Part shown: positions 1 through 64,000 of the stretch, in pieces | How positions within the stretch are numbered: position 1 is the first letter of the stretch | Layout of the letters: the number at the start of each line of letters is the position of its first letter | Source of the DNA: Balneolaceae bacterium | GTDB taxonomy: Bacteria > Bacteroidota > Rhodothermia > Balneolales > Balneolaceae | Assembly (NCBI GenBank): GCA_034521495.1 | Contig: JAXHMK010000018.1 | Location: 1 to 64,000 of the forward strand | Direction of reading: 5' to 3' | Length of the DNA stretch: 64,000 nt | Translations under genes and position numbers: made by a program | Notes under the pieces: generated by a model | Told to the model about the DNA's origin: nothing | The model's input: the letters and a program-made list of their open reading frames with translations, nothing else | The model's database searches: none

Positions 1-60
1 AAATTAAAATTTAACTTAACATTCTAATAAATCTGCATATTGTAAAATATTGCGGTGCTT

Positions 61-195
61 CAGTAAGCAGTTGGCAGTAGGCAATTGGCAATAAACACAG
101 TTATTAACTTTTTTATCAACTGCTTGAGTCTTGCATAAATTACATACCCGTGCTTAGCAATGCCGGGAAATTTGCCTACTGTCAACTGCTTACTG
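61..195. repeat. MITE-like inverted-repeat element
   Basis: A 24-bp segment at 61-84 (CAGTAAGCAGTTGGCAGTAG...) is repeated in inverted orientation at 172-195 with one mismatch, enclosing about 87 bp of non-coding DNA. No flanking target duplication is evident. It could be a small non-autonomous element or just a long cruciform. The rest of 1-324 holds no gene I can support. Confidence 0.55.
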
Positions 196-324
196 TTCAC
201 GTACATCAATTTCTATTCCAAAAATACTTTTGTTGATACTCTCTCTGCGTTTGACCGGTCCACTCACAAGGCGGAATACTACATGCGAGGAATACCAATA
301 TCCGGGCACGGATTATTTTGTCAA

Positions 325-1356
325 TCAACCCGGCATTGATGGAATCGAATCGATGACACTAAAGTTTTCGAGGCCCATCCAAACGAGGAAGAGAATATAA
401 AAGATAATCAGTATGAAGGATTCTTTTCGGCCGAGAATCATATTGGTTCGCATGAAACTGAAAAGCATAAGTGTTCCAAATGTGAGGGCCCCCATCAAAG
501 GAGCAGCAACTGAAAAGTTAATGACGGTTGCACCCGCTATAAGAATACCTATCGGAATGCAAACCAACAGGTCGAAAATATTACTGCCCAATACATTGGC
601 AATAGAAGTGATGCCGTTCCCTTTTTGCGCTTTTTTAACACTTACAAAAAGATCCGGGATGCTGGTTCCGGCGGCCACAACCGAAATTCCCCAGAGAAAA
701 GAGGGTGTGCCCAGGATCTCTCCGAATTGTATTGCCGATTGTACCAGCATTTCAACACCTGCTAAAATAACCAACAGGCTGCCTGCAAGAATACCCCATT
801 GCTTAAGAGGGCGGATCGCCTCGGGTTCTACCTCCGGTTTGTAATCCATGGTATCTTGATACTGGATGAATATATAGAAGAGATATAAAACCAGGGGCAT
901 GAGAGCAAGGAACCGGTCCATCTCTCCCAAAATGATACCTTCACCATCAGAAACTGGATTGAAAATCGCTGCAAATGCAAATGTGATAATTAAAACGGCT
1001 ACCGAGATAATATAAAATTGTGCTTCTTTGTACACCAGGTCACGATTGGATTCCAGCGGTTCTTTTGATATCAATCCTGCCACAGCCGGTATAACCAAAA
1101 TGTTAAAAATAGCAGAACCTACAATTGCTGCCACGCCTAAATCAAACTCTCCGTGTAGCAGCGTAGACAAAACTACGGTTGCCAGTTCCGGGAAACTGGA
1201 TCCAATAGCAACTACAATGGCTCCCTGTACAATATCCGGCAGTTCATAATAAACAGACAACTTTTCGCTTGAAACTTCCAGCCAGTCACTTCCTTTCCAG
1301 AGGATTGCTGTGGCAACAATCGCAACTGCGGTCCAAAGAAGCAGGGATAAAATCAT
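325..1356 (-). CDS. Na+/Ca2+ exchanger family protein (CaCA, YrbG-like)
   Basis: A 343-residue inner-membrane protein with about ten hydrophobic segments. It carries the two inverted alpha repeats that line the ion pathway in the CaCA superfamily: GSSFPELATVV near residue 53 followed by VGSAIFNILV, and AAGTSIPDLFVSV near residue 228 followed by LGSNIFDLLV. The acidic residues in the PEL and PDL motifs are the expected ion ligands. The length is normal for the bacterial YrbG type. It stands alone, with repeat-rich DNA on both sides. The family exchanges cations, but whether this member moves Ca2+ cannot be told from sequence. Confidence 0.9.
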   Translation of the reverse strand: MILSLLLWTAVAIVATAILWKGSDWLEVSSEKLSVYYELPDIVQGAIVVAIGSSFPELATVVLSTLLHGEFDLGVAAIVGSAIFNILVIPAVAGLISKEPLESNRDLVYKEAQFYIISVAVLIITFAFAAIFNPVSDGEGIILGEMDRFLALMPLVLYLFYIFIQYQDTMDYKPEVEPEAIRPLKQWGILAGSLLVILAGVEMLVQSAIQFGEILGTPSFLWGISVVAAGTSIPDLFVSVKKAQKGNGITSIANVLGSNIFDLLVCIPIGILIAGATVINFSVAAPLMGALTFGTLMLFSFMRTNMILGRKESFILIIFYILFLVWMGLENFSVIDSIPSMPG

Positions 1357-1449
1357 CTGTTTTCAAAATGGGTTGAGAGTGTTATGGCGGATAAAATTAA
1401 GAAATGATCGGAGAGAAAACGAGTGGCGAGATGATTTAGTGATTTAAAG

Positions 1450-1469
1450 GAAGGCTTTGCAAAACCTTC
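1450..1469. repeat. solo remnant of the AAGGCTTTGC MITE with 5-bp target duplication
   Basis: This 20-bp palindrome, gaaggctttgcaaaaccttc, is made of the two terminal repeats of the ~150-bp MITE seen at 5486, 26074, 37555 and 48599, with the interior deleted. It is flanked by the direct repeat taaag (1445-1449 and 1470-1474). That matches the 5-bp duplications around the full copies. Confidence 0.7.
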
Positions 1470-2169
1470 TAAAGATCTAATGATGGTTTGATTTTCGATC
1501 TGTCTCCTGCCAGATATAGTTCCGAATCCGCCTCCAGCAGCGACTAGTCAGATTCTTTTAAAGATTTGGTGAGGTTCCAACATTTGATTTATACGAGTTG
1601 TTCGATTTAGCGATCTAAAGATTTTTGATCTTTTGGCTTCTAAGATTATCGCGGTTTCAAGACTTTTGTAAGAGATAGTCACCAGTTCATTGCATTCTGT
1701 GATCACTTTGTTATGGATACCAAATCAGCTAGAGCGTTACAGTTTTATTAATCAATGATCTCGCACATCTCAAAATCCACAAATCTTGTCAAAATCTGCG
1801 TGAAATCTATACCGCTGTCGTTTGGCTGTTAAGTACACGTCAATCAATTGATCTGAAATGATTTGTGAGTTTAGCGAAGTCAAGATTTTGGATGCTTTTG
1901 GGTTATTGACGCAAAACTTTCATGTTTCAAGACTTTCCGGTAAAAGATAGATCAGTTCATCGCATTCTTCGTTTACTGTAATATTATGTATCAAAATCTT
2001 GACACAAGCTTACAATTTTTTTAAAATAGATCGCACATCTAAAATCGAAAATCTCAAAATCTCTAAATCAATCCGCTGCCTTTTTTTAAGTCTTCAACAT
2101 TTGATTTAATGATTTTCGATTTAGCGATGTAAAGATTTTGGATCAGCTTTGAGGAGTATTAAAACCGGG
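1470..2169. repeat. non-coding region with degenerate direct repeats
   Basis: No gene is visible here. A block with cgatttagcgatctaaag, then tttcaagacttt, then cagttcattgcattct, then tcgcacatct appears around 1576-1790. It recurs in diverged form around 1856-2060 (tttagcgaagtcaag, tttcaagactttccgg, cagttcatcgcattct, tcgcacatct). A third partial copy lies at 2091-2153 (catttgatttaatg, cgatttagcgatgtaaag). It reads as an old amplified non-coding repeat. Confidence 0.55.
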
Positions 2170-2583
2170 CTAATCAGTAGATTGCGAATAGAGGTAGATG
2201 GTTCGGTGAATGGTTTGATTATACTGCACGTGAACCCGTAAATTTTTCTCGGGAAATTCTACGCGGCCAATTGTTTCAGCCTTATATGGCAAAAGTTGTT
2301 CGTGAAGTTTGTAGTGAAACGTGGTTTTTGAAAAGGAGGGAGGCACTTCAACGGTAAATCGTTTACGGGTAAATGTGCTGTCTATTCGGATGTTTTGGGT
2401 TCTGACCTGGCCTCCGGAGATATCAAATTCATGAAACGATTCGGTAATCAGGGAGTCAAGTTTTTGGGGAGATTCCAGTTGGTAAACCGGCGTGGATTCC
2501 GAGATATATAAAAGGTAGATAGATAACGCGCAGGAGATCACTAACAGGAGAACAATCATTCCTCTTTTTCTTACTGACGACAT
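2170..2583 (-). CDS. hypothetical membrane-anchored protein
   Basis: I do not recognise the family. From the chosen start (MSSVRKRGM) the protein has 137 residues: a short basic N-terminus, one transmembrane segment (about residues 9-29) and a soluble periplasmic domain rich in beta-type sequence (TTFHYKLHEQL, RVEFPEKNLRVHVQYN). The open frame extends upstream to 2811, but that part is translated from an intergenic repeat (2661-2795), so the internal ATG at 2583 is preferred. It is divergent from the acetyltransferase-like gene at 2825. Confidence 0.55.
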   Translation of the reverse strand: MSSVRKRGMIVLLLVISCALSIYLLYISESTPVYQLESPQKLDSLITESFHEFDISGGQVRTQNIRIDSTFTRKRFTVEVPPSFSKTTFHYKLHEQLLPYKAETIGRVEFPEKNLRVHVQYNQTIHRTIYLYSQSTD

Positions 2584-2660
2584 ATCACTCAATAAACCCA
2601 ATTGTTCTGATTTCTTCTGGTTTCTGTGTTTGTACAATCCCGCAGGGGCTTGTACTTTTA

Positions 2661-2795
2661 AAAATCCCCCTTCGAAGGGGGAAAGAATCAACAAAGTTGA
2701 TTCAGGGGGATGACCTTCTGTCACATTCTGTAATCCCGAAACTTCGGGTGGGGTGTTATCATCCCCCTGCGCCCCCTTCAAAAGGGAGATTTTTC
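2661..2795. repeat. CCCCCTTCGAAGGGGG family intergenic repeat, copy A
   Basis: The block starts with tcccccttcgaaggggg, contains gggggatgacc and a small hairpin cccgaaacttcggg, and ends near cgcccccttcaaaaggga. Relatives lie at 34096, 34353, 36337, 46946 and 58268. All sit between genes, usually just past a stop codon. Confidence 0.7.
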
Positions 2796-2824
2796 GACCA
2801 CAAGTTAACAATAGATTTACTCTG

Positions 2825-3997
2825 ATGGGATATCGCTTTGAGAAGATTACCGAAAAAAAGGAGATTGACCTCTTTCACTCCTTTCCATTTAAAATTTACA
2901 AGAATGACCCAAACTGGATTCCTCCATTCCGCTTTGAGATCGAGAATATTTTTGATCCCGAAAAAAATTCATTTTTTGAGCAAGGAGAGTGCGAGCGCTT
3001 TTTAATGTATGATGAAGATCAGCTTGTGGCCCGTTTTGCTGTGATGAATCATGAGGAGCGTGACGCCGCTTTTGAGCCGAAAATGGGCGGACTTGGATTT
3101 GTGGAGCTGATAAACGATCAGTCTGTTGCCGATGGAATGATCGCTTTTGCAAAAAAATGGCATTCCGACAGAGGATATAAAGCATTTCGGGGACCCATTA
3201 ATTTTGGGGAAAACATCAACTTCTGGGGATTACTGGTGGAGAATTTCGAGGAACCGCCCATCTATGGAATGTTTTATCATGCTCCGTACTATAAGCAGCT
3301 GTTTGAAAACACCGGCGCTGAAAAGCTGGACGACCACTGGAGCTACAAACGAGAATTTGATAAACCGCTGCCCGGGAGGCTGATACGGATTACAGACCGA
3401 ATTGAAAGTCGCCCGAATGTGAGCCTGCGTCCCATTGATATGAACAACCTGGAGCGGGATGCAGAATATATTCGGGGAATATACAACCAGGCGTGGCGCG
3501 ACCAGGATATTGCCGAGAGAGAAGAACAGTTTAACGAACTGGGCCGGGAAGAGATCCGGGAGATGGTGCAAAAGCTCAAAAAAATCATGATTCCGGATAG
3601 TGTCATTATTACGTTTGTAGGGGATGAGCCGGCATCATTCGTTGTTTGTGTACCCGATCTGAATGAGATCTCTGCCGAAACCAGGGGACGCCTGCGATGG
3701 TGGCACTACCCAAAACTGATGCGTTTCAAAAAGCGGGCTAAACATCTTCGAACCACCGTTTACGGAACTCTGCCCAAATACCGAAAAATGGGACTCGAAG
3801 CCCTCACCTTTGTCCGCGGAATTCAAATGACCAAAGCTGCCGCACCCACGCTTGAATATTTAGAGGGAACCTGGGTGAGCGAAAAAAACTGGCTGATGCA
3901 GCGGGGTCTGGAGGCGTTGGGGTGCTATCGTCATCTAAAACACACCGGACATATCGGTGGGAAGTTGGGGACAGAAATTTCAGGAAGACACAAGTGA
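2825..3997 (+). CDS. GNAT-fold acyltransferase-like protein
   Basis: A 390-residue soluble protein resembling uncharacterised acyl-CoA N-acyltransferase-fold proteins of Bacteroidota (for example N-terminal YRFEKITEKKEIDLFH, and a C-terminal segment TVYGTLPKYRKMGLEALTF that looks like an acetyl-CoA-binding loop). The substrate is unknown. ATG at 2825 is preferred because the open frame upstream (from 2753) is translated from the intergenic repeat. The stop codon TGA lies inside the left arm of a REP hairpin (3989-4018), so the repeat has supplied or replaced the last codons (GRHK). Confidence 0.7.
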   Translation: MGYRFEKITEKKEIDLFHSFPFKIYKNDPNWIPPFRFEIENIFDPEKNSFFEQGECERFLMYDEDQLVARFAVMNHEERDAAFEPKMGGLGFVELINDQSVADGMIAFAKKWHSDRGYKAFRGPINFGENINFWGLLVENFEEPPIYGMFYHAPYYKQLFENTGAEKLDDHWSYKREFDKPLPGRLIRITDRIESRPNVSLRPIDMNNLERDAEYIRGIYNQAWRDQDIAEREEQFNELGREEIREMVQKLKKIMIPDSVIITFVGDEPASFVVCVPDLNEISAETRGRLRWWHYPKLMRFKKRAKHLRTTVYGTLPKYRKMGLEALTFVRGIQMTKAAAPTLEYLEGTWVSEKNWLMQRGLEALGCYRHLKHTGHIGGKLGTEISGRHK

Positions 3998-4018
3998 CGC
4001 TTCGCCGAACACTTGCGC
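3989..4018 (+). repeat. REP hairpin, copy 1
   Basis: A hairpin of the family CAAGTGACGCT...GAACACTTG, with arms CACAAGTG and CACTTGCG. It overlaps the end of the acetyltransferase-like gene. Other copies are at 13889, 23816, 29253, 29294 and 30002; the last three flank the RAYT transposase at 29436. Confidence 0.75.
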
Positions 4019-4091
4019 TGTTTTTTCGGCGCAGCGGATACATCGGTGGCAGATTGGGGTTACCGGTTATAGTTCCAATTTGTCTTGATCG

Positions 4092-4258
4092 ACATCGGCC
4101 AATTAATCTTTATCCAACGAGTGTTATGCAAATTTCAATTATTTCAATTTTGCATAACACTGAAGAAAGCACCGGGCTATCATTGGTTTTTTGAGTGATT
4201 TGGAATATTATGAAGCGTATTGGAACGGATTGTCAAATCTGCTCAATCATATGTTACA
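4092..4258 (+). repeat. 167-bp dispersed repeat with GTTATGCAAAT hairpin, copy 1
   Basis: Contains the near-perfect hairpin gttatgcaaatt...aattttgcataac (about 4124-4160) followed by a conserved tail (ttggttttttgagtgattt, ggaatattatg, aaatctgctcaat, atatgtta). A second copy at 14010-14172 matches over the hairpin and the whole tail. Each copy lies about 100 bp downstream of a REP hairpin. Confidence 0.7.
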
Positions 4259-4270
4259 GTACCCTTAGAT

Positions 4271-4597
4271 TCAGGCTGCTTCCAACTCTCCTTCTAAAAG
4301 TTTCCCTATCTGCTTTTTCGATGTCCCAAGGCGGAGAAGTGCTTTGATCATCAAATCCATAGAAATGCCGGGGTCGCCACCTTCCAGTTTGGCAATTCGT
4401 GACTGACTTGAGCCTATCGCACGGGCAAGTTGCTCCTGGGTCCAGCCTCTTTTTGCACGTTGGGCTTTTACCATATTGCTGATATCCAGGCGAATGTCAA
4501 TATAGGCCTCCTCTTCTGGCGAGAGTTCCAAAAAATCTGCAGTAGAACCTACCCGAAATCCTTTTTCTTCCAGTTGTTGTTGTCTTTTCTTATCCAT
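4271..4597 (-). CDS. XRE-type antitoxin of a HigBA-like toxin-antitoxin pair
   Basis: A 108-residue DNA-binding protein. A helix-turn-helix of the XRE/Cro type spans about residues 37-90 (MVKAQRAKRGWTQEQLARAI, GSSQSRIAKLEGGDPGISMD). The N-terminal part is acidic and probably contacts the toxin. It is the second gene of a two-gene operon, 18 bp downstream of the toxin gene at 4616. That toxin-first order is typical of HigBA. The pair is expected to autoregulate through palindromes upstream of the toxin. Confidence 0.88.
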   Translation of the reverse strand: MDKKRQQQLEEKGFRVGSTADFLELSPEEEAYIDIRLDISNMVKAQRAKRGWTQEQLARAIGSSQSRIAKLEGGDPGISMDLMIKALLRLGTSKKQIGKLLEGELEAA

Positions 4598-4615
4598 GAT
4601 ATTTCCTGTACTTAA

Positions 4616-4945
4616 CTATTGTTTATAACGAGTCAGCCGATTTTTGCATACATCAATGACTTTCTGCGGCGTCATTTGTGTTTTCTTCGCGAACACCTCC
4701 AATATGACAATAGCATCATCATCGATGAAATAGATAATGCGCCACGTTTTATTTTTGTCGTTAACGCGAAGTTCATGACAGTTCTTTCCAATCGACGGCA
4801 TTGGTCTGGAATCTGGCATTTCTATTATATCTCCTTTTTGAAGCCTTCTTAACAGAAAACCAGCTTTTATTCTGGCATCTGCCGAGAAAGGCGGAGACTT
4901 TACTTCACCCTTAATCCAGACCAGTGGCTTATCATTTTCAGACAT
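4616..4945 (-). CDS. RelE/ParE-superfamily toxin
   Basis: A 109-residue protein (MSENDKPLVWIKGEVKSPPF...). It has the layout of HigB/RelE-like ribosome-dependent nucleases: a helical N-terminus (SADARIKAGFLLRRLQKG), then beta strands with CHELRVNDKNKTWRIIYFID and AIVILEVFAKKTQMTP, and a basic C-terminus (KNRLTRYKQ). The start at 4945 is chosen because the upstream extension to 5065 runs through the TTACCCC element at 4999. Partner antitoxin at 4271. The target is unknown; RelE-fold toxins of this type usually cleave mRNA. Confidence 0.85.
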   Translation of the reverse strand: MSENDKPLVWIKGEVKSPPFSADARIKAGFLLRRLQKGDIIEMPDSRPMPSIGKNCHELRVNDKNKTWRIIYFIDDDAIVILEVFAKKTQMTPQKVIDVCKNRLTRYKQ

Positions 4946-4952
4946 AACACAA

Positions 4953-4970
4953 ATATGTCGAATTTGACAT
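4953..4970. promoter_or_regulatory. candidate operator of the toxin-antitoxin operon
   Basis: The palindrome TATGTCgaatttGACATA lies 8 bp upstream of the toxin start codon. Its 6-bp perfect arms and position are typical of an operator bound by an XRE antitoxin. The assignment is from position and symmetry only. Confidence 0.5.
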
Positions 4971-4998
4971 AAATAAGCAATAGCACAGGCGGGAAAAG

Positions 4999-5331
4999 TT
5001 ACCCCGAAATTATACTTATAAGTATGTAAAGTATTAATATAACAATGTTGTAATACTTTTAACAAGTGGAAACTGAAAGATATTGGAAAATAGACTGGCC
5101 TTGAATAGTTGGCGGCAAAAGGACAACGAGTTGAACCGTGAGATGAATCCTTTCATACCGGTCGAGCAGCGAAATTTAAGGGCTGAAAACCTGATGGACC
5201 ATTGAAAGGATTCTTCACGGTGAACTCGTTGTCCGCCGCCAAGTATTCACAGCCTTGATTTTTTCGTTCTTTTGTATCAAGACAAAAGAACAAAGCATGT
5301 GCAACAAATTTACATCATAAAAATGGGGTAA
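4999..5331 (+). repeat. 333-bp TTACCCC-ended MITE-like element, copy 1
   Basis: It starts with TTACCCCG and ends with TGGGGTAA (inverted termini). The interior is a long imperfect palindrome: ggccttgaatagttggcgg near 5084 pairs with ccgccaagtattcacagcc near 5245. The left 80 bp hold further symmetric motifs such as ACTTATAAGT. Copy 2 (21985-22312) has the same ends and interior, and sits inside a toxin gene. This copy lies 53 bp upstream of a toxin start codon. It encodes no transposase. Confidence 0.7.
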
Positions 5332-5485
5332 GTCCTCCACAGGCGGGTACTTAACAATGCGTTTTAAAGCGGACGCGGATGGAGTGTGATCGAACTTTTT
5401 TGTGTGGAATTAATTTCGCTACTTCAACCAAATCATAATCTCCGCACCGTTTAAACGCTGGGCATTAAGACCTATCTAAGCAGTG

Positions 5486-5635
5486 GAAGGCTTTGCAAAA
5501 CTATGACCGTCATCCTGAACTTTCCCTCGGGATCCCTCCGGGGGATTCAGGATCTCCTGATACTGGCTATAAAGACGAATGGAGAATCTGAATCGAGTTC
5601 AGATTGACGCATACCCACGGTTTTGCAAAGCCTTC
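5486..5635 (+). repeat. 150-bp MITE with 5-bp target duplication, copy 1
   Basis: Terminal inverted repeats are gaaggctttgcaaaac and gttttgcaaagccttc. It is flanked by cagtg on both sides (5481-5485 and 5636-5640). The interior holds nested palindromes (ccctcgggatccctccgggg; gaatctgaatcgagttcag). There is no open frame. Other copies are at 26074 (inverted), 37555 and 48599, each with its own 5-bp duplication. Confidence 0.9.
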
Positions 5636-5670
5636 CAGTGAAGTATTACCATAAAAACAGCAGGAAATTC

Positions 5671-8049
5671 TCAGAGTACAGTCACATCTTCTGTTGACTT
5701 ACTTTCTGCCAGAATAGTATCGCGAATGTGCAACACATGGTTATCATCCTCGGGATCGAGCACTCCAAGATAAATCCATTCATTTTCTATCAACTTTCCA
5801 ACTGTTTCTTTATTTGATTCGATAATGGATTTTACTCTTTCCCGGGGAGCATAAATTAAAACCATCAGCCGTAGCGGCAGGTGTTGTAACAGGTTCTCAT
5901 CTTCGCGAATCGACTCAAGAGGCAATCCGCATTTAAGATCTCCGCCATTTCCCTGTACCACACCATATTTTCCGGTTACATTTTGAGTTACTTTTGTACC
6001 GCTGCCAAATTTTTCTATATCTACCGAAGCAAAATAGTAGTGGTTGTTAATCCATTGCGTTACAACCATGGGGCCCTGCAGGATCGCCTCCAGTTTTTTA
6101 CCGTCGGGATCTTTTTGCCAGTCGTAAGAATGCAGAAAACTGCGTGTTTCCAGATCGAGGTTAGCGGTAAGTTGACGGGGTCCAATTATAAAGGATGCAT
6201 TGCCGGCCAGGCCCCATTCAGGACGTGTTTCTGCCCAGTCTGATGCCCGCCGATTCGCCTCACGTATTGATGCTTTCTGCTTGTACTCCGAAATATTGAA
6301 TTGCTCGTAATTTGCATAATTTTGCGCCATTCGCAGATTGGCCCGCAGTTGTTCTACCTGTTGTTGGAACGGGTCCGGTATGTTTCCGTCAAACAGGTGA
6401 ATGTGGTTGGTCGTGGTATTGTGCTCAGCAGCCAGGAACCAGGTATCATCGGGAATGGCGATTTCGTAATTCTCATTCAGATATTTTCTGACTTTGCTGT
6501 CATTGCAAATATTGGCCAGGGCCCGGGCATTATGGCGCCCTTTATTCCCGGCACAGGCTCCGCAATCCAGGCTCGAAGCAAATGGATTATTTGCCGTTTG
6601 ACTGCCATGCCCGGCAAAAATAACCAGATCCGAAAATTCGTCCCAGCCCATCAGCTCAAATGCCGTCTTTGCAATTTCCGCCTTCACAGGTAACGGTAGT
6701 GCCTGAGTTATTTGCGACTGATCAGAGAGCCGCGGGAATAAATTTAAATCGCTAAAATTTTCGGGCTGATCAATGACTTTAGACACATAGTTTTCAATAC
6801 TATTGACCCAATTAGGAGTCAGCGTCCGCATCAGCATAGCAAGAGCGTAAAAGAATCCAGTGGATTCCACATAGCCGAAAGACGCCGGGATATTGTTTTT
6901 CAGAGAAAATCGTAGCCTCTCCACAGCCTGTTTAAGACTGTTGTAATAGTCAAATTTTTCAGATTTGGTTCTGTTGTTTGCCCCGACCTTTTCGGTTGCC
7001 TGTATTTCTGCTTCCACTATGGGCGGACATGATTTATGGTGAATCTCTTTTTCGGGATGTATGTAATCCATAGCCACACCAAAAAATCCGGCATAGCCAA
7101 AGGTTTCATAATTACCGGCTTTTTCTACGGCACGTCTAATCCGTTCGGAGCGGGTATCAATACAGAATACAAACTGCGCATCGGGTACCGTTTTTGTGCC
7201 GTTAGAACCTATTACCGCCTGTTTTTTTATTTTGTTAACAAGCTTTTCCTGATAGGTGAGTTCCATAGCCGTAAGCCAGGCTAATTTCAGCTTGTCTAAT
7301 TCTTTGCGGTCCTTCTGTTCCGGTTTTATTGATGGCCGGAGATCTTTATTGAGCATTGCACAAAGCGTAAACCGTACAGCCAGGTAATCTTCTAACGTGA
7401 TGGGATAGAGATCTTGCCAATCACTTTGATTCGACACCCGGAATTTGATATATCCGACCCAACCCGGAAGAGCAAATAGATGATGCTTCAAAATTGGGTT
7501 TAACATATCCGGCTCGAAGGATGCTGTAAGATGCTGTATCGCCTCCAGCGGTTCGTCCGGCAGCGAATTGATGACCTGCCGGTTGGGCAGTGTCCGGTCA
7601 AAACGAGCCGTTGTCAGCCAGGCCTTGTAAAATCCTGATTTCCGGTTTGGCATCCCCCATTCGGTAGATCCCTCATCCAAAAATACAGTAAGCCATTTAA
7701 TCATATGCCGGTCTATTTCGCCGAGCAAGTGATTTTTTGTGGTGTCGGTTTCCAACTCTCGTATTCGGGACAACGACTCTTCACCACTAAGCGTTATATC
7801 TTGGTCCTGTAACTGCTGGTTGAGTATTTCAATATCAACCTCTCCATTTTTCCAGGCCTGTTGAAAGGCCTGAACAGAAGGGTATCCCTCAATACCAATA
7901 TCTTTTCGGATCCCGGAAATCGCCTCCTCGAAACGAAGGCCCTCCATGCCGGCAAGCGGATTGGAGGTAACAAAAGAGTAAAGAGGCCAGTTATTTGGCA
8001 ATTGGTCCGAAAGTGATTGTATGATTGCAGTAATTGATTCTTTATCCAT
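5671..8049 (-). CDS. dabA: DabA, inorganic carbon transporter subunit (DUF2309/UPF0753)
   Basis: A 792-residue protein of the DabA family, the beta-carbonic-anhydrase-like peripheral subunit that couples with DabB for energy-dependent CO2/bicarbonate accumulation. The expected zinc-site motifs are present: CIDTRSE near residue 297, GHGS near 480 and CGACAGNKGRHNARALA near 497 (Cys, Asp, His, Cys ligands). The length is near the usual 800 or more. It lies 20 bp downstream of the dabB-like gene in the same operon. It would act at the inner face of the cytoplasmic membrane. No RuBisCO or carboxysome genes are in the window, so the carbon probably feeds carboxylases or pH balance (inference). Confidence 0.9.
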   Translation of the reverse strand: MDKESITAIIQSLSDQLPNNWPLYSFVTSNPLAGMEGLRFEEAISGIRKDIGIEGYPSVQAFQQAWKNGEVDIEILNQQLQDQDITLSGEESLSRIRELETDTTKNHLLGEIDRHMIKWLTVFLDEGSTEWGMPNRKSGFYKAWLTTARFDRTLPNRQVINSLPDEPLEAIQHLTASFEPDMLNPILKHHLFALPGWVGYIKFRVSNQSDWQDLYPITLEDYLAVRFTLCAMLNKDLRPSIKPEQKDRKELDKLKLAWLTAMELTYQEKLVNKIKKQAVIGSNGTKTVPDAQFVFCIDTRSERIRRAVEKAGNYETFGYAGFFGVAMDYIHPEKEIHHKSCPPIVEAEIQATEKVGANNRTKSEKFDYYNSLKQAVERLRFSLKNNIPASFGYVESTGFFYALAMLMRTLTPNWVNSIENYVSKVIDQPENFSDLNLFPRLSDQSQITQALPLPVKAEIAKTAFELMGWDEFSDLVIFAGHGSQTANNPFASSLDCGACAGNKGRHNARALANICNDSKVRKYLNENYEIAIPDDTWFLAAEHNTTTNHIHLFDGNIPDPFQQQVEQLRANLRMAQNYANYEQFNISEYKQKASIREANRRASDWAETRPEWGLAGNASFIIGPRQLTANLDLETRSFLHSYDWQKDPDGKKLEAILQGPMVVTQWINNHYYFASVDIEKFGSGTKVTQNVTGKYGVVQGNGGDLKCGLPLESIREDENLLQHLPLRLMVLIYAPRERVKSIIESNKETVGKLIENEWIYLGVLDPEDDNHVLHIRDTILAESKSTEDVTVL

Positions 8050-8069
8050 GCTATTTAGCTTAAGTCCGT

Positions 8070-9512
8070 CTATTGAAGTATTGTGTTTGATTTGGGTTGA
8101 GATATATTCAGCAGGTATACATAAAGGCGACGAGATTTTTTATACCACTTTAGTTCGATAGCTAAAAAGGTAGCCAGATACAGCCCTCCAACGGTTAACT
8201 GATCCCAGGTAATAGGTAAGGGAACTTCTGCCATTGGAACCTGCTGCATCAACACTGAAATACCATTAAATACAACGGCATATGTCAAAAGTGCCGGGAT
8301 GATAATGATGGGTAATGCAATAAGCCGGGAGAGCAGGGGCAGAGAAGATTTACCGAGAAAATCCTGGGCTCCGTGGATAACGGTTAACACAATTACGAAC
8401 GTTAGAAAAAGTCCGCTGTTAAATTCCAGCCCCTTGCCTGTGGTAATGGCAAATATCCATCCTCCGGCTAAACCGCTAATAAGTGTGACGGGCAGGTACC
8501 ATTGCTTCCAGCTCCGTTTTCTATCTCCATTGTAAGGTGAGCTTTGCTCTATATTGTCACCGGATGAAAGAAACAGGTAAGCTTTGTAGAAACCGTGCAG
8601 TATCAGGTGTGCAATAGCAGCTGAAAAGAAACCGAGTCCGCATTGCAGCAACATAAAACCCATTTGAGCAGTCGTTGAACAGGCCAGTTTCTGTTTGATA
8701 TTTGCCTGCACAAACTTGCTGAACTTTCCGACAAGAGCACCTACTCCACCAACTATGACCAATACCCAAAGCAGATCACTCACAAAGAGAACGGGTGCCG
8801 TACGGGTCAGTAATACAGCACCGGCATTCACAAAGCCCGCATGCATCAGGGCCGATGCCGGTGTTGGGGCTGTCATAGAAGACATCAACCAACGCTGGAA
8901 GGGGAATAGTGCTGATTGTACGACCGCCCCGCCAATGAGCAGCAGTGCGGCGACCGAAACAGAAGGTTGATCCATGGTATCAGCTAAAGATGTAATCTCT
9001 GAAATACTCCATGCCCCGGTAAGAATAGATAGCCATAGAAATCCGGCGGATATAAATGCTGTACTTAATAAAAAGTAATTTCTGGCATTCCTTCTTGAGG
9101 CTTGTCCCTCATAATATTGCGTGTATCCACCAATCAGCTCTGCCATGAGAAGCCCCATGCACAACCAGGCTGCAATAAATAATAGAATGTGATTAGCTAT
9201 AGCCATTAAAATGGCTGCGATCGTGAATAGTGTGCAATTAATTAAGAATCGGCGGAGTTTTTTGTGGCCGGCAAGATATCTGGATGAGTAGGTGAGTACA
9301 ATGCTGCTGAAAAGAGCAACAGCAGAACTAATGATAAGTCCAAGGTGATCTATAAGCAGTATTTGACCGATATGAATTTCTATAGGATAAAAAAATGATG
9401 TAGCTAATATGGAGACAAGGAATAAGGTCAGTGTCCACATAAATCGAACTATTATCGAAGAAAACGGACGGTTCTTTTGTCTTAGACTTTTAATTTCTGA
9501 TTGAGGCGACAT
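8070..9512 (-). CDS. dabB: DabB, NuoL/MrpA-like membrane subunit of the inorganic carbon transporter
   Basis: A 480-residue polytopic protein of the proton-conducting NuoL/MrpA family. The signature segment is ALFPFQRWLMSSMTAPTPASALMHAGFVNAGAVLL around residues 200-236, including the conserved Lys/His-type proton-path region (SALMHAG). It is shorter than NuoL (about 600), as expected for DabB. It is the first gene of the dabB-dabA operon. The immediate neighbour dabA, rather than other nuo or mrp genes, decides the assignment. Confidence 0.88.
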   Translation of the reverse strand: MSPQSEIKSLRQKNRPFSSIIVRFMWTLTLFLVSILATSFFYPIEIHIGQILLIDHLGLIISSAVALFSSIVLTYSSRYLAGHKKLRRFLINCTLFTIAAILMAIANHILLFIAAWLCMGLLMAELIGGYTQYYEGQASRRNARNYFLLSTAFISAGFLWLSILTGAWSISEITSLADTMDQPSVSVAALLLIGGAVVQSALFPFQRWLMSSMTAPTPASALMHAGFVNAGAVLLTRTAPVLFVSDLLWVLVIVGGVGALVGKFSKFVQANIKQKLACSTTAQMGFMLLQCGLGFFSAAIAHLILHGFYKAYLFLSSGDNIEQSSPYNGDRKRSWKQWYLPVTLISGLAGGWIFAITTGKGLEFNSGLFLTFVIVLTVIHGAQDFLGKSSLPLLSRLIALPIIIIPALLTYAVVFNGISVLMQQVPMAEVPLPITWDQLTVGGLYLATFLAIELKWYKKSRRLYVYLLNISQPKSNTILQ

Positions 9513-9710
9513 ACGATCTTCAATTATGCTTGTGATGAGGTTATGATCTTTGTTTTATTAAAAATGATTCCGGGGAATTCAGGCAATGCAATCCATTAAT
9601 ATTCAGCGATGATCTCAATGAATAGCATTTGCATAGGATGATGTTGCTCTTTGAGCTTTGATAAGATTGGTTTATGTACCCTTAAGACTATTTTACAGCA
9701 GTGCATGGGG

Positions 9711-10046
9711 CTATTTGGAGTTCTCAAAAAATTCAATTTTTATTTGTGATTCCACTTTGACAGACATTCCATTTTTATCTGCATTTTTTAAATGGATCAA
9801 TAACTTTTCCCGCATCTTTTCCAGTTCTCCTATCCGCTGTTTTGATTCTTGCTCTTCGCTTCCATTGTATTCATAAGAGCGCAGGTTCTTTATGTTGTGA
9901 AATGAAATTTTGCTGCTAATAAGACTCATTAGCATTTCCTGTGCTTCGGAAGGGGTAAAGGTGCCTTTTATCAAGGTTAAATCTTTTATAGAAGAGTGAT
10001 CAGAAAATTCTATTTCGCTGGTAATTTGGTCGTTTCTATTACTCAT
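9711..10046 (-). CDS. conserved hypothetical protein
   Basis: A 111-residue soluble, charged protein with no recognised domain. A helical C-terminal half (EEQESKQRIGELEKMREKLLIHLKNADKNG) suggests a coiled coil. The central segment is FTPSEAQEMLMSLISSKISFHNIKNLRSYE. It lies about 200 bp upstream of dabB in the same direction, so cotranscription is possible. I suggest no function. Similar short proteins are common as uncharacterised families in Bacteroidota. Confidence 0.65.
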   Translation of the reverse strand: MSNRNDQITSEIEFSDHSSIKDLTLIKGTFTPSEAQEMLMSLISSKISFHNIKNLRSYEYNGSEEQESKQRIGELEKMREKLLIHLKNADKNGMSVKVESQIKIEFFENSK

Positions 10047-11126
10047 AAGTTATCTTCGTTAGATTTCCTTTCTTCTGTATTCATTGACATTATGTGTGTT
10101 TTATAACTGCCTTTAAATAGAGATGGATTTCTCAATCCTTAGAATTACTATCGTAAAACAGCGTATTTTTCAGGAGTGAAAATAGAGGCTTTTATATATA
10201 AGTATTAATTAAATATTTTGATGTTATACATAAACGTTTATTTATGTATTGGTTTTACATAACATCAATGCTCTTTTTCGGAAGGGTAACCCGGTAGTAG
10301 AATATGACAGGGGAGGTGGCAGATATTCTATTGATGAGATAGTTGGATGAAAGCTTTAAAAAAGAGAACAATTGTCCTTTCGGTCACAACACTCTTTTTT
10401 GAGTAAGGACATATTTTGTGAAGACATAAAGTTGACTGCGTTATTTACAGGATTCTGGAGATTCTTCGACCCAAAAACAAAAGCAGTGTATGGGTCTGCC
10501 AGTGACAGATTCATAAAAATACGTCTTGATACAACATAAAAGCCTCATACCGTTTCTTCCCTATTCCTTTTGGACCGCCAAAAGGAATCAAAAACTCCCG
10601 GCTATGATTGCTTCCGGGGCATGGTTTGCCCGCACGGGTACACTCTGCGAATGCTCACAAGGCGAGCGCGCAGAGCGATTTCTCCCGTGCTGTGTTGCAA
10701 ACCATGCAATCCCTCCACCAATCAAGGCCGAAGACCGAGAGACCTAACTTATAATTAAAAGTTGGAACTATGGGCAAATTTTCTGTCACTTCTTCAATGG
10801 TGTTGCCCCGCCTGCTTTACTGTCTCTACTTCTGCCAATGTCATCTTAACGAATTTCGTCAGCGTTTTTCTGATGGAGTGAGGTCCCAAAGGAATCCGCC
10901 TAACGGATGAAAGGATCTCTTTTTTTATTGCAAACGTATGTCCACACAATGGGACTTCTTGGAGTGTATCTCAATAGGAGTCCTTTGGACAAACCAAAAG
11001 AATTAAGAACATCAAACGAATAAATCAGACTAAAATGGGAAACTCCTCAAAATTGAACGATCTAATACAAACCATTAATTTAGCGTGTGATAGTCGAGAT
11101 TTCATGCCAATAATAATCAGATACCA
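10047..11126. other. 1.08-kb intergenic region with structured repeats
   Basis: No supported gene. A hairpin with arms GATGTTAT/ATAACATC spans 10220-10266. A strongly structured block covers about 10560-10712: ATTCCTTTTGG/CCAAAAGGAAT at 10563-10588, then gcatggtttgc (about 10619) pairing with gcaaaccatgc (about 10700), enclosing ctctgcg/cgcagag. Such folded blocks resemble decayed Bacteroidota repeat elements. The short reading frames inside are not credible genes. Confidence 0.6.
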
Positions 11127-11453
11127 ATGGACAAAAATCATTCACTAAAAAATGCCCTCAACGAGAAAACATCATCAAAAGAGAATAGAAAGACAGAGTT
11201 GGATGAGAGGGAAGCTAATCCAAACAGAGAGATGCCAGAGCCGCCCAAAGAAGATATTGTTGATAAATTGTTAAGAGGGTTTATGGCTTTTTTCCTGTCA
11301 GTATTCGTAAGTGCAGTCATAGCAGGTATGCTGGAGGTTGCACTAAGCCGGGAGATCTCATTTGGAAGCTGGCCCATGATCGTTGCTACCGCCATTCTTT
11401 ATTACCCCTTTTATAAGATCCTCACCTGGATGGGATTTTTCAGGCAAAAATGA
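11127..11453 (+). CDS. small two-helix membrane protein, hypothetical
   Basis: 108 residues. The N-terminal half (about residues 1-45) is highly charged and proline-containing (REMPEPPKEDIVDKLL). Two hydrophobic helices follow (about 49-72, FMAFFLSVFVSAVIAGMLEV, and 80-100, PMIVATAILYYPFYKILTWM). No family is recognised. It stands alone between a repeat region and the GH3 gene, both forward. A real gene is supported by the clean signal of charge followed by paired membrane helices. Confidence 0.6.
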   Translation: MDKNHSLKNALNEKTSSKENRKTELDEREANPNREMPEPPKEDIVDKLLRGFMAFFLSVFVSAVIAGMLEVALSREISFGSWPMIVATAILYYPFYKILTWMGFFRQK

Positions 11454-11606
11454 GAATCATTCTTGTAGTTTACAGTGAATAATCAGTCTTGTTTTAGGTC
11501 CTTACTTCATAAACCATTAACGTTACTTTTGTAAATAGAAATAAAGTCTAAAATTTGAGCCTGTTTTTGGGGTCAAGACATATCTGAAAATGAAGGGAGA
11601 GATACC

Positions 11607-13823
11607 ATGAAAAAATTTATCAAAATTACATTTATAACCATTGGCGTTGCTATTTTAGTTGTTCTGCTCCTCGCCGGTGGTTTAATTTTGTACACTTCTA
11701 TTGCTCCATCACCAGATCCTCATTCTTACGCTGAATACTGGCCCGATAGGTTGACATTCCAGGAAGCGGATGAGATTTCCGTTGATCTTGTATCTCAAAT
11801 GACATTTGAAGAGAAGCTTGGCCAGATGACGGGGGATATGTCCTTTCTTGATATTGCAAGTGGACTCACATCCGTTTTGGTGTTTGAGAAAATACCCATT
11901 GTTGCTTCGGGCGAAAACGAACGGTTGAACATTCCTCCCTTCACTTTTACAGATGGCCCCAGGGGAGTTGTGGTAACGGAAGCAACGGCATTTCCCGTGG
12001 CAATGGCCCGCGGAGCTACCTGGGATCGGGATCTTGAGTTTCGTGTTGGTGATGCAATCGGGAAGGAAGCGCGCGCCGCCGGAGCGAACTATTTTGGAGG
12101 TGTTTGCATCAATTTGTTACGGCATCCGGCATGGGGACGAGCCCAGGAAACCTTTGGAGAAGATCCGTGGCACCTTGGTAAGATGGGCGTATCCCTTATC
12201 AATGGTGTTCAACAACATAATGTGATGGCGTGTGCAAAGCACTATGCTCTGAATAGTATCGAGGAATCCCGGTTCAAAGTAGATGTTACTGTGGATGAAC
12301 GGACGCTGCGGGAAGTCTACCTGCCACACTTTAAAATGGCCGTTGATGCCGATGTTGCTTCCATCATGAGCGCCTATAACAAAGTTCGCGGTGAGTTTGC
12401 AGGTCATAACCGATATCTGCTGACCGATATTTTGCGTAATGAGTGGAATTTTAACGGGTTTGTAACCTCAGATTGGCTGTTTGGTTTACGCGATGGTGCA
12501 AAAGGTATAAACGCAGGAATGGATGTGGAGATGCCGCTTCAGGAACATTATACCCCTGAAGAACTACATCCTGCTCTTGAATCGGGTGAAATTTCAATAG
12601 ACCAAATTGATGAGATGGTGCGGCGTGTGGTACGAACAAAACTGCTCTATATCACAAATTCAGATCCGCAGGAGTACGCTGATGAGATCCTGGCGTCTGA
12701 GAAGCATCAACAACTGGCACTGGAAGTTGCCGAAAAAAGTATGGTGCTGCTGAAAAATGAAGACGATTTTCTTCCCTTATCCGCCCGTGGAATTGGATCT
12801 TTAGCCGTTATCGGTGAGTTGGCGGATTCCGATCACACGGGCGACCGCGGCAGCAGCGGTACACATCCACCTCATATCATAACGATGCTGGAAGGGCTGC
12901 AGGAATACAGCAACGGCAGTTTTGAGGTTATTTATAACGATGGCTCAGATTTTGAATCGGCGAAGCAAACGGCAGAACGTGCAGATGCTGTGGTGTATGT
13001 AGTTGGATATAAATCAGAGGATGAGGGTGAATATATTACATCAGGTGACCCCGAAGTTGCACCGGAAAATCAGTGGGGAGAGGGCGGTGACAGGCCTGAT
13101 CTTTTTTTGAAGCCTCATGACCGGGATCTGTTAACTGAGTCACTACCGGTCAATCAGAATTCAGTAGTCACACTTATCGGGGGCAGCGCTATTATGACAA
13201 ATAACTGGGATCAATTGACGCCATCAATTCTAATGGCTTGGTACCCGGGTATGATGGGTGGCCGGGCTCTGGCAAATATCATATTTGGTGATGTCAATCC
13301 AAGTGGGAAATTACCGTTAACTATTCCTGAGGAGGAAGATCATCTTCCATTTTTCCAGGCAGATATCGATTCCATTCACTATGGCTATTACCACGGATAT
13401 ACGCTGTTGGACAAGGAAAATATTGAACCTGCATATCCATTTGGTTTTGGGTTGAGTTATACGAATTTCGAGTATTCAAACCTTCAGTTGGACAAAAAAC
13501 AGGTTGAAGAGAACGACACTCTTTGGGTTTCAGTGGATGTAACAAATACGGGTGATATGACAGGAGAAGAGACTGTTCAACTTTATATTGGTTTTGAAAA
13601 TTCAACAATCGAACGCCCGGTAAAACTTCTTCGCGGGTTTGAGAAAGAAAGACTCAATCCCAGGCAGTCGAAAACAATTACACTACCAATAGTAGTTGAA
13701 GATCTTGCATGGTACAATCCGGATGATAAAGACTGGGAGGTCGAAAAAATGCAGTATTCGGTGTTAATCGGAGGGTCATCACAACCGGAGGAGTTGTTGA
13801 GGTCAGATTTCGGCATACGGTAG
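11607..13823 (+). CDS. glycoside hydrolase family 3 (beta-glucosidase-like)
   Basis: 738 residues. An N-terminal hydrophobic anchor or signal (about 7-30) exports the enzyme. The GH3 N-terminal barrel runs to about residue 350, with the catalytic nucleophile Asp in FVTSDWLFGL near residue 288 and the substrate-site segment ARGATWDRDLEFRVGDAIG. Then come the alpha/beta sandwich domain (KSMVLLKNEDDFLPL; WYPGMMGGRALANIIFGDVN) and a C-terminal fibronectin-III-like domain (VTNTGDMTGEETVQLYIGF). GH3 enzymes remove terminal beta-linked glucose or xylose; the exact substrate cannot be read here. A good ribosome-binding site (AAGGGAGAG) precedes the ATG. Confidence 0.92.
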   Translation: MKKFIKITFITIGVAILVVLLLAGGLILYTSIAPSPDPHSYAEYWPDRLTFQEADEISVDLVSQMTFEEKLGQMTGDMSFLDIASGLTSVLVFEKIPIVASGENERLNIPPFTFTDGPRGVVVTEATAFPVAMARGATWDRDLEFRVGDAIGKEARAAGANYFGGVCINLLRHPAWGRAQETFGEDPWHLGKMGVSLINGVQQHNVMACAKHYALNSIEESRFKVDVTVDERTLREVYLPHFKMAVDADVASIMSAYNKVRGEFAGHNRYLLTDILRNEWNFNGFVTSDWLFGLRDGAKGINAGMDVEMPLQEHYTPEELHPALESGEISIDQIDEMVRRVVRTKLLYITNSDPQEYADEILASEKHQQLALEVAEKSMVLLKNEDDFLPLSARGIGSLAVIGELADSDHTGDRGSSGTHPPHIITMLEGLQEYSNGSFEVIYNDGSDFESAKQTAERADAVVYVVGYKSEDEGEYITSGDPEVAPENQWGEGGDRPDLFLKPHDRDLLTESLPVNQNSVVTLIGGSAIMTNNWDQLTPSILMAWYPGMMGGRALANIIFGDVNPSGKLPLTIPEEEDHLPFFQADIDSIHYGYYHGYTLLDKENIEPAYPFGFGLSYTNFEYSNLQLDKKQVEENDTLWVSVDVTNTGDMTGEETVQLYIGFENSTIERPVKLLRGFEKERLNPRQSKTITLPIVVEDLAWYNPDDKDWEVEKMQYSVLIGGSSQPEELLRSDFGIR

Positions 13824-13888
13824 TTGCCGGCACGGTATCTTAAAAACCAAAGCTGGTGCAAATGGGGAATAGATGCCGGAGTTGAGGG

Positions 13889-13923
13889 GGCGCAAGTGAC
13901 GCTATGCTGAACACTTGCGCCAG
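13889..13923 (+). repeat. REP hairpin, copy 2
   Basis: Arms GGCGCAAGTG and CACTTGCGCC around a 13-base loop, 66 bp past the GH3 stop codon. Same family and orientation as the copy at 30002. Confidence 0.85.
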
Positions 13924-14009
13924 TGTGGGAACGTCAGTTTGAGCGCAATGAGGAGGTACGACGAGTGAAGTCGAAAACAAATAATTGCTTCTGCAAAGCC
14001 CTCTGTCAA

Positions 14010-14172
14010 TGCATCGGCCGATCATTTTTATTCAACTATGTTATGCAAATTTCAGGCATTTTAAATTTGCATAACATTGAAGAAACAGGGCTTAAATTGG
14101 TTTTTTGAGTGATTTGGAATATTATGTAGCGTATTCGAACGGATAGTGAAATCTGCTCAATTATATGTTATT
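14010..14172 (+). repeat. dispersed repeat with GTTATGCAAAT hairpin, copy 2
   Basis: Matches 4092-4258: hairpin gttatgcaaattt...aaatttgcataac at about 14039-14076, then ttggttttttgagtgattt, ggaatattatg and aaatctgctcaat. It ends at about 14172, where the two copies stop matching. It sits at the left edge of the attC cluster. Confidence 0.7.
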
Positions 14173-14202
14173 GCTACTTATTAATATAAATTAGTTCAAG
14201 GT

Positions 14203-14682
14203 ATGGGACTTAAAATTCATTCAATTGCAGAAATACCTTCTCATGAAAATAGAGAGTACTATTTATATTTACTAGATTTTGGCTGGCATGAACCTCTTGG
14301 AGAAAACATTAAGATCTATAATTTTGATGAGCATAGCTTCAAAAGCAGCCAAAAATGAATCTGCTGTAATAATGGGCTTCAAAGGCAGTCATTTTAACGA
14401 TTGAGGTATTATCCTGGCAGAATATCAATGGAGAAGATGGTGAAGAAAATTTTGCCTGCAATTATGAGTTCGCAACCTATCTATCCTGAAAAGTTTTACA
14501 TCTGATAGAACTATCAGAAAAAAATGAAAATAGATTATGCCAAAACGAGAAAATGCTATTAATACCACTTAAAGAAGTTCTGTGATTCTGACTATCTGAT
14601 GTTATCAGTTTAATATGAGCAAATTTTTAGTGATATAGAAAAACAAAAAAGTCTTTTAGATTTTCAGAATCCAAAAAACTAA
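14203..14682 (+). pseudogene. decayed cassette gene
   Basis: From ATG 14203 a plausible protein starts (MGLKIHSIAEIPSHENREYY, then LYLLDFGWHEPLGENIKIYN) but stops after 51 codons. Coding-like text continues in other frames: NESAVIMGFKGSHFND, then LPAIMSSQPIYPEKFYI, then KMLLIPLKEV, then DIEKQKSLLDFQNPKN ending at 14682. Three or more frame changes in about 480 bp indicate a dead gene. It lies just 5' of the first attC-like site, so it is probably a degraded cassette. Family unknown. Confidence 0.5.
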
Positions 14683-14823
14683 ACCGTGAAGTAGGTTAAA
14701 GCAGCAAGTGATGCAATAATTCTTGAATCCAAATTGCTATGAGGAGTTGGCATGAGATTGTAAAATGAAGCTGTTAGAAAATGGTAAAGCGGCGCAACTC
14801 AGTAGGATAGATTCGTCGACCTA

Positions 14824-14967
14824 CCTTAACGACGGGCGCAGGCTCGGCCGAATCCTCAACGCCCTCCTGGTTTTAAGTAGCTAACCATCTTTCGTGCGGA
14901 CGTGTAAGAGCTTGTTGCACAACGAGTAACTGCTGCCGCGCCGCACTAATGCGCAATGTCGTTATAT
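14824..14967 (+). other. attC-like site 1 (integron recombination site)
   Basis: The right end, tgcgcaatgtcGTTATAT (R' core at 14961-14967), matches sites 5 and 6. The left end has CCTTAAC (14824-14830) as R''. The left arm (gggcgcaggctcggc) pairs only partly with the right arm (gccgcgccgcactaatgcgc), so this site is more diverged than the other six. Length 144 bp. Confidence 0.55.
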
Positions 14968-15238
14968 GGCTTAAACACGGCATGCTAAAATATTAGAAAA
15001 CTTAAGAAGCCTTGCTCTTCAATATAAGACTCTTAAGTATTATTAAACTTTAGCGAGTAGACATTTCATTACGATCAAAAACTATTCTGTATCAAGTCTA
15101 GTCCATTTCTTAGAATTATAGACGCTTTTAGCTTTCCTGAAAGTTGATGCTTTAAAGTTTTTTGTGACTTTTTAGCTATTTCTTCGACTACAATACCACA
15201 ACGACATTCTAAACTTTAATCACATATACCAACTTATT

Positions 15239-15481
15239 ATGAGTACTGACATCAAAATATTACACTCGTCTTGCTGCGCAAGCGGCTCACCTATTAAAGA
15301 ACGAATCGAAAAAATTGCTGCTGAAAATAGTATAGAAATATCGATTGAAGAATTATCAGACATACAAGAAACAGCTAAATACGGTACTACAACCTTTCCC
15401 TCACTGGTAGCAGGAGGAGAGGTTTACGACTATAGAAAGCTGTCGACTGATAAAGAAATATTGTCAATTTTGAATCAATAA
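15239..15481 (+). CDS. small thioredoxin-fold redox protein
   Basis: 80 residues with a thioredoxin-like pattern: strand DIKILHSS, paired cysteines CC at about residues 13-14 followed by ASGSPIKERIEKI, then the cis-proline loop TTFPSLVAGGEVYDYRKL. The usual CxxC is replaced by vicinal cysteines. Such small redox proteins often sit next to DUF318/ArsP permeases. It is the first gene of a four- or five-gene run and ends directly before the permease. A role in metalloid reduction or thiol transfer is inference from context. Confidence 0.75.
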   Translation: MSTDIKILHSSCCASGSPIKERIEKIAAENSIEISIEELSDIQETAKYGTTTFPSLVAGGEVYDYRKLSTDKEILSILNQ

Positions 15482-15496
15482 TTGAGCACGTCAACA

Positions 15497-16471
15497 ATGG
15501 AACAATTGACTAATCTCTTTTCGAGTTTTGCAGATTATATTGTCTATAATTTGCTCGAGTTGGAAAAAGCAGGGCTGTTTAGTACAGCCCTGCAATACTT
15601 TATCACTACATTTATTTTGATATCTGTGCTGGTAATTTTGGTTACATACATTATGGGTATTGTTACCAGCTATTTGCCAATGGATAAAATCAGGAAATAT
15701 CTTGAAAAGCATAAAACAACGGGGTTGGGAAATATTATGGCCTCCGCATTAGGTGCTATTACTCCTTTCTGCTCCTGTTCTTCTATTCCATTATTCGTGG
15801 GCATGATGCAAGCAAAAATACCGCTGGGTATAGCTCTCTCATTTTTAATTACTTCTCCTTTGGTTAATGAAATAGCAATTGCATTATTTTGGGTGACTTA
15901 TGGCTGGAAAATTACGGTCATCTATATTATTTCAGGAATTTTATTGGGCATATTTGGCGGTATTATATTAGAAAAGCTGGGTATGGCTAAATATGTAGCC
16001 GATTGGTTGCAGGATTTAGATAAAAGTAACACCCGGGTTAAAGAAGATGAGCGATCATTTCTTCAACGGATACCTGAAATAAATGCAGAAGCCTTACAGA
16101 CAACAAAAAATTTAATGCCCTATATTTTTGTTGGAATCGCTATCGGAGCGTTTATTCATGGCTATGTTCCGCAATCCTTTTTTGAAGAATATATTTCAGA
16201 AAGTAATCCTTTAGCAGTTCCCATTGCGGTTGTTCTTGCTATTCCGCTGTATATTGATGCGGTCGGGATTCTGCCGATTATAGAATCCCTGATTGGCAAA
16301 GGAGTTCCCCTTGGTACTGCAATTGCTTTTATGATGGCTTCCATAGGCCTGTCACTTCCAGAAGCTCTTTTATTAAAAAAAGTGATGAAGAAAAAATTAA
16401 TTATTTCATTTTTTACCACCATCGGAATAGGAATGATCTTGTCAGGTTATTTATTTAACCTTGTAATGTGA
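15497..16471 (+). CDS. ArsP/DUF318-type permease
   Basis: 324 residues from ATG 15497 (a TTG at 15482 would add five). About eight membrane helices in two halves, with a charged loop near 175-195. The family signature GAITPFCSCSSIPLFVGMMQ (about residues 83-102) carries the Cys-x-Cys of ArsP-type permeases. A second conserved stretch is YIDAVGILPIIESLIGKGVP. ArsP exports trivalent organoarsenicals; other DUF318 members have unknown substrates. The flanking thioredoxin-like and ArsO-like genes favour a metalloid role. Confidence 0.85.
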   Translation: MEQLTNLFSSFADYIVYNLLELEKAGLFSTALQYFITTFILISVLVILVTYIMGIVTSYLPMDKIRKYLEKHKTTGLGNIMASALGAITPFCSCSSIPLFVGMMQAKIPLGIALSFLITSPLVNEIAIALFWVTYGWKITVIYIISGILLGIFGGIILEKLGMAKYVADWLQDLDKSNTRVKEDERSFLQRIPEINAEALQTTKNLMPYIFVGIAIGAFIHGYVPQSFFEEYISESNPLAVPIAVVLAIPLYIDAVGILPIIESLIGKGVPLGTAIAFMMASIGLSLPEALLLKKVMKKKLIISFFTTIGIGMILSGYLFNLVM

Positions 16472-16484
16472 GTAAAAAAAGTTT

Positions 16485-17531
16485 ATGAAGATTTATGATA
16501 CCATCATAATAGGTGGTGGGCAAGCGGGTTTATCTGTTGCTTATTTTTTACGAAGGAGTGATTTAGAATATCTTATTTTGGATGATCACAAAGAAGCCGG
16601 AGGTTCCTGGTTGGAAACCTGGGACAGTTTAAAATTATTTTCACCATCTGAATATAGCTCCTTACCGGGTTGGCAGATGCCAAAAAGTGAAAATGAATAC
16701 CCAACCAAAAATGAGTTTATTGACTATCTGAAGGCATATCAAGAACGTTACGATTTTCCTGTTCAAAGAAATACCTATGTCAGTCGGGTAGAAAAAGAAA
16801 ATGGACTTTTTAAAATTGAAACCAGTGAGGGCGATCTTTGTACAAAGTCACTGGTAAGTGCCACGGGAACGGCGAAAAATCCGTTTATACCCAACTATCC
16901 CAATCGTAATGATTTTAAAGGTATACAAATACATTCAGTGACCTATAGAAATCCGAATGATTTCAAAGGCAAAAAAGTACTTGTGGTAGGAGGGGGCAAC
17001 TCCGGAGCCCAAATATTAGCAGAAGTCTCTAAAGTAGCCGAAACCACCTGGATTACGAAAGAATCACCCGAGTTTCTTCCGGAAGAAATAGATGGACGCT
17101 ATTTATTTAAGCAAGCCAATGCCAGATATGCTGATGATACGAAAACCTATGAACAAGAAGTTTCTTTGAGTAATATCGTACAGGTTGAAAGCGTAAAAGA
17201 TGGTTTAAAAAGAAATATTTACGATGCTGTAAGACCGTTCGATTCTTTTTACGAAAATGGGGTTGTATGGCAAAACGGAGAAAAGGAAGCTTTCGATGCG
17301 GTAATATGGTGCACCGGTTTTCGATCGAATCTTCAACACTTGCAACCCCTCGATATTATTGAGAACAACCGCATTAAAACTGAACACACGCGCTCTGTAA
17401 AAGAACCGAAACTTTGGTTGGTGGGCTACGGCAACTGGACCGGTTTTGCCTCGGCAACTATCTACGGCGTAGGGAAAACGGCCAGAGCAACCGTTAAAGA
17501 AATAAAAGAGGAATTTGAAAATGTTTCCTAA
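16485..17531 (+). CDS. ArsO-like FAD/NAD(P)H-dependent monooxygenase
   Basis: 348 residues. A Rossmann FAD motif is at the N-terminus (IIIGGGQAGLSVAYFL, GxGxxG at 9-14) and a second dinucleotide motif lies near residue 170 (VLVVGGGNSGAQIL). The flavin-monooxygenase-type segment GGSWLETWDSLKLFSPSEYS is near residue 45, and the C-terminal WCTGFRSNL is typical of ArsO/CzcO-like proteins. ArsO-type enzymes are linked to organoarsenical handling together with ArsP. It follows the permease by 13 bp, so they are cotranscribed. Assignment to ArsO rather than a cation-efflux-linked CzcO homologue rests on neighbours. Confidence 0.8.
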   Translation: MKIYDTIIIGGGQAGLSVAYFLRRSDLEYLILDDHKEAGGSWLETWDSLKLFSPSEYSSLPGWQMPKSENEYPTKNEFIDYLKAYQERYDFPVQRNTYVSRVEKENGLFKIETSEGDLCTKSLVSATGTAKNPFIPNYPNRNDFKGIQIHSVTYRNPNDFKGKKVLVVGGGNSGAQILAEVSKVAETTWITKESPEFLPEEIDGRYLFKQANARYADDTKTYEQEVSLSNIVQVESVKDGLKRNIYDAVRPFDSFYENGVVWQNGEKEAFDAVIWCTGFRSNLQHLQPLDIIENNRIKTEHTRSVKEPKLWLVGYGNWTGFASATIYGVGKTARATVKEIKEEFENVS

Positions 17532-17565
17532 CGACGAAAATTCCGTTGCCAACAGGTTGTAGATT

Positions 17566-17664
17566 ATGGAAAAAGAATTTATAAACTATTTAGTTTACGT
17601 CGCAGTTGGTATGTTTCCTTCCGCCGGCGTTTTTAAGTTGATATTTGAACTAAGTAATTTTTAG
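17566..17664 (+). CDS. possible 32-residue membrane peptide
   Basis: MEKEFINYLVYVAVGMFP continues SAGVFKLIFELSNF and ends two bases before the sigma-factor start codon. It is hydrophobic with one probable membrane helix. It lies in a 135-bp gap of the operon and could be a real small protein or the tail of a lost gene. No homology is recognised. Confidence 0.35.
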   Translation: MEKEFINYLVYVAVGMFPSAGVFKLIFELSNF

Positions 17665-17666
17665 TC

Positions 17667-18266
17667 ATGGATGATCACTCATTGGATATCAGTAGCACGG
17701 CTCAGGAATTTTATTCTTACTTGAATAATTATATATCGAAAAAAGTAGGCGATCCCCATATTGCTAAAGATTTGACACAGGAAGTCATGTATCGACTGGC
17801 TAAAGCAGATGATGAGGATCGAAAAATCCAGAACGTAAAGGCTTGGCTTTTCCAAACAACCCGTCATGTAGTGGCCGACTACTATCGCGATAAAAATAAA
17901 AACCCTGTTAATGACATTCGTAGCAATTTTTCGACAAATTCAACCACATTAGAGGCACCTCCACTATCTGAAGTTGATTTTCTTATACCAATGATTAAGT
18001 TACTGCCAGATAAATATAGCCGTCCATTACTGATGAGTGATATTAAAGAGCTTCCTCAAAAAGAAATTGCAGAGAAGTTAAACATTGGGCTCTCGGCTAC
18101 TAAAATGCGCATCAAGAGAGCACGAGAAAAACTACATGAACTATTTACTATTTGCTGTGATATAGAGTTCAGTTCAAATGGAGATTTTGTTAGCTGTACT
18201 GTCAAAGATCATTGCGAACCATTGCAGAAGTTTCGAGAAGAATTGTGTCAGGAAAATAGATGCTAA
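17667..18266 (+). CDS. sigZ: ECF-type RNA polymerase sigma factor, SigZ-like
   Basis: 199 residues. Region 2 (SYLNNYISKKVGDPHIAKDL; KAWLFQTTRHVVADYYRDK) binds the -10 element, and region 4 with its helix-turn-helix (SDIKELPQKEIAEKLNIGLS, ATKMRIKRAREKL) binds the -35. The C-terminal tail is cysteine-rich (FTICCDIEFSSNGDFVSC, then DHCEP), as in SigZ-like proteins. No anti-sigma gene is adjacent. It closes the ArsP/ArsO-like operon and ends 36 bp before attC site 2. It may drive this operon, with the cysteines as a metalloid or redox sensor; that is inference. Confidence 0.82.
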   Translation: MDDHSLDISSTAQEFYSYLNNYISKKVGDPHIAKDLTQEVMYRLAKADDEDRKIQNVKAWLFQTTRHVVADYYRDKNKNPVNDIRSNFSTNSTTLEAPPLSEVDFLIPMIKLLPDKYSRPLLMSDIKELPQKEIAEKLNIGLSATKMRIKRAREKLHELFTICCDIEFSSNGDFVSCTVKDHCEPLQKFREELCQENRC

Positions 18267-18302
18267 GCAAAATTCTTGTTATCGATCCTATCATGTAGTG
18301 CC

Positions 18303-18394
18303 ATATAACCATGCAAATCAAGCGGACACCTTTGCGTTTAGGTTACCTACATTCAAGCGCTTAGAAGCGCCGCTTATTTGCCAAGCCGTTATGT
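18303..18394 (+). other. attC site 2
   Basis: 92 bp. R'' ATATAAC (18303-18309) and R' GTTATGT (18388-18394). The arms atgcaaatcaagcggacacc and gcgccgcttatttgc pair with an extra unpaired base in the left arm, the strand-selection feature of integron attC sites. It closes the 3.4-kb ArsP/ArsO/SigZ-like cassette. Confidence 0.85.
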
Positions 18395-18411
18395 AACCTA
18401 TCTTCCCATTT

Positions 18412-18428
18412 GTTCCCAATAGTGGAAC
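18412..18428. promoter_or_regulatory. candidate HigBA operator
   Basis: Inverted repeat GTTCC-caatagt-GGAAC, 15 bp upstream of the higB start codon and between attC site 2 and the gene. Position and symmetry suggest autoregulation by HigA. Confidence 0.35.
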
Positions 18429-18443
18429 TTTATATATTCCTCT

Positions 18444-18737
18444 ATGCGAGTATTTGCCCGAAAAACATTGCGTGAGTTTTGGACTAATCATTCGGACAGC
18501 GAAGATGCTTTAAAGTCGTGGTTTTCTGAAGCGGAAAATTCTCAATGGGAATCACCAGCTGATATAAAGGATAAGTATCCACACGCCAGTATTCTTCCTG
18601 ACAATCGAGTGGTTTTCAATATCAAGGGCAATAATTATCGGTTAGTAGTCAAAATTAATTATGACTACGGACAGGTATTCATCCGTTTTGTAGGTACTCA
18701 TGCCGAATACGACAAAATTGATGCAACGACAATTTAA
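18444..18737 (+). CDS. higB: HigB mRNA interferase toxin
   Basis: 97 residues with the compact HigB (PF09907-type) layout: basic start MRVFARKTLREFWTNHSDSE, middle segment PHASILPDNRVVFNIKGNNY, and RLVVKINYDYGQVFIRFVGTHAEYDKI at the C-terminus, which holds the family's catalytic strand with HAEYDK. HigB cleaves mRNA on the ribosome. The gene is 14 bp upstream of higA and starts 50 bp after attC site 2. The pair plus attC site 3 makes an 810-bp cassette with its own probable promoter. Confidence 0.93.
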   Translation: MRVFARKTLREFWTNHSDSEDALKSWFSEAENSQWESPADIKDKYPHASILPDNRVVFNIKGNNYRLVVKINYDYGQVFIRFVGTHAEYDKIDATTI

Positions 18738-18751
18738 AGCGGATTTTAATT

Positions 18752-19120
18752 ATGCAGATTCAACCCATACATACTGAAGACGATTATCAAAAAGCATTGG
18801 AGCGTATCGAAGAAATTTTTGATGCTAAGCCCGGTAGTAAAGAAGGCGATGAATTGGAAATATTGGGAATTTTAGTGGATGAATATGAAAAAAAGCACTT
18901 CCCTATTGAGTCTCCCAAACCAGTTGAAGCTATAAAGTTTCGAATGGATCAGCTTGGACTTGAGCAAAAAGATTTAGCAAAAATATTGGGATCGAAATCA
19001 AGGGCTAGTGAAATCCTATCAGGCAAACGGTCCCTTTCCCTTCGTCAAATAAAATTGTTGTATAAAAAGCTGGGAATTCCTGCAGAAGTTTTAATCCAAG
19101 AACCAAAACCGGTTACATAA
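18752..19120 (+). CDS. higA: HigA antitoxin
   Basis: 122 residues. The helical N-terminus (IHTEDDYQKALERIEEIFDA) is characteristic of HigA partners of PF09907-type HigB. A helix-turn-helix DNA-binding domain follows (FRMDQLGLEQKDLAKILGSK, SRASEILSGKRSLSLRQIKL, about residues 67-108). It neutralises HigB and represses the operon. Its TAA stop codon is part of the R'' core of attC site 3 (ACATAAC), so gene and recombination site are fused edge to edge. Confidence 0.93.
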   Translation: MQIQPIHTEDDYQKALERIEEIFDAKPGSKEGDELEILGILVDEYEKKHFPIESPKPVEAIKFRMDQLGLEQKDLAKILGSKSRASEILSGKRSLSLRQIKLLYKKLGIPAEVLIQEPKPVT

Positions 19121-19204
19121 CCAGCAATTCCTGCTGACGGATTCGCGTTGGTTGCTCGACTTCATAGTTGATCGCCCCGCAGCAGAATTGCCAAACCGTT
19201 ATAA
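19115..19204 (+). other. attC site 3
   Basis: 90 bp. R'' ACATAAC (19115-19121) and R' GTTATAA (19198-19204). Left arm cagcaattcctgctg pairs with right arm cagcagaattg, with one extrahelical base. A textbook attC; it overlaps the higA stop codon. Confidence 0.92.
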
Positions 19205-19253
19205 TGCTCTCCCACATCTGCAAATTAAGCTCAAAAATTCGTATATTACAGTC

Positions 19254-19427
19254 ATGAAATCTATCTCAAAGAAGAAAAATATCGAATCTATTTCCCGTGA
19301 TGCTATGAAATCACAAATGGCTTCTTTTCGTATTGAGGGGATGAATATTCCTAAAGAAAGAGCAGATCAAATTCGACGAGAGGTTGTCCGCGAGTTTAAA
19401 AATGAGTCTACTTCTTCAAACTCCTAA
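19254..19427 (+). CDS. VbhA-like Fic antitoxin
   Basis: 57 residues from ATG 19254; the frame is open further upstream, but through the attC site. The segment SRDAMKSQMASFRIEGMNIP contains the Fic-inhibitory motif (S/T)xxxE(G/N) as SFRIEG and resembles VbhA over its core, followed by a basic helix (KERADQIRREVVREFKN). In known VbhA the Glu of this motif blocks ATP positioning in the Fic active site. It converges with the Fic gene and overlaps its 3' end by 20 bp. Usually the antitoxin precedes fic in the same operon. Confidence 0.8.
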   Translation: MKSISKKKNIESISRDAMKSQMASFRIEGMNIPKERADQIRREVVREFKNESTSSNS

Positions 19428-19992
19428 AGAGAGTAATCATTGGTTCATAATTCTTATCTGCTGCTGCCTGAACGGCTTTAATATATTCAGGCATTCTCTT
19501 CTCCGTTATCTTTTCGAAATCGAACCGTTCGAAACCACTTTTTAAAGCAATCAAATCGACAAATAGTCGTGCTGTTCTGCCATTGCCATCCCGAAACGGA
19601 TGGATAAAAAGAAGCTCAGCATGAAGTGGCGCTACGTGTTCAATCAGTTTGTTATAATCTTCAATTTTGTCTGGTAATGGATCCAAGAATTCTTTTTCAA
19701 ATTTCTCAACAGCAGAAGGGAGAAATTTAGCAGCAGGAAACATGAAGCCTCCTTTAGACAGATTTACTTGCCTTAAGTCTCCAGCAAATTCGTACAAATG
19801 TCCTAAAGCTGTTTTATGGATCATAGACAACAATTCCCAGTTAAAAGTGGCTATCTGGTCCAGTTCAGATTCGAATTTGATTTCTGCCCTTAAAAATCCA
19901 CGGTATTCTTCTTCAGCAATTTTTTCGGGGTCATTTAAACCGAGTTTGTTAGGCAGTATCTCATCTTCAGATTTGGGCGTGTGGTATTTCAT
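19408..19992 (-). CDS. fic: Fic-domain AMP-transferase toxin
   Basis: 194 residues. The catalytic Fic motif HPFRDGNGRTAR (about 131-142) is intact, with the flap segment NLSKGGFMFPAAKF upstream, so the protein should be active. Fic toxins of this size AMPylate targets such as DNA gyrase or topoisomerase IV in VbhT/FicT-like systems. No separate inhibitory motif is seen inside the protein; inhibition is expected from the small protein on the opposite strand. It is the only cassette gene on the minus strand, and its 5' end abuts attC site 4, so its promoter must lie in or next to that site. Confidence 0.92.
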   Translation of the reverse strand: MKYHTPKSEDEILPNKLGLNDPEKIAEEEYRGFLRAEIKFESELDQIATFNWELLSMIHKTALGHLYEFAGDLRQVNLSKGGFMFPAAKFLPSAVEKFEKEFLDPLPDKIEDYNKLIEHVAPLHAELLFIHPFRDGNGRTARLFVDLIALKSGFERFDFEKITEKRMPEYIKAVQAAADKNYEPMITLFRSLKK

Positions 19993-20026
19993 AGATCAAT
20001 GATAATACGAAATTGGGTGAATCGCA

Positions 20027-20160
20027 TTATAACAAGGCATTTCAAGCGGATTTTGCCACTCTTTGCTTCCATTCAGTTTATAAACTTTGTGGAGTATCCT
20101 GATTTTAATGATATTCATTTATTGAACCGGCAAAACCGCTTAAATGCCAAACCGTTAGGT
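20027..20160 (+). other. attC site 4
   Basis: 134 bp. R'' TTATAAC (20027-20033) and R' GTTAGGT (20154-20160). Arms aaggcatttcaagcggattt/tgcc and ggca/aaaccgcttaaatgcc pair over about 20 bp with one extrahelical base. It closes the VbhA/Fic cassette of about 956 bp. Confidence 0.92.
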
Positions 20161-20181
20161 AAACTCAACTAAATTAAAATT

Positions 20182-20841
20182 ATGGCTCAAGAATTTACTT
20201 CCGAAGATGCTCCTTTCTTCAAATGGATGAATAATAATCCAGATGGTTTCGTTTTAAATACGAAGAAATCTGAAAAATCATCTTACGCCTATTTTCATAA
20301 ATCTAACTGTGGCCATATTGGCGGACCTATCGAAGGAAATGGATCAAATCCCTATACCTCAAAAGACTATATAAAAGTCTGCTCTACTGATCCTAAGGAT
20401 TTATTAAATTGGATAAAATTAAATCGGGAAAATGCTATCGAGCATGCAGTAAACTGTAAAGATTGTAATCCTGATATTGACCTTGATTCTATCAATATGG
20501 CTTATCCGTCAGAACAGCACATTCCTTCACATATGGAAGGCGCAAAAAAAGAAGTAACAGTAAATAGATATGAACGTGACCGAAAAGCTCGAAAGAAATG
20601 TCTTGAGCACCATGGATATAATTGTGCAGTATGTGAAATGAATTTTGAAGAACGTTATGAAGGATTAGAAGCCAATCCTATTCATGTTCATCATTTAGAT
20701 CCCATATCACAGGCTAATGGAGAAAGAGAAGTTGACCCTAAGAAAGATTTAGTGCCTGTTTGCCCCAATTGTCACGCAGTAATTCACGCTACTTCTTCCA
20801 TTTATTCAATAGAAGAAGTAAAAGAAATGTTACAAAATTAA
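20182..20841 (+). CDS. HNH endonuclease (McrA-like)
   Basis: 219 residues. The N-terminal domain (about 1-115) has the pattern GFVLNTKKSEKSSYAYFHKS followed by CGHIGGP, seen in uncharacterised restriction-type HNH proteins. The C-terminal nuclease carries CAVCEMNF, the paired histidines IHVHHLDPIS, DLVPVCPNCHAVIH and two zinc-binding CxxC pairs, so a complete beta-beta-alpha-metal fold. Such enzymes often cut modified or foreign DNA. Defence is a reasonable inference for a mobile cassette, but no methylase or partner is present. Single gene of an 822-bp cassette. Confidence 0.88.
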   Translation: MAQEFTSEDAPFFKWMNNNPDGFVLNTKKSEKSSYAYFHKSNCGHIGGPIEGNGSNPYTSKDYIKVCSTDPKDLLNWIKLNRENAIEHAVNCKDCNPDIDLDSINMAYPSEQHIPSHMEGAKKEVTVNRYERDRKARKKCLEHHGYNCAVCEMNFEERYEGLEANPIHVHHLDPISQANGEREVDPKKDLVPVCPNCHAVIHATSSIYSIEEVKEMLQN

Positions 20842-20848
20842 AGAGTTT

Positions 20849-20982
20849 ACCTAACCCGCGCATTAACTCGGACACACCTCGCCAAGTCTCTGTGGTTCTT
20901 GGTTTTAAAACTCATCTTTCGTTAGTTGCAAAATAAATAGAATTGCGTGTACCGGTTATGCGTATGCGCAATGTCGTTAGGT
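20849..20982 (+). other. attC site 5
   Basis: 134 bp. R'' ACCTAAC (20849-20855) and R' GTTAGGT (20976-20982) are complementary. The outer arms cgcgcatta and tatgcgca pair. The inner part is variable, as usual for long attC sites. It begins 8 bp after the HNH gene. Confidence 0.85.
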
Positions 20983-21029
20983 AGCGCACTAAAATCGTAT
21001 TCTAATCGTTGCATAGTACTTATATTGTA

Positions 21030-21048
21030 ATTACATTAAAGATGTAAT
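21030..21048. promoter_or_regulatory. candidate MazEF operator
   Basis: A perfect 7-bp inverted repeat, ATTACAT-taaag-ATGTAAT, 20 bp upstream of mazE. It is placed where MazE/MazF autorepression sites are found. Inferred from position and symmetry. Confidence 0.55.
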
Positions 21049-21067
21049 CTCATTAATCCATAGTGCT

Positions 21068-21325
21068 ATGAAAACGAAACTTGTTCGTATCGGAAATTCC
21101 CAGGGAATTCGTATTCCCAAACCTATTATTGAAGAAATTGGGCTTTCAGAGGAAATCGAAATGATTCTTAAAGATAATCAAATCATCCTTCGTTCTGCTG
21201 AACAGACTCGCAAGGGCTGGGATAGTGCTTTTGAGAGAATGGCTGAAGAACAAGATGATCAGCTGATTGACAAAGAGGAAGTTGAAGCCCCAAGCAAGTG
21301 GGATGAAACTGAGTGGACATGGTAA
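21068..21325 (+). CDS. mazE: MazE-like (AbrB/SpoVT-fold) antitoxin
   Basis: 85 residues. The N-terminal swapped-hairpin DNA-binding domain is clear (MKTKLVRIGNSQGIRIPKPI, then IEEIGLSEEIEMILKDNQII). The acidic, disordered tail (EEQDDQLIDKEEVEAPSKWD, then ETEWTW) is the expected MazF-binding part. The gene overlaps mazF by 7 bp (ATGGTAA). It neutralises MazF and represses the promoter through the upstream palindrome. Confidence 0.93.
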   Translation: MKTKLVRIGNSQGIRIPKPIIEEIGLSEEIEMILKDNQIILRSAEQTRKGWDSAFERMAEEQDDQLIDKEEVEAPSKWDETEWTW

Positions 21326-21654
21326 AACGAGATCTCGTTGAACGTTTTGATGTCTACCTAATATCTCTTGATCCAACGAAAGGGTCGGAAATAAAGAAAA
21401 CCCGTCCTTGCCTAATCATTTCTCCTGATGAAATGAATCGCCATATTCGAACGGTTATTATTGCTCCAATGACATCAACAATTAAAAACTATCCATCAAG
21501 GGTTACAACGACTTTTCAAAAGAAACGTGGACAGATCGTCTTAGATCAAATTCGGACAGTAGATAAACAACGGTTAATCAAAAAGTTGGGAACGATTAGT
21601 TCTTCAGCCCAAGACAAAACATTAAATGTACTCCAAGAAATGTTCTCTCCATAG
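21319..21654 (+). CDS. mazF: MazF/PemK endoribonuclease toxin
   Basis: 111 residues from ATG 21319 (a GTG at 21313 would add two). Family motifs: FDVYLISLDPTKGSEIKKTR with PCLIISPDEMN, the catalytic Arg region, the Thr/Ser loop TVIIAPMTST, and GQIVLDQIRTVDKQRLIKKL. MazF cuts single-stranded mRNA at short sequences. All key regions are present, so it is likely active. It ends 7 bp before attC site 6; the pair is an 810-bp cassette. Confidence 0.93.
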   Translation: MVKRDLVERFDVYLISLDPTKGSEIKKTRPCLIISPDEMNRHIRTVIIAPMTSTIKNYPSRVTTTFQKKRGQIVLDQIRTVDKQRLIKKLGTISSSAQDKTLNVLQEMFSP

Positions 21655-21661
21655 TGCGCAT

Positions 21662-21792
21662 ACCTAACCCGCGCATTAAGTGGGACGTGCCTCGCCGTCG
21701 GCTGCCGGTTTCCATTTTGTCTGTTTCAATAGTACATTTTAAAACAAGTTCAGCGCTGTTTTGCACGCCCCTTATGCGCAATTTCGTTATGT
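21662..21792 (+). other. attC site 6
   Basis: 131 bp. R'' ACCTAAC (21662-21668) and R' GTTATGT (21786-21792). Arms gcgcattaagtgggacgtgc and gcacgccccttatgcgc pair well. It closes the MazEF cassette and resembles sites 1 and 5. Confidence 0.9.
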
Positions 21793-21885
21793 TTCCTTTT
21801 AATTGCTCCCCTCACCATTTTGTTTTTCTCTACAAACCAGAAAAATACATTTGCAAATGTTCGCATATATGCTAACTTATAAGTT

Positions 21886-22585
21886 ATGCGCATTATTAAA
21901 TTTTACCGAACAGAAACAGGAAATTGTCCGGTGGAAGATTTCTTGCAAAGTCTTCCCGATAAACAATCCAAAAAGATTGAGAAGTTACCCCAATATTTTC
22001 AGATTAAAATATCTAAGACAAATATAATCAGTGTTTTATAATTTTTATAAAGTGGAAATAGTAAACATGGGAGTGTAATGGGCCTTGAATAGTTGGCGGG
22101 AAAAAGGACAACGAGTGAACCGTGAGATGAATCCTTTCATACCGGTGAGAAGCGAAATTTAAGGGCTAAAAGCGTGATGGACCATTGAAAGGATTCCACG
22201 GTGAACTCGGGTCCGCCGCCAAGTATTCACAGCCTTGACCTTTTGGTTCCTTTTGGGTCAAGCCAAAAGAACATAGAGCTTGTAATACTTTTACATTAAA
22301 AAAATGGGGTAAGTCTCAAAAAAGGTTGCCTGGACACTTCGAGTTGTTCGTGATTTAGAACAGGTTCCAACCCAATATCTGAAGAAACTCAAAAGCACCG
22401 AGGATATTTGGAAAGTACGGGCAACCCTTGGCAACAATACATTTCGTCTTTTAGGTTTTTATGACGGGCCAAACCTGATTGTACTGACCAGTGGTTTTGC
22501 CAAGAAAACAAATAAGGTTCCAAAGCAGGAAATTGAAACTGCTGAAGAACGCAAACGTGATTATTACCGGAGGAAAGAACAATGA
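21886..22585 (+). pseudogene. RelE/HigB-type toxin gene split by a MITE-like insertion
   Basis: The first 33 codons (MRIIKFYRTETGNCPVEDFL, then QSLPDKQSKKIEK) are intact to 21984, where the TTACCCC element begins; translation into it stops at 22039-22041. After the element the coding sequence resumes at 22322 in one clean frame: KVAWTLRVVRDLEQVPTQYL, KKLKSTEDIWKVRATLGNNT, FRLLGFYDG, ending RDYYRRKEQ. Joining both parts gives about 119 residues, the normal size of Gp49-like/HigB toxins. The stop TGA overlaps the antitoxin ATG (ATGA). No other damage is visible, so the insertion looks recent relative to decay. Confidence 0.88.
21985..22312 (+). mobile_element. 328-bp TTACCCC-ended MITE-like element, copy 2, inside a toxin gene
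   Basis: Starts TTACCCCA and ends TGGGGTAA. The interior from 22080 closely matches 5083-5325 (gccttgaatagttggcgg, gtgaaccgtgagatgaatcc, ccgccaagtattcacagcc). It carries the hairpin ccttttggttccttttgg...ccaaaag. It encodes no transposase, so it must have been moved in trans. A target duplication is not clear; AAG occurs at both junctions (21982-21984 and 22322-22324). Confidence 0.8.
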
Positions 22586-22863
22586 AAAAAGATGATTTAG
22601 AAATATTTATCGATAAGAAAAAGGCAAAGAGCTCAGAGTTTGCAGAGAATTTCGAAGAAGGATATTTGAATTTTAAAATTGGAGCTATTCTAAGACAGGC
22701 TCGCGAAAATATGGGAGCAACCCAAGCAGATGTTGCCGAGAAGTTAAATACAACAAAATCTGTGATCTCGCGAATGGAGAATCATGCTGAAGATATCAAG
22801 CTTAGCACACTTGCCAAGTATGCGAAAGCGTTGGGAAAGAAGGTCAAACTCGAGATTCAGTAA
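22582..22863 (+). CDS. XRE-family antitoxin, now orphaned
   Basis: 93 residues. An N-terminal segment (DDLEIFIDKKKAKSSEFAEN) precedes a complete helix-turn-helix (IGAILRQARENMGATQADVA, EKLNTTKSVISRMENHAEDI, about residues 34-80). This is the usual partner of Gp49-like toxins, read in the toxin-antitoxin order with a 4-bp ATGA overlap. Its toxin is split by an insertion, so translation coupling is lost. It may be expressed from a promoter inside the element or be silent. Confidence 0.9.
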   Translation: MKKDDLEIFIDKKKAKSSEFAENFEEGYLNFKIGAILRQARENMGATQADVAEKLNTTKSVISRMENHAEDIKLSTLAKYAKALGKKVKLEIQ

Positions 22864-22870
22864 TCAGAAA

Positions 22871-22959
22871 ACATAACAAAGTGGCTCAAGCGGACGAGTT
22901 TTGTATACGGATTTCAAAAAAAATCACTGCCTCGCCGCTTAGCTACCAAACCGTTAGTA
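22871..22959 (+). other. attC site 7 (last of the cluster)
   Basis: 89 bp. R'' ACATAAC (22871-22877) and R' GTTAGTA (22953-22959). Arms gtggctcaagcggacgag and ctcgccgcttagctac pair with extrahelical bases. It starts 8 bp after the antitoxin gene. No further site is seen downstream. Confidence 0.88.
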
Positions 22960-23815
22960 TTGCAATTAAAGTTTGTCTCTTTCAAGAATTAGGTTCTTTA
23001 CTTGGGTACAAATTTTAAGGTAAAACGTATTCGATTATGAGGCAACCTAATTCTCATAAATATTCTTGTATAGTTCTTATCTCGTCATTAAAGCAGACTT
23101 CCTGTTCGGAAACAACAGAATTAACCAGCTGATTCATAACACATACTTTTATGCCGATTCATTAATTTTGTCGTGCATCGAGTCGGGCAGCCGTACGCAT
23201 ATAAAATGCTCATGATTCTTCGATTCTAAAGTCTGAAGTTCCTGATGGTAAAACTTCCACACCAAGTTGCTCATTACCTTTGAAGAATGGCAATCGAGGA
23301 AGTAGTCAGGAATACAACTACAAGTCAACTACTGCATTCGACAGCTAGATGTCCGGTCATCATATCATCATTGAGAATACGTTTCAATAAAGGTTCTTCC
23401 ACAAGATGAAGATATCTCGCTTGTCAGCTACTTTGCATAAATAGTTTAACGAATCATCGATATCTGTATCAATCAGATGTTTAACTTTTTGCGCTTATTA
23501 TTTACCGCTTAATACTCAATCAACATGGTACGGAAAGGCTATTGGAGTTGTTAATGTAGCAGTGGAATACGAGGGCGAGAGTTATCAAAACGAGTTTAAA
23601 GTGTCTTCATCAGACTATCAAGAGACCCAATCAACTGAGTATCGGTAACAACATTTATCATAATGTGAAAACCATATGCAATAGCGTTCTACAGTTGTTA
23701 TCAAAGTACCTTAAACAGATCTATAATCCAGTTCGACAATTTTATAAGGCAGATTATGACTGCTGAAGATTAAATAAAAGTGTATAGCTATCTAAAATAT
23801 ACATTTCCAACCCGA
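22960..23815. other. decayed region downstream of the attC cluster
   Basis: No intact gene of normal size. A perfect 10-bp inverted repeat GAATTAGGTT/AACCTAATTC spans about 22985-23054. On the plus strand an open stretch ending at 23648 reads STWYGKAIGVVNVAVEYEGE and SYQNEFKVSSSDYQETQSTE, a likely C-terminal gene remnant. On the minus strand around 23400-23470, DIDDSLNYLCKVADKRDIFI is another coding-like scrap. It looks like dead cassettes or the scar of a lost gene. Confidence 0.5.
23149..23274 (-). CDS. possible 41-residue ribbon-helix-helix-like fragment
   Basis: MSNLVWKFYHQELQTLESKN continues HEHFICVRLPDSMHDKINES A. The strand-helix segment FICVRLPDSMHDKINE resembles the DNA-binding half of ribbon-helix-helix antitoxins. 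It lies in decayed DNA beside the attC cluster, so it may be a truncated antitoxin rather than a functional gene. Low confidence. Confidence 0.3.
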   Translation of the reverse strand: MSNLVWKFYHQELQTLESKNHEHFICVRLPDSMHDKINESA

Positions 23816-23848
23816 CACAAGTGACGCTACACTGAACACTTGCGCCAG
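23816..23848 (+). repeat. REP hairpin, copy 3
   Basis: CACAAGTGACGCT...GAACACTTGCGCCAG, the same family as the REPs around the RAYT at 29436. It lies in the non-coding stretch between the attC cluster and the K+ channel gene. Confidence 0.8.
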
Positions 23849-23877
23849 TTTTTTGGGAATAAGATACGTCTCAATAG

Positions 23878-24195
23878 TCATCCCGCACTCCGATGCGTGA
23901 TCTCCAAATGTTGATCCTACTGCTATTGGTATCAACGGCATGGAGCCTTTGGCACGTTTGGAGATTCTGAGTCAAGCTCAGAATGACGGTGTTTATGTTA
24001 TGAAATCTAACCACAGAACTCCCCAATAGTGTCATCCCACACCCCAATGCGGGATCTCCGTCTGTTGCCCTGTTGCGGTCGGCATCAACGGCATGAGCCT
24101 TTTGGAACGTTTGGGGATTTCACTTCGTGGAAATCGCCTGTGGCTCGGAGCGCTTTGCGGGGAAAAGATGAGCAGCTCGGGGACCGGAATGACGG
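23878..24195 (+). repeat. two tandem diverged copies of a GTCATCCC-type repeat
   Basis: Copy one (23878-23990) runs gtcatcccgcactcc...gatctcc...atcaacggcatgg...agcctttgg...acgtttgg...gaatgacggt. Copy two (24029-24195) repeats gtcatcccacacccc, gatctcc, atcaacggcatg, agccttttgg, aacgtttgg and gaatgacggt, with an insertion near its end. Intergenic and non-coding. Confidence 0.65.
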
Positions 24196-24332
24196 TTTTA
24201 GCGTTGTTTGCGTATAAAATTGTTCCATTTTTTTTAGAATTGTTAAAGAGTCTTATTCGAATTCACTTTCTTTCAATATTCACCTTCATGCAGTAGTTTA
24301 ATTGATATAGCAACCTGAATTGTTAGCTTGCC

Positions 24333-26042
24333 ATGATTGAAGGAAGTTCGATAATATACTATGCGTTTTTAGCCGGGGCAGTGTTCGCCGGTGTGTATGT
24401 TTATTTCTTTTATGGTTTGAATGATTGGTTACGAAAGGTATATCGATCTGTTCTTTTTGTTGTGGGCCTCATTTTAGTGTATGGTGTAGTTTACCAATGG
24501 GGCATGGCCTACTTCGAAGGAATCGAAAAAAGTTACATTCACTCGCTTCAGGTAGTTATTGAATCCGTTACAACTGCGGGTTATGGTGGTGATGCGCCAT
24601 GGACCAGCGGCTTCATGAATTTTTTTGTGATATGGATGAATCTGACAGGTGTGATTATGGTATTTTTGGCATTCCCGCTTTTTGTGTTTCCAATGATTCG
24701 AGAGGCAATTCAACCACATCCGCCCGAGAGCATTGATTTTGAAGATCATGTTATTATCTGTTCCATTTCAAAAAGAGCATCTATTTTACAACAAGAGCTT
24801 CAATCGAAATCTATTCCGTATGTAATTGTTGATCTGGACGAGAAAGCCGTGATGGATCTGCATGAAAATGGAATTCCGGTTTTGCTGGGAAATCCCTCGG
24901 ATGAAGAGGTGCTGAAATCGGCCAACATTAGTAAGGCTCGTGCTTTAGTTGCTGATATGGATGACGAGAATAACGCTCTGATTTGTCTTGCAAGCCGATC
25001 ACTTAAAAATGAGTTAATTGTTTTAAGTGTGGCCACGGAGGAAAATATGATTCCTTACCATCGCTATGCTGGTGCGTCACAGGTAATACTGCCCCGACGG
25101 ATCTTGGGAAAAAGCCTGGCAGAACGTGTCATCGTATCGATAACCGAAGATTTACAGGGAGTAACCCAGTTGAGCGATGAATTAGAACTCACCGAAATTT
25201 TAATCGAACCAAATAGTGATATTGTTGGTAAAACCATTCAGCAGTCCCAGATTCGGGAGAGGTACGGGGTTAATATTATCGGTGCGTGGTTTTCAGGAAA
25301 TTTTGTATCCAGCCCCAAGCCCGATAAGGTTATAAACGAGCATACTATACTGCTTCTTGCGGGTTCTCACCAAAATCTGACCGAATTTCGTGCAAAAACG
25401 GTATCCAGGCAGCATGATGTTGAGGGGCCCGTAATTATTGCAGGATTAGGTGTTGTAGGCCAGACGATTTCAGAACTATTCAGGGAAAGAGATATCGAGT
25501 ATATAGTTGTCGATATAGCGGATAAAGAAGGTGTTGATATTGTTGGAGATATCACAAAGAAAGAAACATTGGAGAAGGCAGAAATTCACGACGCTTCTAC
25601 AATAATATTGGCTGTAAATGATGACCGATCGGCAATTTTTACAACACTTGTTTTACAGCAAATAAATCCAAAGGCAGAGATCATCGCACGCGTTAACGAT
25701 ATAGATAACATAGGAAAGGTATATCGGGCAGGTGCTGATTATGTACTTTCCTTACCCACAGTTACGGGACGAATGTTATTCTCGATGCTAATGGAAGACG
25801 ATGATATATTATCTACAGATACCCTATACGAAGTGGTGAGAATTGAAGCACCAAAATTAAGCGGCAAAACACTCAGTGAGGCAAATATTCGTGCTGAAAC
25901 CAGTTGTACGGTAGTAGCTGTTGAGAGAGATGGTGAGCTTATTTCTGAAATGCATCCGAACTTTGAAATCAAAAAAGATGATGAACTTATTGTAGTAGGC
26001 AGTGATGAAACGATCAATCAATTCAGGAAGAAATACAGCTAA
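24333..26042 (+). CDS. potassium channel with two TrkA/RCK modules
   Basis: 569 residues. The first 115 hold two membrane helices and a pore loop with selectivity filter TTAGYG near residue 80 (variant of TVGYG), hence a two-helix K+ channel. Two cytoplasmic RCK units follow, each with a TrkA-N Rossmann domain (HVIICSISKRASILQQEL near 140; VIIAGLGVVGQTISELF near 368) and a TrkA-C domain (about 285-360 and 490-569). A double RCK in one chain gives the full gating ring from four subunits. It stands alone, in the same direction as the cytochrome genes. Confidence 0.9.
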   Translation: MIEGSSIIYYAFLAGAVFAGVYVYFFYGLNDWLRKVYRSVLFVVGLILVYGVVYQWGMAYFEGIEKSYIHSLQVVIESVTTAGYGGDAPWTSGFMNFFVIWMNLTGVIMVFLAFPLFVFPMIREAIQPHPPESIDFEDHVIICSISKRASILQQELQSKSIPYVIVDLDEKAVMDLHENGIPVLLGNPSDEEVLKSANISKARALVADMDDENNALICLASRSLKNELIVLSVATEENMIPYHRYAGASQVILPRRILGKSLAERVIVSITEDLQGVTQLSDELELTEILIEPNSDIVGKTIQQSQIRERYGVNIIGAWFSGNFVSSPKPDKVINEHTILLLAGSHQNLTEFRAKTVSRQHDVEGPVIIAGLGVVGQTISELFRERDIEYIVVDIADKEGVDIVGDITKKETLEKAEIHDASTIILAVNDDRSAIFTTLVLQQINPKAEIIARVNDIDNIGKVYRAGADYVLSLPTVTGRMLFSMLMEDDDILSTDTLYEVVRIEAPKLSGKTLSEANIRAETSCTVVAVERDGELISEMHPNFEIKKDDELIVVGSDETINQFRKKYS

Positions 26043-26073
26043 GAGAATACGGTGCTTTTCTATTTTATTTTCA

Positions 26074-26220
26074 GAAGGCTTTGCAAAACCGTGGTTATTG
26101 GTCAATCTGAACTCGATTCAGATTCTCCATTCGTCTTTATAGCCAGTATCTGGAGATCCTGAATCCCCCGGAGGGATCCCCCGATGTTCAGGATAACGGT
26201 CAGAGTTTTGCAAATCCTTC
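26074..26220 (-). repeat. 147-bp MITE with 5-bp target duplication, copy 2
   Basis: Inverted relative to the copies at 5486 and 37555. Ends gaaggctttgcaaaac and gttttgcaaatccttc. Flanked by tttca on both sides (26069-26073 and 26221-26225). Lies 31 bp after the K+ channel stop codon. Confidence 0.9.
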
Positions 26221-26325
26221 TTTCAACTTTTGAGGTAGTATTGCCGGAAGTTTTATTTAAAATTGATCTCAATAATAAAGGGGTTAAATTACAGAAAAGA
26301 GAACATTTAACAGAGGAGAAGAGCG

Positions 26326-27516
26326 ATGGAAAAAAGCTATCCTCAAAAGACGACGCAATCGTTTGCAGTTATAATCATTTCTACATTTGTATTTTTTGCT
26401 TTCACTGCATTTAACGGATCTAACCCTGATTTTAACCAGACAACCGGCATTTCTCAGTCTGCACAAGGTGTTGATACAACGGTAACGGCTTCACCATTAT
26501 CAGGTAAAGAACTTTACATGCAAGCCTGTGCAAATTGTCATGGTGTGGATGGAAAAGGAGGATCAGTTAAACAGCTTGGCTTGCAAACTCCTCCGCCTGA
26601 TTTTACAGATTGTGACTTTGCAAGTCGTGAACCGGATGGAGACTGGATTGCCGTTGCACACCAGGGCGGCCCCGCAAGAGGGTTTTCAACAGAGATGCCG
26701 GCATTCGGAGAGGCAATATCGGTCGGGGAGCTTCAAAAAATTATGGATCATGTACGAACGTTTTGCAGGAATGACAACTGGCCACGCGGTGAATTAAACC
26801 TGCCAAGGGCGTTGGTTACCGAAAAAGCTTACCCGGAAGATGAAGCCGTTATTTCTTCTTTTATTGATGTGGAGAATGAAGGTGCTGTAATGAATGAGAT
26901 TGTCTATGAGCAGCGTTTTGGTGCGAGGAATCAAATTGAGATTGTTTTTCCTTTCGGCTATAGCCAGATGCCCGGGGGAAGCTGGAGCGGCGGACACCTC
27001 GGTGATATGGCAGTTGGCGTGAAGCGCGCTTTCTATCACAACTACAACAGTGGAACAATCCTCAGTTTAACCGGCGAAGTTATTCTGCCCACGGGAGATA
27101 CTGCAACTGGGTTTGGCAAAGGGACGACGGTTTTAGAACCATTTGCCTCTTTTGGTCAACTGTTGCCGGCCGGAGGCTTTTTGCACGTTCAGACAGGGTT
27201 GGAATACCCGGTGTTGCAAGATAAAGCAGAAAATGAAGCCTTTTGGCGAGCTGCTTTAGGTAAGAGTTTTAATCCAAATCCCTGGGGACGAACATGGTCG
27301 CCCATGGTTGAAATGCTCGGTTCGAGAGAGCTGGAATCCGGCGCTGAAATTCATTGGGATATCGTGCCTCAAATGCAAATCACTCTTAATAAGCGACAGC
27401 ATATCATGCTAAATGTTGGGTACAGAATACCGGTAGATGACGCCGGCAGAGAATCTCAGTTTATGGTTTACATTTTATGGGACTGGTTTGACGGCGGTTT
27501 TTTTGAGGGATGGTAA
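26326..27516 (+). CDS. monoheme c-type cytochrome fused to a probable outer-membrane beta-barrel
   Basis: 396 residues. An export signal (about 11-35) leads to a class-I-like cytochrome c domain (about 60-150) with one heme site ACANCHGVDGKGG and a Met-containing distal region (STEMPAFGEAISVGELQ). From about 180 to the end the protein has alternating beta strands, many aromatics and a C-terminal aromatic residue (YILWDWFDGGFFEGW), the look of an outer-membrane barrel. A ribosome-binding site (AGAGGAGAAGAG) precedes the ATG. It is followed 54 bp later by a pentaheme cytochrome. An electron-transfer role across or at the outer membrane is inference. Confidence 0.8.
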   Translation: MEKSYPQKTTQSFAVIIISTFVFFAFTAFNGSNPDFNQTTGISQSAQGVDTTVTASPLSGKELYMQACANCHGVDGKGGSVKQLGLQTPPPDFTDCDFASREPDGDWIAVAHQGGPARGFSTEMPAFGEAISVGELQKIMDHVRTFCRNDNWPRGELNLPRALVTEKAYPEDEAVISSFIDVENEGAVMNEIVYEQRFGARNQIEIVFPFGYSQMPGGSWSGGHLGDMAVGVKRAFYHNYNSGTILSLTGEVILPTGDTATGFGKGTTVLEPFASFGQLLPAGGFLHVQTGLEYPVLQDKAENEAFWRAALGKSFNPNPWGRTWSPMVEMLGSRELESGAEIHWDIVPQMQITLNKRQHIMLNVGYRIPVDDAGRESQFMVYILWDWFDGGFFEGW

Positions 27517-27570
27517 TGCAGATGGGATTCAAAATGATATTCTTAATAGATTAATGAATGGGAGAACGAG

Positions 27571-29241
27571 ATGTATAAAAACCTGATAATCATTATATCA
27601 CTTCCAATTTTGACGATAGCTTTGAGCGTCAGTATTAATAACTTCCACGCGGATAACCCCGATCCTGTACCTCAAATTCACGGAATGGATCTCCCTAAGG
27701 CACAGCAGATGCTTTTTTCGACAGCTGATAATTGCATGAACTGCCATAACAATTTAGTATCGCCAGCCGGCGAGGATATATCCTTTGGAACGAACTGGCG
27801 TGCCAGCATGATGGCCAATTCTGCCAGGGATCCCTATTGGCATGCAGCTGTTCGCAGGGAAGTGATGGATCATCCGGAATCTCAGGCCGCTATTGAAAAT
27901 GAATGTTCTACCTGCCACATGCCGATGGCTCATACCCAGGCAAAAGCGATGGGACAAATGAGCCAGGTGTTTGCCAATCTTCCGGCCAATCAACCCTTAA
28001 CACAACAAAATATGCTGGCTGTGGATGGTGTATCCTGTACTACATGTCATCAAATAAAACCTGATAATTTCGGAGAGCGCGAAAGCTTTGTCGGTGGGTT
28101 CCTAATTGATACCGAAAAGCCGATGGGGCAGCGAGAAATTTACGGACCCTATCCCGTCGACCAGGGGCGATCAAAAATTATGCATTCCTCATCCGGCTTC
28201 CAGCAGGTTGAATCGAAACACTTGATAGAATCTGAGATGTGTGCAACCTGTCACACGCTTTACACTCATACATTGGGTCCCGGGGGAGAAGTGATTGGCG
28301 AGCTTCCGGAGCAAGTGCCCTATCTTGAATGGAAACACAGCAGTTTTGTGAATGATCAGAGTTGTCAATCCTGCCATATGCCGGTGGTAGAGGGAAGTAC
28401 GGAAATTGCGTCTGTTTGGGGACAACCCCGGGAGGAAGTATCAAAGCACACGTTCAAGGGCGGGAACTTCTTTATGCAGAGAATGCTCAATCGCTACCGG
28501 GATGAACTGGGAGTTCAGGCGTTGCCGCAGGAGATGGATGCCGCTATCAATCGAACCGTAGATCACCTACAGACAAAATCAGCTTATATTTCAATAACGA
28601 ATGCAGAGGTAGTTGGAGATGAATTAATTGCCGGGGTGGAGATCGAAAACCTTGCCGGGCATAAGCTTCCAACCGCATATCCCTCCCGAAGGGCATGGAT
28701 CCGTTTTACGGTATTAGATCAGAACGATAATGTAGTTTTTGAATCTGGTGCAGTCATGCCAAATGGTTCGATCGCGGGAAATGATAACGATCAGGATGGC
28801 AGCCGTTTTGAACAGCACTATTCAGAAATTACGGATGAAGACCAGGTTCAAATTTATGAAGCTATTCTTGCTGATCCGCAAGATGAAGTAACAACCGGGC
28901 TTTTAACGGCTATTCGATATATCAAAGACAACCGAATCCTGCCGAAAGGATTCGATAAATCCACGGCTGATGATGATATTGCCGTAAAAGGTTCTGCAGA
29001 TAATGATAATGATTTTGCGGGCGGCGGTGATAAAGTTCGATATAGGGTTAAGTTGGATAATTTGAATGGACCATTTCAGGTAACAGCCGAATTGTATTAT
29101 CAACCGATTGCCTACAGGTGGGCTCAAAATCTCGATTCGTACCAGGCATCTGAGACAAATCGTTTTGTTGGCTACTACAATTCAATGTCTGAGCAATCGT
29201 CTGTAGTACTTACCTCTACAAAAATGACAGTTACGAAGTAA
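27571..29241 (+). CDS. pentaheme c-type cytochrome (multiheme cytochrome family)
   Basis: 556 residues with an N-terminal signal (LIIIISLPILTIALSVSI). Five CxxCH heme sites: CMNCH (about residue 53), CSTCH (112), CTTCH (157), CATCH (224) and CQSCH (268). The second half (about 330-556) has no heme motif and looks beta-rich (AGVEIENLAGHKLPTAYPSR; VRYRVKLDNLNGPFQVTAEL). It is probably periplasmic or surface-exposed and works with the cytochrome-barrel protein upstream. Maturation needs the Ccm operon at 54.4-58.3 kb. Substrate not evident; nitrite, hydroxylamine or extracellular electron transfer cannot be separated from sequence. Confidence 0.88.
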   Translation: MYKNLIIIISLPILTIALSVSINNFHADNPDPVPQIHGMDLPKAQQMLFSTADNCMNCHNNLVSPAGEDISFGTNWRASMMANSARDPYWHAAVRREVMDHPESQAAIENECSTCHMPMAHTQAKAMGQMSQVFANLPANQPLTQQNMLAVDGVSCTTCHQIKPDNFGERESFVGGFLIDTEKPMGQREIYGPYPVDQGRSKIMHSSSGFQQVESKHLIESEMCATCHTLYTHTLGPGGEVIGELPEQVPYLEWKHSSFVNDQSCQSCHMPVVEGSTEIASVWGQPREEVSKHTFKGGNFFMQRMLNRYRDELGVQALPQEMDAAINRTVDHLQTKSAYISITNAEVVGDELIAGVEIENLAGHKLPTAYPSRRAWIRFTVLDQNDNVVFESGAVMPNGSIAGNDNDQDGSRFEQHYSEITDEDQVQIYEAILADPQDEVTTGLLTAIRYIKDNRILPKGFDKSTADDDIAVKGSADNDNDFAGGGDKVRYRVKLDNLNGPFQVTAELYYQPIAYRWAQNLDSYQASETNRFVGYYNSMSEQSSVVLTSTKMTVTK

Positions 29242-29252
29242 AGGCTCCAAAC

Positions 29253-29286
29253 CTGGCACAAGTGTTCAGCGGAGCGTGACTTGTAC
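29253..29286 (-). repeat. REP hairpin, copy 4
   Basis: ctggcacaagtg...ttcagcggagcg...tgacttgtac, inverted relative to copy 6. First of two tandem REPs between the pentaheme cytochrome and the RAYT gene. Confidence 0.8.
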
Positions 29287-29293
29287 CCCAAAC

Positions 29294-29328
29294 CTGGCGC
29301 AAGTGTTCAGCGGAGCGTCACTTGTGCC
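29294..29328 (-). repeat. REP hairpin, copy 5
   Basis: ctggcgcaagtg...cacttgtgcc, in tandem with copy 4 (41-bp spacing) and 108 bp upstream of the RAYT start. Confidence 0.85.
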
Positions 29329-29435
29329 ACTCACGCCCCTGCCTGTCTTAACTTCCCCACCCATCGAACTTGCGCTATTCAAGAGATAAATGTATTTATC
29401 TTAAATGGTCAGACTAACGATCAGAGGAGAGAACA

Positions 29436-29984
29436 ATGAGCAGAAAATACAAATTCTATGACTCAAAGAAGCCCCACTTCGTAAGCTTCGCCATCGTCAA
29501 CTGGATCGACTTGTTTACAAGGAAAGATTATGTTGATATCGTAACGGAGAGCATGTCGTATTGTATTCAAGAGAAAGGACTGATATTGAATGCCTGGTGT
29601 ATTATGACCAATCACGTGCATCTGATGATCCGATCGGAACAGAATTTGTTGTCCGATATCATGAGGGACCTGAAGAAGTTTACTTCTTATAAACTATATT
29701 CTACAATTCAAGAGCATCCGCAAGAAAGCCGGAAGGAGTGGCTCTTATGGATGTTTGAACAGTCTGGGCAGGCAAATGAAAATAACAAGAACATTCAGGT
29801 TTGGCAGCAGCATAATCAACCGATTGAACTGGACACGAATGAGAAAATTGATCAACGGTTGGAGTATTTACATATGAACCCGGTAAAAGCCGGATATGTC
29901 ATCAAGCCGGAAGATTGGGTGCATAGCAGTGCCCGACAGTATGCAGGATTGGAGGATCGGTTTGATCTGGAGCTGATTGAATAG
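29436..29984 (+). CDS. REP-associated tyrosine transposase (RAYT, Y1/HUH type)
   Basis: 182 residues. The HUH metal motif NHVHLM is near residue 58 and the catalytic tyrosine is in YLHMNPVKAGYV near residue 145, with the usual RAYT C-terminus (EDWVHSSARQY). RAYTs cut single-stranded REP hairpins at their foot and spread them in the genome. Two REPs lie upstream in one orientation and one downstream in the other, the arrangement of a RAYT-REP module. The gene is preceded by a strong ribosome-binding site (AGAGGAGAG) and looks intact. Confidence 0.92.
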   Translation: MSRKYKFYDSKKPHFVSFAIVNWIDLFTRKDYVDIVTESMSYCIQEKGLILNAWCIMTNHVHLMIRSEQNLLSDIMRDLKKFTSYKLYSTIQEHPQESRKEWLLWMFEQSGQANENNKNIQVWQQHNQPIELDTNEKIDQRLEYLHMNPVKAGYVIKPEDWVHSSARQYAGLEDRFDLELIE

Positions 29985-30001
29985 TTGCCGGAAGTAGAAA
30001 A

Positions 30002-30036
30002 GGCGCAAGTGACGCTACGCTGAACACTTGCGCCAG
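30002..30036 (+). repeat. REP hairpin, copy 6
   Basis: GGCGCAAGTG and CACTTGCGCC arms around a 13-base loop, ending CAG, 18 bp after the RAYT stop codon and inverted relative to copies 4 and 5. Confidence 0.85.
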
Positions 30037-30147
30037 TGGATTAAAAAATTGCGATTTATTGAAGGCATTCATTTCTTAGCATGATAAAGCAACTTCTCCT
30101 ATTCAGGGTATTTATGATTCCACCATGCGGGCTGATCCTTCAGGTAT

Positions 30148-32685
30148 TTATCGAACCAAGAGATAATACTCGATTTCCATAAGCTTGTATTTGTTGTAAT
30201 CCAGAATGTGGTGGTCTTGTCCTTCTACCTGAACGAGAGCTGTTTCCTTTCCAAGAAGTTTGAGTGCCGTGTACATTTGATAACTTTCTCCGGGCGGCAC
30301 GTTTGTGTCCGCAGCACCAGTCACAAAGAGAAGAGGAGTTGTAACCTGATCCGCTGAATAGAGCGGACTTTGATCAACATAAACTTCTTCGTTGTTCCAG
30401 GGGAACGAGTTCGCGGCAGCCACAGAATTATATTGGAATCCCCAGTAACCCACGCCCCAATAACTGGCGATATTGCTGATTCCCGCATGGCTTACGGCAG
30501 CAGTAAACAGATCTGTTTCGGTCATCAGGAGCATCGTCATAAATCCGCCATAGGAAGCTCCAATGGCTCCCACATTTTCGCGGTCAGCATATTCGTGTTC
30601 ATCCAGGAATTTGTTCACGCCGTTGATAATCTCACCTGAAACGATTTTACCCCAGTCATTTACATGAAGGGCAGAGAATTCCTGTCCGTACCCGATGGCT
30701 CCGCTCGGCTGCATCACATAAACGATGTACCCTTTTGCAGCATACAGCTCTTTGGGGTAACGTCCTCCAAATGCCCGGCTGACCGGAACCGTGCCCCCGT
30801 AGTAGTACGAGATGACAGGATATTTTTGATTGGGATCAAAATCAGGAGGATAGTAGATCACTCCGTCGATTTCAGTTCCGCGATCATTTGTGAAGGTCCA
30901 CGTTTCATGATCGCCAAACTCAACATGTGCAAAATGCTCTTCGCCGGGATAGCGCAGCAATGTAGACTCATCCTGTTCAACATCATATGAATAGACCTGA
31001 ACCGGCTGAGAAATTCCCGTGCCCGAATAGACCGCAACGCTGCCATCACTGGAAAAATCTACATCAGAAACTACATCCAGTTCGGTAGATAATTTTGTGA
31101 ATCGTGATCTTCTCACATCATATTTATAGAGCGTCTTAAAAGATCGATCCGTAGTTAAAAAGTAAATCGTATTTGAATTTTCTCTCCAAATCGCACTGTC
31201 GATGGAAGGTGCAAAATCTCGTGTGATCGGGGTCACATCGGCAGATTCGATATTGTAGAGATATGCCTGGTTGTCAAAATCATTTGGAATCGTACCCTCA
31301 GGAACATTCACGCCTTTGTCACCAAACATATTTGGACCGCCAGTAAACAGGATCGTTTCTCCATTAGGTGAAAACTGACCACTTCCACCAAAACCGGCTG
31401 AGAAAAGTGAATCGGTTTTCATGGTTTCCAGATCCAGTAGTTGATATTCGGTGACATTATAAGGCCGTTGGGAATAATCGATGTGAGTACGTGAGAAGAG
31501 AAGTTTGTCACCGTCCGGGCTGATATCATGAAGCGTAGTTGTGAGCCTCCCCGCCGTAAGTCGTTGTGTTGTCCCGTTCGGTACGTTCAGCCTGTATAGA
31601 AAATTTCGGGAGTCAAAACCAGGGCGTCGTGCTTCCATCTCTTCCAACAGCTCCACTCCGGAGTCATCCGATTCCGCTTGCTCAGAAACAGAATAGATGA
31701 TAAAAGTGCCATCCGGGGACCATTCGTAGCTGCCAAAGTTTTCAACATCTTTCAAAAGCCGCTGCTGAGATCCGTTTTCCAGATCAGAAAGCCAAAGTGA
31801 TGTTTTTTCATCTTTCGATTCTGTGTAAGTGAACCTTTTTCCCTTCGGTGCCCATTCAAGGCTTCCAAAATTTTCCACTCCTTTGTATTCGCGATAGAGA
31901 TCTCCGGTGTCTGTTTCCAGGATTTCAAGCCATGAATCGCCGTTTCCGTCAGGTGGAGCCGGCTTGTGAATTTGAATCGCTGCGAGGGATCCATCGGCCG
32001 AAATACCAAGGCTATTTACAGACGGTTGATTGGAAAGGGTTTCCAGGTTAAGATACTTGTTGGGATGCAGTGATTGCGTGATCTCTGCTTTATCTTTAGT
32101 AGATAAGGTGGCTGAAAGATTGAGAGAAGCCCGGGAACTCGGATCATATACCGACCGGATCAATATTTGATGCTTGCCTTGTTCGAGTACCAGGGAATGG
32201 CTGTGAGAACCGGCCTCTTGTATAATATGTTGACAGCTTACTTTTTGTGCTTTCTCCTCCCCATTCACATACAATTTAAAAGGGTGATGACTTTCAATTC
32301 TTAACGTGGCCTCTGTAAACTGATTCGCATCCAGGTAGAAAGCGGACCAGTAGTTCTTGGGAATATCATCATTATCGGTTTCCAGCTTAAGTGTGTCAGC
32401 CTGAACGTATCGCCATTCCAATTCCATATTTTGAGACCAGTCCACCATCCTGCCCTCTTCAGGGCGCCAATCTGATACATCAACCGGTTCAAAGTCCAGC
32501 AGATCAGAGATGGTATAGGTTTTATCCTTAATATTCTTCTGATCATGATAGACAGGCATCTCTGTTTCAACAGGCCCGAGTATCAGCCATTCAGAAATTG
32601 TTAGCCGGTTATCTTGTGCCAGGGCAGATGTGACAGTTAAAAGAATAAAGGAAAGGGTGAGTACGAAGAATTTCTTTAAACTCAT
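30148..32685 (-). CDS. S9-family prolyl oligopeptidase-like serine peptidase
   Basis: 845 residues with a Sec signal (MSLKKFFVLTLSFILLTVTS, then ALA). An N-terminal beta domain with jelly-roll-like start is followed by a WD40/PD40-type propeller (repeated APKGKRF, SPDGTFI, SPDGDKLLFS and SPNGETILFTG). The C-terminal alpha/beta hydrolase carries the triad: Ser in GASYGGF near 710, Asp in GAADTNVPP near 788 and His in EGQDHHIL near 822. It probably degrades short peptides in the periplasm. It is convergent with the RAYT gene. Longer than a minimal DPP4-type enzyme because of the extra N-terminal domain. Confidence 0.92.
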   Translation of the reverse strand: MSLKKFFVLTLSFILLTVTSALAQDNRLTISEWLILGPVETEMPVYHDQKNIKDKTYTISDLLDFEPVDVSDWRPEEGRMVDWSQNMELEWRYVQADTLKLETDNDDIPKNYWSAFYLDANQFTEATLRIESHHPFKLYVNGEEKAQKVSCQHIIQEAGSHSHSLVLEQGKHQILIRSVYDPSSRASLNLSATLSTKDKAEITQSLHPNKYLNLETLSNQPSVNSLGISADGSLAAIQIHKPAPPDGNGDSWLEILETDTGDLYREYKGVENFGSLEWAPKGKRFTYTESKDEKTSLWLSDLENGSQQRLLKDVENFGSYEWSPDGTFIIYSVSEQAESDDSGVELLEEMEARRPGFDSRNFLYRLNVPNGTTQRLTAGRLTTTLHDISPDGDKLLFSRTHIDYSQRPYNVTEYQLLDLETMKTDSLFSAGFGGSGQFSPNGETILFTGGPNMFGDKGVNVPEGTIPNDFDNQAYLYNIESADVTPITRDFAPSIDSAIWRENSNTIYFLTTDRSFKTLYKYDVRRSRFTKLSTELDVVSDVDFSSDGSVAVYSGTGISQPVQVYSYDVEQDESTLLRYPGEEHFAHVEFGDHETWTFTNDRGTEIDGVIYYPPDFDPNQKYPVISYYYGGTVPVSRAFGGRYPKELYAAKGYIVYVMQPSGAIGYGQEFSALHVNDWGKIVSGEIINGVNKFLDEHEYADRENVGAIGASYGGFMTMLLMTETDLFTAAVSHAGISNIASYWGVGYWGFQYNSVAAANSFPWNNEEVYVDQSPLYSADQVTTPLLFVTGAADTNVPPGESYQMYTALKLLGKETALVQVEGQDHHILDYNKYKLMEIEYYLLVR

Positions 32686-33157
32686 TGATGAATAATTTAG
32701 AAACTGTGATTAGAAATAGAAAATGAATTAATAGATGATATAAAGACGAAATAACAGAAATAGATGACGGCGAAAACGTCAAATCATAATCAAAAACTTA
32801 TATTGAACTGGTTTTTATTTTATTAAACATAACGCTTTTACCGGCTGAAGAACTTTTAAGCGTCCTTTTTGAGGACTTTCTTAAAGAGATCGTGACGATT
32901 GCCCAACTCGGGCAAAGGACTTCCGCTCTTCCTGTCTGCCGAAGCCTCGGCAGAGGTAAGCTTCAGACGCTTCTCCCATGAAGATCCCTGGCGGGCAAGG
33001 ACACTTTTTTGGTCAACCGATAAACACGTTAACTATACTTAAATATACCATTTAATAAACTTTCTGTCTGTATATGAGGTTGTAAAAAGGAACGTTTTAC
33101 AACTAATAATACTTTAACATTAAACAATATAAATTTTGAATAACTGTAATTAATATC
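32686..33157. other. intergenic region with hairpins
   Basis: 472 bp between divergent genes; no gene seen. Hairpins: TCTGCCGA-agcc-TCGGCAGA at about 32935-32954, and an imperfect tttaag...cttaaa stem near 32866-32896. AT-rich DNA at 33010-33150 probably holds the promoter of the dioxygenase-like gene. Confidence 0.5.
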
Positions 33158-34096
33158 ATGAAATACAAAGACAAAGGAATACATCACATCTCAGTCATCT
33201 CAGGCGATGCGCAAACGAACGCTGATTTTTATGTGAATAAACTCGGTTTACGAATGGTGTTGAAGTCCGTAAACCAGGATGATCCCGGAACCTATCACCT
33301 GTTTTATGCGAACGCTGAAGGGGAGCCCGGATCGAGTATCACATTTTTTCCATGGAAACGAGCCGTGAGATCCAAAACGGGTACAGGAGAAGTAGAGCGA
33401 ATCTCATTTTCCGTTCCGGTGGATTCTATTTCATACTGGCAGAAACGGTTTGATGATTTGGATATTCCGGCAGGTGGACCCTTTGAGCGGTTCGGCAGAA
33501 AAGTACTGCCATTTGAAGATCCCGATGGATTGACGTTGGAGATTGTTGAAGATAACCGATCCAAAGATCTGCCGGGCTGGAAAGATGCAGATGTTCCGCT
33601 CGACAAAGCGATCCGCGGATTCTGGGGAGCGAATCTCCTGCTTTCACAAACGGAAGAAACAGCGGAAATTTTGACAGATATTTTAGGATTTAAGAGGGTG
33701 GAGGATTCAGGAAATCAAACATTATATGAAACCGGAAGTGATCTTGGTCATTCTGTAATCCTGGAAAAAGCCGATGTGGTTCAATACGGCAAAACCGGCC
33801 GCGGAACGGTTCACCACTTAGCATTTCGAACGAAAGATGAAGAGCAATTACAAGAGTTCCGGCAAAAAGTCATCTCGAAAGGATTATCACCTACGAATAT
33901 TATTGACCGCCACGTGTTCAAATCCGTCTATTTCCAAACACCCGGCGGCGTTCTCTTCGAAATGGCAACAGACGGACCGGGATATCAATCCGTGGCATCC
34001 AGTGATGAAAAAATGGGACAGGAACTCTTCCTGCCGAATTTCCTTGAACCGAAACGTGATATAATTGAGCAAAGGCTGGAACCAATTGAGGTGTAA
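33158..34096 (+). CDS. ring-cleaving dioxygenase-like protein (two VOC domains, MhqO family)
   Basis: 312 residues with two vicinal-oxygen-chelate modules. Module 1 starts GIHHISVISGDAQTNADFYV and ends near DGLTLEIVEDN; module 2 holds TVHHLAFRTKDEEQ and GVLFEMATDGPG. The His and Glu metal ligands of the family are present. MhqO/MhqE-type relatives act on hydroquinones or catechols and are induced by quinone stress. The substrate is not readable here. Single gene, with no MarR-type regulator next to it. Confidence 0.88.
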   Translation: MKYKDKGIHHISVISGDAQTNADFYVNKLGLRMVLKSVNQDDPGTYHLFYANAEGEPGSSITFFPWKRAVRSKTGTGEVERISFSVPVDSISYWQKRFDDLDIPAGGPFERFGRKVLPFEDPDGLTLEIVEDNRSKDLPGWKDADVPLDKAIRGFWGANLLLSQTEETAEILTDILGFKRVEDSGNQTLYETGSDLGHSVILEKADVVQYGKTGRGTVHHLAFRTKDEEQLQEFRQKVISKGLSPTNIIDRHVFKSVYFQTPGGVLFEMATDGPGYQSVASSDEKMGQELFLPNFLEPKRDIIEQRLEPIEV

Positions 34097-34253
34097 ATTC
34101 CCCCTTTGACCTGCCTACCGTAGCTTTAGCGAAGGGAGGAGGGGGCATGATTAGCCGAAGGCTGATCGAGGGGGATGACTCGCCGTGCCTTAACACCCCT
34201 CTCGATTTTTCAAGAACGATTGAAAAATCATTTCTCCCCTGAAAGGGAGATTA
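34096..34253. repeat. CCCCCTT/GGGGGATG family repeat, copy B
   Basis: Begins at the dioxygenase-like stop codon: ttccccctttgacc...gggggatgactcg...acacccctctcgattttt, then the hairpin ttcaagaac/g/attgaaaaatca and ctcccctgaaagggaga. Closely matches copy D (36337) and, inverted, copy F (58268). Confidence 0.75.
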
Positions 34254-34663
34254 TCATTCCCAAACTACTGCATGTTTGTAACTTATGCGATGTGGGGTTT
34301 ATTTGTCTCGAAGAGATCCCTGCGGGACAAACTTGAACCAGTCAGAAAACTGAAAAAATCCCCCTTCGAAGCGGGGAAAGTTAAATGCGCGCTTAGCGAA
34401 TGAACTCGCGGGATGGTAGAAGTTACAAATCTGAAATAGCTCTGAGTAGAGTTGCCAAAGTTACAAAACACCCCTCTGACGATTCGCATGAACATTTGCG
34501 CCAGTAATGTCGTCGAATTATCTAACAAATACAGCGATGACAGAAAAAAGATGCGCATACATCAAACAAAATCAGCTCTCCACATTCAAAATTAATCAAT
34601 CCATTCCGTACCTTTCGACCTTATCAAATTTGATCCATTCAACATTCAAAATTCAGTAAATCA
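34254..34663. repeat. intergenic region with repeat copy C and a REP remnant
   Basis: Copy C lies at about 34353-34470 (tcccccttcgaagcgggg, aatgaactcgcgggatgg, aaaacacccctctgacg). A worn REP half (gaacatttgcgccag) is at 34490-34504. The stretch 34505-34663 is AT-rich with no gene and leads into ettA. Confidence 0.6.
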
Positions 34664-36334
34664 GTGAGTGATAAAAAAGTAATTTTTTCGATGGTTGGGG
34701 TAAGTAAAGTGTACAAACCCAACAAAACCGTTCTAAACGATATCTACCTCTCGTTTTTTTATGGAGCAAAAATTGGTGTTCTCGGGGCAAACGGCTCTGG
34801 AAAGAGTACACTGCTTCGAATTATTGCTGGCGAGGATGAAGAGTACCAGGGAAATATTTCGCGTCAGAAGGGAGTGACGTTTGGAATGTTATCTCAGGAA
34901 CCAATGCTGGATCCGTCCAAAACGGTCAAGGAGATTGTGCAGGAAGGTGTGCAGGAGACGATAGATTTGATTAATGATTATGAAGCGGTGAATGCGGCGT
35001 TTAGTGATCCCGATGCAGATTTTGACAAGCTCATCGAAAAACAGGAGAAGCTTCAAAGCCGGATTGATCACCTTGATGCGTGGGATATAGACAGCAAACT
35101 GGAACAGGCGATGGATGCGTTACGGACGCCACCGGGCGATACCTCGGTCGAAGTTCTTTCAGGTGGGGAGGCCCGGCGCGTGGCGTTGTGTCGTTTGCTT
35201 CTCAAAAAACCGGATGTGCTGTTACTGGATGAGCCGACAAATCATTTGGATGCGGAATCCGTTGCGTGGCTGGAACAGCATTTGGCAAGATATGAAGGAA
35301 CCGTCATAGCCGTAACGCACGACCGATATTTCCTGGATAATGTTGCAGGCTGGATTTTAGAGCTGGATCGCGGAGAGGGAATTCCGTTTGAAGGAAACTA
35401 CAGCTCATGGCTGGAGCAAAAACAGGAGCGGTTAAAAACCGAGGAAAAGCAAGAATCGAAACGGCAGAAAACGCTTCAACAGGAGTTGGAATGGATTCGT
35501 CAAAACCCGAAGGGACGGCGGACGAAGAGCAAAGCCCGTATCAACAAGTATGAAGAACTGCTTTCTGAAGAGAGGAATAAGAAACGTGAAGATATGGAGA
35601 TCTTTATTCCGGCCGGTCCGCGTTTGGGTGATAAAGTGATTGAAGCGGATCACGTATCAAAAGGATATGACGACCGGTTGCTGATTGAGGATATGAGTTT
35701 CAAACTACCACCCGGTGGAATTGTAGGAGTGATTGGCCCGAACGGTGCCGGTAAAACCACGCTGTTCAAAATGATCACCGGCGAGGAAGAACCTGACAGC
35801 GGAAACTTCGAAACGGGCAGTACGGTGGAGTTGGGGTATATCAATCAGAAAAGACCTCTCGATCCGGACAAAACGATTTGGGAAGAGATCTCCGGCGGAC
35901 AGGATTTGATCAAACTTGGAAATCGGGAAGTGAATTCGCGGGCATATGTTGCGCGTTTCAACTTCAGCGGGAGTGATCAACAGAAAAAATGCAGTGAAAT
36001 TTCTGGCGGAGAGCGCAATCGCGTGCATCTTGCAAAAATGCTCAAAGAGGGAGCGAATGTTCTTCTTCTTGATGAGCCTACCAACGATCTGGACGTCCAC
36101 ACTCTTCGTGCGCTCGAAGAAGCACTGCTTGATTTTGCCGGATGTGTGGTTGTGATTTCTCACGACAGGTGGTTCCTCGACAGGATTGCAACGCATATGT
36201 TAGCGTTTGAAGGCGACAGCCAGGTCTACTGGTTTGAAGGAAATTATTCTGAGTACGAAGAGAATCGTGAGCAGCGGCTTGGTTCGAAATATCACCCCGA
36301 GAGAATTCATTACAAGAAGTTGATGCGGGAGTAG
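34664..36334 (+). CDS. ettA: EttA, ABC-F energy-dependent translational throttle
   Basis: 556 residues from a GTG start (MSDKKVIFSMVGVSKVYKP). Two ABC nucleotide-binding domains: Walker A GANGSGKST near 42 and GPNGAGKTT near 359; signatures LSGGEARRVAL and ISGGERNRVHL; Walker B LLLDEPTNHLD and LLLDEPTNDLD. The arm and linker regions match EttA (HDRYFLDNVAGWILELDRGE, then GIPFEGNYSSWLEQK). It binds the ribosomal E site and couples translation start to the ATP level. Full length, no membrane domain. Repeats flank both ends. Confidence 0.95.
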   Translation: MSDKKVIFSMVGVSKVYKPNKTVLNDIYLSFFYGAKIGVLGANGSGKSTLLRIIAGEDEEYQGNISRQKGVTFGMLSQEPMLDPSKTVKEIVQEGVQETIDLINDYEAVNAAFSDPDADFDKLIEKQEKLQSRIDHLDAWDIDSKLEQAMDALRTPPGDTSVEVLSGGEARRVALCRLLLKKPDVLLLDEPTNHLDAESVAWLEQHLARYEGTVIAVTHDRYFLDNVAGWILELDRGEGIPFEGNYSSWLEQKQERLKTEEKQESKRQKTLQQELEWIRQNPKGRRTKSKARINKYEELLSEERNKKREDMEIFIPAGPRLGDKVIEADHVSKGYDDRLLIEDMSFKLPPGGIVGVIGPNGAGKTTLFKMITGEEEPDSGNFETGSTVELGYINQKRPLDPDKTIWEEISGGQDLIKLGNREVNSRAYVARFNFSGSDQQKKCSEISGGERNRVHLAKMLKEGANVLLLDEPTNDLDVHTLRALEEALLDFAGCVVVISHDRWFLDRIATHMLAFEGDSQVYWFEGNYSEYEENREQRLGSKYHPERIHYKKLMRE

Positions 36335-36336
36335 GA

Positions 36337-36482
36337 AATCCCCCTTTGAAGGGGGAAAGTGAAATGAGCGTATAGCGAATGAACTCGGGGGATGTTTCTT
36401 GGACTCCACTCCCAACGTAAACACCCCTCTCGATTTTTCAAGAACAATTGAAAAATCATTTCTCCCCTGAAGGGGAGATTTT
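36337..36482. repeat. CCCCCTT/GGGGGATG family repeat, copy D
   Basis: Starts right after the ettA stop: atccccctttgaaggggg, gcgaatgaactcgggggatg, acacccctctcgattttt, ttcaagaac/a/attgaaaaatca, ctcccctgaaggggaga. Complete copy, 146 bp, in the gap between convergent ettA and the MscS gene, where its stem could also stop transcription. Confidence 0.75.
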
Positions 36483-36489
36483 CGTGAAT

Positions 36490-37386
36490 CTACTCTTCTC
36501 CATCCTCTTTTTCCTCTTCATGATGAGGCAGCGAGATCGAACTTTTCACATGCAGATCGCGCTGGGGAAATGGAATTTCAACGCCGTATTTTTCGAATTT
36601 CCGCACGATAGCTTTGTTTAATTCATTACGAACAATTGGGTAATCCTTTACATTGCCGATCCACGCCCGAAGCTGCATATTCCAGGATGAATCACCAAAT
36701 TCAATGAGGTGACCCTGGGCTTTTGGTTCCGGCATCACGAAAGTGTTTTCGTCCGCCACCTCTTTCAGAGCCTTCAACACGGTATCAAGATCTGATCTGT
36801 AGGAAACACCCACATCAATATCGAGCCGGTAGGTTGGATCGCCGTGCGAATAGTTAATTACATTTTTGGAGACGAACTCCGAATTGGGAACAATGATGGA
36901 GATATTGTTGACCGTTCGAACTTTGGTTGCCCGAATATTTATCTCGGTTACATCTCCTTCAATATTATTGACCGATACACGGTCGCCCACTGAAATGGGA
37001 CGCTCAAAAAGAATAATCAATCCGGAGATAAAATTTGAGGTTATATTTTGCAGGCCAAAACCAATACCAACGGAGAGTAATCCAAATATCACAGCCAGGC
37101 CGCTGAGGTCAACACCAACAAACTGGAAGGAGACTAAAGCTCCGATGGTAATAATAGTGTATTGAGTAATTCGTGAGAGGGTGTAGGTTGTTCCCTCATC
37201 AATCTTAAATCTTTTCAGAATTTTCCGGTTCAGGGCTCTTCGGGCCAATACACCAAGAAAAATAAACCCGGTAATCAGGAGAAGAAAAATGAGAATGGAC
37301 ACCACTGTGACCGGAGTCTCTTTAATCTGGAAAAGAGTCAGGTTCAGAATCTCGTTTATATACTCAAAAATCTCATTCCAGGTCAT
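36490..37386 (-). CDS. MscS-family mechanosensitive channel
   Basis: 298 residues. An N-terminal membrane part of about three helices includes the pore helix region GVDLSGLAVIFGLLSVGIGF, GLQNITSNFISGLIILFERP (about 95-135), the MscS signature. The cytoplasmic beta domain starts at ISVGDRVSVNNIEGDVTEIN and the alpha/beta C-terminal domain ends in an acidic tail (HHEEEKEDGEE). It releases solutes on osmotic downshock. Divergent from a second, frameshifted MscS-type gene at 37769. Confidence 0.92.
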   Translation of the reverse strand: MTWNEIFEYINEILNLTLFQIKETPVTVVSILIFLLLITGFIFLGVLARRALNRKILKRFKIDEGTTYTLSRITQYTIITIGALVSFQFVGVDLSGLAVIFGLLSVGIGFGLQNITSNFISGLIILFERPISVGDRVSVNNIEGDVTEINIRATKVRTVNNISIIVPNSEFVSKNVINYSHGDPTYRLDIDVGVSYRSDLDTVLKALKEVADENTFVMPEPKAQGHLIEFGDSSWNMQLRAWIGNVKDYPIVRNELNKAIVRKFEKYGVEIPFPQRDLHVKSSISLPHHEEEKEDGEE

Positions 37387-37554
37387 AAATCAGTTCTTCG
37401 TTTCGTGTTCCGCATTTGAAATGATTGCGGACAATTTCTGTTTTAGAAATAAATATACAATTCACTATGAGTTTTCTTACAAACACTATATAGTAAAAGT
37501 TTTACAAATATCAACGAATTTAAAGCTGGCTAATATTCTTGATCTGCAATACAA

Positions 37555-37704
37555 GAAGGCTTTGCAAAACTATGACTGTCATCCTGAACTTTCCCTCGGG
37601 ATCCCTCCGGGGGATTCAGGATCTCCAGATACTGGCTATAAAGACGAATGGAGAATCTGAATCGAGTTCAGATTGACGTATTCCCACGGTTTTGCAAAGC
37701 TATC
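37555..37704 (+). repeat. 150-bp MITE with 5-bp target duplication, copy 3
   Basis: Left end gaaggctttgcaaaac; right end gttttgcaaagctatc (slightly worn). Flanked by tacaa on both sides (37550-37554 and 37705-37709). Sits between the two divergent MscS-type genes. Confidence 0.9.
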
Positions 37705-37768
37705 TACAAAAGATTTGCAGATTTTTTTAAAATAGACATACATACTGGCTCTAAAAATAAATAATGAT

Positions 37769-38639
37769 ATGATTGAATCGATAGGTGACTCTCTTCTTTT
37801 TGAATATGAACGAATAATCGCATTTCTTCCAAGGCTACTTATTGCCTTTCTTATCGCTTTTATTGTTTACACACTTGGAAAGTGGTTGGCGAAGGGTACA
37901 ATTACCTTTTTGAAAAAAAGTTCTATCCCGGAAGCGTATCACGACTATTTTGGCAAACTGATAAAGATTATCGGTGCTTTCGTGGCATTTGTTGTTTTCC
38001 TGAACCTGATAGGATATCAGACACTTGCAGCCAGTCTTTTGGCGGGTGGTGGACTTGACAGCGGTGATGCTGGGTTTTGCATTTAAAGATATTGGAGAAA
38101 ATTTCCTGGCTGGATTTTTCCTGGCGTTCAGCCGCCCGTTTACAACGGATGATGTGATTGAAACAGAAGGAATTCTCGGGAAGGTAAAAGGAATTCAGCT
38201 CAGGCATACGCATATTCGAACGGCAAACGGTTGTGATGTTTTTGTCCCCAGTGCCCAGTTATTTACCAAGCCGCTTCATAATTACACGTTGGACGGACTT
38301 CGGCGGGGAAGTTTTACCGTTGGCATTGATTATGCGGATGATTCTGAAAAAGCGGCTGAACTTCTTCTTGAAACCACAAGAAAAACAGACGGCGTCCTTA
38401 CTACACCTAAAGCTTCTGTGCAAATCCAGGGATTTGATGCTAATTTTGTGAATATCCAGGTCTTTTTCTGGATCAGTGCAAAAGATCAGGAGGCCGGTTT
38501 ATCAGTAGTCAGAACCCGGTCGATGAATAATTGCAGAAAAATGTTAATGGATCAGAACTTCACAGTGAGCTCAAACGTTACAACAGCAGTGGATATGAAG
38601 CCGCTTGAAGTTCTGTTGCGTAATCAAGATGACGCTTAA
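37769..38639 (+). pseudogene. MscS-like channel gene with one frameshift
   Basis: The first part (37769 to about 38056) encodes MIESIGDSLLFEYERIIAFL and membrane helices up to AASLLAGGGL. The second part continues one base later with TAVMLGFAFKDIGENFLAGF, the MscS pore-end signature, to VLLRNQDDA at 38639. One extra base near 38057 (ggacttGacagcg) breaks the frame. Without it the protein would be about 289 residues, a normal MscS size. All else looks intact, so this is either a very young mutation or a base-calling error. Confidence 0.85.
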
Positions 38640-38653
38640 AAATTTAGCAGGAA

Positions 38654-41600
38654 ATGAATAAAACTGAGGTCTTTTCAAAAATAAATGAATACAGAATCAT
38701 GAGAATAACTACCATAATTGTTTGTCTGCTTATACTAACTTTTTCTATTAATCTGAATGATGTTCAGGCACAAATCGATGCCCGAATGCTTCGCCAGCCG
38801 GATGTATCCGATACGCATATTGCATTTTCTTATGCGGATGATATCTGGATCGTTTCCAAAGAAGGGGGCATTGCAAATCGCCTGACATCTGCTGAAGGCG
38901 TTGAATCTTTTCCAAGATTTTCTCCCGATGGTTCGATGATTGCATTTAATGCCAATTATGATGGCAATCAGGATATTTACGTTGTTTCGACTACAGGAGG
39001 AATTCCGAAACGAATAACCCACCATCCTATGGGAGAGCGCGTGTTAGATTGGTTCCCGGATGGTGAATCTATTCTGTTTGCATCCTCAAAAGAGAGCGGC
39101 CGGCAGCGGTTCAGCCAATTCTATCAAGTATCTGCCGAAGGGGGTATGGCCGAAAAACTACCGGTTCCATACGGTGAGTTTGGTGCCATTTCTCCGGATG
39201 GGAATAGTATCGCTTACACTCCTAAATCCAGATCTAACAGAACCTGGAAACGGTATCGCGGTGGTATGGCACCGGATATTTGGTTGTTTGATCTGGAGTC
39301 TTTCGAATCTGAAAATATTACAAACAATCCGGCGAATGATGAGCTCCCCATGTGGAATGATGAGACTGTTTACTTCCTCTCGGATCAGGGAGAAAATCAG
39401 AGATATAATATCTGGGCATACAATACTAAATCTGGTGAAACACGACAGGTTACAAATTTCAGTGATTACGATATACACTTTCCTGCAATTGGCCCAAACA
39501 GCCTGACGTTTGAAGCCGGCGGACGACTCTACCTGATGGATCTTGAAACCGAAGAATATGAAGAGATCAATGTAGATGTCATTACCGATCAACTCACGAT
39601 TCAATCCAAAACGGAAGATGTAAGCAGTTTGATTCAGGATGCAACCATTTCGCCCGGCGGAGAACGGGTTCTGTTTCAGGCCCGGGGCGATATTTTTTCC
39701 GTTCCGGCTGAACACGGACCCATCTTGAATCTCACGCAAACATCAGGAGTTGCTGAGCGTTTTCCGGCCTGGTCGCCTGATGGCAAATATGTGGCCTACT
39801 GGAGTGATCAATCCGGTGAATATGAATTAACCATTCGTGATGAATCGGGCTCAGGAGAAGAACAAATCCTTACCTCAACTGATGAAAAGTTTAAGTACTC
39901 ACTGCACTGGTCGCCGGACAGCCAAAAACTTGTGTTTATTGACAACTCGATGAGTATTCGCATGTATGATACCGAATCTGAAGAGATCACGGATATTGAC
40001 CAGGGACTGTGGATGTATGAAGGCGGGTTGCGAAATTTTAGCGCCGATTGGTCGCCAGACAGTAAATGGGTGGCTTATTCCCGCGGGTTAGACAATCTGC
40101 AAAATGCCATATTTCTATTTGATACAGATAGCGGTGAGCGGCATCAGGTTACTTCAAGTTATTATCACGACAGGAATCCGGTTTTCGATCCCGATGGGGA
40201 ATATCTTTACCTGCTGACCAGCCGAAGTTTCAGCCCGGAATACAGTGATTTTGATAATTCATGGATCTATGCAAACTCTACAAAAGTAGCGGTTGTGCCC
40301 CTGCGCGATGATGTAGATTCACCATTGGCACCCCGAAATGATGAGGTTAAAGTTGAGGAGGAAAACGAGTCCCCTGAAACTGATTCATCCAACGGAGAAA
40401 ATGGTGAAGAGGATAAAGAAACTGAAGTAGTTGAAATTGATATTGAAGGCTTCGAAGATCGGTTGGTTGAACTTCCTGTTGATGCCGGAAACTACGGAAA
40501 TCTTAGTGCGGCGTCCGGAAAAGTGATTTATCTGAAATATCCGAGCACCGGTGCTGATGGCCAGACAGCTGCTCTCGCTTACTTCGACCTGGAAGAGCGG
40601 GAAGAACAATCAGTAATTGAGGGTGTTATTGGATATCAATTATCGGCCAACAAGAGTAAAGTGTTGGTTGCCCAACCCGGAAATCGGTTTGGAATTATCG
40701 ATCTGGCGCCCGGGCAAAGCATTGAAACACCGCTTCGAACCAGTGAACTCTCCATGACGGTTCATCCGCAAGAGGAGTGGCAGCAGATTTTTAATGATTC
40801 ATGGCGATTTGTACGTGATTTCTTTTACGATCCCAATTTTCACGGAGTTAATTGGAATGAGGTCAAAGAGCGTTATCAAACCATGTTGGATGATGCCGTA
40901 ACCCGAAATGATGTGAACTATGTGATCGGGGAGATGATTGCGGAACTCAACGCCTCTCATACCTATCGCGGTGGAGGAGATATTGAAAGTGCCGAGACTC
41001 GTGGCGTTGGATTACTTGGAATTGATTGGGAGTTGGAAGACGGTGCCTATCGAATCAAAAAAATCATCGAAGGAGCTCAGTGGGATAATGAAGTTCGCTC
41101 CCCGCTCGATATGCCCGGTGTTGAAGTATCAGAAGGAGATTACATTTTGGCGGTAAATGGGGAGCGGTTGGATCCCGATGAAGATCCGTATGCGGCATTC
41201 CAGGGATTGGCCGGTAAAACGGTTGAGTTGACTGTGAATGATTCCCCCGATATGGAAGGTGCCAGAAAAGTAATTGTAGAAACACTTTCTGATGAAACAA
41301 GATTGCGTCATCTCGCCTGGATTGAATCAAACAGGAAACGGGTGGAAGAAGCCACCGATGGCCGGGTGGGATATATTTATGTGAGAAGCACGGGTGTGGA
41401 TGCACAAAATGAACTGGTCCGACAATTTATGGCTCAGCATGAAAAAGATGCTTTGATTATTGATGAACGGTTCAACAGCGGCGGGCAAATACCGGATCGG
41501 TTCATTGAACTTCTGAATCGGCAGGAGCTGGCGCACTGGGCAGTTCGAGACGGAAGAGACTGGAAATGGCCGCCCGTTGCACATTTTGGCCCCAAAGTAA

Positions 41601-41974
41601 TGCTGATTAATGGATGGAGCGGCTCCGGCGGTGATGCCTTCCCGGCATATTTTAAAGAAACAGGATTGGGTCCGCTGATTGGAACGACAACGTGGGGTGG
41701 TTTGATCGGAATTTCCGGTTCACCGAATCTCATTGATGGAGGAACGGTAACCGTACCTACGTTCCGAATGTATTATCCCGATGGAACGTGGTTTCCTGAG
41801 GGCGGTGGTGTACAGCCGGATATCCAGGTGATTGACGATCCGACTCAACTTGCCAATGGAACAGATCCGCAACTGGAACGAGCCATCGAGGAAACACTGC
41901 GGCTCATGGAAGAAAATCCGGATTCATACACAAAACCTGAGCGTCCGGCATACGAAGACAGGTCTGGGAATTAA
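38654..41974 (+). CDS. tricorn-like protease (S41 family)
   Basis: 1106 residues; a second ATG at 38699 gives a typical Sec signal (MRITTIIVCLLILTFSINLN, ending VQA), so export is likely from either start. An N-terminal beta-propeller with PD40 repeats (FPRFSPDGSMIAFN; WSPDGKYVAYWSD; WSPDSKWVAYSRG) is followed by an acidic linker near 555-590, a PDZ domain (about 785-870) and the S41 catalytic domain with nucleophile Ser in NGWSGSGGDAFP near 993. Tricorn-type proteases degrade oligopeptides. It follows the frameshifted MscS-type gene by 14 bp. Confidence 0.92.
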   Translation: MNKTEVFSKINEYRIMRITTIIVCLLILTFSINLNDVQAQIDARMLRQPDVSDTHIAFSYADDIWIVSKEGGIANRLTSAEGVESFPRFSPDGSMIAFNANYDGNQDIYVVSTTGGIPKRITHHPMGERVLDWFPDGESILFASSKESGRQRFSQFYQVSAEGGMAEKLPVPYGEFGAISPDGNSIAYTPKSRSNRTWKRYRGGMAPDIWLFDLESFESENITNNPANDELPMWNDETVYFLSDQGENQRYNIWAYNTKSGETRQVTNFSDYDIHFPAIGPNSLTFEAGGRLYLMDLETEEYEEINVDVITDQLTIQSKTEDVSSLIQDATISPGGERVLFQARGDIFSVPAEHGPILNLTQTSGVAERFPAWSPDGKYVAYWSDQSGEYELTIRDESGSGEEQILTSTDEKFKYSLHWSPDSQKLVFIDNSMSIRMYDTESEEITDIDQGLWMYEGGLRNFSADWSPDSKWVAYSRGLDNLQNAIFLFDTDSGERHQVTSSYYHDRNPVFDPDGEYLYLLTSRSFSPEYSDFDNSWIYANSTKVAVVPLRDDVDSPLAPRNDEVKVEEENESPETDSSNGENGEEDKETEVVEIDIEGFEDRLVELPVDAGNYGNLSAASGKVIYLKYPSTGADGQTAALAYFDLEEREEQSVIEGVIGYQLSANKSKVLVAQPGNRFGIIDLAPGQSIETPLRTSELSMTVHPQEEWQQIFNDSWRFVRDFFYDPNFHGVNWNEVKERYQTMLDDAVTRNDVNYVIGEMIAELNASHTYRGGGDIESAETRGVGLLGIDWELEDGAYRIKKIIEGAQWDNEVRSPLDMPGVEVSEGDYILAVNGERLDPDEDPYAAFQGLAGKTVELTVNDSPDMEGARKVIVETLSDETRLRHLAWIESNRKRVEEATDGRVGYIYVRSTGVDAQNELVRQFMAQHEKDALIIDERFNSGGQIPDRFIELLNRQELAHWAVRDGRDWKWPPVAHFGPKVMLINGWSGSGGDAFPAYFKETGLGPLIGTTTWGGLIGISGSPNLIDGGTVTVPTFRMYYPDGTWFPEGGGVQPDIQVIDDPTQLANGTDPQLERAIEETLRLMEENPDSYTKPERPAYEDRSGN

Positions 41975-41991
41975 CAAAAATCGTCCTTTTC

Positions 41992-42146
41992 AGTGTGTGT
42001 TTAGTGGATTGAATCAAACAACCTGGCAGAGCGCCGGGCTTTTCGGCTCCTGTCAGAGTTGTGAGCCACAAGCAATTTTCTTCGAAGTAGCTAACCGCGA
42101 CTCTGACAGGAGCTATCGCACTCTGTCAGGACGCTAAACACATACG
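41992..42146. repeat. nested-palindrome element
   Basis: The outer inverted pair is gtgtgtttag (about 41994) with ctaaacacat (about 42134). The inner pair is ggctcctgtcagagt (about 42045) with actctgacaggagc (about 42101). A further inverted pair outside it, cggtaatagata (about 42155) and tctattaccg (about 42268), gives more symmetry. Non-coding, probably a decayed mobile element in the 448-bp gap 41975-42422. Confidence 0.6.
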
Positions 42147-42422
42147 AACCCAACGGTAATAGATAAAAACTGTATTTATTGATCTTAGTCAAGTATTTGA
42201 AATCTGACCTTAAGCTTCATGGCTGGATGGTTTAATCGAATTTGTAACTATGAAGCTATCGACAAGCGAATCTATTACCGTCTGCTTTAGCCTGACGGGT
42301 ATAGAGCAAATACAGCGCTCATTGGCTTTAGCCACATACATCACGTGAGTATTACCTCTGAGTCACTTCGTTTTCTTGACGGTTTTTGAAACCTGAGAGT
42401 CTGTGGAGGAGCGTAAAGTTAT

Positions 42423-42878
42423 TTATTTCTCCTCTGCCGGCTTCCAGAAAAGAAAACCAGCCATCAAGAGAAAAATTCCGTTTCGGATGACCATTTTCCA
42501 GCCAAACTCGCTTCCGAGTAGTGCGCCAATCAGGGAAGATTCACCAAGTTCCCCAAAACAACCACAGTCGCCTTCAATACCCTGACCGAGACCGTAGATG
42601 GCAAAAATAAAAAAGACCAGGTAAATGCCGGTGGCAATCGGATCAACAACTTTCGAGAACAAACTAAAAGCAAGCAGTCCACCCACGATAATTTCAATAT
42701 AGGGAAGAAGATCAATCACAAGAGATTTAATACCGATTGGGATCCATGTGATGTATGCCACAGATTCAAACAGGGCAGAATTATCCTGCATTTTTAAGAT
42801 TCCGGCAAATACTAAAAGAGCACCAAGAATAAACCGAAAAAGGTATTGAACGTAGGTAATGATTCTTTTTTTCTCCAT
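42423..42878 (-). CDS. MauE/DoxX-family membrane protein
   Basis: 151 residues with four membrane helices. After the third helix comes the conserved cysteine pair of this subfamily (GDCGCFGELGESS near 100), which faces a redox partner in MauE-like proteins. N-terminal helix YLFRFILGALLVFAGILKMQ. MauE relatives help thiol-disulfide balance or protein maturation. The present partner is unknown; no thioredoxin gene is adjacent. Convergent with the tricorn-like gene, divergent from purF. Confidence 0.82.
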   Translation of the reverse strand: MEKKRIITYVQYLFRFILGALLVFAGILKMQDNSALFESVAYITWIPIGIKSLVIDLLPYIEIIVGGLLAFSLFSKVVDPIATGIYLVFFIFAIYGLGQGIEGDCGCFGELGESSLIGALLGSEFGWKMVIRNGIFLLMAGFLFWKPAEEK

Positions 42879-43079
42879 GAGATTAAATTACGAATATTTT
42901 TTTGAAATCATGTAATTCATCGGATACGTGATATAGCTTTAAGTTGGATTTGTGATGAATTAGCTCAACTGGTGAGTTTGTTTAAGAACTTTTAATTGGT
43001 ACGAATTTGTGTCTGTAATTTAAAGTACTTTTCCATATCTTCACTTTTACGATTAATTCTTTGAATATCGCTGTCTAAA

Positions 43080-44582
43080 ATGACTGACAAACCTCACGAT
43101 TATTGCGGAATATTTGGAGTTTATAACCACCCCGAAGCCGCAATCCTCACCTACTATGGTTTACATGCCCTGCAACATCGCGGGCAAGAATCAGCCGGAA
43201 TTGTATCCTCTTACTACGATATTAACAAAGGGCGATATGTGATGCCCATGCACAAAGATTTTGGCCTTGTGCTCTCTGTTTTTGATGATTCCAAGTTGTT
43301 CAAAAAAGAGCTGATTGGCCGCTCTGCCATTGGACATAATCGTTATTCTACCTCAGGGTCGTCCAAAAACCCGACCAATATTCAGCCGTTCCGGGTGCAT
43401 TACAGGAATGGAAATCTTGCCATCGGGCACAACGGGAATCTTACGAATGCAAGAGAACTGCGGGAGCGATTCAGGAAGGAAGGTGTACTGTTTCAAAGTA
43501 CGTCGGACACAGAATTGATTCTCCATCTGATTTCTCACAGCAAAGAGGAAACGGTAGTAGACCAGGTTTTGGATGCCCTTAACCAAATAGAGGGGGCTTA
43601 TTGTTTGATGATTTTGACGGATGAGCAGTTGATTGCCGTTCGAGATCCCAATGGATTTCGCCCGTTGGCTCTTGGAATGATTGACGATTCATACACCGTA
43701 GCCAGCGAAACATGTGCGTTTGATATCATCGGGGCAGAATATATTCGGGATATTGAACCCGGTGAGATTTTAATTATCGACCGGGAGGCAGATGTCAATC
43801 AGAAGCCAAAATCTTATTTCCTGGAACCAAAACCAGGAACGGGATCGAGCCAGTGTATTTTTGAGTATGTCTATTTCTCTCGTCCCGATAGCAAAATTTT
43901 TGGGGAAAATGTCGATAAAATACGTCGTAATCTTGGAAAACAGCTCGCAAAAGAACATCCGCTGAATGATGTAATTAAATACTCAACTGGAGAAAACAGG
44001 CCGATTGTAATTTCTGTACCCGATTCAAGTAATACGGCGGCGATTGGTTATGCTCATGAAAGCCAGAACAAAGGGTTCGATTGCAAATACGATATTGGCC
44101 TGATTCGGAACCATTATGTGGGACGAACGTTTATCTCACCGGGACAGAAACAGAGGGATCAAAAAGTACGAACAAAATTCAATACCGTGCGCGGAGTATT
44201 AGAAGGCCGCTCGGTGATTATTGTTGATGATTCGATCGTGCGGGGAACGACCTCCCGCTATCTTGTGGATATGATTCGTGAAGCCAATCCGCTGGAAGTT
44301 CACTTTCTGGTAAGTTCACCCCCCATTACAGATCCCTGTTTTTACGGTATGGATTTTCCCGATCCTGATGAACTGATTGCCAATAAATTTAACGGAAATA
44401 CCGAAGCGATTGCGAAAGAGATTGGGGTTGACAGTCTTCGGTATCTATCATCTGAAGGATTAGTTAGTGCCGTCAAAGAAGCCAATGAATCCCATCATTC
44501 CTATTGCACGGCATGTTTTACGGGAGATTATCCTGTGCCGGTCAATTTTGATGTGGAAAAAGAAGAAAATGAAATTGTTTGA
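43080..44582 (+). CDS. purF: amidophosphoribosyltransferase
   Basis: 500 residues; catalyses the first committed step of purine synthesis (PRPP plus glutamine to phosphoribosylamine). The short propeptide MTDKPHDY precedes the catalytic Cys (CGIFGVYNHPEAA), exposed by self-cleavage. The glutaminase core (LHALQHRGQESAGI; IGHNRYSTSG) is followed by the phosphoribosyltransferase PRPP loop VIIVDDSIVRGTTSRYLVDM near residue 380. The C-terminal cysteines (SYCTACFTGDYP) suggest a [4Fe-4S]-type subclass. It overlaps the next gene by one base (TGATG). Confidence 0.95.
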   Translation: MTDKPHDYCGIFGVYNHPEAAILTYYGLHALQHRGQESAGIVSSYYDINKGRYVMPMHKDFGLVLSVFDDSKLFKKELIGRSAIGHNRYSTSGSSKNPTNIQPFRVHYRNGNLAIGHNGNLTNARELRERFRKEGVLFQSTSDTELILHLISHSKEETVVDQVLDALNQIEGAYCLMILTDEQLIAVRDPNGFRPLALGMIDDSYTVASETCAFDIIGAEYIRDIEPGEILIIDREADVNQKPKSYFLEPKPGTGSSQCIFEYVYFSRPDSKIFGENVDKIRRNLGKQLAKEHPLNDVIKYSTGENRPIVISVPDSSNTAAIGYAHESQNKGFDCKYDIGLIRNHYVGRTFISPGQKQRDQKVRTKFNTVRGVLEGRSVIIVDDSIVRGTTSRYLVDMIREANPLEVHFLVSSPPITDPCFYGMDFPDPDELIANKFNGNTEAIAKEIGVDSLRYLSSEGLVSAVKEANESHHSYCTACFTGDYPVPVNFDVEKEENEIV

Positions 44583-45175
44583 TGGCATTTGAAACGGCTA
44601 CATTTTTAACGAGTGCACCCTCGCTGGCCGATTGCCCACCCGAAGATCTGCCCGAAGTCTGTTTTGCAGGACGATCGAACGTTGGAAAGTCCTCTCTGAT
44701 CAACGCTCTTGTGAACCGAAAACGGTTGGCCCGCACGAGTAATACGCCGGGAAAAACGCAGCAGATGAATTACTATACCATCGATCAAAAGTTTTATATT
44801 GTGGATCTTCCCGGGTTTGGATTTGCTAAAGTTCCGGAGAAAGAAAGACAGCGTTGGGGGAAAGATATCAAACAGTATTTGCTGCAACGAAATACGTTGA
44901 ATATGATACTTCACCTGGTGGATGCAAGACACGATCCCACCCGGCTCGATACAGATTTTTTTTACTGGATGGCATCAAAACAGAAACCGTTTAGTGTTGT
45001 TTTAACGAAGACGGATAAGTTATCCGGTAACAAGTTGGCTGCATCCAAAAAAACTGTAAAAAAAACACTGGAAAAGATGAATATTGAAGTGCCGATTATT
45101 GTTACCTCATCTGATTCAGGCCGGGGAATGAAAGAACTTCAATCCCTGATCTTAGAATTTGTCAACTATAACTAA
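44582..45175 (+). CDS. engB: ribosome biogenesis GTPase EngB/YsxC
   Basis: 197 residues from ATG 44582, which overlaps the purF stop. The G motifs are complete: G1 FAGRSNVGKSSLINALVNRK, switch region TSNTPGKTQQMNYYTID, G3 VDLPGFGFAKVP, G4 VLTKTDKL and G5 SSDSGRG. EngB helps assemble the large ribosomal subunit. Translational coupling to purF links it to purine (GTP) supply, which may be only operon convenience. serA follows 20 bp later. Confidence 0.95.
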   Translation: MAFETATFLTSAPSLADCPPEDLPEVCFAGRSNVGKSSLINALVNRKRLARTSNTPGKTQQMNYYTIDQKFYIVDLPGFGFAKVPEKERQRWGKDIKQYLLQRNTLNMILHLVDARHDPTRLDTDFFYWMASKQKPFSVVLTKTDKLSGNKLAASKKTVKKTLEKMNIEVPIIVTSSDSGRGMKELQSLILEFVNYN

Positions 45176-45195
45176 ACTCATTTGAACCAAAGAAC

Positions 45196-46785
45196 ATGTC
45201 CTTTAAAGTTTTAATACTTGATAACGTTGATCCCGTTTGCGCGGAAGTTTTTAAAGAACGAAATATAGAATCTGACCAGCGCCCCAAAATAGAGCTGGAT
45301 GAACTGAAAGAAATTATTGGTGATTACCAAGCGATTGTTGTACGAAGTGGTACAACTGTAGATGAAGATCTGCTGAGCCATGCCGATAACCTCAGAATTA
45401 TTGGCCGTGCAGGTGTTGGAGTCGATAATATTGATATTCCGGTAGCTACATCAAAAGGTGTTTTGGTAATGAACACACCAGATGGAAATACGATCTCTAC
45501 AGCAGAACACACATGCGGAATGATTATCGCTCTTGCACGGAATATACCTCAATCTGTAGATCGTGTGAAAAGCGACGGCTGGGATCGAAAGAAATTTATG
45601 GGAACTGAAGTTCACAGTAAAACCCTGGGAATTGTAGGCCTGGGTAAAATTGGAACAGAGGTTGCCCTGCGTATGAAACAGTTCGGGATGGAAGTGATTG
45701 CATACGATCCGTTTACAACTCAAGAACATGCCAAAGATGTGGGTGTTAAACTGGTTGAACTGGATGAACTTCTTGGAAAATCAGATTTCCTGACCGTGCA
45801 TACACCGCTGACGGAGAAGACCAAAAACATGATCTCTCTCGAGAAAGCGGATAAACTGAAACCGGGTATCCGATTAGTGAACTGCGCACGTGGCGGTATC
45901 TATAAAGAGGAAGATTTAGTACCACTTATTGAAAAAGGAATTGTAGCCGGTGTGGCTCTTGATGTATATACAAGCGAGCCACCAACAGAAGAGTTGTATG
46001 AAACGCTAAAAAATCCTGCGATTATTTGTACCCCGCACTTGGGTGCTTCTACTGAAGAAGCTCAGGAAAAAGTGGCTGTTCAAATTGCAACCCAGATTTC
46101 TGATGCACTTGAAAACAAAAATTATAAAGGCAATCTGAACAGTAAATCGATCTCACTTCTTACAAATGATGAAGTTCAGCCCTATGTGGAGCTTGCTGAA
46201 AAACTGGGAAAAGTCTCCGGACAGATTATGCCGGACAACTCCAATAATTTTTCGTTTGAATATACCGGGCTTTGCACTAAATATTCTGAAGTGCTGACAG
46301 ATGCCGTATTAAAAGGGATGCTTTCTCAATATGTGAGCGAATCTGTAAACCTTATTAATGCCCGCCACTATGCACTTGAAAGAGGCTTCAAACTCAGTGA
46401 AACGAATAAGAGCGAAGACAAGAACTATAACGATCTGATTACCATAAAACTGGGTGACAGTACAGAATATAAGCAGATTTCTGCGGCTGTGTTTGGCCCC
46501 GGTGATTATCGTATCGTTGAGATTGATGGATTTGGAATTGAACTTCGTCTGGAAGGTGATATCCTGATGTATCAAAATCTGGATCAGCCCGGAATGCTGG
46601 CGGCTGTTTCAAGCACACTTGCCAAGCAGGATATCAACATTGGCGCATTAAGCCTGGGGCGTGAAGGGAAAGGCTCAAATGCTATTACGGCTGTGATTGT
46701 AGACAAGCAGCTCAATAACGAAGAGCTCCAAAGCATCTATGATTTAGATGGCGTGAGCAATGTGAAATACATTTCATTGAGCTAA
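45196..46785 (+). CDS. serA: D-3-phosphoglycerate dehydrogenase
   Basis: 529 residues, the long three-domain form: catalytic and NAD-binding domains (GRAGVGVDNIDIPVATSKGV near 75; Rossmann GIVGLGKIGTEVALRM near 147; RLVNCARGGIYKEEDL near 230; CTPHLGASTEEAQEKV near 278), the intervening domain (about 320-450), and a C-terminal ACT domain (DQPGMLAAVSSTLAKQDINI, about 457-529) for serine feedback. First step of serine synthesis. A diverged copy of its last 17 codons occurs 100 bp downstream. Confidence 0.95.
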   Translation: MSFKVLILDNVDPVCAEVFKERNIESDQRPKIELDELKEIIGDYQAIVVRSGTTVDEDLLSHADNLRIIGRAGVGVDNIDIPVATSKGVLVMNTPDGNTISTAEHTCGMIIALARNIPQSVDRVKSDGWDRKKFMGTEVHSKTLGIVGLGKIGTEVALRMKQFGMEVIAYDPFTTQEHAKDVGVKLVELDELLGKSDFLTVHTPLTEKTKNMISLEKADKLKPGIRLVNCARGGIYKEEDLVPLIEKGIVAGVALDVYTSEPPTEELYETLKNPAIICTPHLGASTEEAQEKVAVQIATQISDALENKNYKGNLNSKSISLLTNDEVQPYVELAEKLGKVSGQIMPDNSNNFSFEYTGLCTKYSEVLTDAVLKGMLSQYVSESVNLINARHYALERGFKLSETNKSEDKNYNDLITIKLGDSTEYKQISAAVFGPGDYRIVEIDGFGIELRLEGDILMYQNLDQPGMLAAVSSTLAKQDINIGALSLGREGKGSNAITAVIVDKQLNNEELQSIYDLDGVSNVKYISLS

Positions 46786-46888
46786 CGATTACACACTTCG
46801 CCTGCCGATTGTCTTTTTCGGCTGGCGAATTTCCCAATTCACACCACAAATTCGGCAGCTGAAGTGGATTCAGCAGCCGAGCATTTTT

Positions 46889-46943
46889 TGAAATCTACGC
46901 CCTGGATGGCGTAAGTAATGTGAAATATATTTCATTGAGTTAA
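46889..46943 (+). pseudogene. duplicated 3' tail of serA
   Basis: The segment reads EIYALDGVSNVKYISLS then a stop, against SIYDLDGVSNVKYISLS then a stop at the true serA end (46735-46785). Silent differences (gtaagtaatgtgaaatatat against gtgagcaatgtgaaatacat) show it is a diverged duplicate, not an assembly echo. The 100 bp between contain the inverted repeat gattgtctttttcggct and small palindromes. It is a gene scrap, not a gene. Confidence 0.7.
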
Positions 46944-46945
46944 AC

Positions 46946-47000
46946 TTCCCCCTTCGAAGGGGGAGAGATTGACAAAGTCAATCAAGGGGGATGACTCTTT
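46946..47000. repeat. CCCCCTTCGAAGGGGG family repeat, copy E (partial)
   Basis: cttcccccttcgaaggggg, then gacaaagtcaatcaaggggg and atgactctttgattc. It matches the first half of copy A, including the cccttcgaaggg palindrome and the acaaagt/gattca spacer. The remaining DNA to 47270 is AT-rich and holds no gene. Confidence 0.65.
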
Positions 47001-47270
47001 GATTCGGCATCAATCGATTTTTTAGCAATAAATACTTCAAGCTGGTTCAGGTTTAAATCTTGGATCAGCTTTTTTTATGTCATATTGGGAAGATCTTCTT
47101 TAAAAAAAGAAAAGATTAACGAAGAACAATTAAGGTTGCACCTCTGCATAGTTCGTTTTTCCGTTGTAAACATTTTTCTACATATTGTGGAAATCAATAA
47201 AAGAAAATAATGTAGATTAATTATCAGTTTACAAAGAGTTTAACTTATAGAAGATCAAAAAACGTGAGAT

Positions 47271-48407
47271 ATGAGTGTTGAACCAAAATGGTACATAAAA
47301 TATGTATATGGCTTAGCGGGGACTGTTCTGACAGTTTATGTGATGGTTATCGCAAAATCGGTGATAGTACCGCTGTTGTTTTCCATCTTTTTCGCGATCT
47401 TGTTACTGCCTGTAAGTCAATGGCTCGAGCGGTTTAAAATTCCAAGAGTCTTATCCTCTCTCGGGGCTATTCTTTTTGGCATTATCCTGTTTTCAACCAT
47501 TCTGTTCTTTTTCTATTCACAAATGACAGACTTTGCTCAGGATGCCGACATGTTTGTTGAACGCCTGAATGAAATGATGGGTTCTGTGAACCAGCTCCTG
47601 GGAGATTATTTTGCTATTGAGAGTATTCGCCTGGATCAAATTACGCAAACGCTGATCAATTTTGTACGGGAAAACGTTGGATCCATCACCCAGCAGATAG
47701 GTGGAGCAGCATCTACACTTACATCAGTATTGTTAGTTCCTATTTTTGTTTACCTGATTCTTCTACTGAGAGATATTTTGAAGAACTTTCTGTTGAAAAC
47801 ATTTGGCCGGGGAGACTCAGGGCAGGAGACAAAAGTGACGACAATCATCAGGAATGTAAAATCTACAATTCAGAGTTACATAACAGGTGTCTTAATTGTG
47901 ATTGGTATTCTTTCTGTTCTTTATTCAATCTTGCTTGCAGTGATTGGAGTAGAACATGCTATTTTCTTCGGTTTTTTTGCTGGAATGATGAATATCATCC
48001 CATTTATTGGCCCGCTCTTTGGTTCCATACTACCAATCTTTTATGCTTTGATAACGATGGATTCGATCTTCTATCCGCTCATTATTCTACTCGGGTTTTA
48101 TGTCATTCAACTTTTTGAAGGAAATCTTATTACACCTGTTATTGTGGGAAGCCAGGTAAGTATGAATGCTCTTGTTACACTTTTGCTTCTTGTTATTGGA
48201 GCTCAAATCTGGGGACTATCCGGTATGATTCTTTTTATCCCGCTTGGTGCTATTGTAAAAGTAATATGTGATGAAGTCGATCAATTGAATCACTATGGTT
48301 ATGTAATGGGCCGAACGACTGATGACAAGAGTGAAGAGAGAAGTATACTGGCACAAAAAGTCCGGCAACTTTCTAAAAAAGCGACCTCAGAAAAAAACAA
48401 CCATTAA
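47271..48407 (+). CDS. AI-2E family transporter (PerM-like)
   Basis: 378 residues with about eight helices. N-terminal pair (YVYGLAGTVLTVYVMVIAKS; VIVPLLFSIFFAILLLPVSQ), a periplasmic or cytoplasmic helical segment with many acidic residues (about 85-140), and the conserved C-terminal core VLLVPIFVYLILLLRDILKN, GFFAGMMNIIPFIGPLFGSI, LFEGNLITPVIVGSQVSMNA. Family members export AI-2 or exchange ions; the substrate here is unknown. Single gene. The charged C-terminus (TTDDKSEERSILAQKVRQLS) is cytoplasmic. Confidence 0.88.
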   Translation: MSVEPKWYIKYVYGLAGTVLTVYVMVIAKSVIVPLLFSIFFAILLLPVSQWLERFKIPRVLSSLGAILFGIILFSTILFFFYSQMTDFAQDADMFVERLNEMMGSVNQLLGDYFAIESIRLDQITQTLINFVRENVGSITQQIGGAASTLTSVLLVPIFVYLILLLRDILKNFLLKTFGRGDSGQETKVTTIIRNVKSTIQSYITGVLIVIGILSVLYSILLAVIGVEHAIFFGFFAGMMNIIPFIGPLFGSILPIFYALITMDSIFYPLIILLGFYVIQLFEGNLITPVIVGSQVSMNALVTLLLLVIGAQIWGLSGMILFIPLGAIVKVICDEVDQLNHYGYVMGRTTDDKSEERSILAQKVRQLSKKATSEKNNH

Positions 48408-48598
48408 ATACCAGGATCATATTCGGGGAGTAATTTATCGGGGGAATTTCGTAGCCATTTGCCACAACACTCAAAATTGAGCTATCATTATTTTCCGATA
48501 CATCTAATAATATCAGTAACTTAACTTCTATTTTATACTTTTTCGTGAATAATTCGAGTTAACATCTTAACAGATATAAGCATTAATAATTATTTTAA

Positions 48599-48727
48599 GA
48601 AGGCTTTGCAAAACTCTGACCGTCATCCTGAACTTGATTCAGGATCTCCAGATACTGACTATAAAGACGAATGGAGAATCTGAATCGAGTTCAGATTGAC
48701 CAATAACCACGGTTTTGCAAAGCCCTC
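48599..48727 (+). repeat. 129-bp MITE with 5-bp target duplication, copy 4
   Basis: Same ends as the 150-bp copies (gaaggctttgcaaaac; gttttgcaaagccctc). It lacks about 21 bp of the interior (the ccctcgggatccctccgggg arm). Flanked by tttaa on both sides (48594-48598 and 48728-48732). Confidence 0.9.
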
Positions 48728-48840
48728 TTTAACGGTTTTTATAGTAAAACAAACGTATAGTTTCATGAATAAATTGGTAAAGGTGCTACTCTAAAGTATC
48801 TTTTTACATGGAGCTAAAGAAGTGAAAGAGATATGTTTTT

Positions 48841-50103
48841 ATGATTGAAGAAATGCAAATCCTGGGACGCTTATTAGCTTCCCTGGCCGTTGGGTTATTA
48901 ATTGGTACTGAACGCGGATGGAGTGACCGTGAACAGGACGAAGGTGTTCGGGTTGCAGGGATGCGCACATTCAGCCTGCTTGGTTTGTTGGGAGGAGTCT
49001 CTGCCTTACTATCCTCAGAGTTTGGTAATTGGTTTTTGGGGGTAGCCTTTAGTGCGGTTGCTATCCTGATCATAACGGCCCATGTGATGGAAACAAGAAA
49101 GAGTGGCGATTTAGGTACCACAACAGAATTTTCAATGATGCTTACATTTGTGTTGGCTGCCTGGGCAGCAGTTGGATTTTATATGTATGCACTGGTAACA
49201 TCGGTTGTGGTTGTTGCTCTTCTGAGTATGAAACCGGTACTTCACAGATGGTTGAGAAATATAGAGACAGAAGAAATTTATGCAGGAGTAAAGTTATTGG
49301 TTATTTCTGTAATATTTCTGCCACTGCTGCCTGACAAAGGGTATGGGCCTTACGAGGCGCTCAACCCGTACTGGATATGGTGGATGGTCGTATTAATATG
49401 CGGGATCTCATTTGCAGGGTATTTTGCAATTAAATTTATTGGAAATCGACTCGGAACAATAATTACTTCCATTACGGGCGGGCTTGCTTCTTCAACGGCG
49501 GTTACGATTAGTCTTGCTCAGTTTGCAAAAGATCAACCTCAAAAAGCTCTGTTTATGGGTGGCGTTATGATTGCGACCTCCATAATGTTTATTCGGGTTA
49601 CCATTGAAGTTGCTGTTGTGAATGTTGCGTTAATCAGCGATTTATGGATTCCTCTTTCTATAATGTTTTTCAGCGTACTTTTAGGCGGATATTGGCTATG
49701 GAATAAAAATGATGAAATTTCAGTAGACACAGAACTGAATCTTGATAATCCGTTTAAAATTGGAATGGCTTTAAAATTTGGAGTACTGCTGGCCTTGATT
49801 CTGTTATTGACAGAAGGGATGAAAAATTGGTTTGGCGATCAGGGCATCTATATTTTATCATTAGTTTCAGGGTTGATGGATGCTGATGCAATTACATTAT
49901 CTCTGTCAAGACAGGCGCTTGGCGACCTGGAAAACGGTGTTGCTACTCTTGGAATTATTATCGCATCGGCAATGAACACAATTGTTAAAGGATTTATTTT
50001 TGCGTTCTTTTCTGGTTTTAAAAAGAGTTTAAAATTTATTCTATTGCTTTTTGCATGCGTGCTTCCGGGTTTAATCGCAGCTTTTCTGATGCTCTATTTC
50101 TAA
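48841..50103 (+). CDS. MgtC/SapB N-terminal domain plus DUF4010 membrane protein
   Basis: 420 residues, about twelve membrane helices. The N-terminal domain has the MgtC/SapB pattern (LGRLLASLAVGLLIGTERGW near residue 8; RVAGMRTFSLLGLLGGVSAL near 38). The larger C-terminal part matches DUF4010-type sequence (NRLGTIITSITGGLASSTAV; LVSGLMDADAITLSLSRQAL). The function of such fusions is unknown; MgtC domains are linked to magnesium homeostasis and ATPase control. Single gene with a possible GAGATATG-type leader. Confidence 0.85.
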   Translation: MIEEMQILGRLLASLAVGLLIGTERGWSDREQDEGVRVAGMRTFSLLGLLGGVSALLSSEFGNWFLGVAFSAVAILIITAHVMETRKSGDLGTTTEFSMMLTFVLAAWAAVGFYMYALVTSVVVVALLSMKPVLHRWLRNIETEEIYAGVKLLVISVIFLPLLPDKGYGPYEALNPYWIWWMVVLICGISFAGYFAIKFIGNRLGTIITSITGGLASSTAVTISLAQFAKDQPQKALFMGGVMIATSIMFIRVTIEVAVVNVALISDLWIPLSIMFFSVLLGGYWLWNKNDEISVDTELNLDNPFKIGMALKFGVLLALILLLTEGMKNWFGDQGIYILSLVSGLMDADAITLSLSRQALGDLENGVATLGIIIASAMNTIVKGFIFAFFSGFKKSLKFILLLFACVLPGLIAAFLMLYF

Positions 50104-50302
50104 CCGTATTTTTAAAAAGAGGGCAATATTGCAAGACCAATGAACACCCCTCTCGCAGAAGGCATCACTTGTGGAAAATCTACCCTTGTTTGGGGAGACT
50201 TTTTCATTCGTGTTTATGAATCGAACTGAGGTTATAAAATTGGATCTCCAATATCTATCTATATGAACCGAAGAAATACTATTAATTTTTGAAGGGTTTT
50301 TA

Positions 50303-51547
50303 CTACGTGTAGAGCAGATCAGCACCTTTACCTTGAGAGATAAGTGATTTATAACTTTTTAATTCTTCCTGAACATCCTCATCAGTAAGATCAATCGTTT
50401 TCCTTCTCTCCGCAGCCATATATGCAGCTTGCACAAGTTTGGTAACTTCAACGCCAAATTCCCAATCAAGGAAAGCATCTTTGCCATTCAAAAATGCATT
50501 TACGGCATCTTCCTGTTCCGTGTCGTATCCATAAAGTCCGGCTTCATCGGGGTGTACAGGTAAGAGCCCGCGGGTAGTCGTTGATTTTTCGATAGCGGTT
50601 TCGGCATCAGCAACGCCTTCGGCGGCTTCGTCACCCACAAAAATTTCGAGGGGAGAGATCAGTGAATTTACTTCCATGGCGTAGCCGGGGCCAATCGCAT
50701 CCATCCAGAGGCGGAGGCCCTGTTTGTCGTACATCCAGGAGTTTGTGAACTGACCTTTTACAAGCTGACCGGTATCGGGATTCTTATAGGTGATGACTCC
50801 CGTTGCAAAATCCTCGGCCGGAGTTTTGGAGTAATCAACCCCAAATCTTTCCTTCAGTTGTTCCCGGTATTTAGGCTGCCCCCATTTTAACAGAGAGGTA
50901 TCACACTGTACAGATACCGGTTCAAGAAAGAGTGGATCTTTACCGGGTGGTGTTAAAATATGACGGCTGACGGCGATACTATGGCATCCCATATCTGATA
51001 AAACTCCGCCACCTTGTTGAGTAGGATCCCAAAACCAGGCATTATGGGGACCTGCATGCTCTTCAGTACTTCGGGCAAGAGTGAAAGATCCCATCGCTTT
51101 TTGCTGGGGTTCCAACTGGTCAAGGGCTTTATTCACTGCATTCATATGCAACTGATTCTCGAAATAGGCCGTTTTTAGATTGGCATCCCGGGCTAAATCT
51201 ACCATTCGCTGAGCTTCTGCTATCGTACGGCCAAGAGGTTTTTCACAAATAACACCTGTTAAATTGGCTCCTTGTTTAACTGCATCGTTGATTTCCTCCA
51301 TAATGGCTACCCGGGTGTAGTTGGGCGAGTAGATGGCAATTGCATCACAATGGTTACAAACTTCAGTTACGGAATCATAGATTGTAGGATCGCCAAGTCC
51401 ATTCTCTTTTGCATATTTGGCGAGCTCTTCTGATCCGCCTCGTTTATAGATCGCTGAAATTTCAATATGCCGAACCTGTTTCATGGCCACAGCTAAAAAT
51501 TTGGCAATAAATCCGGACCCAACAACTCCAATCTTCAAAGTCTTCAT
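50303..51547 (-). CDS. Gfo/Idh/MocA-family oxidoreductase
   Basis: 414 residues. An N-terminal NAD(P) Rossmann fold (KIGVVGSGFIAKFLAVAMKQ), the family segment VICEKPLGRTIAEAQRMVDL near 100 (EKP motif) and a C-terminal substrate domain (GGVLSDMGCHSIAVSRHILT near 180, with the conserved Asp and His). Enzymes of this family oxidise or reduce sugars, inositols or related polyols. The substrate is not evident. No other sugar gene is next to it, though a GH3 gene lies elsewhere in the window. Confidence 0.9.
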   Translation of the reverse strand: MKTLKIGVVGSGFIAKFLAVAMKQVRHIEISAIYKRGGSEELAKYAKENGLGDPTIYDSVTEVCNHCDAIAIYSPNYTRVAIMEEINDAVKQGANLTGVICEKPLGRTIAEAQRMVDLARDANLKTAYFENQLHMNAVNKALDQLEPQQKAMGSFTLARSTEEHAGPHNAWFWDPTQQGGGVLSDMGCHSIAVSRHILTPPGKDPLFLEPVSVQCDTSLLKWGQPKYREQLKERFGVDYSKTPAEDFATGVITYKNPDTGQLVKGQFTNSWMYDKQGLRLWMDAIGPGYAMEVNSLISPLEIFVGDEAAEGVADAETAIEKSTTTRGLLPVHPDEAGLYGYDTEQEDAVNAFLNGKDAFLDWEFGVEVTKLVQAAYMAAERRKTIDLTDEDVQEELKSYKSLISQGKGADLLYT

Positions 51548-51616
51548 CAGTAAATCTGTTATTTATGTTTAGTATTTCTGCGTTGTTAAATTCAATACCA
51601 TTAATCTAAGGAGTCT

Positions 51617-51769
51617 GTGCCATTCAAAAAATTCAAAGAACGACTTTTACAGGAATTTAAAAAAGTCTACAAAAAATGTATTGAAGTAAAAGCTGAAAAA
51701 AATTTGGAATTTATAAATCAGCGGTTAAATTCAGTTATATCATACATTGGAATAAAATCAAATAAATAA
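51617..51769 (+). CDS. small basic protein, hypothetical
   Basis: 50 residues from GTG 51617: MPFKKFKERLLQEFKKVYKK continues CIEVKAEKNLEFINQRLNSV and ISYIGIKSNK. A good ribosome-binding site (TAAGGAG) precedes the start, and the stop lies 8 bp before the DoxX start, whose own TAAGGAG overlaps the stop codon. This spacing suggests a two-gene operon. No family is recognised; the sequence is helical and basic. Confidence 0.5.
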   Translation: MPFKKFKERLLQEFKKVYKKCIEVKAEKNLEFINQRLNSVISYIGIKSNK

Positions 51770-51777
51770 GGAGAATT

Positions 51778-52173
51778 ATGGCCAATTTAGATAATAAATA
51801 CAGTGATTTAGCACTTTTGTTATTGCGAGTAGGAGTCGGAGTCATTTTTATATATCATGGATGGGGAAAACTGACCGGAATAGAAGGTGTCCAGGGATTT
51901 TTTGGAAATGTTGGAATTCCATTGCCGGCTCTAATGGCATGGGTGGTTGCCATCATTGAGTTCTTTGGGGGCATAATGGTGTTATTCGGGGCTTATGCTA
52001 AAATACCATATTTGCTTCTTGCTTTCATTATGGTTGTGGCTCTATTTACGGTTAAAATTGGACAGGGCTTTGAGGCCGCAAGAATTGACTTGATGCTGCT
52101 GCTTACAACCCTTGCACTTTTCTTTCTTGGAAGCGGAGCCTATTCGGTCGATCATAAGATAGAAAACCGCTAA
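51778..52173 (+). CDS. DoxX-family membrane protein
   Basis: 131 residues, four helices. DoxX hallmarks: ALLLLRVGVGVIFIYHGWGK near residue 11, GVQGFFGNVGIPLPALMAWV near 37, IEFFGGIMVLFGAYAKIPYL near 62, and the closing helix LLLTTLALFFLGSGAYSVDH. DoxX proteins act in respiratory or thiol-redox membrane complexes; the partner here is unknown. Preceded by TAAGGAG and a possible small upstream gene. Confidence 0.9.
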   Translation: MANLDNKYSDLALLLLRVGVGVIFIYHGWGKLTGIEGVQGFFGNVGIPLPALMAWVVAIIEFFGGIMVLFGAYAKIPYLLLAFIMVVALFTVKIGQGFEAARIDLMLLLTTLALFFLGSGAYSVDHKIENR

Positions 52174-52261
52174 TAGTGTTTTTATTCAATCATCGGATGA
52201 GTGAAATTGGTATTGTATTTCTGAGCTTTAATCATTCATCCGATGAATTTTAATAATTCTT

Positions 52262-52735
52262 TTATTCATCAATTTCCTCTTCTTGAACTTCTGTTAACAG
52301 CTCAGTTAATAGCATTCCTTTTTCCCCGATGTAGAAAACAACAATCTTTACAGGTTCATCCCCGATATTTTTTCCATAGTGCCAGGTGTCAATGACTTCG
52401 GCAAAAGCATCTCCTTTTTTAAAAATTTTTGATTCACCGCTGTCTTTTAAAATCACCTTCAATTCTCCGTTAATGACATAAGCAAGTGAGGGAACCGGAT
52501 GGCGATGCCAGCTTGTCTCTGCTCCCGGTTCAAATACAATTTCCAAAGCTGTGATCTCTTCAGAACCGTTTTGAGGATATTCAATATCTTTTCCATTCCA
52601 GGTAGTTTCAGTTTGAAGGATTTGTGTGCTTTTTACGGGTTGTTCAGGTGGGGTTTGGGCATAAGCCAAATCAAAAATAAAAAAGAAAGAAGTAGTAATT
52701 AGGAGGCCGAAGGAAAAGAGAGATATAAATTTCAT
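52262..52735 (-). CDS. exported cupin-domain protein
   Basis: 157 residues with a signal peptide (MKFISLFSFGLLITTSFFFI, ending AYA). The single cupin barrel shows motif 1 as ETSWHRHPVPSLAYVINGEL (metal-binding His pair, then Glu) and motif 2 as GDAFAEVIDTWHYGKNIGDE. A small periplasmic metal-binding cupin; substrate or binding role unknown. Next gene in the same direction is the PH-domain protein 39 bp upstream of its start, so cotranscription is possible. Confidence 0.85.
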   Translation of the reverse strand: MKFISLFSFGLLITTSFFFIFDLAYAQTPPEQPVKSTQILQTETTWNGKDIEYPQNGSEEITALEIVFEPGAETSWHRHPVPSLAYVINGELKVILKDSGESKIFKKGDAFAEVIDTWHYGKNIGDEPVKIVVFYIGEKGMLLTELLTEVQEEEIDE

Positions 52736-52774
52736 GGATATACAGGGCTTGATTTTAGAACTGCTTAGTTCGTT

Positions 52775-53293
52775 TTAACGATCCTCAAAATGCTTTTTTT
52801 CTCGCATATAATCATCATTAGATATTAAGCCCTGCTGCCAAAGTCCGGTGAGGTAATCCAGTTTATCGAGATTGGTTTGAGATGACTCGGTTTTTTCTCT
52901 CTCCTTTTTTGCCTGTTGTTTTATACGATATCGTTCAGCTTCGGCAGCTTTCAGAATCATATCAGACATATTCTTTGGATTCTCCAGCCCGATAAGATCC
53001 ATTCTGCGTGTATTCGTGATGAGCTGTAAACTACCAATCCCGAACTTCTTATCAATCCACCTCTGTTGAATTTTTATGTTGTTGATATTAGCAATATCAA
53101 CGGTCTCTGTGTAATTCGGATTTACAGACGTAATTGTTTGGTCTGTAATTTTATAGTGTGTATTGGATAGCTCACTGAATTTTTTGTACAAAATGTAAAG
53201 CCCAACAATTATTGGTGCGAGCAGGATACCAATTACGAACCACCAAAAATGGTGGCTTTTCTTGGGTTGTAGTTCAATCTTTTTTTCAGCCAT
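52775..53293 (-). CDS. membrane protein with bacterial PH and SHOCT domains
   Basis: 172 residues. Membrane helix at about 14-33 (HHFWWFVIGILLAPIIVGLY), then a bacterial PH-like domain (YKITDQTITSVNPNYTETVD, then NINNIKIQQRWIDKKFGIGS, LQLITNTRR), and a C-terminal SHOCT motif (LDKLDYLTGLWQQGLISNDD, YMREKKHFED). This architecture is common and generally uncharacterised. It may bind lipids or oligomerise at the membrane. Confidence 0.82.
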   Translation of the reverse strand: MAEKKIELQPKKSHHFWWFVIGILLAPIIVGLYILYKKFSELSNTHYKITDQTITSVNPNYTETVDIANINNIKIQQRWIDKKFGIGSLQLITNTRRMDLIGLENPKNMSDMILKAAEAERYRIKQQAKKEREKTESSQTNLDKLDYLTGLWQQGLISNDDYMREKKHFEDR

Positions 53294-53358
53294 AGATAAA
53301 AAATAACAAATGATTGGGAACTCTCATTCATCGGATTATGAATCGTTAAATGATAGGT

Positions 53359-53635
53359 GGCTCCGATGGAGCCATTTCAGTGCAAGGCAACTTTCTTTTT
53401 CTATAAACAGGCGGCTCTATCGAGCCATTTGAGATTTCAAAAGAATATATTTGTGGAAAAGAGGCTATTTGATGGGGGCTGATAAAAAATTCTGTAAGGG
53501 ATCTGATTTTTTCTGTTCATACAAATGGGAATAAACTATAAAACTATAAATGTCTTACTTAAAAGCTCCATTGGAGCTTCCTGTTTATAGAAATAGAAAT
53601 AGTTTAGAAATAAAAATCTGGCTCTGTAAGAGCCA
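53359..53635. repeat. palindrome cluster upstream of the second HUH transposase
   Basis: Four short hairpins: GGCTCC-gat-GGAGCC (53359-53373), GGCTC-tatc-GAGCC (53413-53426), AAGCTCC-att-GGAGCTT (53563-53579) and TGGCTCT-gta-AGAGCCA (53619-53635). The motif tttctataaacagg, or its complement, joins them. The same hairpins recur after the transposase, in the manner of REP or BIME units. Confidence 0.8.
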
Positions 53636-53655
53636 CCTAAAAAACGTAAGTAATT

Positions 53656-54123
53656 ATGGCTAATACATTTTCACAGATCTATCTACAATTTGTGTTTGCA
53701 GTACAAAATAGGATGAGTCTGCTACCAAAATCACACAAAGAAGAATTACACAAATACATGACAGGTTTAGTGAGAAATCGCCAAGCAAAAATGCTGGCTG
53801 TCCATTGTATGCCCGATCACACCCACCTTTTTGTTGGTTTCAAACCCGGAAGCATGTTAATCTCCGATTTTGTAAAAGAGATCAAAGTTGAAAGTAATGA
53901 GTTTGTCAATTACAAAAATTGGTTGAATGGCCGATTTAAATGGCAGGATGGTTATGGTGTTTTCTCCTATTCACATTCTCATATAGACAGGGTTTGTAAA
54001 TATGTTTTAAATCAGGAAGAGCATCACAGAAGGAGAACATTCCGAGATGAATACATTTCTTTATTGAAAAAATTTGAGATTCAATATGATGAGAAATATC
54101 TATTTCATTTTATCGATGAATGA
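53656..54123 (+). CDS. IS200/IS605-type Y1 (HUH) transposase
   Basis: 155 residues, a full-length TnpA-like protein. HUH motif DHTHLFVGF near residue 55, catalytic tyrosine region IDRVCKYVLNQEEHHRRRTF near 112-130, and the typical N-terminus MANTFSQIYLQFVFAVQNR. No TnpB gene accompanies it. Hairpins on both sides (53359-53635 and 54133-54198) are probably its single-stranded targets. It differs clearly from the RAYT at 29436. Appears intact. Confidence 0.92.
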   Translation: MANTFSQIYLQFVFAVQNRMSLLPKSHKEELHKYMTGLVRNRQAKMLAVHCMPDHTHLFVGFKPGSMLISDFVKEIKVESNEFVNYKNWLNGRFKWQDGYGVFSYSHSHIDRVCKYVLNQEEHHRRRTFRDEYISLLKKFEIQYDEKYLFHFIDE

Positions 54124-54132
54124 AGTGCAGGA

Positions 54133-54198
54133 GGCTCCGCTGGAGCCATTCGGTTTAGAGCATCTTTCATTTCTATAAACAGGAGGCTCTAACGAGCC
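54133..54198. repeat. palindromes downstream of the second HUH transposase
   Basis: GGCTCC-gct-GGAGCC (54133-54147) and GGCTC-taac-GAGCC (54185-54198), again separated by tttctataaacaggag. They repeat the order seen at 53359-53426. A worn further unit (gttcctttgaagcctcctgt) is near 54272. Confidence 0.78.
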
Positions 54199-54448
54199 AT
54201 TATTCAAGAGGCACACATTAAAAGGTGTTAGAGTTCAATAGAGATTTTGTAATAAATAAGCTTTTTAAAAGTTCCTTTGAAGCCTCCTGTTCTTATTGTC
54301 GGAATAAATAAGAAATACCACAGCCGGAAGCCCTCTTCCAAAAATAACCAGCCAAATTTTCTTCTAAACCTTCACAATCACTTTATAAAAAAATCGTTCA
54401 TTTTCGTATCTTTTAGGCTGTTGTTTAGATAAAAATAAGTGCACTATT

Positions 54449-55111
54449 TTGAAGATTTGGAAAATTGTCGTAGCGATTTGGATGACCGGAGTCATTTTAG
54501 CCGGATTCCTCATTCAGATTCCTGAAATACCTATTTTGGAGCAATCGGCAAGAAATCTGTTTCTGCATGTGCCCATGTGGTTTACGATGATGATTGCCTT
54601 TTCGATGGCATTCTATTTTAGTGTTCGGTATTTAAACGATGAGCATCTGAAGTGGGATCGAAAGGCAGAAACTGCAACTTCGGTCGGACTACTGTTTGGT
54701 ATTTGTGGATTGCTGACTGGATCACTCTGGGCACGATTTACATGGGGGTCTTGGTGGACGTTTGCAGAGCCGCGAATGAACCTGGCTGCATTAGCCATGT
54801 TGATATTTGTGGCTTACTTTATTCTGCGGTCGGCATTTAACGATCCCGAAAAGAAGGCAAAAATTTCTGCTGTTTATAATATTTTTGGAGTAACTACCAT
54901 CCCGTTTTTACTATATATTATACCGCGTCAATTACCAAGTTTACATCCGGGGGCTGAAGGAAATCCGGCTTTTAGTGAAATTACTGCGCCTGAACTCAGA
55001 TATATATTTTACCCGGCAGTGATCGGATTTATTGGTTTGTCTTTGTGGATTATGAATGTTGTAAACCGATATAAAGTTGTGCAGCAAAAGAGTACCGTGA
55101 GCGGATCATGA
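54449..55111 (+). CDS. ccmC: CcmC-like cytochrome c maturation membrane protein
   Basis: 220 residues from a TTG start, about six helices. The heme-handling tryptophan-rich loop is TWGSWWTFAEPRMNLAALAM near residue 100, a Bacteroidota-type form of the WWD domain, flanked by His candidates (LFLHVPMWF near 30; LPSLHPGAE near 170). CcmC loads heme onto CcmE at the outer face of the inner membrane. First gene of a tight ccm operon; the next gene overlaps by 4 bp. Confidence 0.9.
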   Translation: MKIWKIVVAIWMTGVILAGFLIQIPEIPILEQSARNLFLHVPMWFTMMIAFSMAFYFSVRYLNDEHLKWDRKAETATSVGLLFGICGLLTGSLWARFTWGSWWTFAEPRMNLAALAMLIFVAYFILRSAFNDPEKKAKISAVYNIFGVTTIPFLLYIIPRQLPSLHPGAEGNPAFSEITAPELRYIFYPAVIGFIGLSLWIMNVVNRYKVVQQKSTVSGS

Positions 55112-55368
55112 AAGTAAACATACAAGATTCAGTGAACACCGCCGTTGACACTCTGACCAACAGTTACTCCGGCAAATGGGAAGGGGTTGAAAGTACCGAA
55201 CAAACATCTGCATTTATACAATTCATGGCATCCAACGATCTTATTTTTGTAGTTTTAGGAGTCAGTTTAATAATCTGGTTTGTGTTGCTGTTCTACCTGA
55301 TCCGGGTGGACAGAAATGTAAGCAAGCTGGAAAAATCATTGAAAGAGGAATCAACAGATGAAACCTAA
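55108..55368 (+). CDS. ccmD: CcmD-like small membrane protein
   Basis: 86 residues. A soluble N-terminal half (VNTAVDTLTNSYSGKWEGVE) is followed by one membrane helix (LIFVVLGVSLIIWFVLLFYL, about 50-69) and a charged tail (RVDRNVSKLEKSLKEESTDE). The position between ccmC and ccmE, with overlaps to both (4 and 11 bp), decides the call. CcmD stabilises the heme-export complex. Confidence 0.82.
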   Translation: MKVNIQDSVNTAVDTLTNSYSGKWEGVESTEQTSAFIQFMASNDLIFVVLGVSLIIWFVLLFYLIRVDRNVSKLEKSLKEESTDET

Positions 55369-55753
55369 ATTAATTATTGGCATTGTATCTATCATTGTTT
55401 TTACATCACTGTTGATGTACAATTTTGGCAACAGTATTAGTACCTACGTGAATTTTGAAGAAGCAGAAGGGCGATCATCTTCACATGTGGTAGGTGTATG
55501 GGATTCCTCAGAAGAGTATGGATTTTCGAGAGAAACCATGCAGTTTACATTCCATATGGAAGACCGGGCCGGGAATGTTCGAAAAGTGGTTTATGCCCGT
55601 CCGAAACCAAATAATTTTGAGCAGGCTACTCAGCTTGTTGTTATCGGTGAGTTAAGAAATAATGTTTTTTACGCAAACGAAATGCTCATGAAATGCCCGT
55701 CTAAATACAACGATTCGCCCGATTTTGAAAAGGCAAGTGCCACAGAGAGTTAG
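55358..55753 (+). CDS. ccmE: CcmE heme chaperone, cysteine type
   Basis: 131 residues. N-terminal membrane anchor (LIIGIVSIIVFTSLLMYNFG) and a periplasmic OB-fold domain. The heme-binding end reads VVIGELRNNVFYANEMLMKC, then PSKYND. The usual HxxxY is replaced by CxxxY (CPSKY, Cys near residue 113), the C-type CcmE known from archaea, Desulfovibrio and many Bacteroidota. It carries heme from CcmC to CcmF. It overlaps ccmD by 11 bp and lies 6 bp before the ccmF-like gene. Confidence 0.9.
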   Translation: MKPKLIIGIVSIIVFTSLLMYNFGNSISTYVNFEEAEGRSSSHVVGVWDSSEEYGFSRETMQFTFHMEDRAGNVRKVVYARPKPNNFEQATQLVVIGELRNNVFYANEMLMKCPSKYNDSPDFEKASATES

Positions 55754-55759
55754 AATTAT

Positions 55760-58267
55760 ATGATTGCCGAAGCAGGACGCTGGTTTATTTATCTCGCTTT
55801 TATCTCTTCTATTATTACTATGGGGTTGTATGCCTTTGCCTCAATCAAAGAAAACAAAAAGGCTGAACGGTTGTCCAACTGGATTTGGGGATTCAAAGGG
55901 GTCCTTGTCATAGGGGCTTCCGTTGCGCTCGTTTACCTTATTATGACGCATCAGTTCCAATACTATTATGTGTGGAACTACACAAGCCTTGATCTCGAAA
56001 CCAAATATCTCTTTTCAGCTCTTTATGGAGGACAAGAGGGGAGTTTTCTGCTGTGGATTTTCTTTGGATTCTTTGTTGGACTTGGTCTGATCAAATGGAC
56101 CCGGAAACCGTATCGGGGGCCGGTTATGTTTGTGATGGCATTGACACAGTTTTTCCTTCTTTCTATGATTTTGGGTTTGGATCTTGGAATTGCAAAAATC
56201 GGGGCTTCTCCTTTTCGAACCATTGCCCAGGAGATGCCAAATGCCCCTTTTTTACAAGCTAATCCCGACTTCGTACCGCAGGATGGAACCGGTTTGAATG
56301 ATCTGTTGAAAAGCCCATGGATGATGATTCATCCACCTATCATATTTCTTGGGTTTTCAATGATGACCGTACCTTTTGCCTTTGCAATCGCATCTCTCTG
56401 GACTAAAACATATCACGGGTGGATTCGACCTGCTCTCCCCTGGACACTCGCAGCGAATCTGTCACTATTGACAGCTATTTTTCTCGGTGGTTATTGGGCG
56501 TATGAAACACTTTCGTTCGGTGGTTACTGGGCGTGGGATCCAGTTGAAAATGCATCTCTTGTTCCCTGGTTAATCGGAACAGCCGGAATTCATGCGATGA
56601 TCATCCAGCGGAAAAGTCGCCGGGCTCATAAAGCCTCTCTCTTTTTTGCAATACTGGCTTACGTCTCCGTAATCTATCAAACCTTTTTAACGCGCTCGGG
56701 CGTACTGTCAGATCAATCCGTTCACAGTTTTGTAGATCTGGGGCTGTATAACCAGTTGCTTGCTTTTATACTGATCGTCACATTTATGGGAATTGGGTTC
56801 TATCTCTATCGTTATAAAGATCTTCCATCCCCTAAAGACGAGTCCAAAGTTTTGAGCCGGGAATTTATGACCTTTACCGGCGCAATGCTTCTTTTTATAC
56901 TCGGTTTAGTTATAATTCTGGGAACAAGCTCGCCCATATTAGGAAAGCTATTTGTTGCTAATCCCACACCGCCTGAGATCCAGTTTTACAATAACTGGAG
57001 TATGCCGATTGCAATTATTATGGCCATTGCCACAGTTGTGGGACAGTATCTTTTTTGGGAGAAACACAACTGGGAAAGCCTGGCTGGAGAGTTGATTACC
57101 CCGCTTCTTATCACATCAACCGTGGCTGTTATTTCAATTGTCATGGGGAATGTTACTTCTCTCTATTATATGATTTATATCTTTGCCGGTTGGTTTACAG
57201 TGATTGGAAATGGAACTGTATTGGTAAAATTATTGAGAAAAAATCCAAAACTGGTTGGGGGTACTATTACACATATCGGGTTTGGAATGCTTTTGTTAGG
57301 AATTATTGCTTCTTCTGTTTACACCGAGCCGATGCTGGATCCGCAAACCTCCAATTACAACACCCGGATTGAACAGGGAGAAGTTTTTGATGATGAAGGT
57401 TTTCCCATCACACAAAAAGTGGAAATGTTTGAGCTTAAACTCAATCAGCCCAAATTAATTAATGACAAATATATGGTGACGTACGAGGGATACGAACTCA
57501 CCAATTCGCCTCGGCCCGGACAACAAAATTATCGTCTGAAATTCGAATCGATTGAAGGAGACAAAACTTTTTATATGTCTCCGGAAGTTTACCCCATGTT
57601 AACATCCTCGGGACCCAATAGCGTTGAATGGTCTGTTGATCCCCATGTTAGAACAGGTCTGATGAATGACATCTATCTATATGTAGCGGGAAGTCAATAC
57701 GTAGAAAAGCGAAATGAGGCGATTAAGGAGAATACAGAAAATCAGTCCATTGTACCAGTTGGTGATGAAGAAGCTATCCAGGATGAGCAGGGAGAAGCTC
57801 AAATAATTGAGATCAGCCGCGGCGAAACAACAACTGTAGGACCGTTTACATTTACATTCAGGAATTTCGTACCGGCCAGTGAAGAATCACTCCCTGAAAA
57901 TACACAAATTGGAATTCGTTCCTTGATACATATTGAACACGAACCCTCCGGGCGGGCTTTTGAGGCTGAACCTCTTTTTGCCGTTTATACGGAAGAAGAG
58001 AAGAGCTACACCTATTCACCACCTATTGAAATTCCGGAGTGGCAAATGAATGTACTCTTCAGCAGTGTTCACCCTGATTCAGACTCCATAGAACTGAGTG
58101 TCTATGGTTTGGATGAAAACTTTGAAGAAGATTGGGTGCTGGTTGTTGCCGAACAGAAACCGTTTGTATCCGTAGTATGGATGGGAACGTTTTTACTGAT
58201 GGCCGGTTTTTCCATATCAATTTTCCGCCATTGGGCACGAGAGAAAAATACCGCTGAGAAAGAATAA
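55760..58267 (+). CDS. ccmF: CcmF-like heme lyase
   Basis: 835 residues with about fourteen helices. The WWD heme-handling signature is GGYWAWDPVENASLVPWLIG near residue 255. Other CcmF features are QEGSFLLWIFFGFFVGLGLI near 90, LFFAILAYVSVIYQTFLTRS near 295 and GTITHIGFGMLLLGIIASSV near 500. A large periplasmic domain (about 530-790) precedes the last helix. It joins heme to CxxCH sites of exported apocytochromes such as those at 26-29 kb. Last gene of the operon; longer than E. coli CcmF (about 650) by its periplasmic part. Confidence 0.93.
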   Translation: MIAEAGRWFIYLAFISSIITMGLYAFASIKENKKAERLSNWIWGFKGVLVIGASVALVYLIMTHQFQYYYVWNYTSLDLETKYLFSALYGGQEGSFLLWIFFGFFVGLGLIKWTRKPYRGPVMFVMALTQFFLLSMILGLDLGIAKIGASPFRTIAQEMPNAPFLQANPDFVPQDGTGLNDLLKSPWMMIHPPIIFLGFSMMTVPFAFAIASLWTKTYHGWIRPALPWTLAANLSLLTAIFLGGYWAYETLSFGGYWAWDPVENASLVPWLIGTAGIHAMIIQRKSRRAHKASLFFAILAYVSVIYQTFLTRSGVLSDQSVHSFVDLGLYNQLLAFILIVTFMGIGFYLYRYKDLPSPKDESKVLSREFMTFTGAMLLFILGLVIILGTSSPILGKLFVANPTPPEIQFYNNWSMPIAIIMAIATVVGQYLFWEKHNWESLAGELITPLLITSTVAVISIVMGNVTSLYYMIYIFAGWFTVIGNGTVLVKLLRKNPKLVGGTITHIGFGMLLLGIIASSVYTEPMLDPQTSNYNTRIEQGEVFDDEGFPITQKVEMFELKLNQPKLINDKYMVTYEGYELTNSPRPGQQNYRLKFESIEGDKTFYMSPEVYPMLTSSGPNSVEWSVDPHVRTGLMNDIYLYVAGSQYVEKRNEAIKENTENQSIVPVGDEEAIQDEQGEAQIIEISRGETTTVGPFTFTFRNFVPASEESLPENTQIGIRSLIHIEHEPSGRAFEAEPLFAVYTEEEKSYTYSPPIEIPEWQMNVLFSSVHPDSDSIELSVYGLDENFEEDWVLVVAEQKPFVSVVWMGTFLLMAGFSISIFRHWAREKNTAEKE

Positions 58268-58432
58268 AGAGTCTCCCTTTCAGGGGAGAAATGATTTTTC
58301 AACGGTTCTTGAAAAATCGAGAGGGGTGTTCGAAGTCAATGAGACATCTCCCGAGTTCATTCGCTACCCCGAAGGTATGACTTGGGCAAACGGTCATTTC
58401 ACTTTCCCCCTCCAAAAGGAGGATTTTAATCC
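58268..58432. repeat. CCCCCTT/GGGGGATG family repeat, copy F (inverted)
   Basis: Read on the other strand it matches copies B and D: tctccctttcaggggaga, atgatttttcaacggttctt, gaaaaatcgagaggggtg, then a gagttcattcgctacc segment and tttccccctccaaaagg. It fills the gap between the convergent ccmF-like and DUF2237 genes and could serve as a terminator. Confidence 0.75.
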
Positions 58433-58812
58433 GCTTTTTGCCCTTCCTTATAAGCATATTCTAAAAGCATATCCATAGAAACCACATTTAGAACCAGCTC
58501 GTTTGTTGCTTCAAGAACAACGTCGGGGGCCATGCCGGCATCATAGGCTTCTTTCCACCTGGGAGCACAAAGGCACCATCGGTCGCCGGGTTTTAAGCCG
58601 GGAAAATTATACTGAGGAATTGGAGTGGAGAGATCATTCCCTTTCGATTTGGAAAACTTGAGAAATTCTGTGGTCATGATGGCACAGACCATATGATCCC
58701 CATGATCCTCATCTCCCGAATCGCAACAGCCATTTCTGTAAAAACCGGTCATGGGTTCATTACTGCAGGTTTTAATGGGTTCGCCAAAAACATTTCTGGA
58801 TTGAAATTTCAT
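58426..58812 (-). CDS. DUF2237 family protein
   Basis: 128 residues, complete for the family: start FQSRNVFGEPIKTCSNEPMT, cysteine-rich FYRNGCCDSGDEDHGDHMVC, then GLKPGDRWCLCAPRWKEAYD and the helical end VSMDMLLEYAYKEGQ. The four or more conserved cysteines suggest metal binding. Function unknown. Its ATG overlaps the hisI stop by 4 bp (ATGA), so the two are translated together. Confidence 0.9.
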   Translation of the reverse strand: MKFQSRNVFGEPIKTCSNEPMTGFYRNGCCDSGDEDHGDHMVCAIMTTEFLKFSKSKGNDLSTPIPQYNFPGLKPGDRWCLCAPRWKEAYDAGMAPDVVLEATNELVLNVVSMDMLLEYAYKEGQKAD

Positions 58813-59216
58813 TTTTCTAAAAAATCTAATTCAAGAGTATTTAAATTTAGTTTCCTGTAAAAACAGGAAGTTCTTGGAATGCCATCCTTATTTTTGGTAT
58901 GGCAGGCACCATCTCCATCAAGAACGACTTTGTAAACTAATGCATCCTGGTCGCAATCAACCAATATCTCCTCAACCAGAAGTGTATTTCCTGAAGTTTC
59001 ACCCTTTACCCAAAGTTTATTTCTGCTGGTACTCCAAAACGTGGCTTTTCCTGTTTTTATCGTTTGATTGACCGCTTCGCCGTTTACGGATGCAATCATT
59101 AATATTTCACCAGAGGAATATTCTTGTACAACAACCGGCAGAAGGCCATCTCGTTTCTCAAATTGCAATTGAAGTTCAGTTCCTTCTTCAATCGGATTCG
59201 TAGAGTTCTTGTCCAT
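58809..59216 (-). CDS. hisI: phosphoribosyl-AMP cyclohydrolase
   Basis: 135 residues, the monofunctional form without a HisE domain. Motifs: MIASVNGEAVNQTIKTGKAT, FWSTSRNKLWVKGETSGNTL, the metal site VDCDQDALVYKV (Asp-x-Asp-x-Asp) and GACHTKNKDG with the later cysteine SCFYRKL. Third step of histidine synthesis, zinc-dependent. No other his gene is nearby. The only operon partner is DUF2237 downstream. The N-terminal stretch before residue 25 is variable. Confidence 0.92.
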   Translation of the reverse strand: MDKNSTNPIEEGTELQLQFEKRDGLLPVVVQEYSSGEILMIASVNGEAVNQTIKTGKATFWSTSRNKLWVKGETSGNTLLVEEILVDCDQDALVYKVVLDGDGACHTKNKDGIPRTSCFYRKLNLNTLELDFLEK

Positions 59217-59440
59217 TGTTTTTAATGATTTAACTAACTTTTCTCTTTTGAGAATTATAAATATACGACTTAAAAAGAAGCATTAATTAAATGATCTATA
59301 TAAAAATGGAAATGTCAATCGATGTAATTCATTATTAGTATTTTTTAATTACCTTCATGTGACGGCTGATTGTGCTCAAATCATTGCTAATTAATTGATT
59401 TATAGAGTATTTTAAATATCATCCAATACAGACAAAATAA

Positions 59441-61501
59441 ATGAGAGTACAAGTCACACTTTACCTGTTGATAGCGCTGCTTCTTAGCTCGTGCTCTTCT
59501 GATCCGGATACTCACCGGTTAACTACATCTGTTGTACCAACTGAAGCCGGAAGTGTAACCCCGGAAGATGGTGAATTTACAGCAAACAGAGATCTTGAGA
59601 TCTCGGCCATTCCCAATGAGGACTGGGTTTTTGAACGATGGGAAGGAGACCATAGCGGTACAGAAAATCCCGTTGTTATTGAAATGGACTCAGATAAAGA
59701 TATCGCTGCAATTTTTACAAAGCGAGATTACACACTTACCGTAAATACAGAAGGTGAGGGAACAGTATCTGAACAGGTAGTCCAACAAAAAACGACAGAT
59801 TATCCGCATGGAACCGTTGTTGAATTGACGGCTGAACCCGCCGATGATTGGGAATTTGTAGAGTGGCAGGGTGATCTGGAGGGATCCGAAAACCCTAAAA
59901 CCATAACTATTGAGGATGAAACAGAAGTGACGGCTGTATTTTCGCCAGTTTCTTATCCTTTAACGATAAATGTTGAAGGTGAAGGCTCAGTGGATGAAAA
60001 TGTGATTCAACCAAAGACAACAGATTATCCGTTTGGAACGGTTGTTGAGTTGACTGCAATCCCCGACTCTGCCTGGGCCTTTATTGAGTGGGAAGGAGAT
60101 ATTGAGGATACTGAAAATCCCGTTGAAATTACCATTGATGAGCCGAAAACAGTCACGGTTGTATTTGACAGAACATTTGGATTGACCACGATTCCAATTC
60201 CGGAAGAGGGAGGTACAATAGAACCATCCGGTGGAGAATATATACGCGATACCTCTTTTGATGTAGAAGCAATTCCGAATGAGGGATGGGAATTTGTTGA
60301 GTGGAGAGGAGATTTTAGTGGAACTACCAACCCGTTCAACCTGACAATGAACGGTAATAAAACACTCGAAGCCCATTTTGAACGTGCTGCCTTTACTCTT
60401 GATACGACTACAGTTGGAATGGGAGAAATCTTGCTGGATGTGCTGGTTGGCGAAGAGACGGAGACTGGGTATGAATTTGACTCTGTAGTTGAAGCTACAG
60501 CCGTTCCCGCGGATGGATGGGAATTTGTTGAGTGGCAAGGCGATTTAAGTGGTACAGCCAATCCCAATACCATTACGATTGACGGGAATAAATCGATCAC
60601 AGCCGTATTCAGATTTTTTAACGGAGGAGACGGAACTCTTGGTAACCCATATCAAATATCCAGGCTCGACCAACTGCAGGCGATGCAGGAGGCCCCTGAT
60701 GCTCATTATATTTTAGTAGATGACGTTGATGCAAGCGAAACGTCAACAGGTGAGGGATTTAATCCCCTGGGAGATAACACCACTCCGTTTACCGGAAGCC
60801 TGAATGGAGATGGATTTACAATTTCAAATCTGACGATCGATCGTCCGGCTGAACAATATGTGGGTTTGTTTGGTGTGATTGGAGATGGAGCTACAATTCA
60901 AAATGTATATCTTGAATCTGCTGATGTTACGGGTGGAATGGAGGTTGGCATCCTGGCCGGTTCAAATAGCGGTGATATTATTGATTCCTACACGACCGGT
61001 TCTGTAGGTGGAACTGATGATGTAGGCGGACTCATCGGGCGAAATAATGGTTTGATACAGCAGTCGTTCTCCAGTGCAACCACGACAGCTTCCAATAACA
61101 ACGTTGGCGGGTTGGTTGGTAACAACTCCGACACAATTCTGAGTGCATACACCCTTGGAGATGTAACCGGAAATGAAAATGTAGGCGGCCTCGTGGGAGT
61201 GAATGCTGTTACCGGTGAAGTTTCTGAAACGTATGCTGCCGGAGAAGTATCTGGCTTCACATCGGTTGGAGGTCTCATTGGAGTGAACAGTGGTATTGTT
61301 GATACAAGCTATTGGGATACAGTGGCCACTGGACAAGCAAGCGGGGCAGGATCCGGAGATACAACCGGCATGACGGGACTGACTACACCTCAGATGACTG
61401 GTGAAGATGCCGATGATCCCGGAAACATGGATGACTTTGATTGGGATGACGTTTGGACGACTACAGGTGGCTATCCTACCTTTCAGTGGTTGGTGGAGTA
61501 G
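59441..61501 (+). CDS. surface lipoprotein with InlB-type repeats and GLUG motifs
   Basis: 686 residues. Lipoprotein signal MRVQVTLYLLIALLLSSCSS (lipobox Cys near residue 18). Six copies of a ~70-residue bacterial repeat follow (divergent InlB B-repeat type), each with a W-FV-EW--GD-SG--NP core, e.g. DWEFVEWQGDLEGSENPKTI, GWEFVEWRGDFSGTTNPFNL and GWEFVEWQGDLSGTANPNTI (to about residue 390). The C-terminal part has GLUG repeats (VGGLIGRNNGLIQQSF; VGGLVGNNSDTILSAYTLGD; VGGLVGVNA; VGGLIGVNSG). Such proteins act in adhesion or matrix binding. Single gene; ends 78 bp before tRNA-Gly. Confidence 0.85.
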   Translation: MRVQVTLYLLIALLLSSCSSDPDTHRLTTSVVPTEAGSVTPEDGEFTANRDLEISAIPNEDWVFERWEGDHSGTENPVVIEMDSDKDIAAIFTKRDYTLTVNTEGEGTVSEQVVQQKTTDYPHGTVVELTAEPADDWEFVEWQGDLEGSENPKTITIEDETEVTAVFSPVSYPLTINVEGEGSVDENVIQPKTTDYPFGTVVELTAIPDSAWAFIEWEGDIEDTENPVEITIDEPKTVTVVFDRTFGLTTIPIPEEGGTIEPSGGEYIRDTSFDVEAIPNEGWEFVEWRGDFSGTTNPFNLTMNGNKTLEAHFERAAFTLDTTTVGMGEILLDVLVGEETETGYEFDSVVEATAVPADGWEFVEWQGDLSGTANPNTITIDGNKSITAVFRFFNGGDGTLGNPYQISRLDQLQAMQEAPDAHYILVDDVDASETSTGEGFNPLGDNTTPFTGSLNGDGFTISNLTIDRPAEQYVGLFGVIGDGATIQNVYLESADVTGGMEVGILAGSNSGDIIDSYTTGSVGGTDDVGGLIGRNNGLIQQSFSSATTTASNNNVGGLVGNNSDTILSAYTLGDVTGNENVGGLVGVNAVTGEVSETYAAGEVSGFTSVGGLIGVNSGIVDTSYWDTVATGQASGAGSGDTTGMTGLTTPQMTGEDADDPGNMDDFDWDDVWTTTGGYPTFQWLVE

Positions 61502-61578
61502 ATTACTGGTAAAAAATAATTTCAAAAAAGTGTTGAAAAGAGGTGCAGAAAGGTTTTATATTTGAAGCTCTTGCAAAA

Positions 61579-61653
61579 GCGGGAATAGCTCAGTGGTAGA
61601 GCATCTCGTTGCCAACGAGAAGGTCGCGAGTTCAAATCTCGTTTCCCGCTCCA
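61579..61653 (+). tRNA. tRNA-Gly (anticodon GCC)
   Basis: Cloverleaf: acceptor GCGGGAA with TTCCCGC, D arm GCTC-agtggta-GAGC, anticodon stem CTCGT with ACGAG and loop TGCCA (anticodon GCC), T arm GTCGCGAG/TTCAAATCTCG-like. CCA is encoded at 61651-61653. All expected paired stems are visible. Confidence 0.95.
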
Positions 61654-61657
61654 TACT

Positions 61658-61693
61658 AAAAAAGCCCGATGATTTAGATCATCGGGCTTTTTT
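61658..61693. terminator. bidirectional rho-independent terminator
   Basis: AAAAAAGCCCGATGAT-ttag-ATCATCGGGCTTTTTT: a 12-bp GC-containing stem with A and T runs on both sides, so it can end both tRNA-Gly (plus strand) and purA (minus strand). Confidence 0.92.
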
Positions 61694-61709
61694 GTTATAT
61701 CAGATTTTT

Positions 61710-63023
<1,314 letters not shown>

Positions 63024-63051
63024 TTAAAATTTAAAAGGTTTATTAACTACA

Positions 63052-63399
63052 CTACTCTTCATCCTGGTATGAAGCAATAGCTTCATCCAGTGTTTTATAG
63101 TGTTTGAATACAGTAATGAGTTTTGTGATAATGAGCAAGCTTTCAATTTTGTCGGTAGGATTTGCAATGCGCAGATCTCCGCCGGCTTTCTTCATGGTTG
63201 TGAGTGCTCCAATAAGCATTCCCAACCCTGATGAATTCATAAATTTTACTTTTCCGAGATCAACCACAACATTGGTTTTCTCTTTTTCTATTAACTCATG
63301 AAGTTCTTCATTCAAACTGACGGCATCAGGTCCGCCCATCACATTACCTTTAAACGAGATAATTACACAGTTGTATTTTTCAGAAACATTAAAACTCAT
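63052..63399 (-). CDS. STAS-domain anti-sigma factor antagonist-like protein
   Basis: 115 residues, one STAS domain. The regulatory serine site is FMNSSGLGMLIGALTTMKKA near 52-71, with the strand KTNVVVDLGKVK before it. Such SpoIIAA-like proteins are turned on and off by Ser phosphorylation by an anti-sigma kinase and phosphatase, none of which is in the window. It is 28 bp from secF, so it is likely expressed with it. Confidence 0.9.
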   Translation of the reverse strand: MSFNVSEKYNCVIISFKGNVMGGPDAVSLNEELHELIEKEKTNVVVDLGKVKFMNSSGLGMLIGALTTMKKAGGDLRIANPTDKIESLLIITKLITVFKHYKTLDEAIASYQDEE

Positions 63400-63426
63400 A
63401 CGTTCGCTATTTCAGTTGATAGGTTG

Positions 63427-64000
63427 TTATGATTTGGCCTGCATTGCCCGTTTCTGAAGTTCTACAACGAGCGCGCTTGCTACAAAAAGAGAACTGTAAG
63501 TACCTAATATTACACCAATTACGAGTGCAAATGCAAAGCCTTTTAATACCTCTCCTCCAAAGATAAACAGCACAGTTACCACAAACAAGGTTGTTACTGA
63601 TGTGATTACGGTCCGGCTGAGAGTATCGTTTAAACTTTTATTAATCATATCTTTGAAATCCATGGTTTTATACACCAGTGAATTTTCTCTGATACGGTCA
63701 AAAACAACTACGGTATCATTCAAAGAATAACCTACAATTGTCAGGAATGCAGCAATAATGGTTTGATCGATACTTACATCGAAGGGAGCAAATTTTGCCA
63801 TTATCGTGAAAATTCCCAGCACAATGAGAACGTCATGCGCAAGTGCCGCAATGGCTCCGGCTGAGAAATACCAGCCCTTAAACCTTATAAAGATATAGAT
63901 GAAGACAACCGCCAGGGCAAAGATAATGGAGTACAGAGCTCCTACACGCAGATCCTCAGCAAAACGAGGCCCTACAAGGTCGGTTTTTTGAACCGTTACC
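63427..64000 (-). CDS. secF: protein-export membrane protein SecF, C-terminal part
   Basis: Partial: the frame is open through the right window edge. Visible residues from 64000 leftward start GTVQKTDLVGPRFAEDLRVG, continue with membrane helices (ALYSIIFALAVVFIYIFIRF; AAIAALAHDVLIVLGIF-type segment), FLTIVGYSLNDTVVVFDRIR and RENSLVYKTMDFKDMINKSL, NDTLSRTVITSVTTLFVVTV, and end LVVELQKRAMQAKS. These are the SecF signatures (GYSLNDTVVVFDRIRE). Whether it is separate or the end of a SecDF fusion cannot be seen. It aids protein export with SecYEG. Confidence 0.93.
   Translation of the reverse strand, partial: VTVQKTDLVGPRFAEDLRVGALYSIIFALAVVFIYIFIRFKGWYFSAGAIAALAHDVLIVLGIFTIMAKFAPFDVSIDQTIIAAFLTIVGYSLNDTVVVFDRIRENSLVYKTMDFKDMINKSLNDTLSRTVITSVTTLFVVTVLFIFGGEVLKGFAFALVIGVILGTYSSLFVASALVVELQKRAMQAKS

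Follow-up and report, generated by a model that had tools for sequence, protein, structure and literature searches.

The window, that is, the whole stretch of 64,000 nucleotides analysed here, comes from a Balneolaceae bacterium, a salt-loving host, and carries two consecutive genes on the forward strand whose boundaries agree exactly with those given in a preliminary description of this DNA: a fusion ORF at 26326-27516 (396 aa) and a pentaheme cytochrome ORF at 27571-29241 (556 aa). Their features are as follows, with the evidence for each in brackets.

26326..27516, + strand: predicted fused cytochrome c / outer-membrane barrel protein (ORF, Pfam, AlphaFold2 model)
26326..26490, + strand: residues 1-55, a predicted export-signal membrane helix (helix 9-28 of the model) followed by a disordered segment (model)
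26491..26775, + strand: class I cytochrome c domain, residues 56-150 (Pfam; invariant residues)
26776..26841, + strand: conserved linker, residues 151-172, probably lumen-entering (conservation; structural alignments)
26842..27480, + strand: predicted 12-strand outer-membrane β-barrel, residues 173-385 (AlphaFold2, Foldseek, VIA-align, PF13557)
27481..27513, + strand: conserved C-terminal tail DWFDGGFFEGW, residues 386-396, past the last strand (conservation)
27571..29241, + strand: secreted pentaheme cytochrome c with a C-terminal Ig-like part, the partner gene (five CXXCH; AlphaFold2; VIA-align)

A single-heme cytochrome joined to a predicted outer-membrane barrel

Eighty loci were taken out of 89 confirmed relatives, and the distinct fusion sequences numbered 82. 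The fusion alignment comprised 81 of these 82, with L022 and L001 (the window sequence) excluded, and the pentaheme alignment comprised 75 sequences, with L021, whose ORF runs on beyond 1000 residues, excluded. The window copy of the fusion protein has one CXXCH motif (CANCH, residues 68-72) and exceeds the cut-offs of PF13442 (35.2 bits) and PF00034 (26.4 bits), bearing out the earlier claim of a 396-residue protein with a single-heme cytochrome domain. Exactly one CXXCH per protein was found in all 82 distinct sequences, which come from many phyla, and Cys68, Cys71, His72 and Met124 were invariant (82/82), Met124 being the putative distal heme ligand. Both Cys96 and Cys147 were kept in 79 of the 82 relatives and probably form a disulphide within this domain. 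The AlphaFold2 model begins with a helix at residues 9-28, a predicted export signal, and pLDDT falls below 50 at residues 29-52. A simple lipobox pattern ahead of the CXXCH was detected in just 3 of the 82 relatives, and the window protein has no cysteine ahead of residue 68. A design shared by 82 distinct relatives is not due to chance.

The AlphaFold2 model, built from the 81-sequence alignment, had a mean pLDDT of 87.5 and a pTM of 0.81, and placed 13 strands in residues 173-385, of which 12 form the barrel and one (220-225) lies in an outer loop. FapF was the best structural match of the barrel (Foldseek E 2.9e-10; VIA-align Z 22.8); the COG4313 channel 4rl8 aligned with a Z of 21.8 (rmsd 2.9, 216 residues) and KdgM with a Z of 19.5, the VIA-align Z scores across FapF, COG4313, KdgM and NanC ranging from 18 to 23. 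PF13557 matched 62 of 81 fusion relatives at E <= 0.1, with a best E of 2.7e-9; the window protein scored 16.4 bits, under the Pfam cut-off of 22 bits. The PTG motif, a feature in common with the COG4313/FapF channels, was present in 54 of the 82 relatives. The C-terminal half, which had been called barrel-like from the sequence, is modelled as a closed outer-membrane barrel of 12 strands, in agreement with the Foldseek and VIA-align matches to barrels of this kind, and the same three analyses led us to reject a globular β-sandwich for residues 180-396. The aromatic last residue that had been read together with the barrel is conserved, W being final in 75 of the 82 relatives, but the last barrel strand ends at residue 385 and W396 closes an 11-residue tail beyond it.

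This tail (mean conservation 0.906; 7 of 11 positions at or above 95%) and the linker (0.858; 11 of 22 positions at or above 95%) were the most conserved parts of the fusion protein, and the periplasmic turn Arg357-Gln358-His359 was near-invariant. The VIA-align alignments start within the linker, at residue 156 for FapF and at residue 164 for COG4313 (4rl8), and by analogy with these homologues the linker probably runs into the lumen of the barrel. We assigned the lumen side of each strand by mean hydrophobicity rather than from coordinates and excluded strand 220-225 from the count. Lumen-facing positions (n = 66, mean conservation 0.726) were more conserved than lipid-facing positions (n = 64, mean 0.562; one-sided Mann-Whitney p = 2.3e-6), with 23 of the former against 4 of the latter reaching at least 90%. 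Eight lumen residues (Glu195, Arg197, Glu205, Glu251, Glu271, Arg308, Glu329 and Gln351) were kept at 98-100%; the conserved charges may serve only to pin a plug, the role that salt bridges play in FapF. The outer loops were short and variable in length, with His224, Gly226, Asp227, Gly257 and Gly264 as conserved exceptions.

The pentaheme partner and its linkage to the fusion gene

The claim of a five-heme cytochrome was borne out: five CXXCH motifs occur in the window copy and in all 79 full-length relatives. The AlphaFold2 model of the pentaheme (pLDDT 90.8) matched c552 of Thermochromatium tepidum (5ZE8) with a VIA-align Z of 25.0 over 351 residues at 23% identity (Foldseek E 8.8e-18), and the match spans both the heme part and the Ig-like part. 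We conclude that the protein is a member of the c552/ExtKL pentaheme cytochrome fold family; it shares the fold and the five hemes with c552 and the PHC family but, unlike them, shares its operon with a predicted outer-membrane heme-barrel partner. The ExtKL equivalog NF040886 gave no match to the window pentaheme at E <= 1, and stand-alone pentaheme relatives scored 24.7-38.7 bits against its NCBIfam cut-off of 250. The pentaheme nitrite reductase NrfA has a lysine-ligated catalytic heme with a CXXCK motif, and an NrfA identity was rejected, all five motifs being CXXCH in 79 of 79 sequences; because some nitrite reductases carry five CXXCH, the fold match to 5ZE8 is the stronger argument against NrfA. 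Lipoprotein anchoring was rejected on a simple lipobox pattern, found in just 2 of 79 pentahemes. No T9SS sorting tail was present in the window pentaheme, though the host genome has 20 such tails. Among stand-alone pentaheme relatives, T9SS tails above cut-off were found in 7 of the 10 scanned, and in the 8 genomes of the phylum survey pentahemes lacking a fusion partner carried such tails instead.

A genomic survey showed the pair to be conserved, with the pentaheme gene directly after the fusion gene in 78 of 80 loci and its start overlapping the fusion gene or lying no more than 60 nt away in 69 of 75. Mirror-tree analysis of the two proteins gave r = 0.915 (74 pairs; maximum 0.117 in 2000 permutations), a correlation also expected from joint inheritance alone. 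In 2 of the 80 loci another gene lies behind the fusion, and three distant fusions from the phylum survey have no pentaheme within the stretches examined; the pentaheme is therefore not indispensable. No further gene was common to most of the loci examined, the gene-cluster counts (72 loci for cluster 0, 59 for cluster 1) being lower bounds since some family genes were lost to long antisense ORFs, and ten neighbours that were looked up matched DUF3830, Big_2, PepSY_TM, DAO, sulfatase or nothing, without a common theme. The fusion was found in Gemmatimonadota, Acidobacteriota, Latescibacterota, Proteobacteria and others, with Rhodohalobacter sulfatireducens and Fodinibius salsisoli among the culturable carriers of the pair, and a search of 72,556 plasmid records gave no match to a plasmid-borne copy.

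Comparison with known outer-membrane systems

Known outer-membrane electron routes comprise large barrels enclosing heme chains and the Cyc2/Cyc572 type. The one-chain heme-barrel put forward in the preliminary description is supported as an architecture, but the plan had already been published: Cyc2 and Cyc572 are one-chain cytochrome-porins of iron oxidisers (PMC8406198, PMC10654088) and have, like the fusion, a single N-terminal c-type heme and a C-terminal outer-membrane barrel on one chain. Cyc2 is an iron-oxidising protein of the outer membrane (PMC8406198). Cyc2 combines a 16-strand porin with a short cytochrome part and bears an AXPXFAR[Q/K][T/Y] motif, whereas the fusion has 12 predicted strands and its class I cytochrome is complete. 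Neither that motif, sought upstream of CXXCH as PXFAR[QK][TY], nor the Cyc2 PXL motif, which lies about 4 residues past CXXCH and was searched at 2 to 6 residues past it, occurred in any fusion relative (0 of 82 for each), and Cyc2 membership was rejected on motif and on strand number. The dedicated pentaheme neighbour also sets the fusion apart from Cyc2 and Cyc572. The one-chain plan is thus known and the 12-strand fusion is a variant of it; for this exact fusion we found no description among the open-licence papers that our literature searches listed.

MtrCAB and other porin-cytochrome complexes resemble the pair in having an outer-membrane barrel that works with a multiheme cytochrome. However, MtoB, PioB and MtrB form a 26-strand barrel around a separate decaheme chain (PMC10654088), and MtrAB-type membership of the fusion was rejected because its 12-strand barrel is too narrow and its heme domain belongs to the same chain. 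In Geobacter, the barrel ExtI and the periplasmic pentaheme ExtKL are linked to selenite and tellurite reduction (PMC5877670, PMC6148476). The likeness to the G. sulfurreducens cluster lies in an outer-membrane barrel gene clustered with the gene of a periplasmic ExtKL/c552-family pentaheme, but ExtI lacks a cytochrome domain and is similar to phosphate-selective porins, and the cluster in Geobacter is far richer in genes.

COG4313/PF13557 (Phenol_MetA_deg) proteins and FapF share the 12-strand barrel, and the pre-strand-1 segment of the fusion aligns with the lumen-inserted N-terminus of these structures. Unlike the fusion, they have no heme domain, and where FapF has an N-terminal periplasmic coiled coil the fusion has a cytochrome c domain. 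FapF is a polypeptide secretion channel whose plug is pinned by salt bridges, and COG4313 barrels are plugged by the segment ahead of strand 1; the solved COG4313 channel, which would be about 10-12 Å wide even without the plug, shows hardly any ion conductance and may discharge hydrophobic substrates laterally into the membrane.

A possible outer-membrane redox module

Because strand 1 starts right after the cytochrome domain and linker, the fusion cytochrome would be periplasmic by analogy with COG4313 and FapF, and it and the pentaheme most likely both lie on the periplasmic side. With the two cytochromes so placed and a barrel too small for a heme chain, the compact porin-cytochrome electron conduit envisaged earlier goes beyond the evidence. 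We tentatively favour, as plausible though somewhat short of probable, a redox module at the outer membrane in which a substrate-exchanging channel is combined with a pentaheme electron partner. Sequence and structure predict that the fusion forms a COG4313/FapF-type barrel in the outer membrane, that its class I cytochrome c is tethered on the periplasmic side by the segment that plugs the lumen in COG4313 and FapF, and that export takes the pentaheme to the periplasm. The substrate passing the barrel would be small, redox-active and either soluble or lipophilic (a metal ion, an oxyanion, or a phenolic or quinone-like shuttle); it would exchange electrons with the heme at the periplasmic mouth of the barrel, and the cytochrome domain would exchange electrons with the pentaheme. 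Outer-membrane transport would then be coupled to electron transfer by substrate diffusion, with no heme wire. The barrel fold, the conserved lumen, linker and tail, the close pairing of the two genes, the T9SS-free window pentaheme and the ExtI-ExtKL analogue speak for this module; the near-absent ion conductance of the COG4313 channel, the few fusions with no pentaheme behind them and the conserved outer-loop residues speak against it. A bolder version, which we regard as doubtful, is that a second, independent class of one-chain cytochrome-barrels arose from COG4313/FapF-type channels, in which the plug-tethered heme would couple redox state to channel opening while a diffusing substrate, reacting at the channel mouth, would carry electrons across the outer membrane in exchange with the dedicated periplasmic pentaheme.

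The conservation pattern would also suit a barrel that is a mere anchor, keeping a class I cytochrome at the periplasmic side of the outer membrane for docking of the pentaheme, with a lumen empty of traffic: the linker, tail and turns on the periplasmic side are the most conserved, the outer loops are short and variable, and COG4313 barrels have a pre-strand-1 plug. An anchor, however, needs no invariant lumen, yet eight lumen residues are almost fully conserved, which plug pinning could explain in part; we consider the anchor unlikely. A true Cyc2-like conduit, in which the fusion itself would carry electrons over the outer membrane to or from the surface, is improbable. The heme-plus-barrel plan shared with Cyc2, an outer-membrane iron oxidiser, points that way, as do the T9SS tails of stand-alone pentaheme relatives, which suggest a cell-surface location in other genomes. 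Nevertheless, the single heme sits on a class I cytochrome that is complete and does not fit a 12-strand barrel, no second redox centre spans the membrane, the outer face is little conserved and the Cyc2 signature is absent from all 82 relatives.

Heme attachment to cytochromes c takes place in the periplasm, where a five-heme protein would also fold. The folded pentaheme would be too wide for a 12-strand barrel, and it is highly improbable that a FapF-like pore exports it, or another polypeptide, to the surface. In favour of such export, the top structural match, FapF, is a channel that secretes polypeptides, and the T9SS tails of partnerless pentahemes could be read as a substitute for such a pore, but the KdgM and NanC uptake channels match nearly equally well and the fusion model lacks the FapF coiled coil.

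If true, the favoured redox module would represent a further electron-transfer architecture, in phyla not usually counted as electroactive. The gene pair would then serve as a marker, one that searches now based on the Cyc2 motif would miss, and may be an unrecognised way of handling electrons at the outer membrane.

Architecture of the fusion protein and its gene neighborhood

The two genes lie head to tail, with 54 bases between them:

26326-27516, + strand: fusion ORF, 396 aa
27571-29241, + strand: pentaheme ORF, 556 aa, five CXXCH motifs

The fusion protein begins with a hydrophobic helix, followed by a single-CXXCH cytochrome c domain that exceeded the Pfam cut-offs for PF13442 (35.2 bits) and PF00034 (26.4 bits). 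For the C-terminal half, which the preliminary description had likened to an outer-membrane barrel, Pfam only weakly suggested such a channel (PF13557, 16.4 bits vs a cut-off of 22). An AlphaFold2 model based on 81 aligned sequences (mean pLDDT 87.5, pTM 0.81) placed a strand meander at residues 173 to 385. In Foldseek, the top 18 solved structures were FapF chains (best E 2.9e-10), followed by NanC, COG4313, KdgM and further outer-membrane barrels, and VIA-align gave Z scores of 22.8 for FapF, 21.8 for COG4313, 19.5 for KdgM and 18.7 for NanC. PF13557 was matched at E <= 0.1 in 62 of 81 family members (best 2.7e-9). These matches contradict the globular beta-sandwich that, by the preliminary description, would have refuted a barrel. 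COG4313 and FapF are 12-strand barrels in which the segment preceding strand 1 enters and closes the lumen. Since the structural alignments of the fusion model start within its linker (residues 156 and 164), this conserved stretch (151-172) is inferred to be the equivalent plug, with the heme domain attached directly to it.

The window also contains genes for cytochrome c maturation (CcmC-like, CcmE, CcmF; 54449-58267, + strand), consistent with heme attachment in the host. Directly behind the pentaheme gene, at 29240-29340, a short sequence occurs twice in nearly identical form (AAACCTGGC..CAAGTGTTCAGCGGAGCGT), and just after it comes a REP-type transposase-like ORF (29436-29984). DabA (PF10070, 770.7 bits) and an adjoining proton-antiporter-type membrane subunit (5671-9512, - strand) form, judging by sequence, a DabAB-type inorganic carbon uptake pair.

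Distribution and linkage of the gene pair

Scanning of genome contigs confirmed 89 relatives, giving 80 loci. According to record titles, these belong to Gemmatimonadota (29), Acidobacteriota sensu lato (26: 14 so labelled, 5 Aminicenantes, 5 Thermoanaerobaculia, 1 Holophagales, 1 Vicinamibacteraceae), Gammaproteobacteria (6), Deltaproteobacteria (5), Latescibacterota (5), Rhodothermia (3), other Proteobacteria (2), Planctomycetes (2), Dehalococcoidia (1) and an unassigned record (1); most come from metagenome bins, and isolated odd assignments may be binning errors. Together with four close copies from related genomes, the scan loci yielded 82 distinct fusion proteins, all with exactly one CXXCH and with Met124. 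Because Cys96 and Cys147 are both kept in 79 of the 82, a disulphide between them is suggested. Within the window's own group, the full-length fusion is patchy (4 of 58 genomes, the window's counted; 84-100% identity), and one copy, at 85% identity, is from another family of the order, a pattern that suggests horizontal transfer.

Directly behind the fusion gene, 75 of the 80 loci carry a full-length pentaheme; in three it is incomplete (one copy broken, two located at contig ends), and two loci lack it. In 69 of the 75, the pentaheme start can overlap the fusion stop or fall <=60 nt from it. No other neighbor common to most of the 80 loci was found. Pairwise distances of the two proteins were correlated (r = 0.915, 74 pairs; maximum of 2000 permutations, 0.117), as joint inheritance alone would equally produce. 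In one locus lacking the pentaheme (L033, 2631 onward), the same-direction frame after the fusion resembles, by eye, a cupredoxin-like domain, and a different electron partner may stand in for the pentaheme; in the other (L054, 4126 onward), the next frame looks, again by eye, like a GMC-type FAD oxidoreductase. At L102:5531-6625, an in-frame TAG breaks the fusion gene and the pentaheme behind it is intact.

A survey of 247 genomes of the window's phylum (fusion at E <= 1e-30, pentaheme at E <= 1e-40) revealed the fusion in 8 and the pentaheme in 13. Both were present and adjoining in five, one of which (G285) has an in-frame stop inside the fusion gene, and the pentaheme occurred alone in eight (11 loci). 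In three distant fusions (L099:6614-7666, L100:6575-7810, L101:6704-7789), the pentaheme was absent from the fetched 14-16 kb. This separate occurrence argues against an obligate pair. The distant fusions retain CXXCH, Met124, Lys167, Pro170, Glu171, Glu173, Arg197, Glu205, Lys233, Glu251, Glu329, Arg357 and His359, and diverge at Glu271, Gln351, Gln358 and Tyr382; Glu195 and both cysteines are missing in two of them. They possibly represent an older or separate subfamily.

Conserved face of the barrel and its possible function

When the lumen and lipid faces of each of the 12 strands were set by hydrophobicity, mean conservation was higher at lumen-facing (0.726, n=66) than at lipid-facing positions (0.562, n=64; p = 2.3e-6), with 23 vs 4 positions reaching 90%. 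The C-terminal tail (0.906) and linker (0.858) exceeded the cytochrome domain (0.692) and the whole barrel (0.618). Periplasmic turns are fixed in length, and Arg322 and Arg357-Gln358-His359 are near invariant. The outer loops are mostly short and length-variable (3-5, 12-56, 15-21, 6-8, 4-7, 8-15), with a few conserved residues. This pattern therefore points to the lumen and periplasmic mouth as the working face.

Prediction supports an outer-membrane barrel, a heme domain, a pentaheme and their conserved pairing, and confidence in the architecture is high. More tentatively, at somewhat below an even chance, the pair would be a channel-coupled redox system: the heme domain would lie on the periplasmic side, the linker would act as a plug, a small substrate would occupy the lumen, and electrons would pass between fusion and pentaheme. 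The chief rival is that the barrel is purely an anchor; the conserved charges may have a substrate role or may merely pin the plug. It is unlikely that a heme wire runs through the barrel, since even with its plug removed the related COG4313 channel would be only about 10-12 A wide.

Relation to known systems

The one-chain heme-barrel, put forward as a compact variant, has published precedents: Cyc2, an iron-oxidising outer-membrane protein with its own sequence signature (PMC8406198), and Cyc572 (PMC10654088). Cyc2 likewise carries cytochrome and barrel on one chain. However, its signature is absent from the fusion family (0 of 82), and its barrel has 16 predicted strands, whereas the fusion has a 12-strand barrel from a different family, together with a full class I cytochrome; the fusion family therefore most likely arose by an independent fusion. 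No published description of it was found in the open-licence literature.

The fold of the pentaheme model (pLDDT 90.8) is that of Thermochromatium tepidum c552, itself a pentaheme cytochrome; Foldseek gave E 8.8e-18, and alignment over 351 residues gave Z 25.0 at 23% identity. A cable-bacteria paper places this c552 in one group with Geobacter ExtKL and links the c552 to an archaeal nanowire cytochrome (PMC11976967). In Geobacter, ExtKL is a periplasmic pentaheme whose gene shares a cluster with that of ExtI, an outer-membrane barrel (PMC6148476); loss of ExtI impairs selenite and tellurite reduction (PMC5877670). ExtI-ExtKL is the closest functional parallel, combining a barrel with a pentaheme of the same family, although ExtI has no heme domain.

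The stand-alone pentahemes (L113-L123) are of the same family and come from Bacteroidota-like genomes, three from a single genome (G100). They carry about 85-115 additional C-terminal residues, and a T9SS sorting-domain scan of 10 of the 11 gave seven matches above the cut-off, two below and one without a match. Because most carry this sorting tail, they are probably mostly bound for the cell surface. By contrast, the operon-form pentaheme has no T9SS tail, in a genome that holds 20 such tails. Such a difference is consistent with a division of labour where a periplasmic pentaheme would be served by the barrel fusion.
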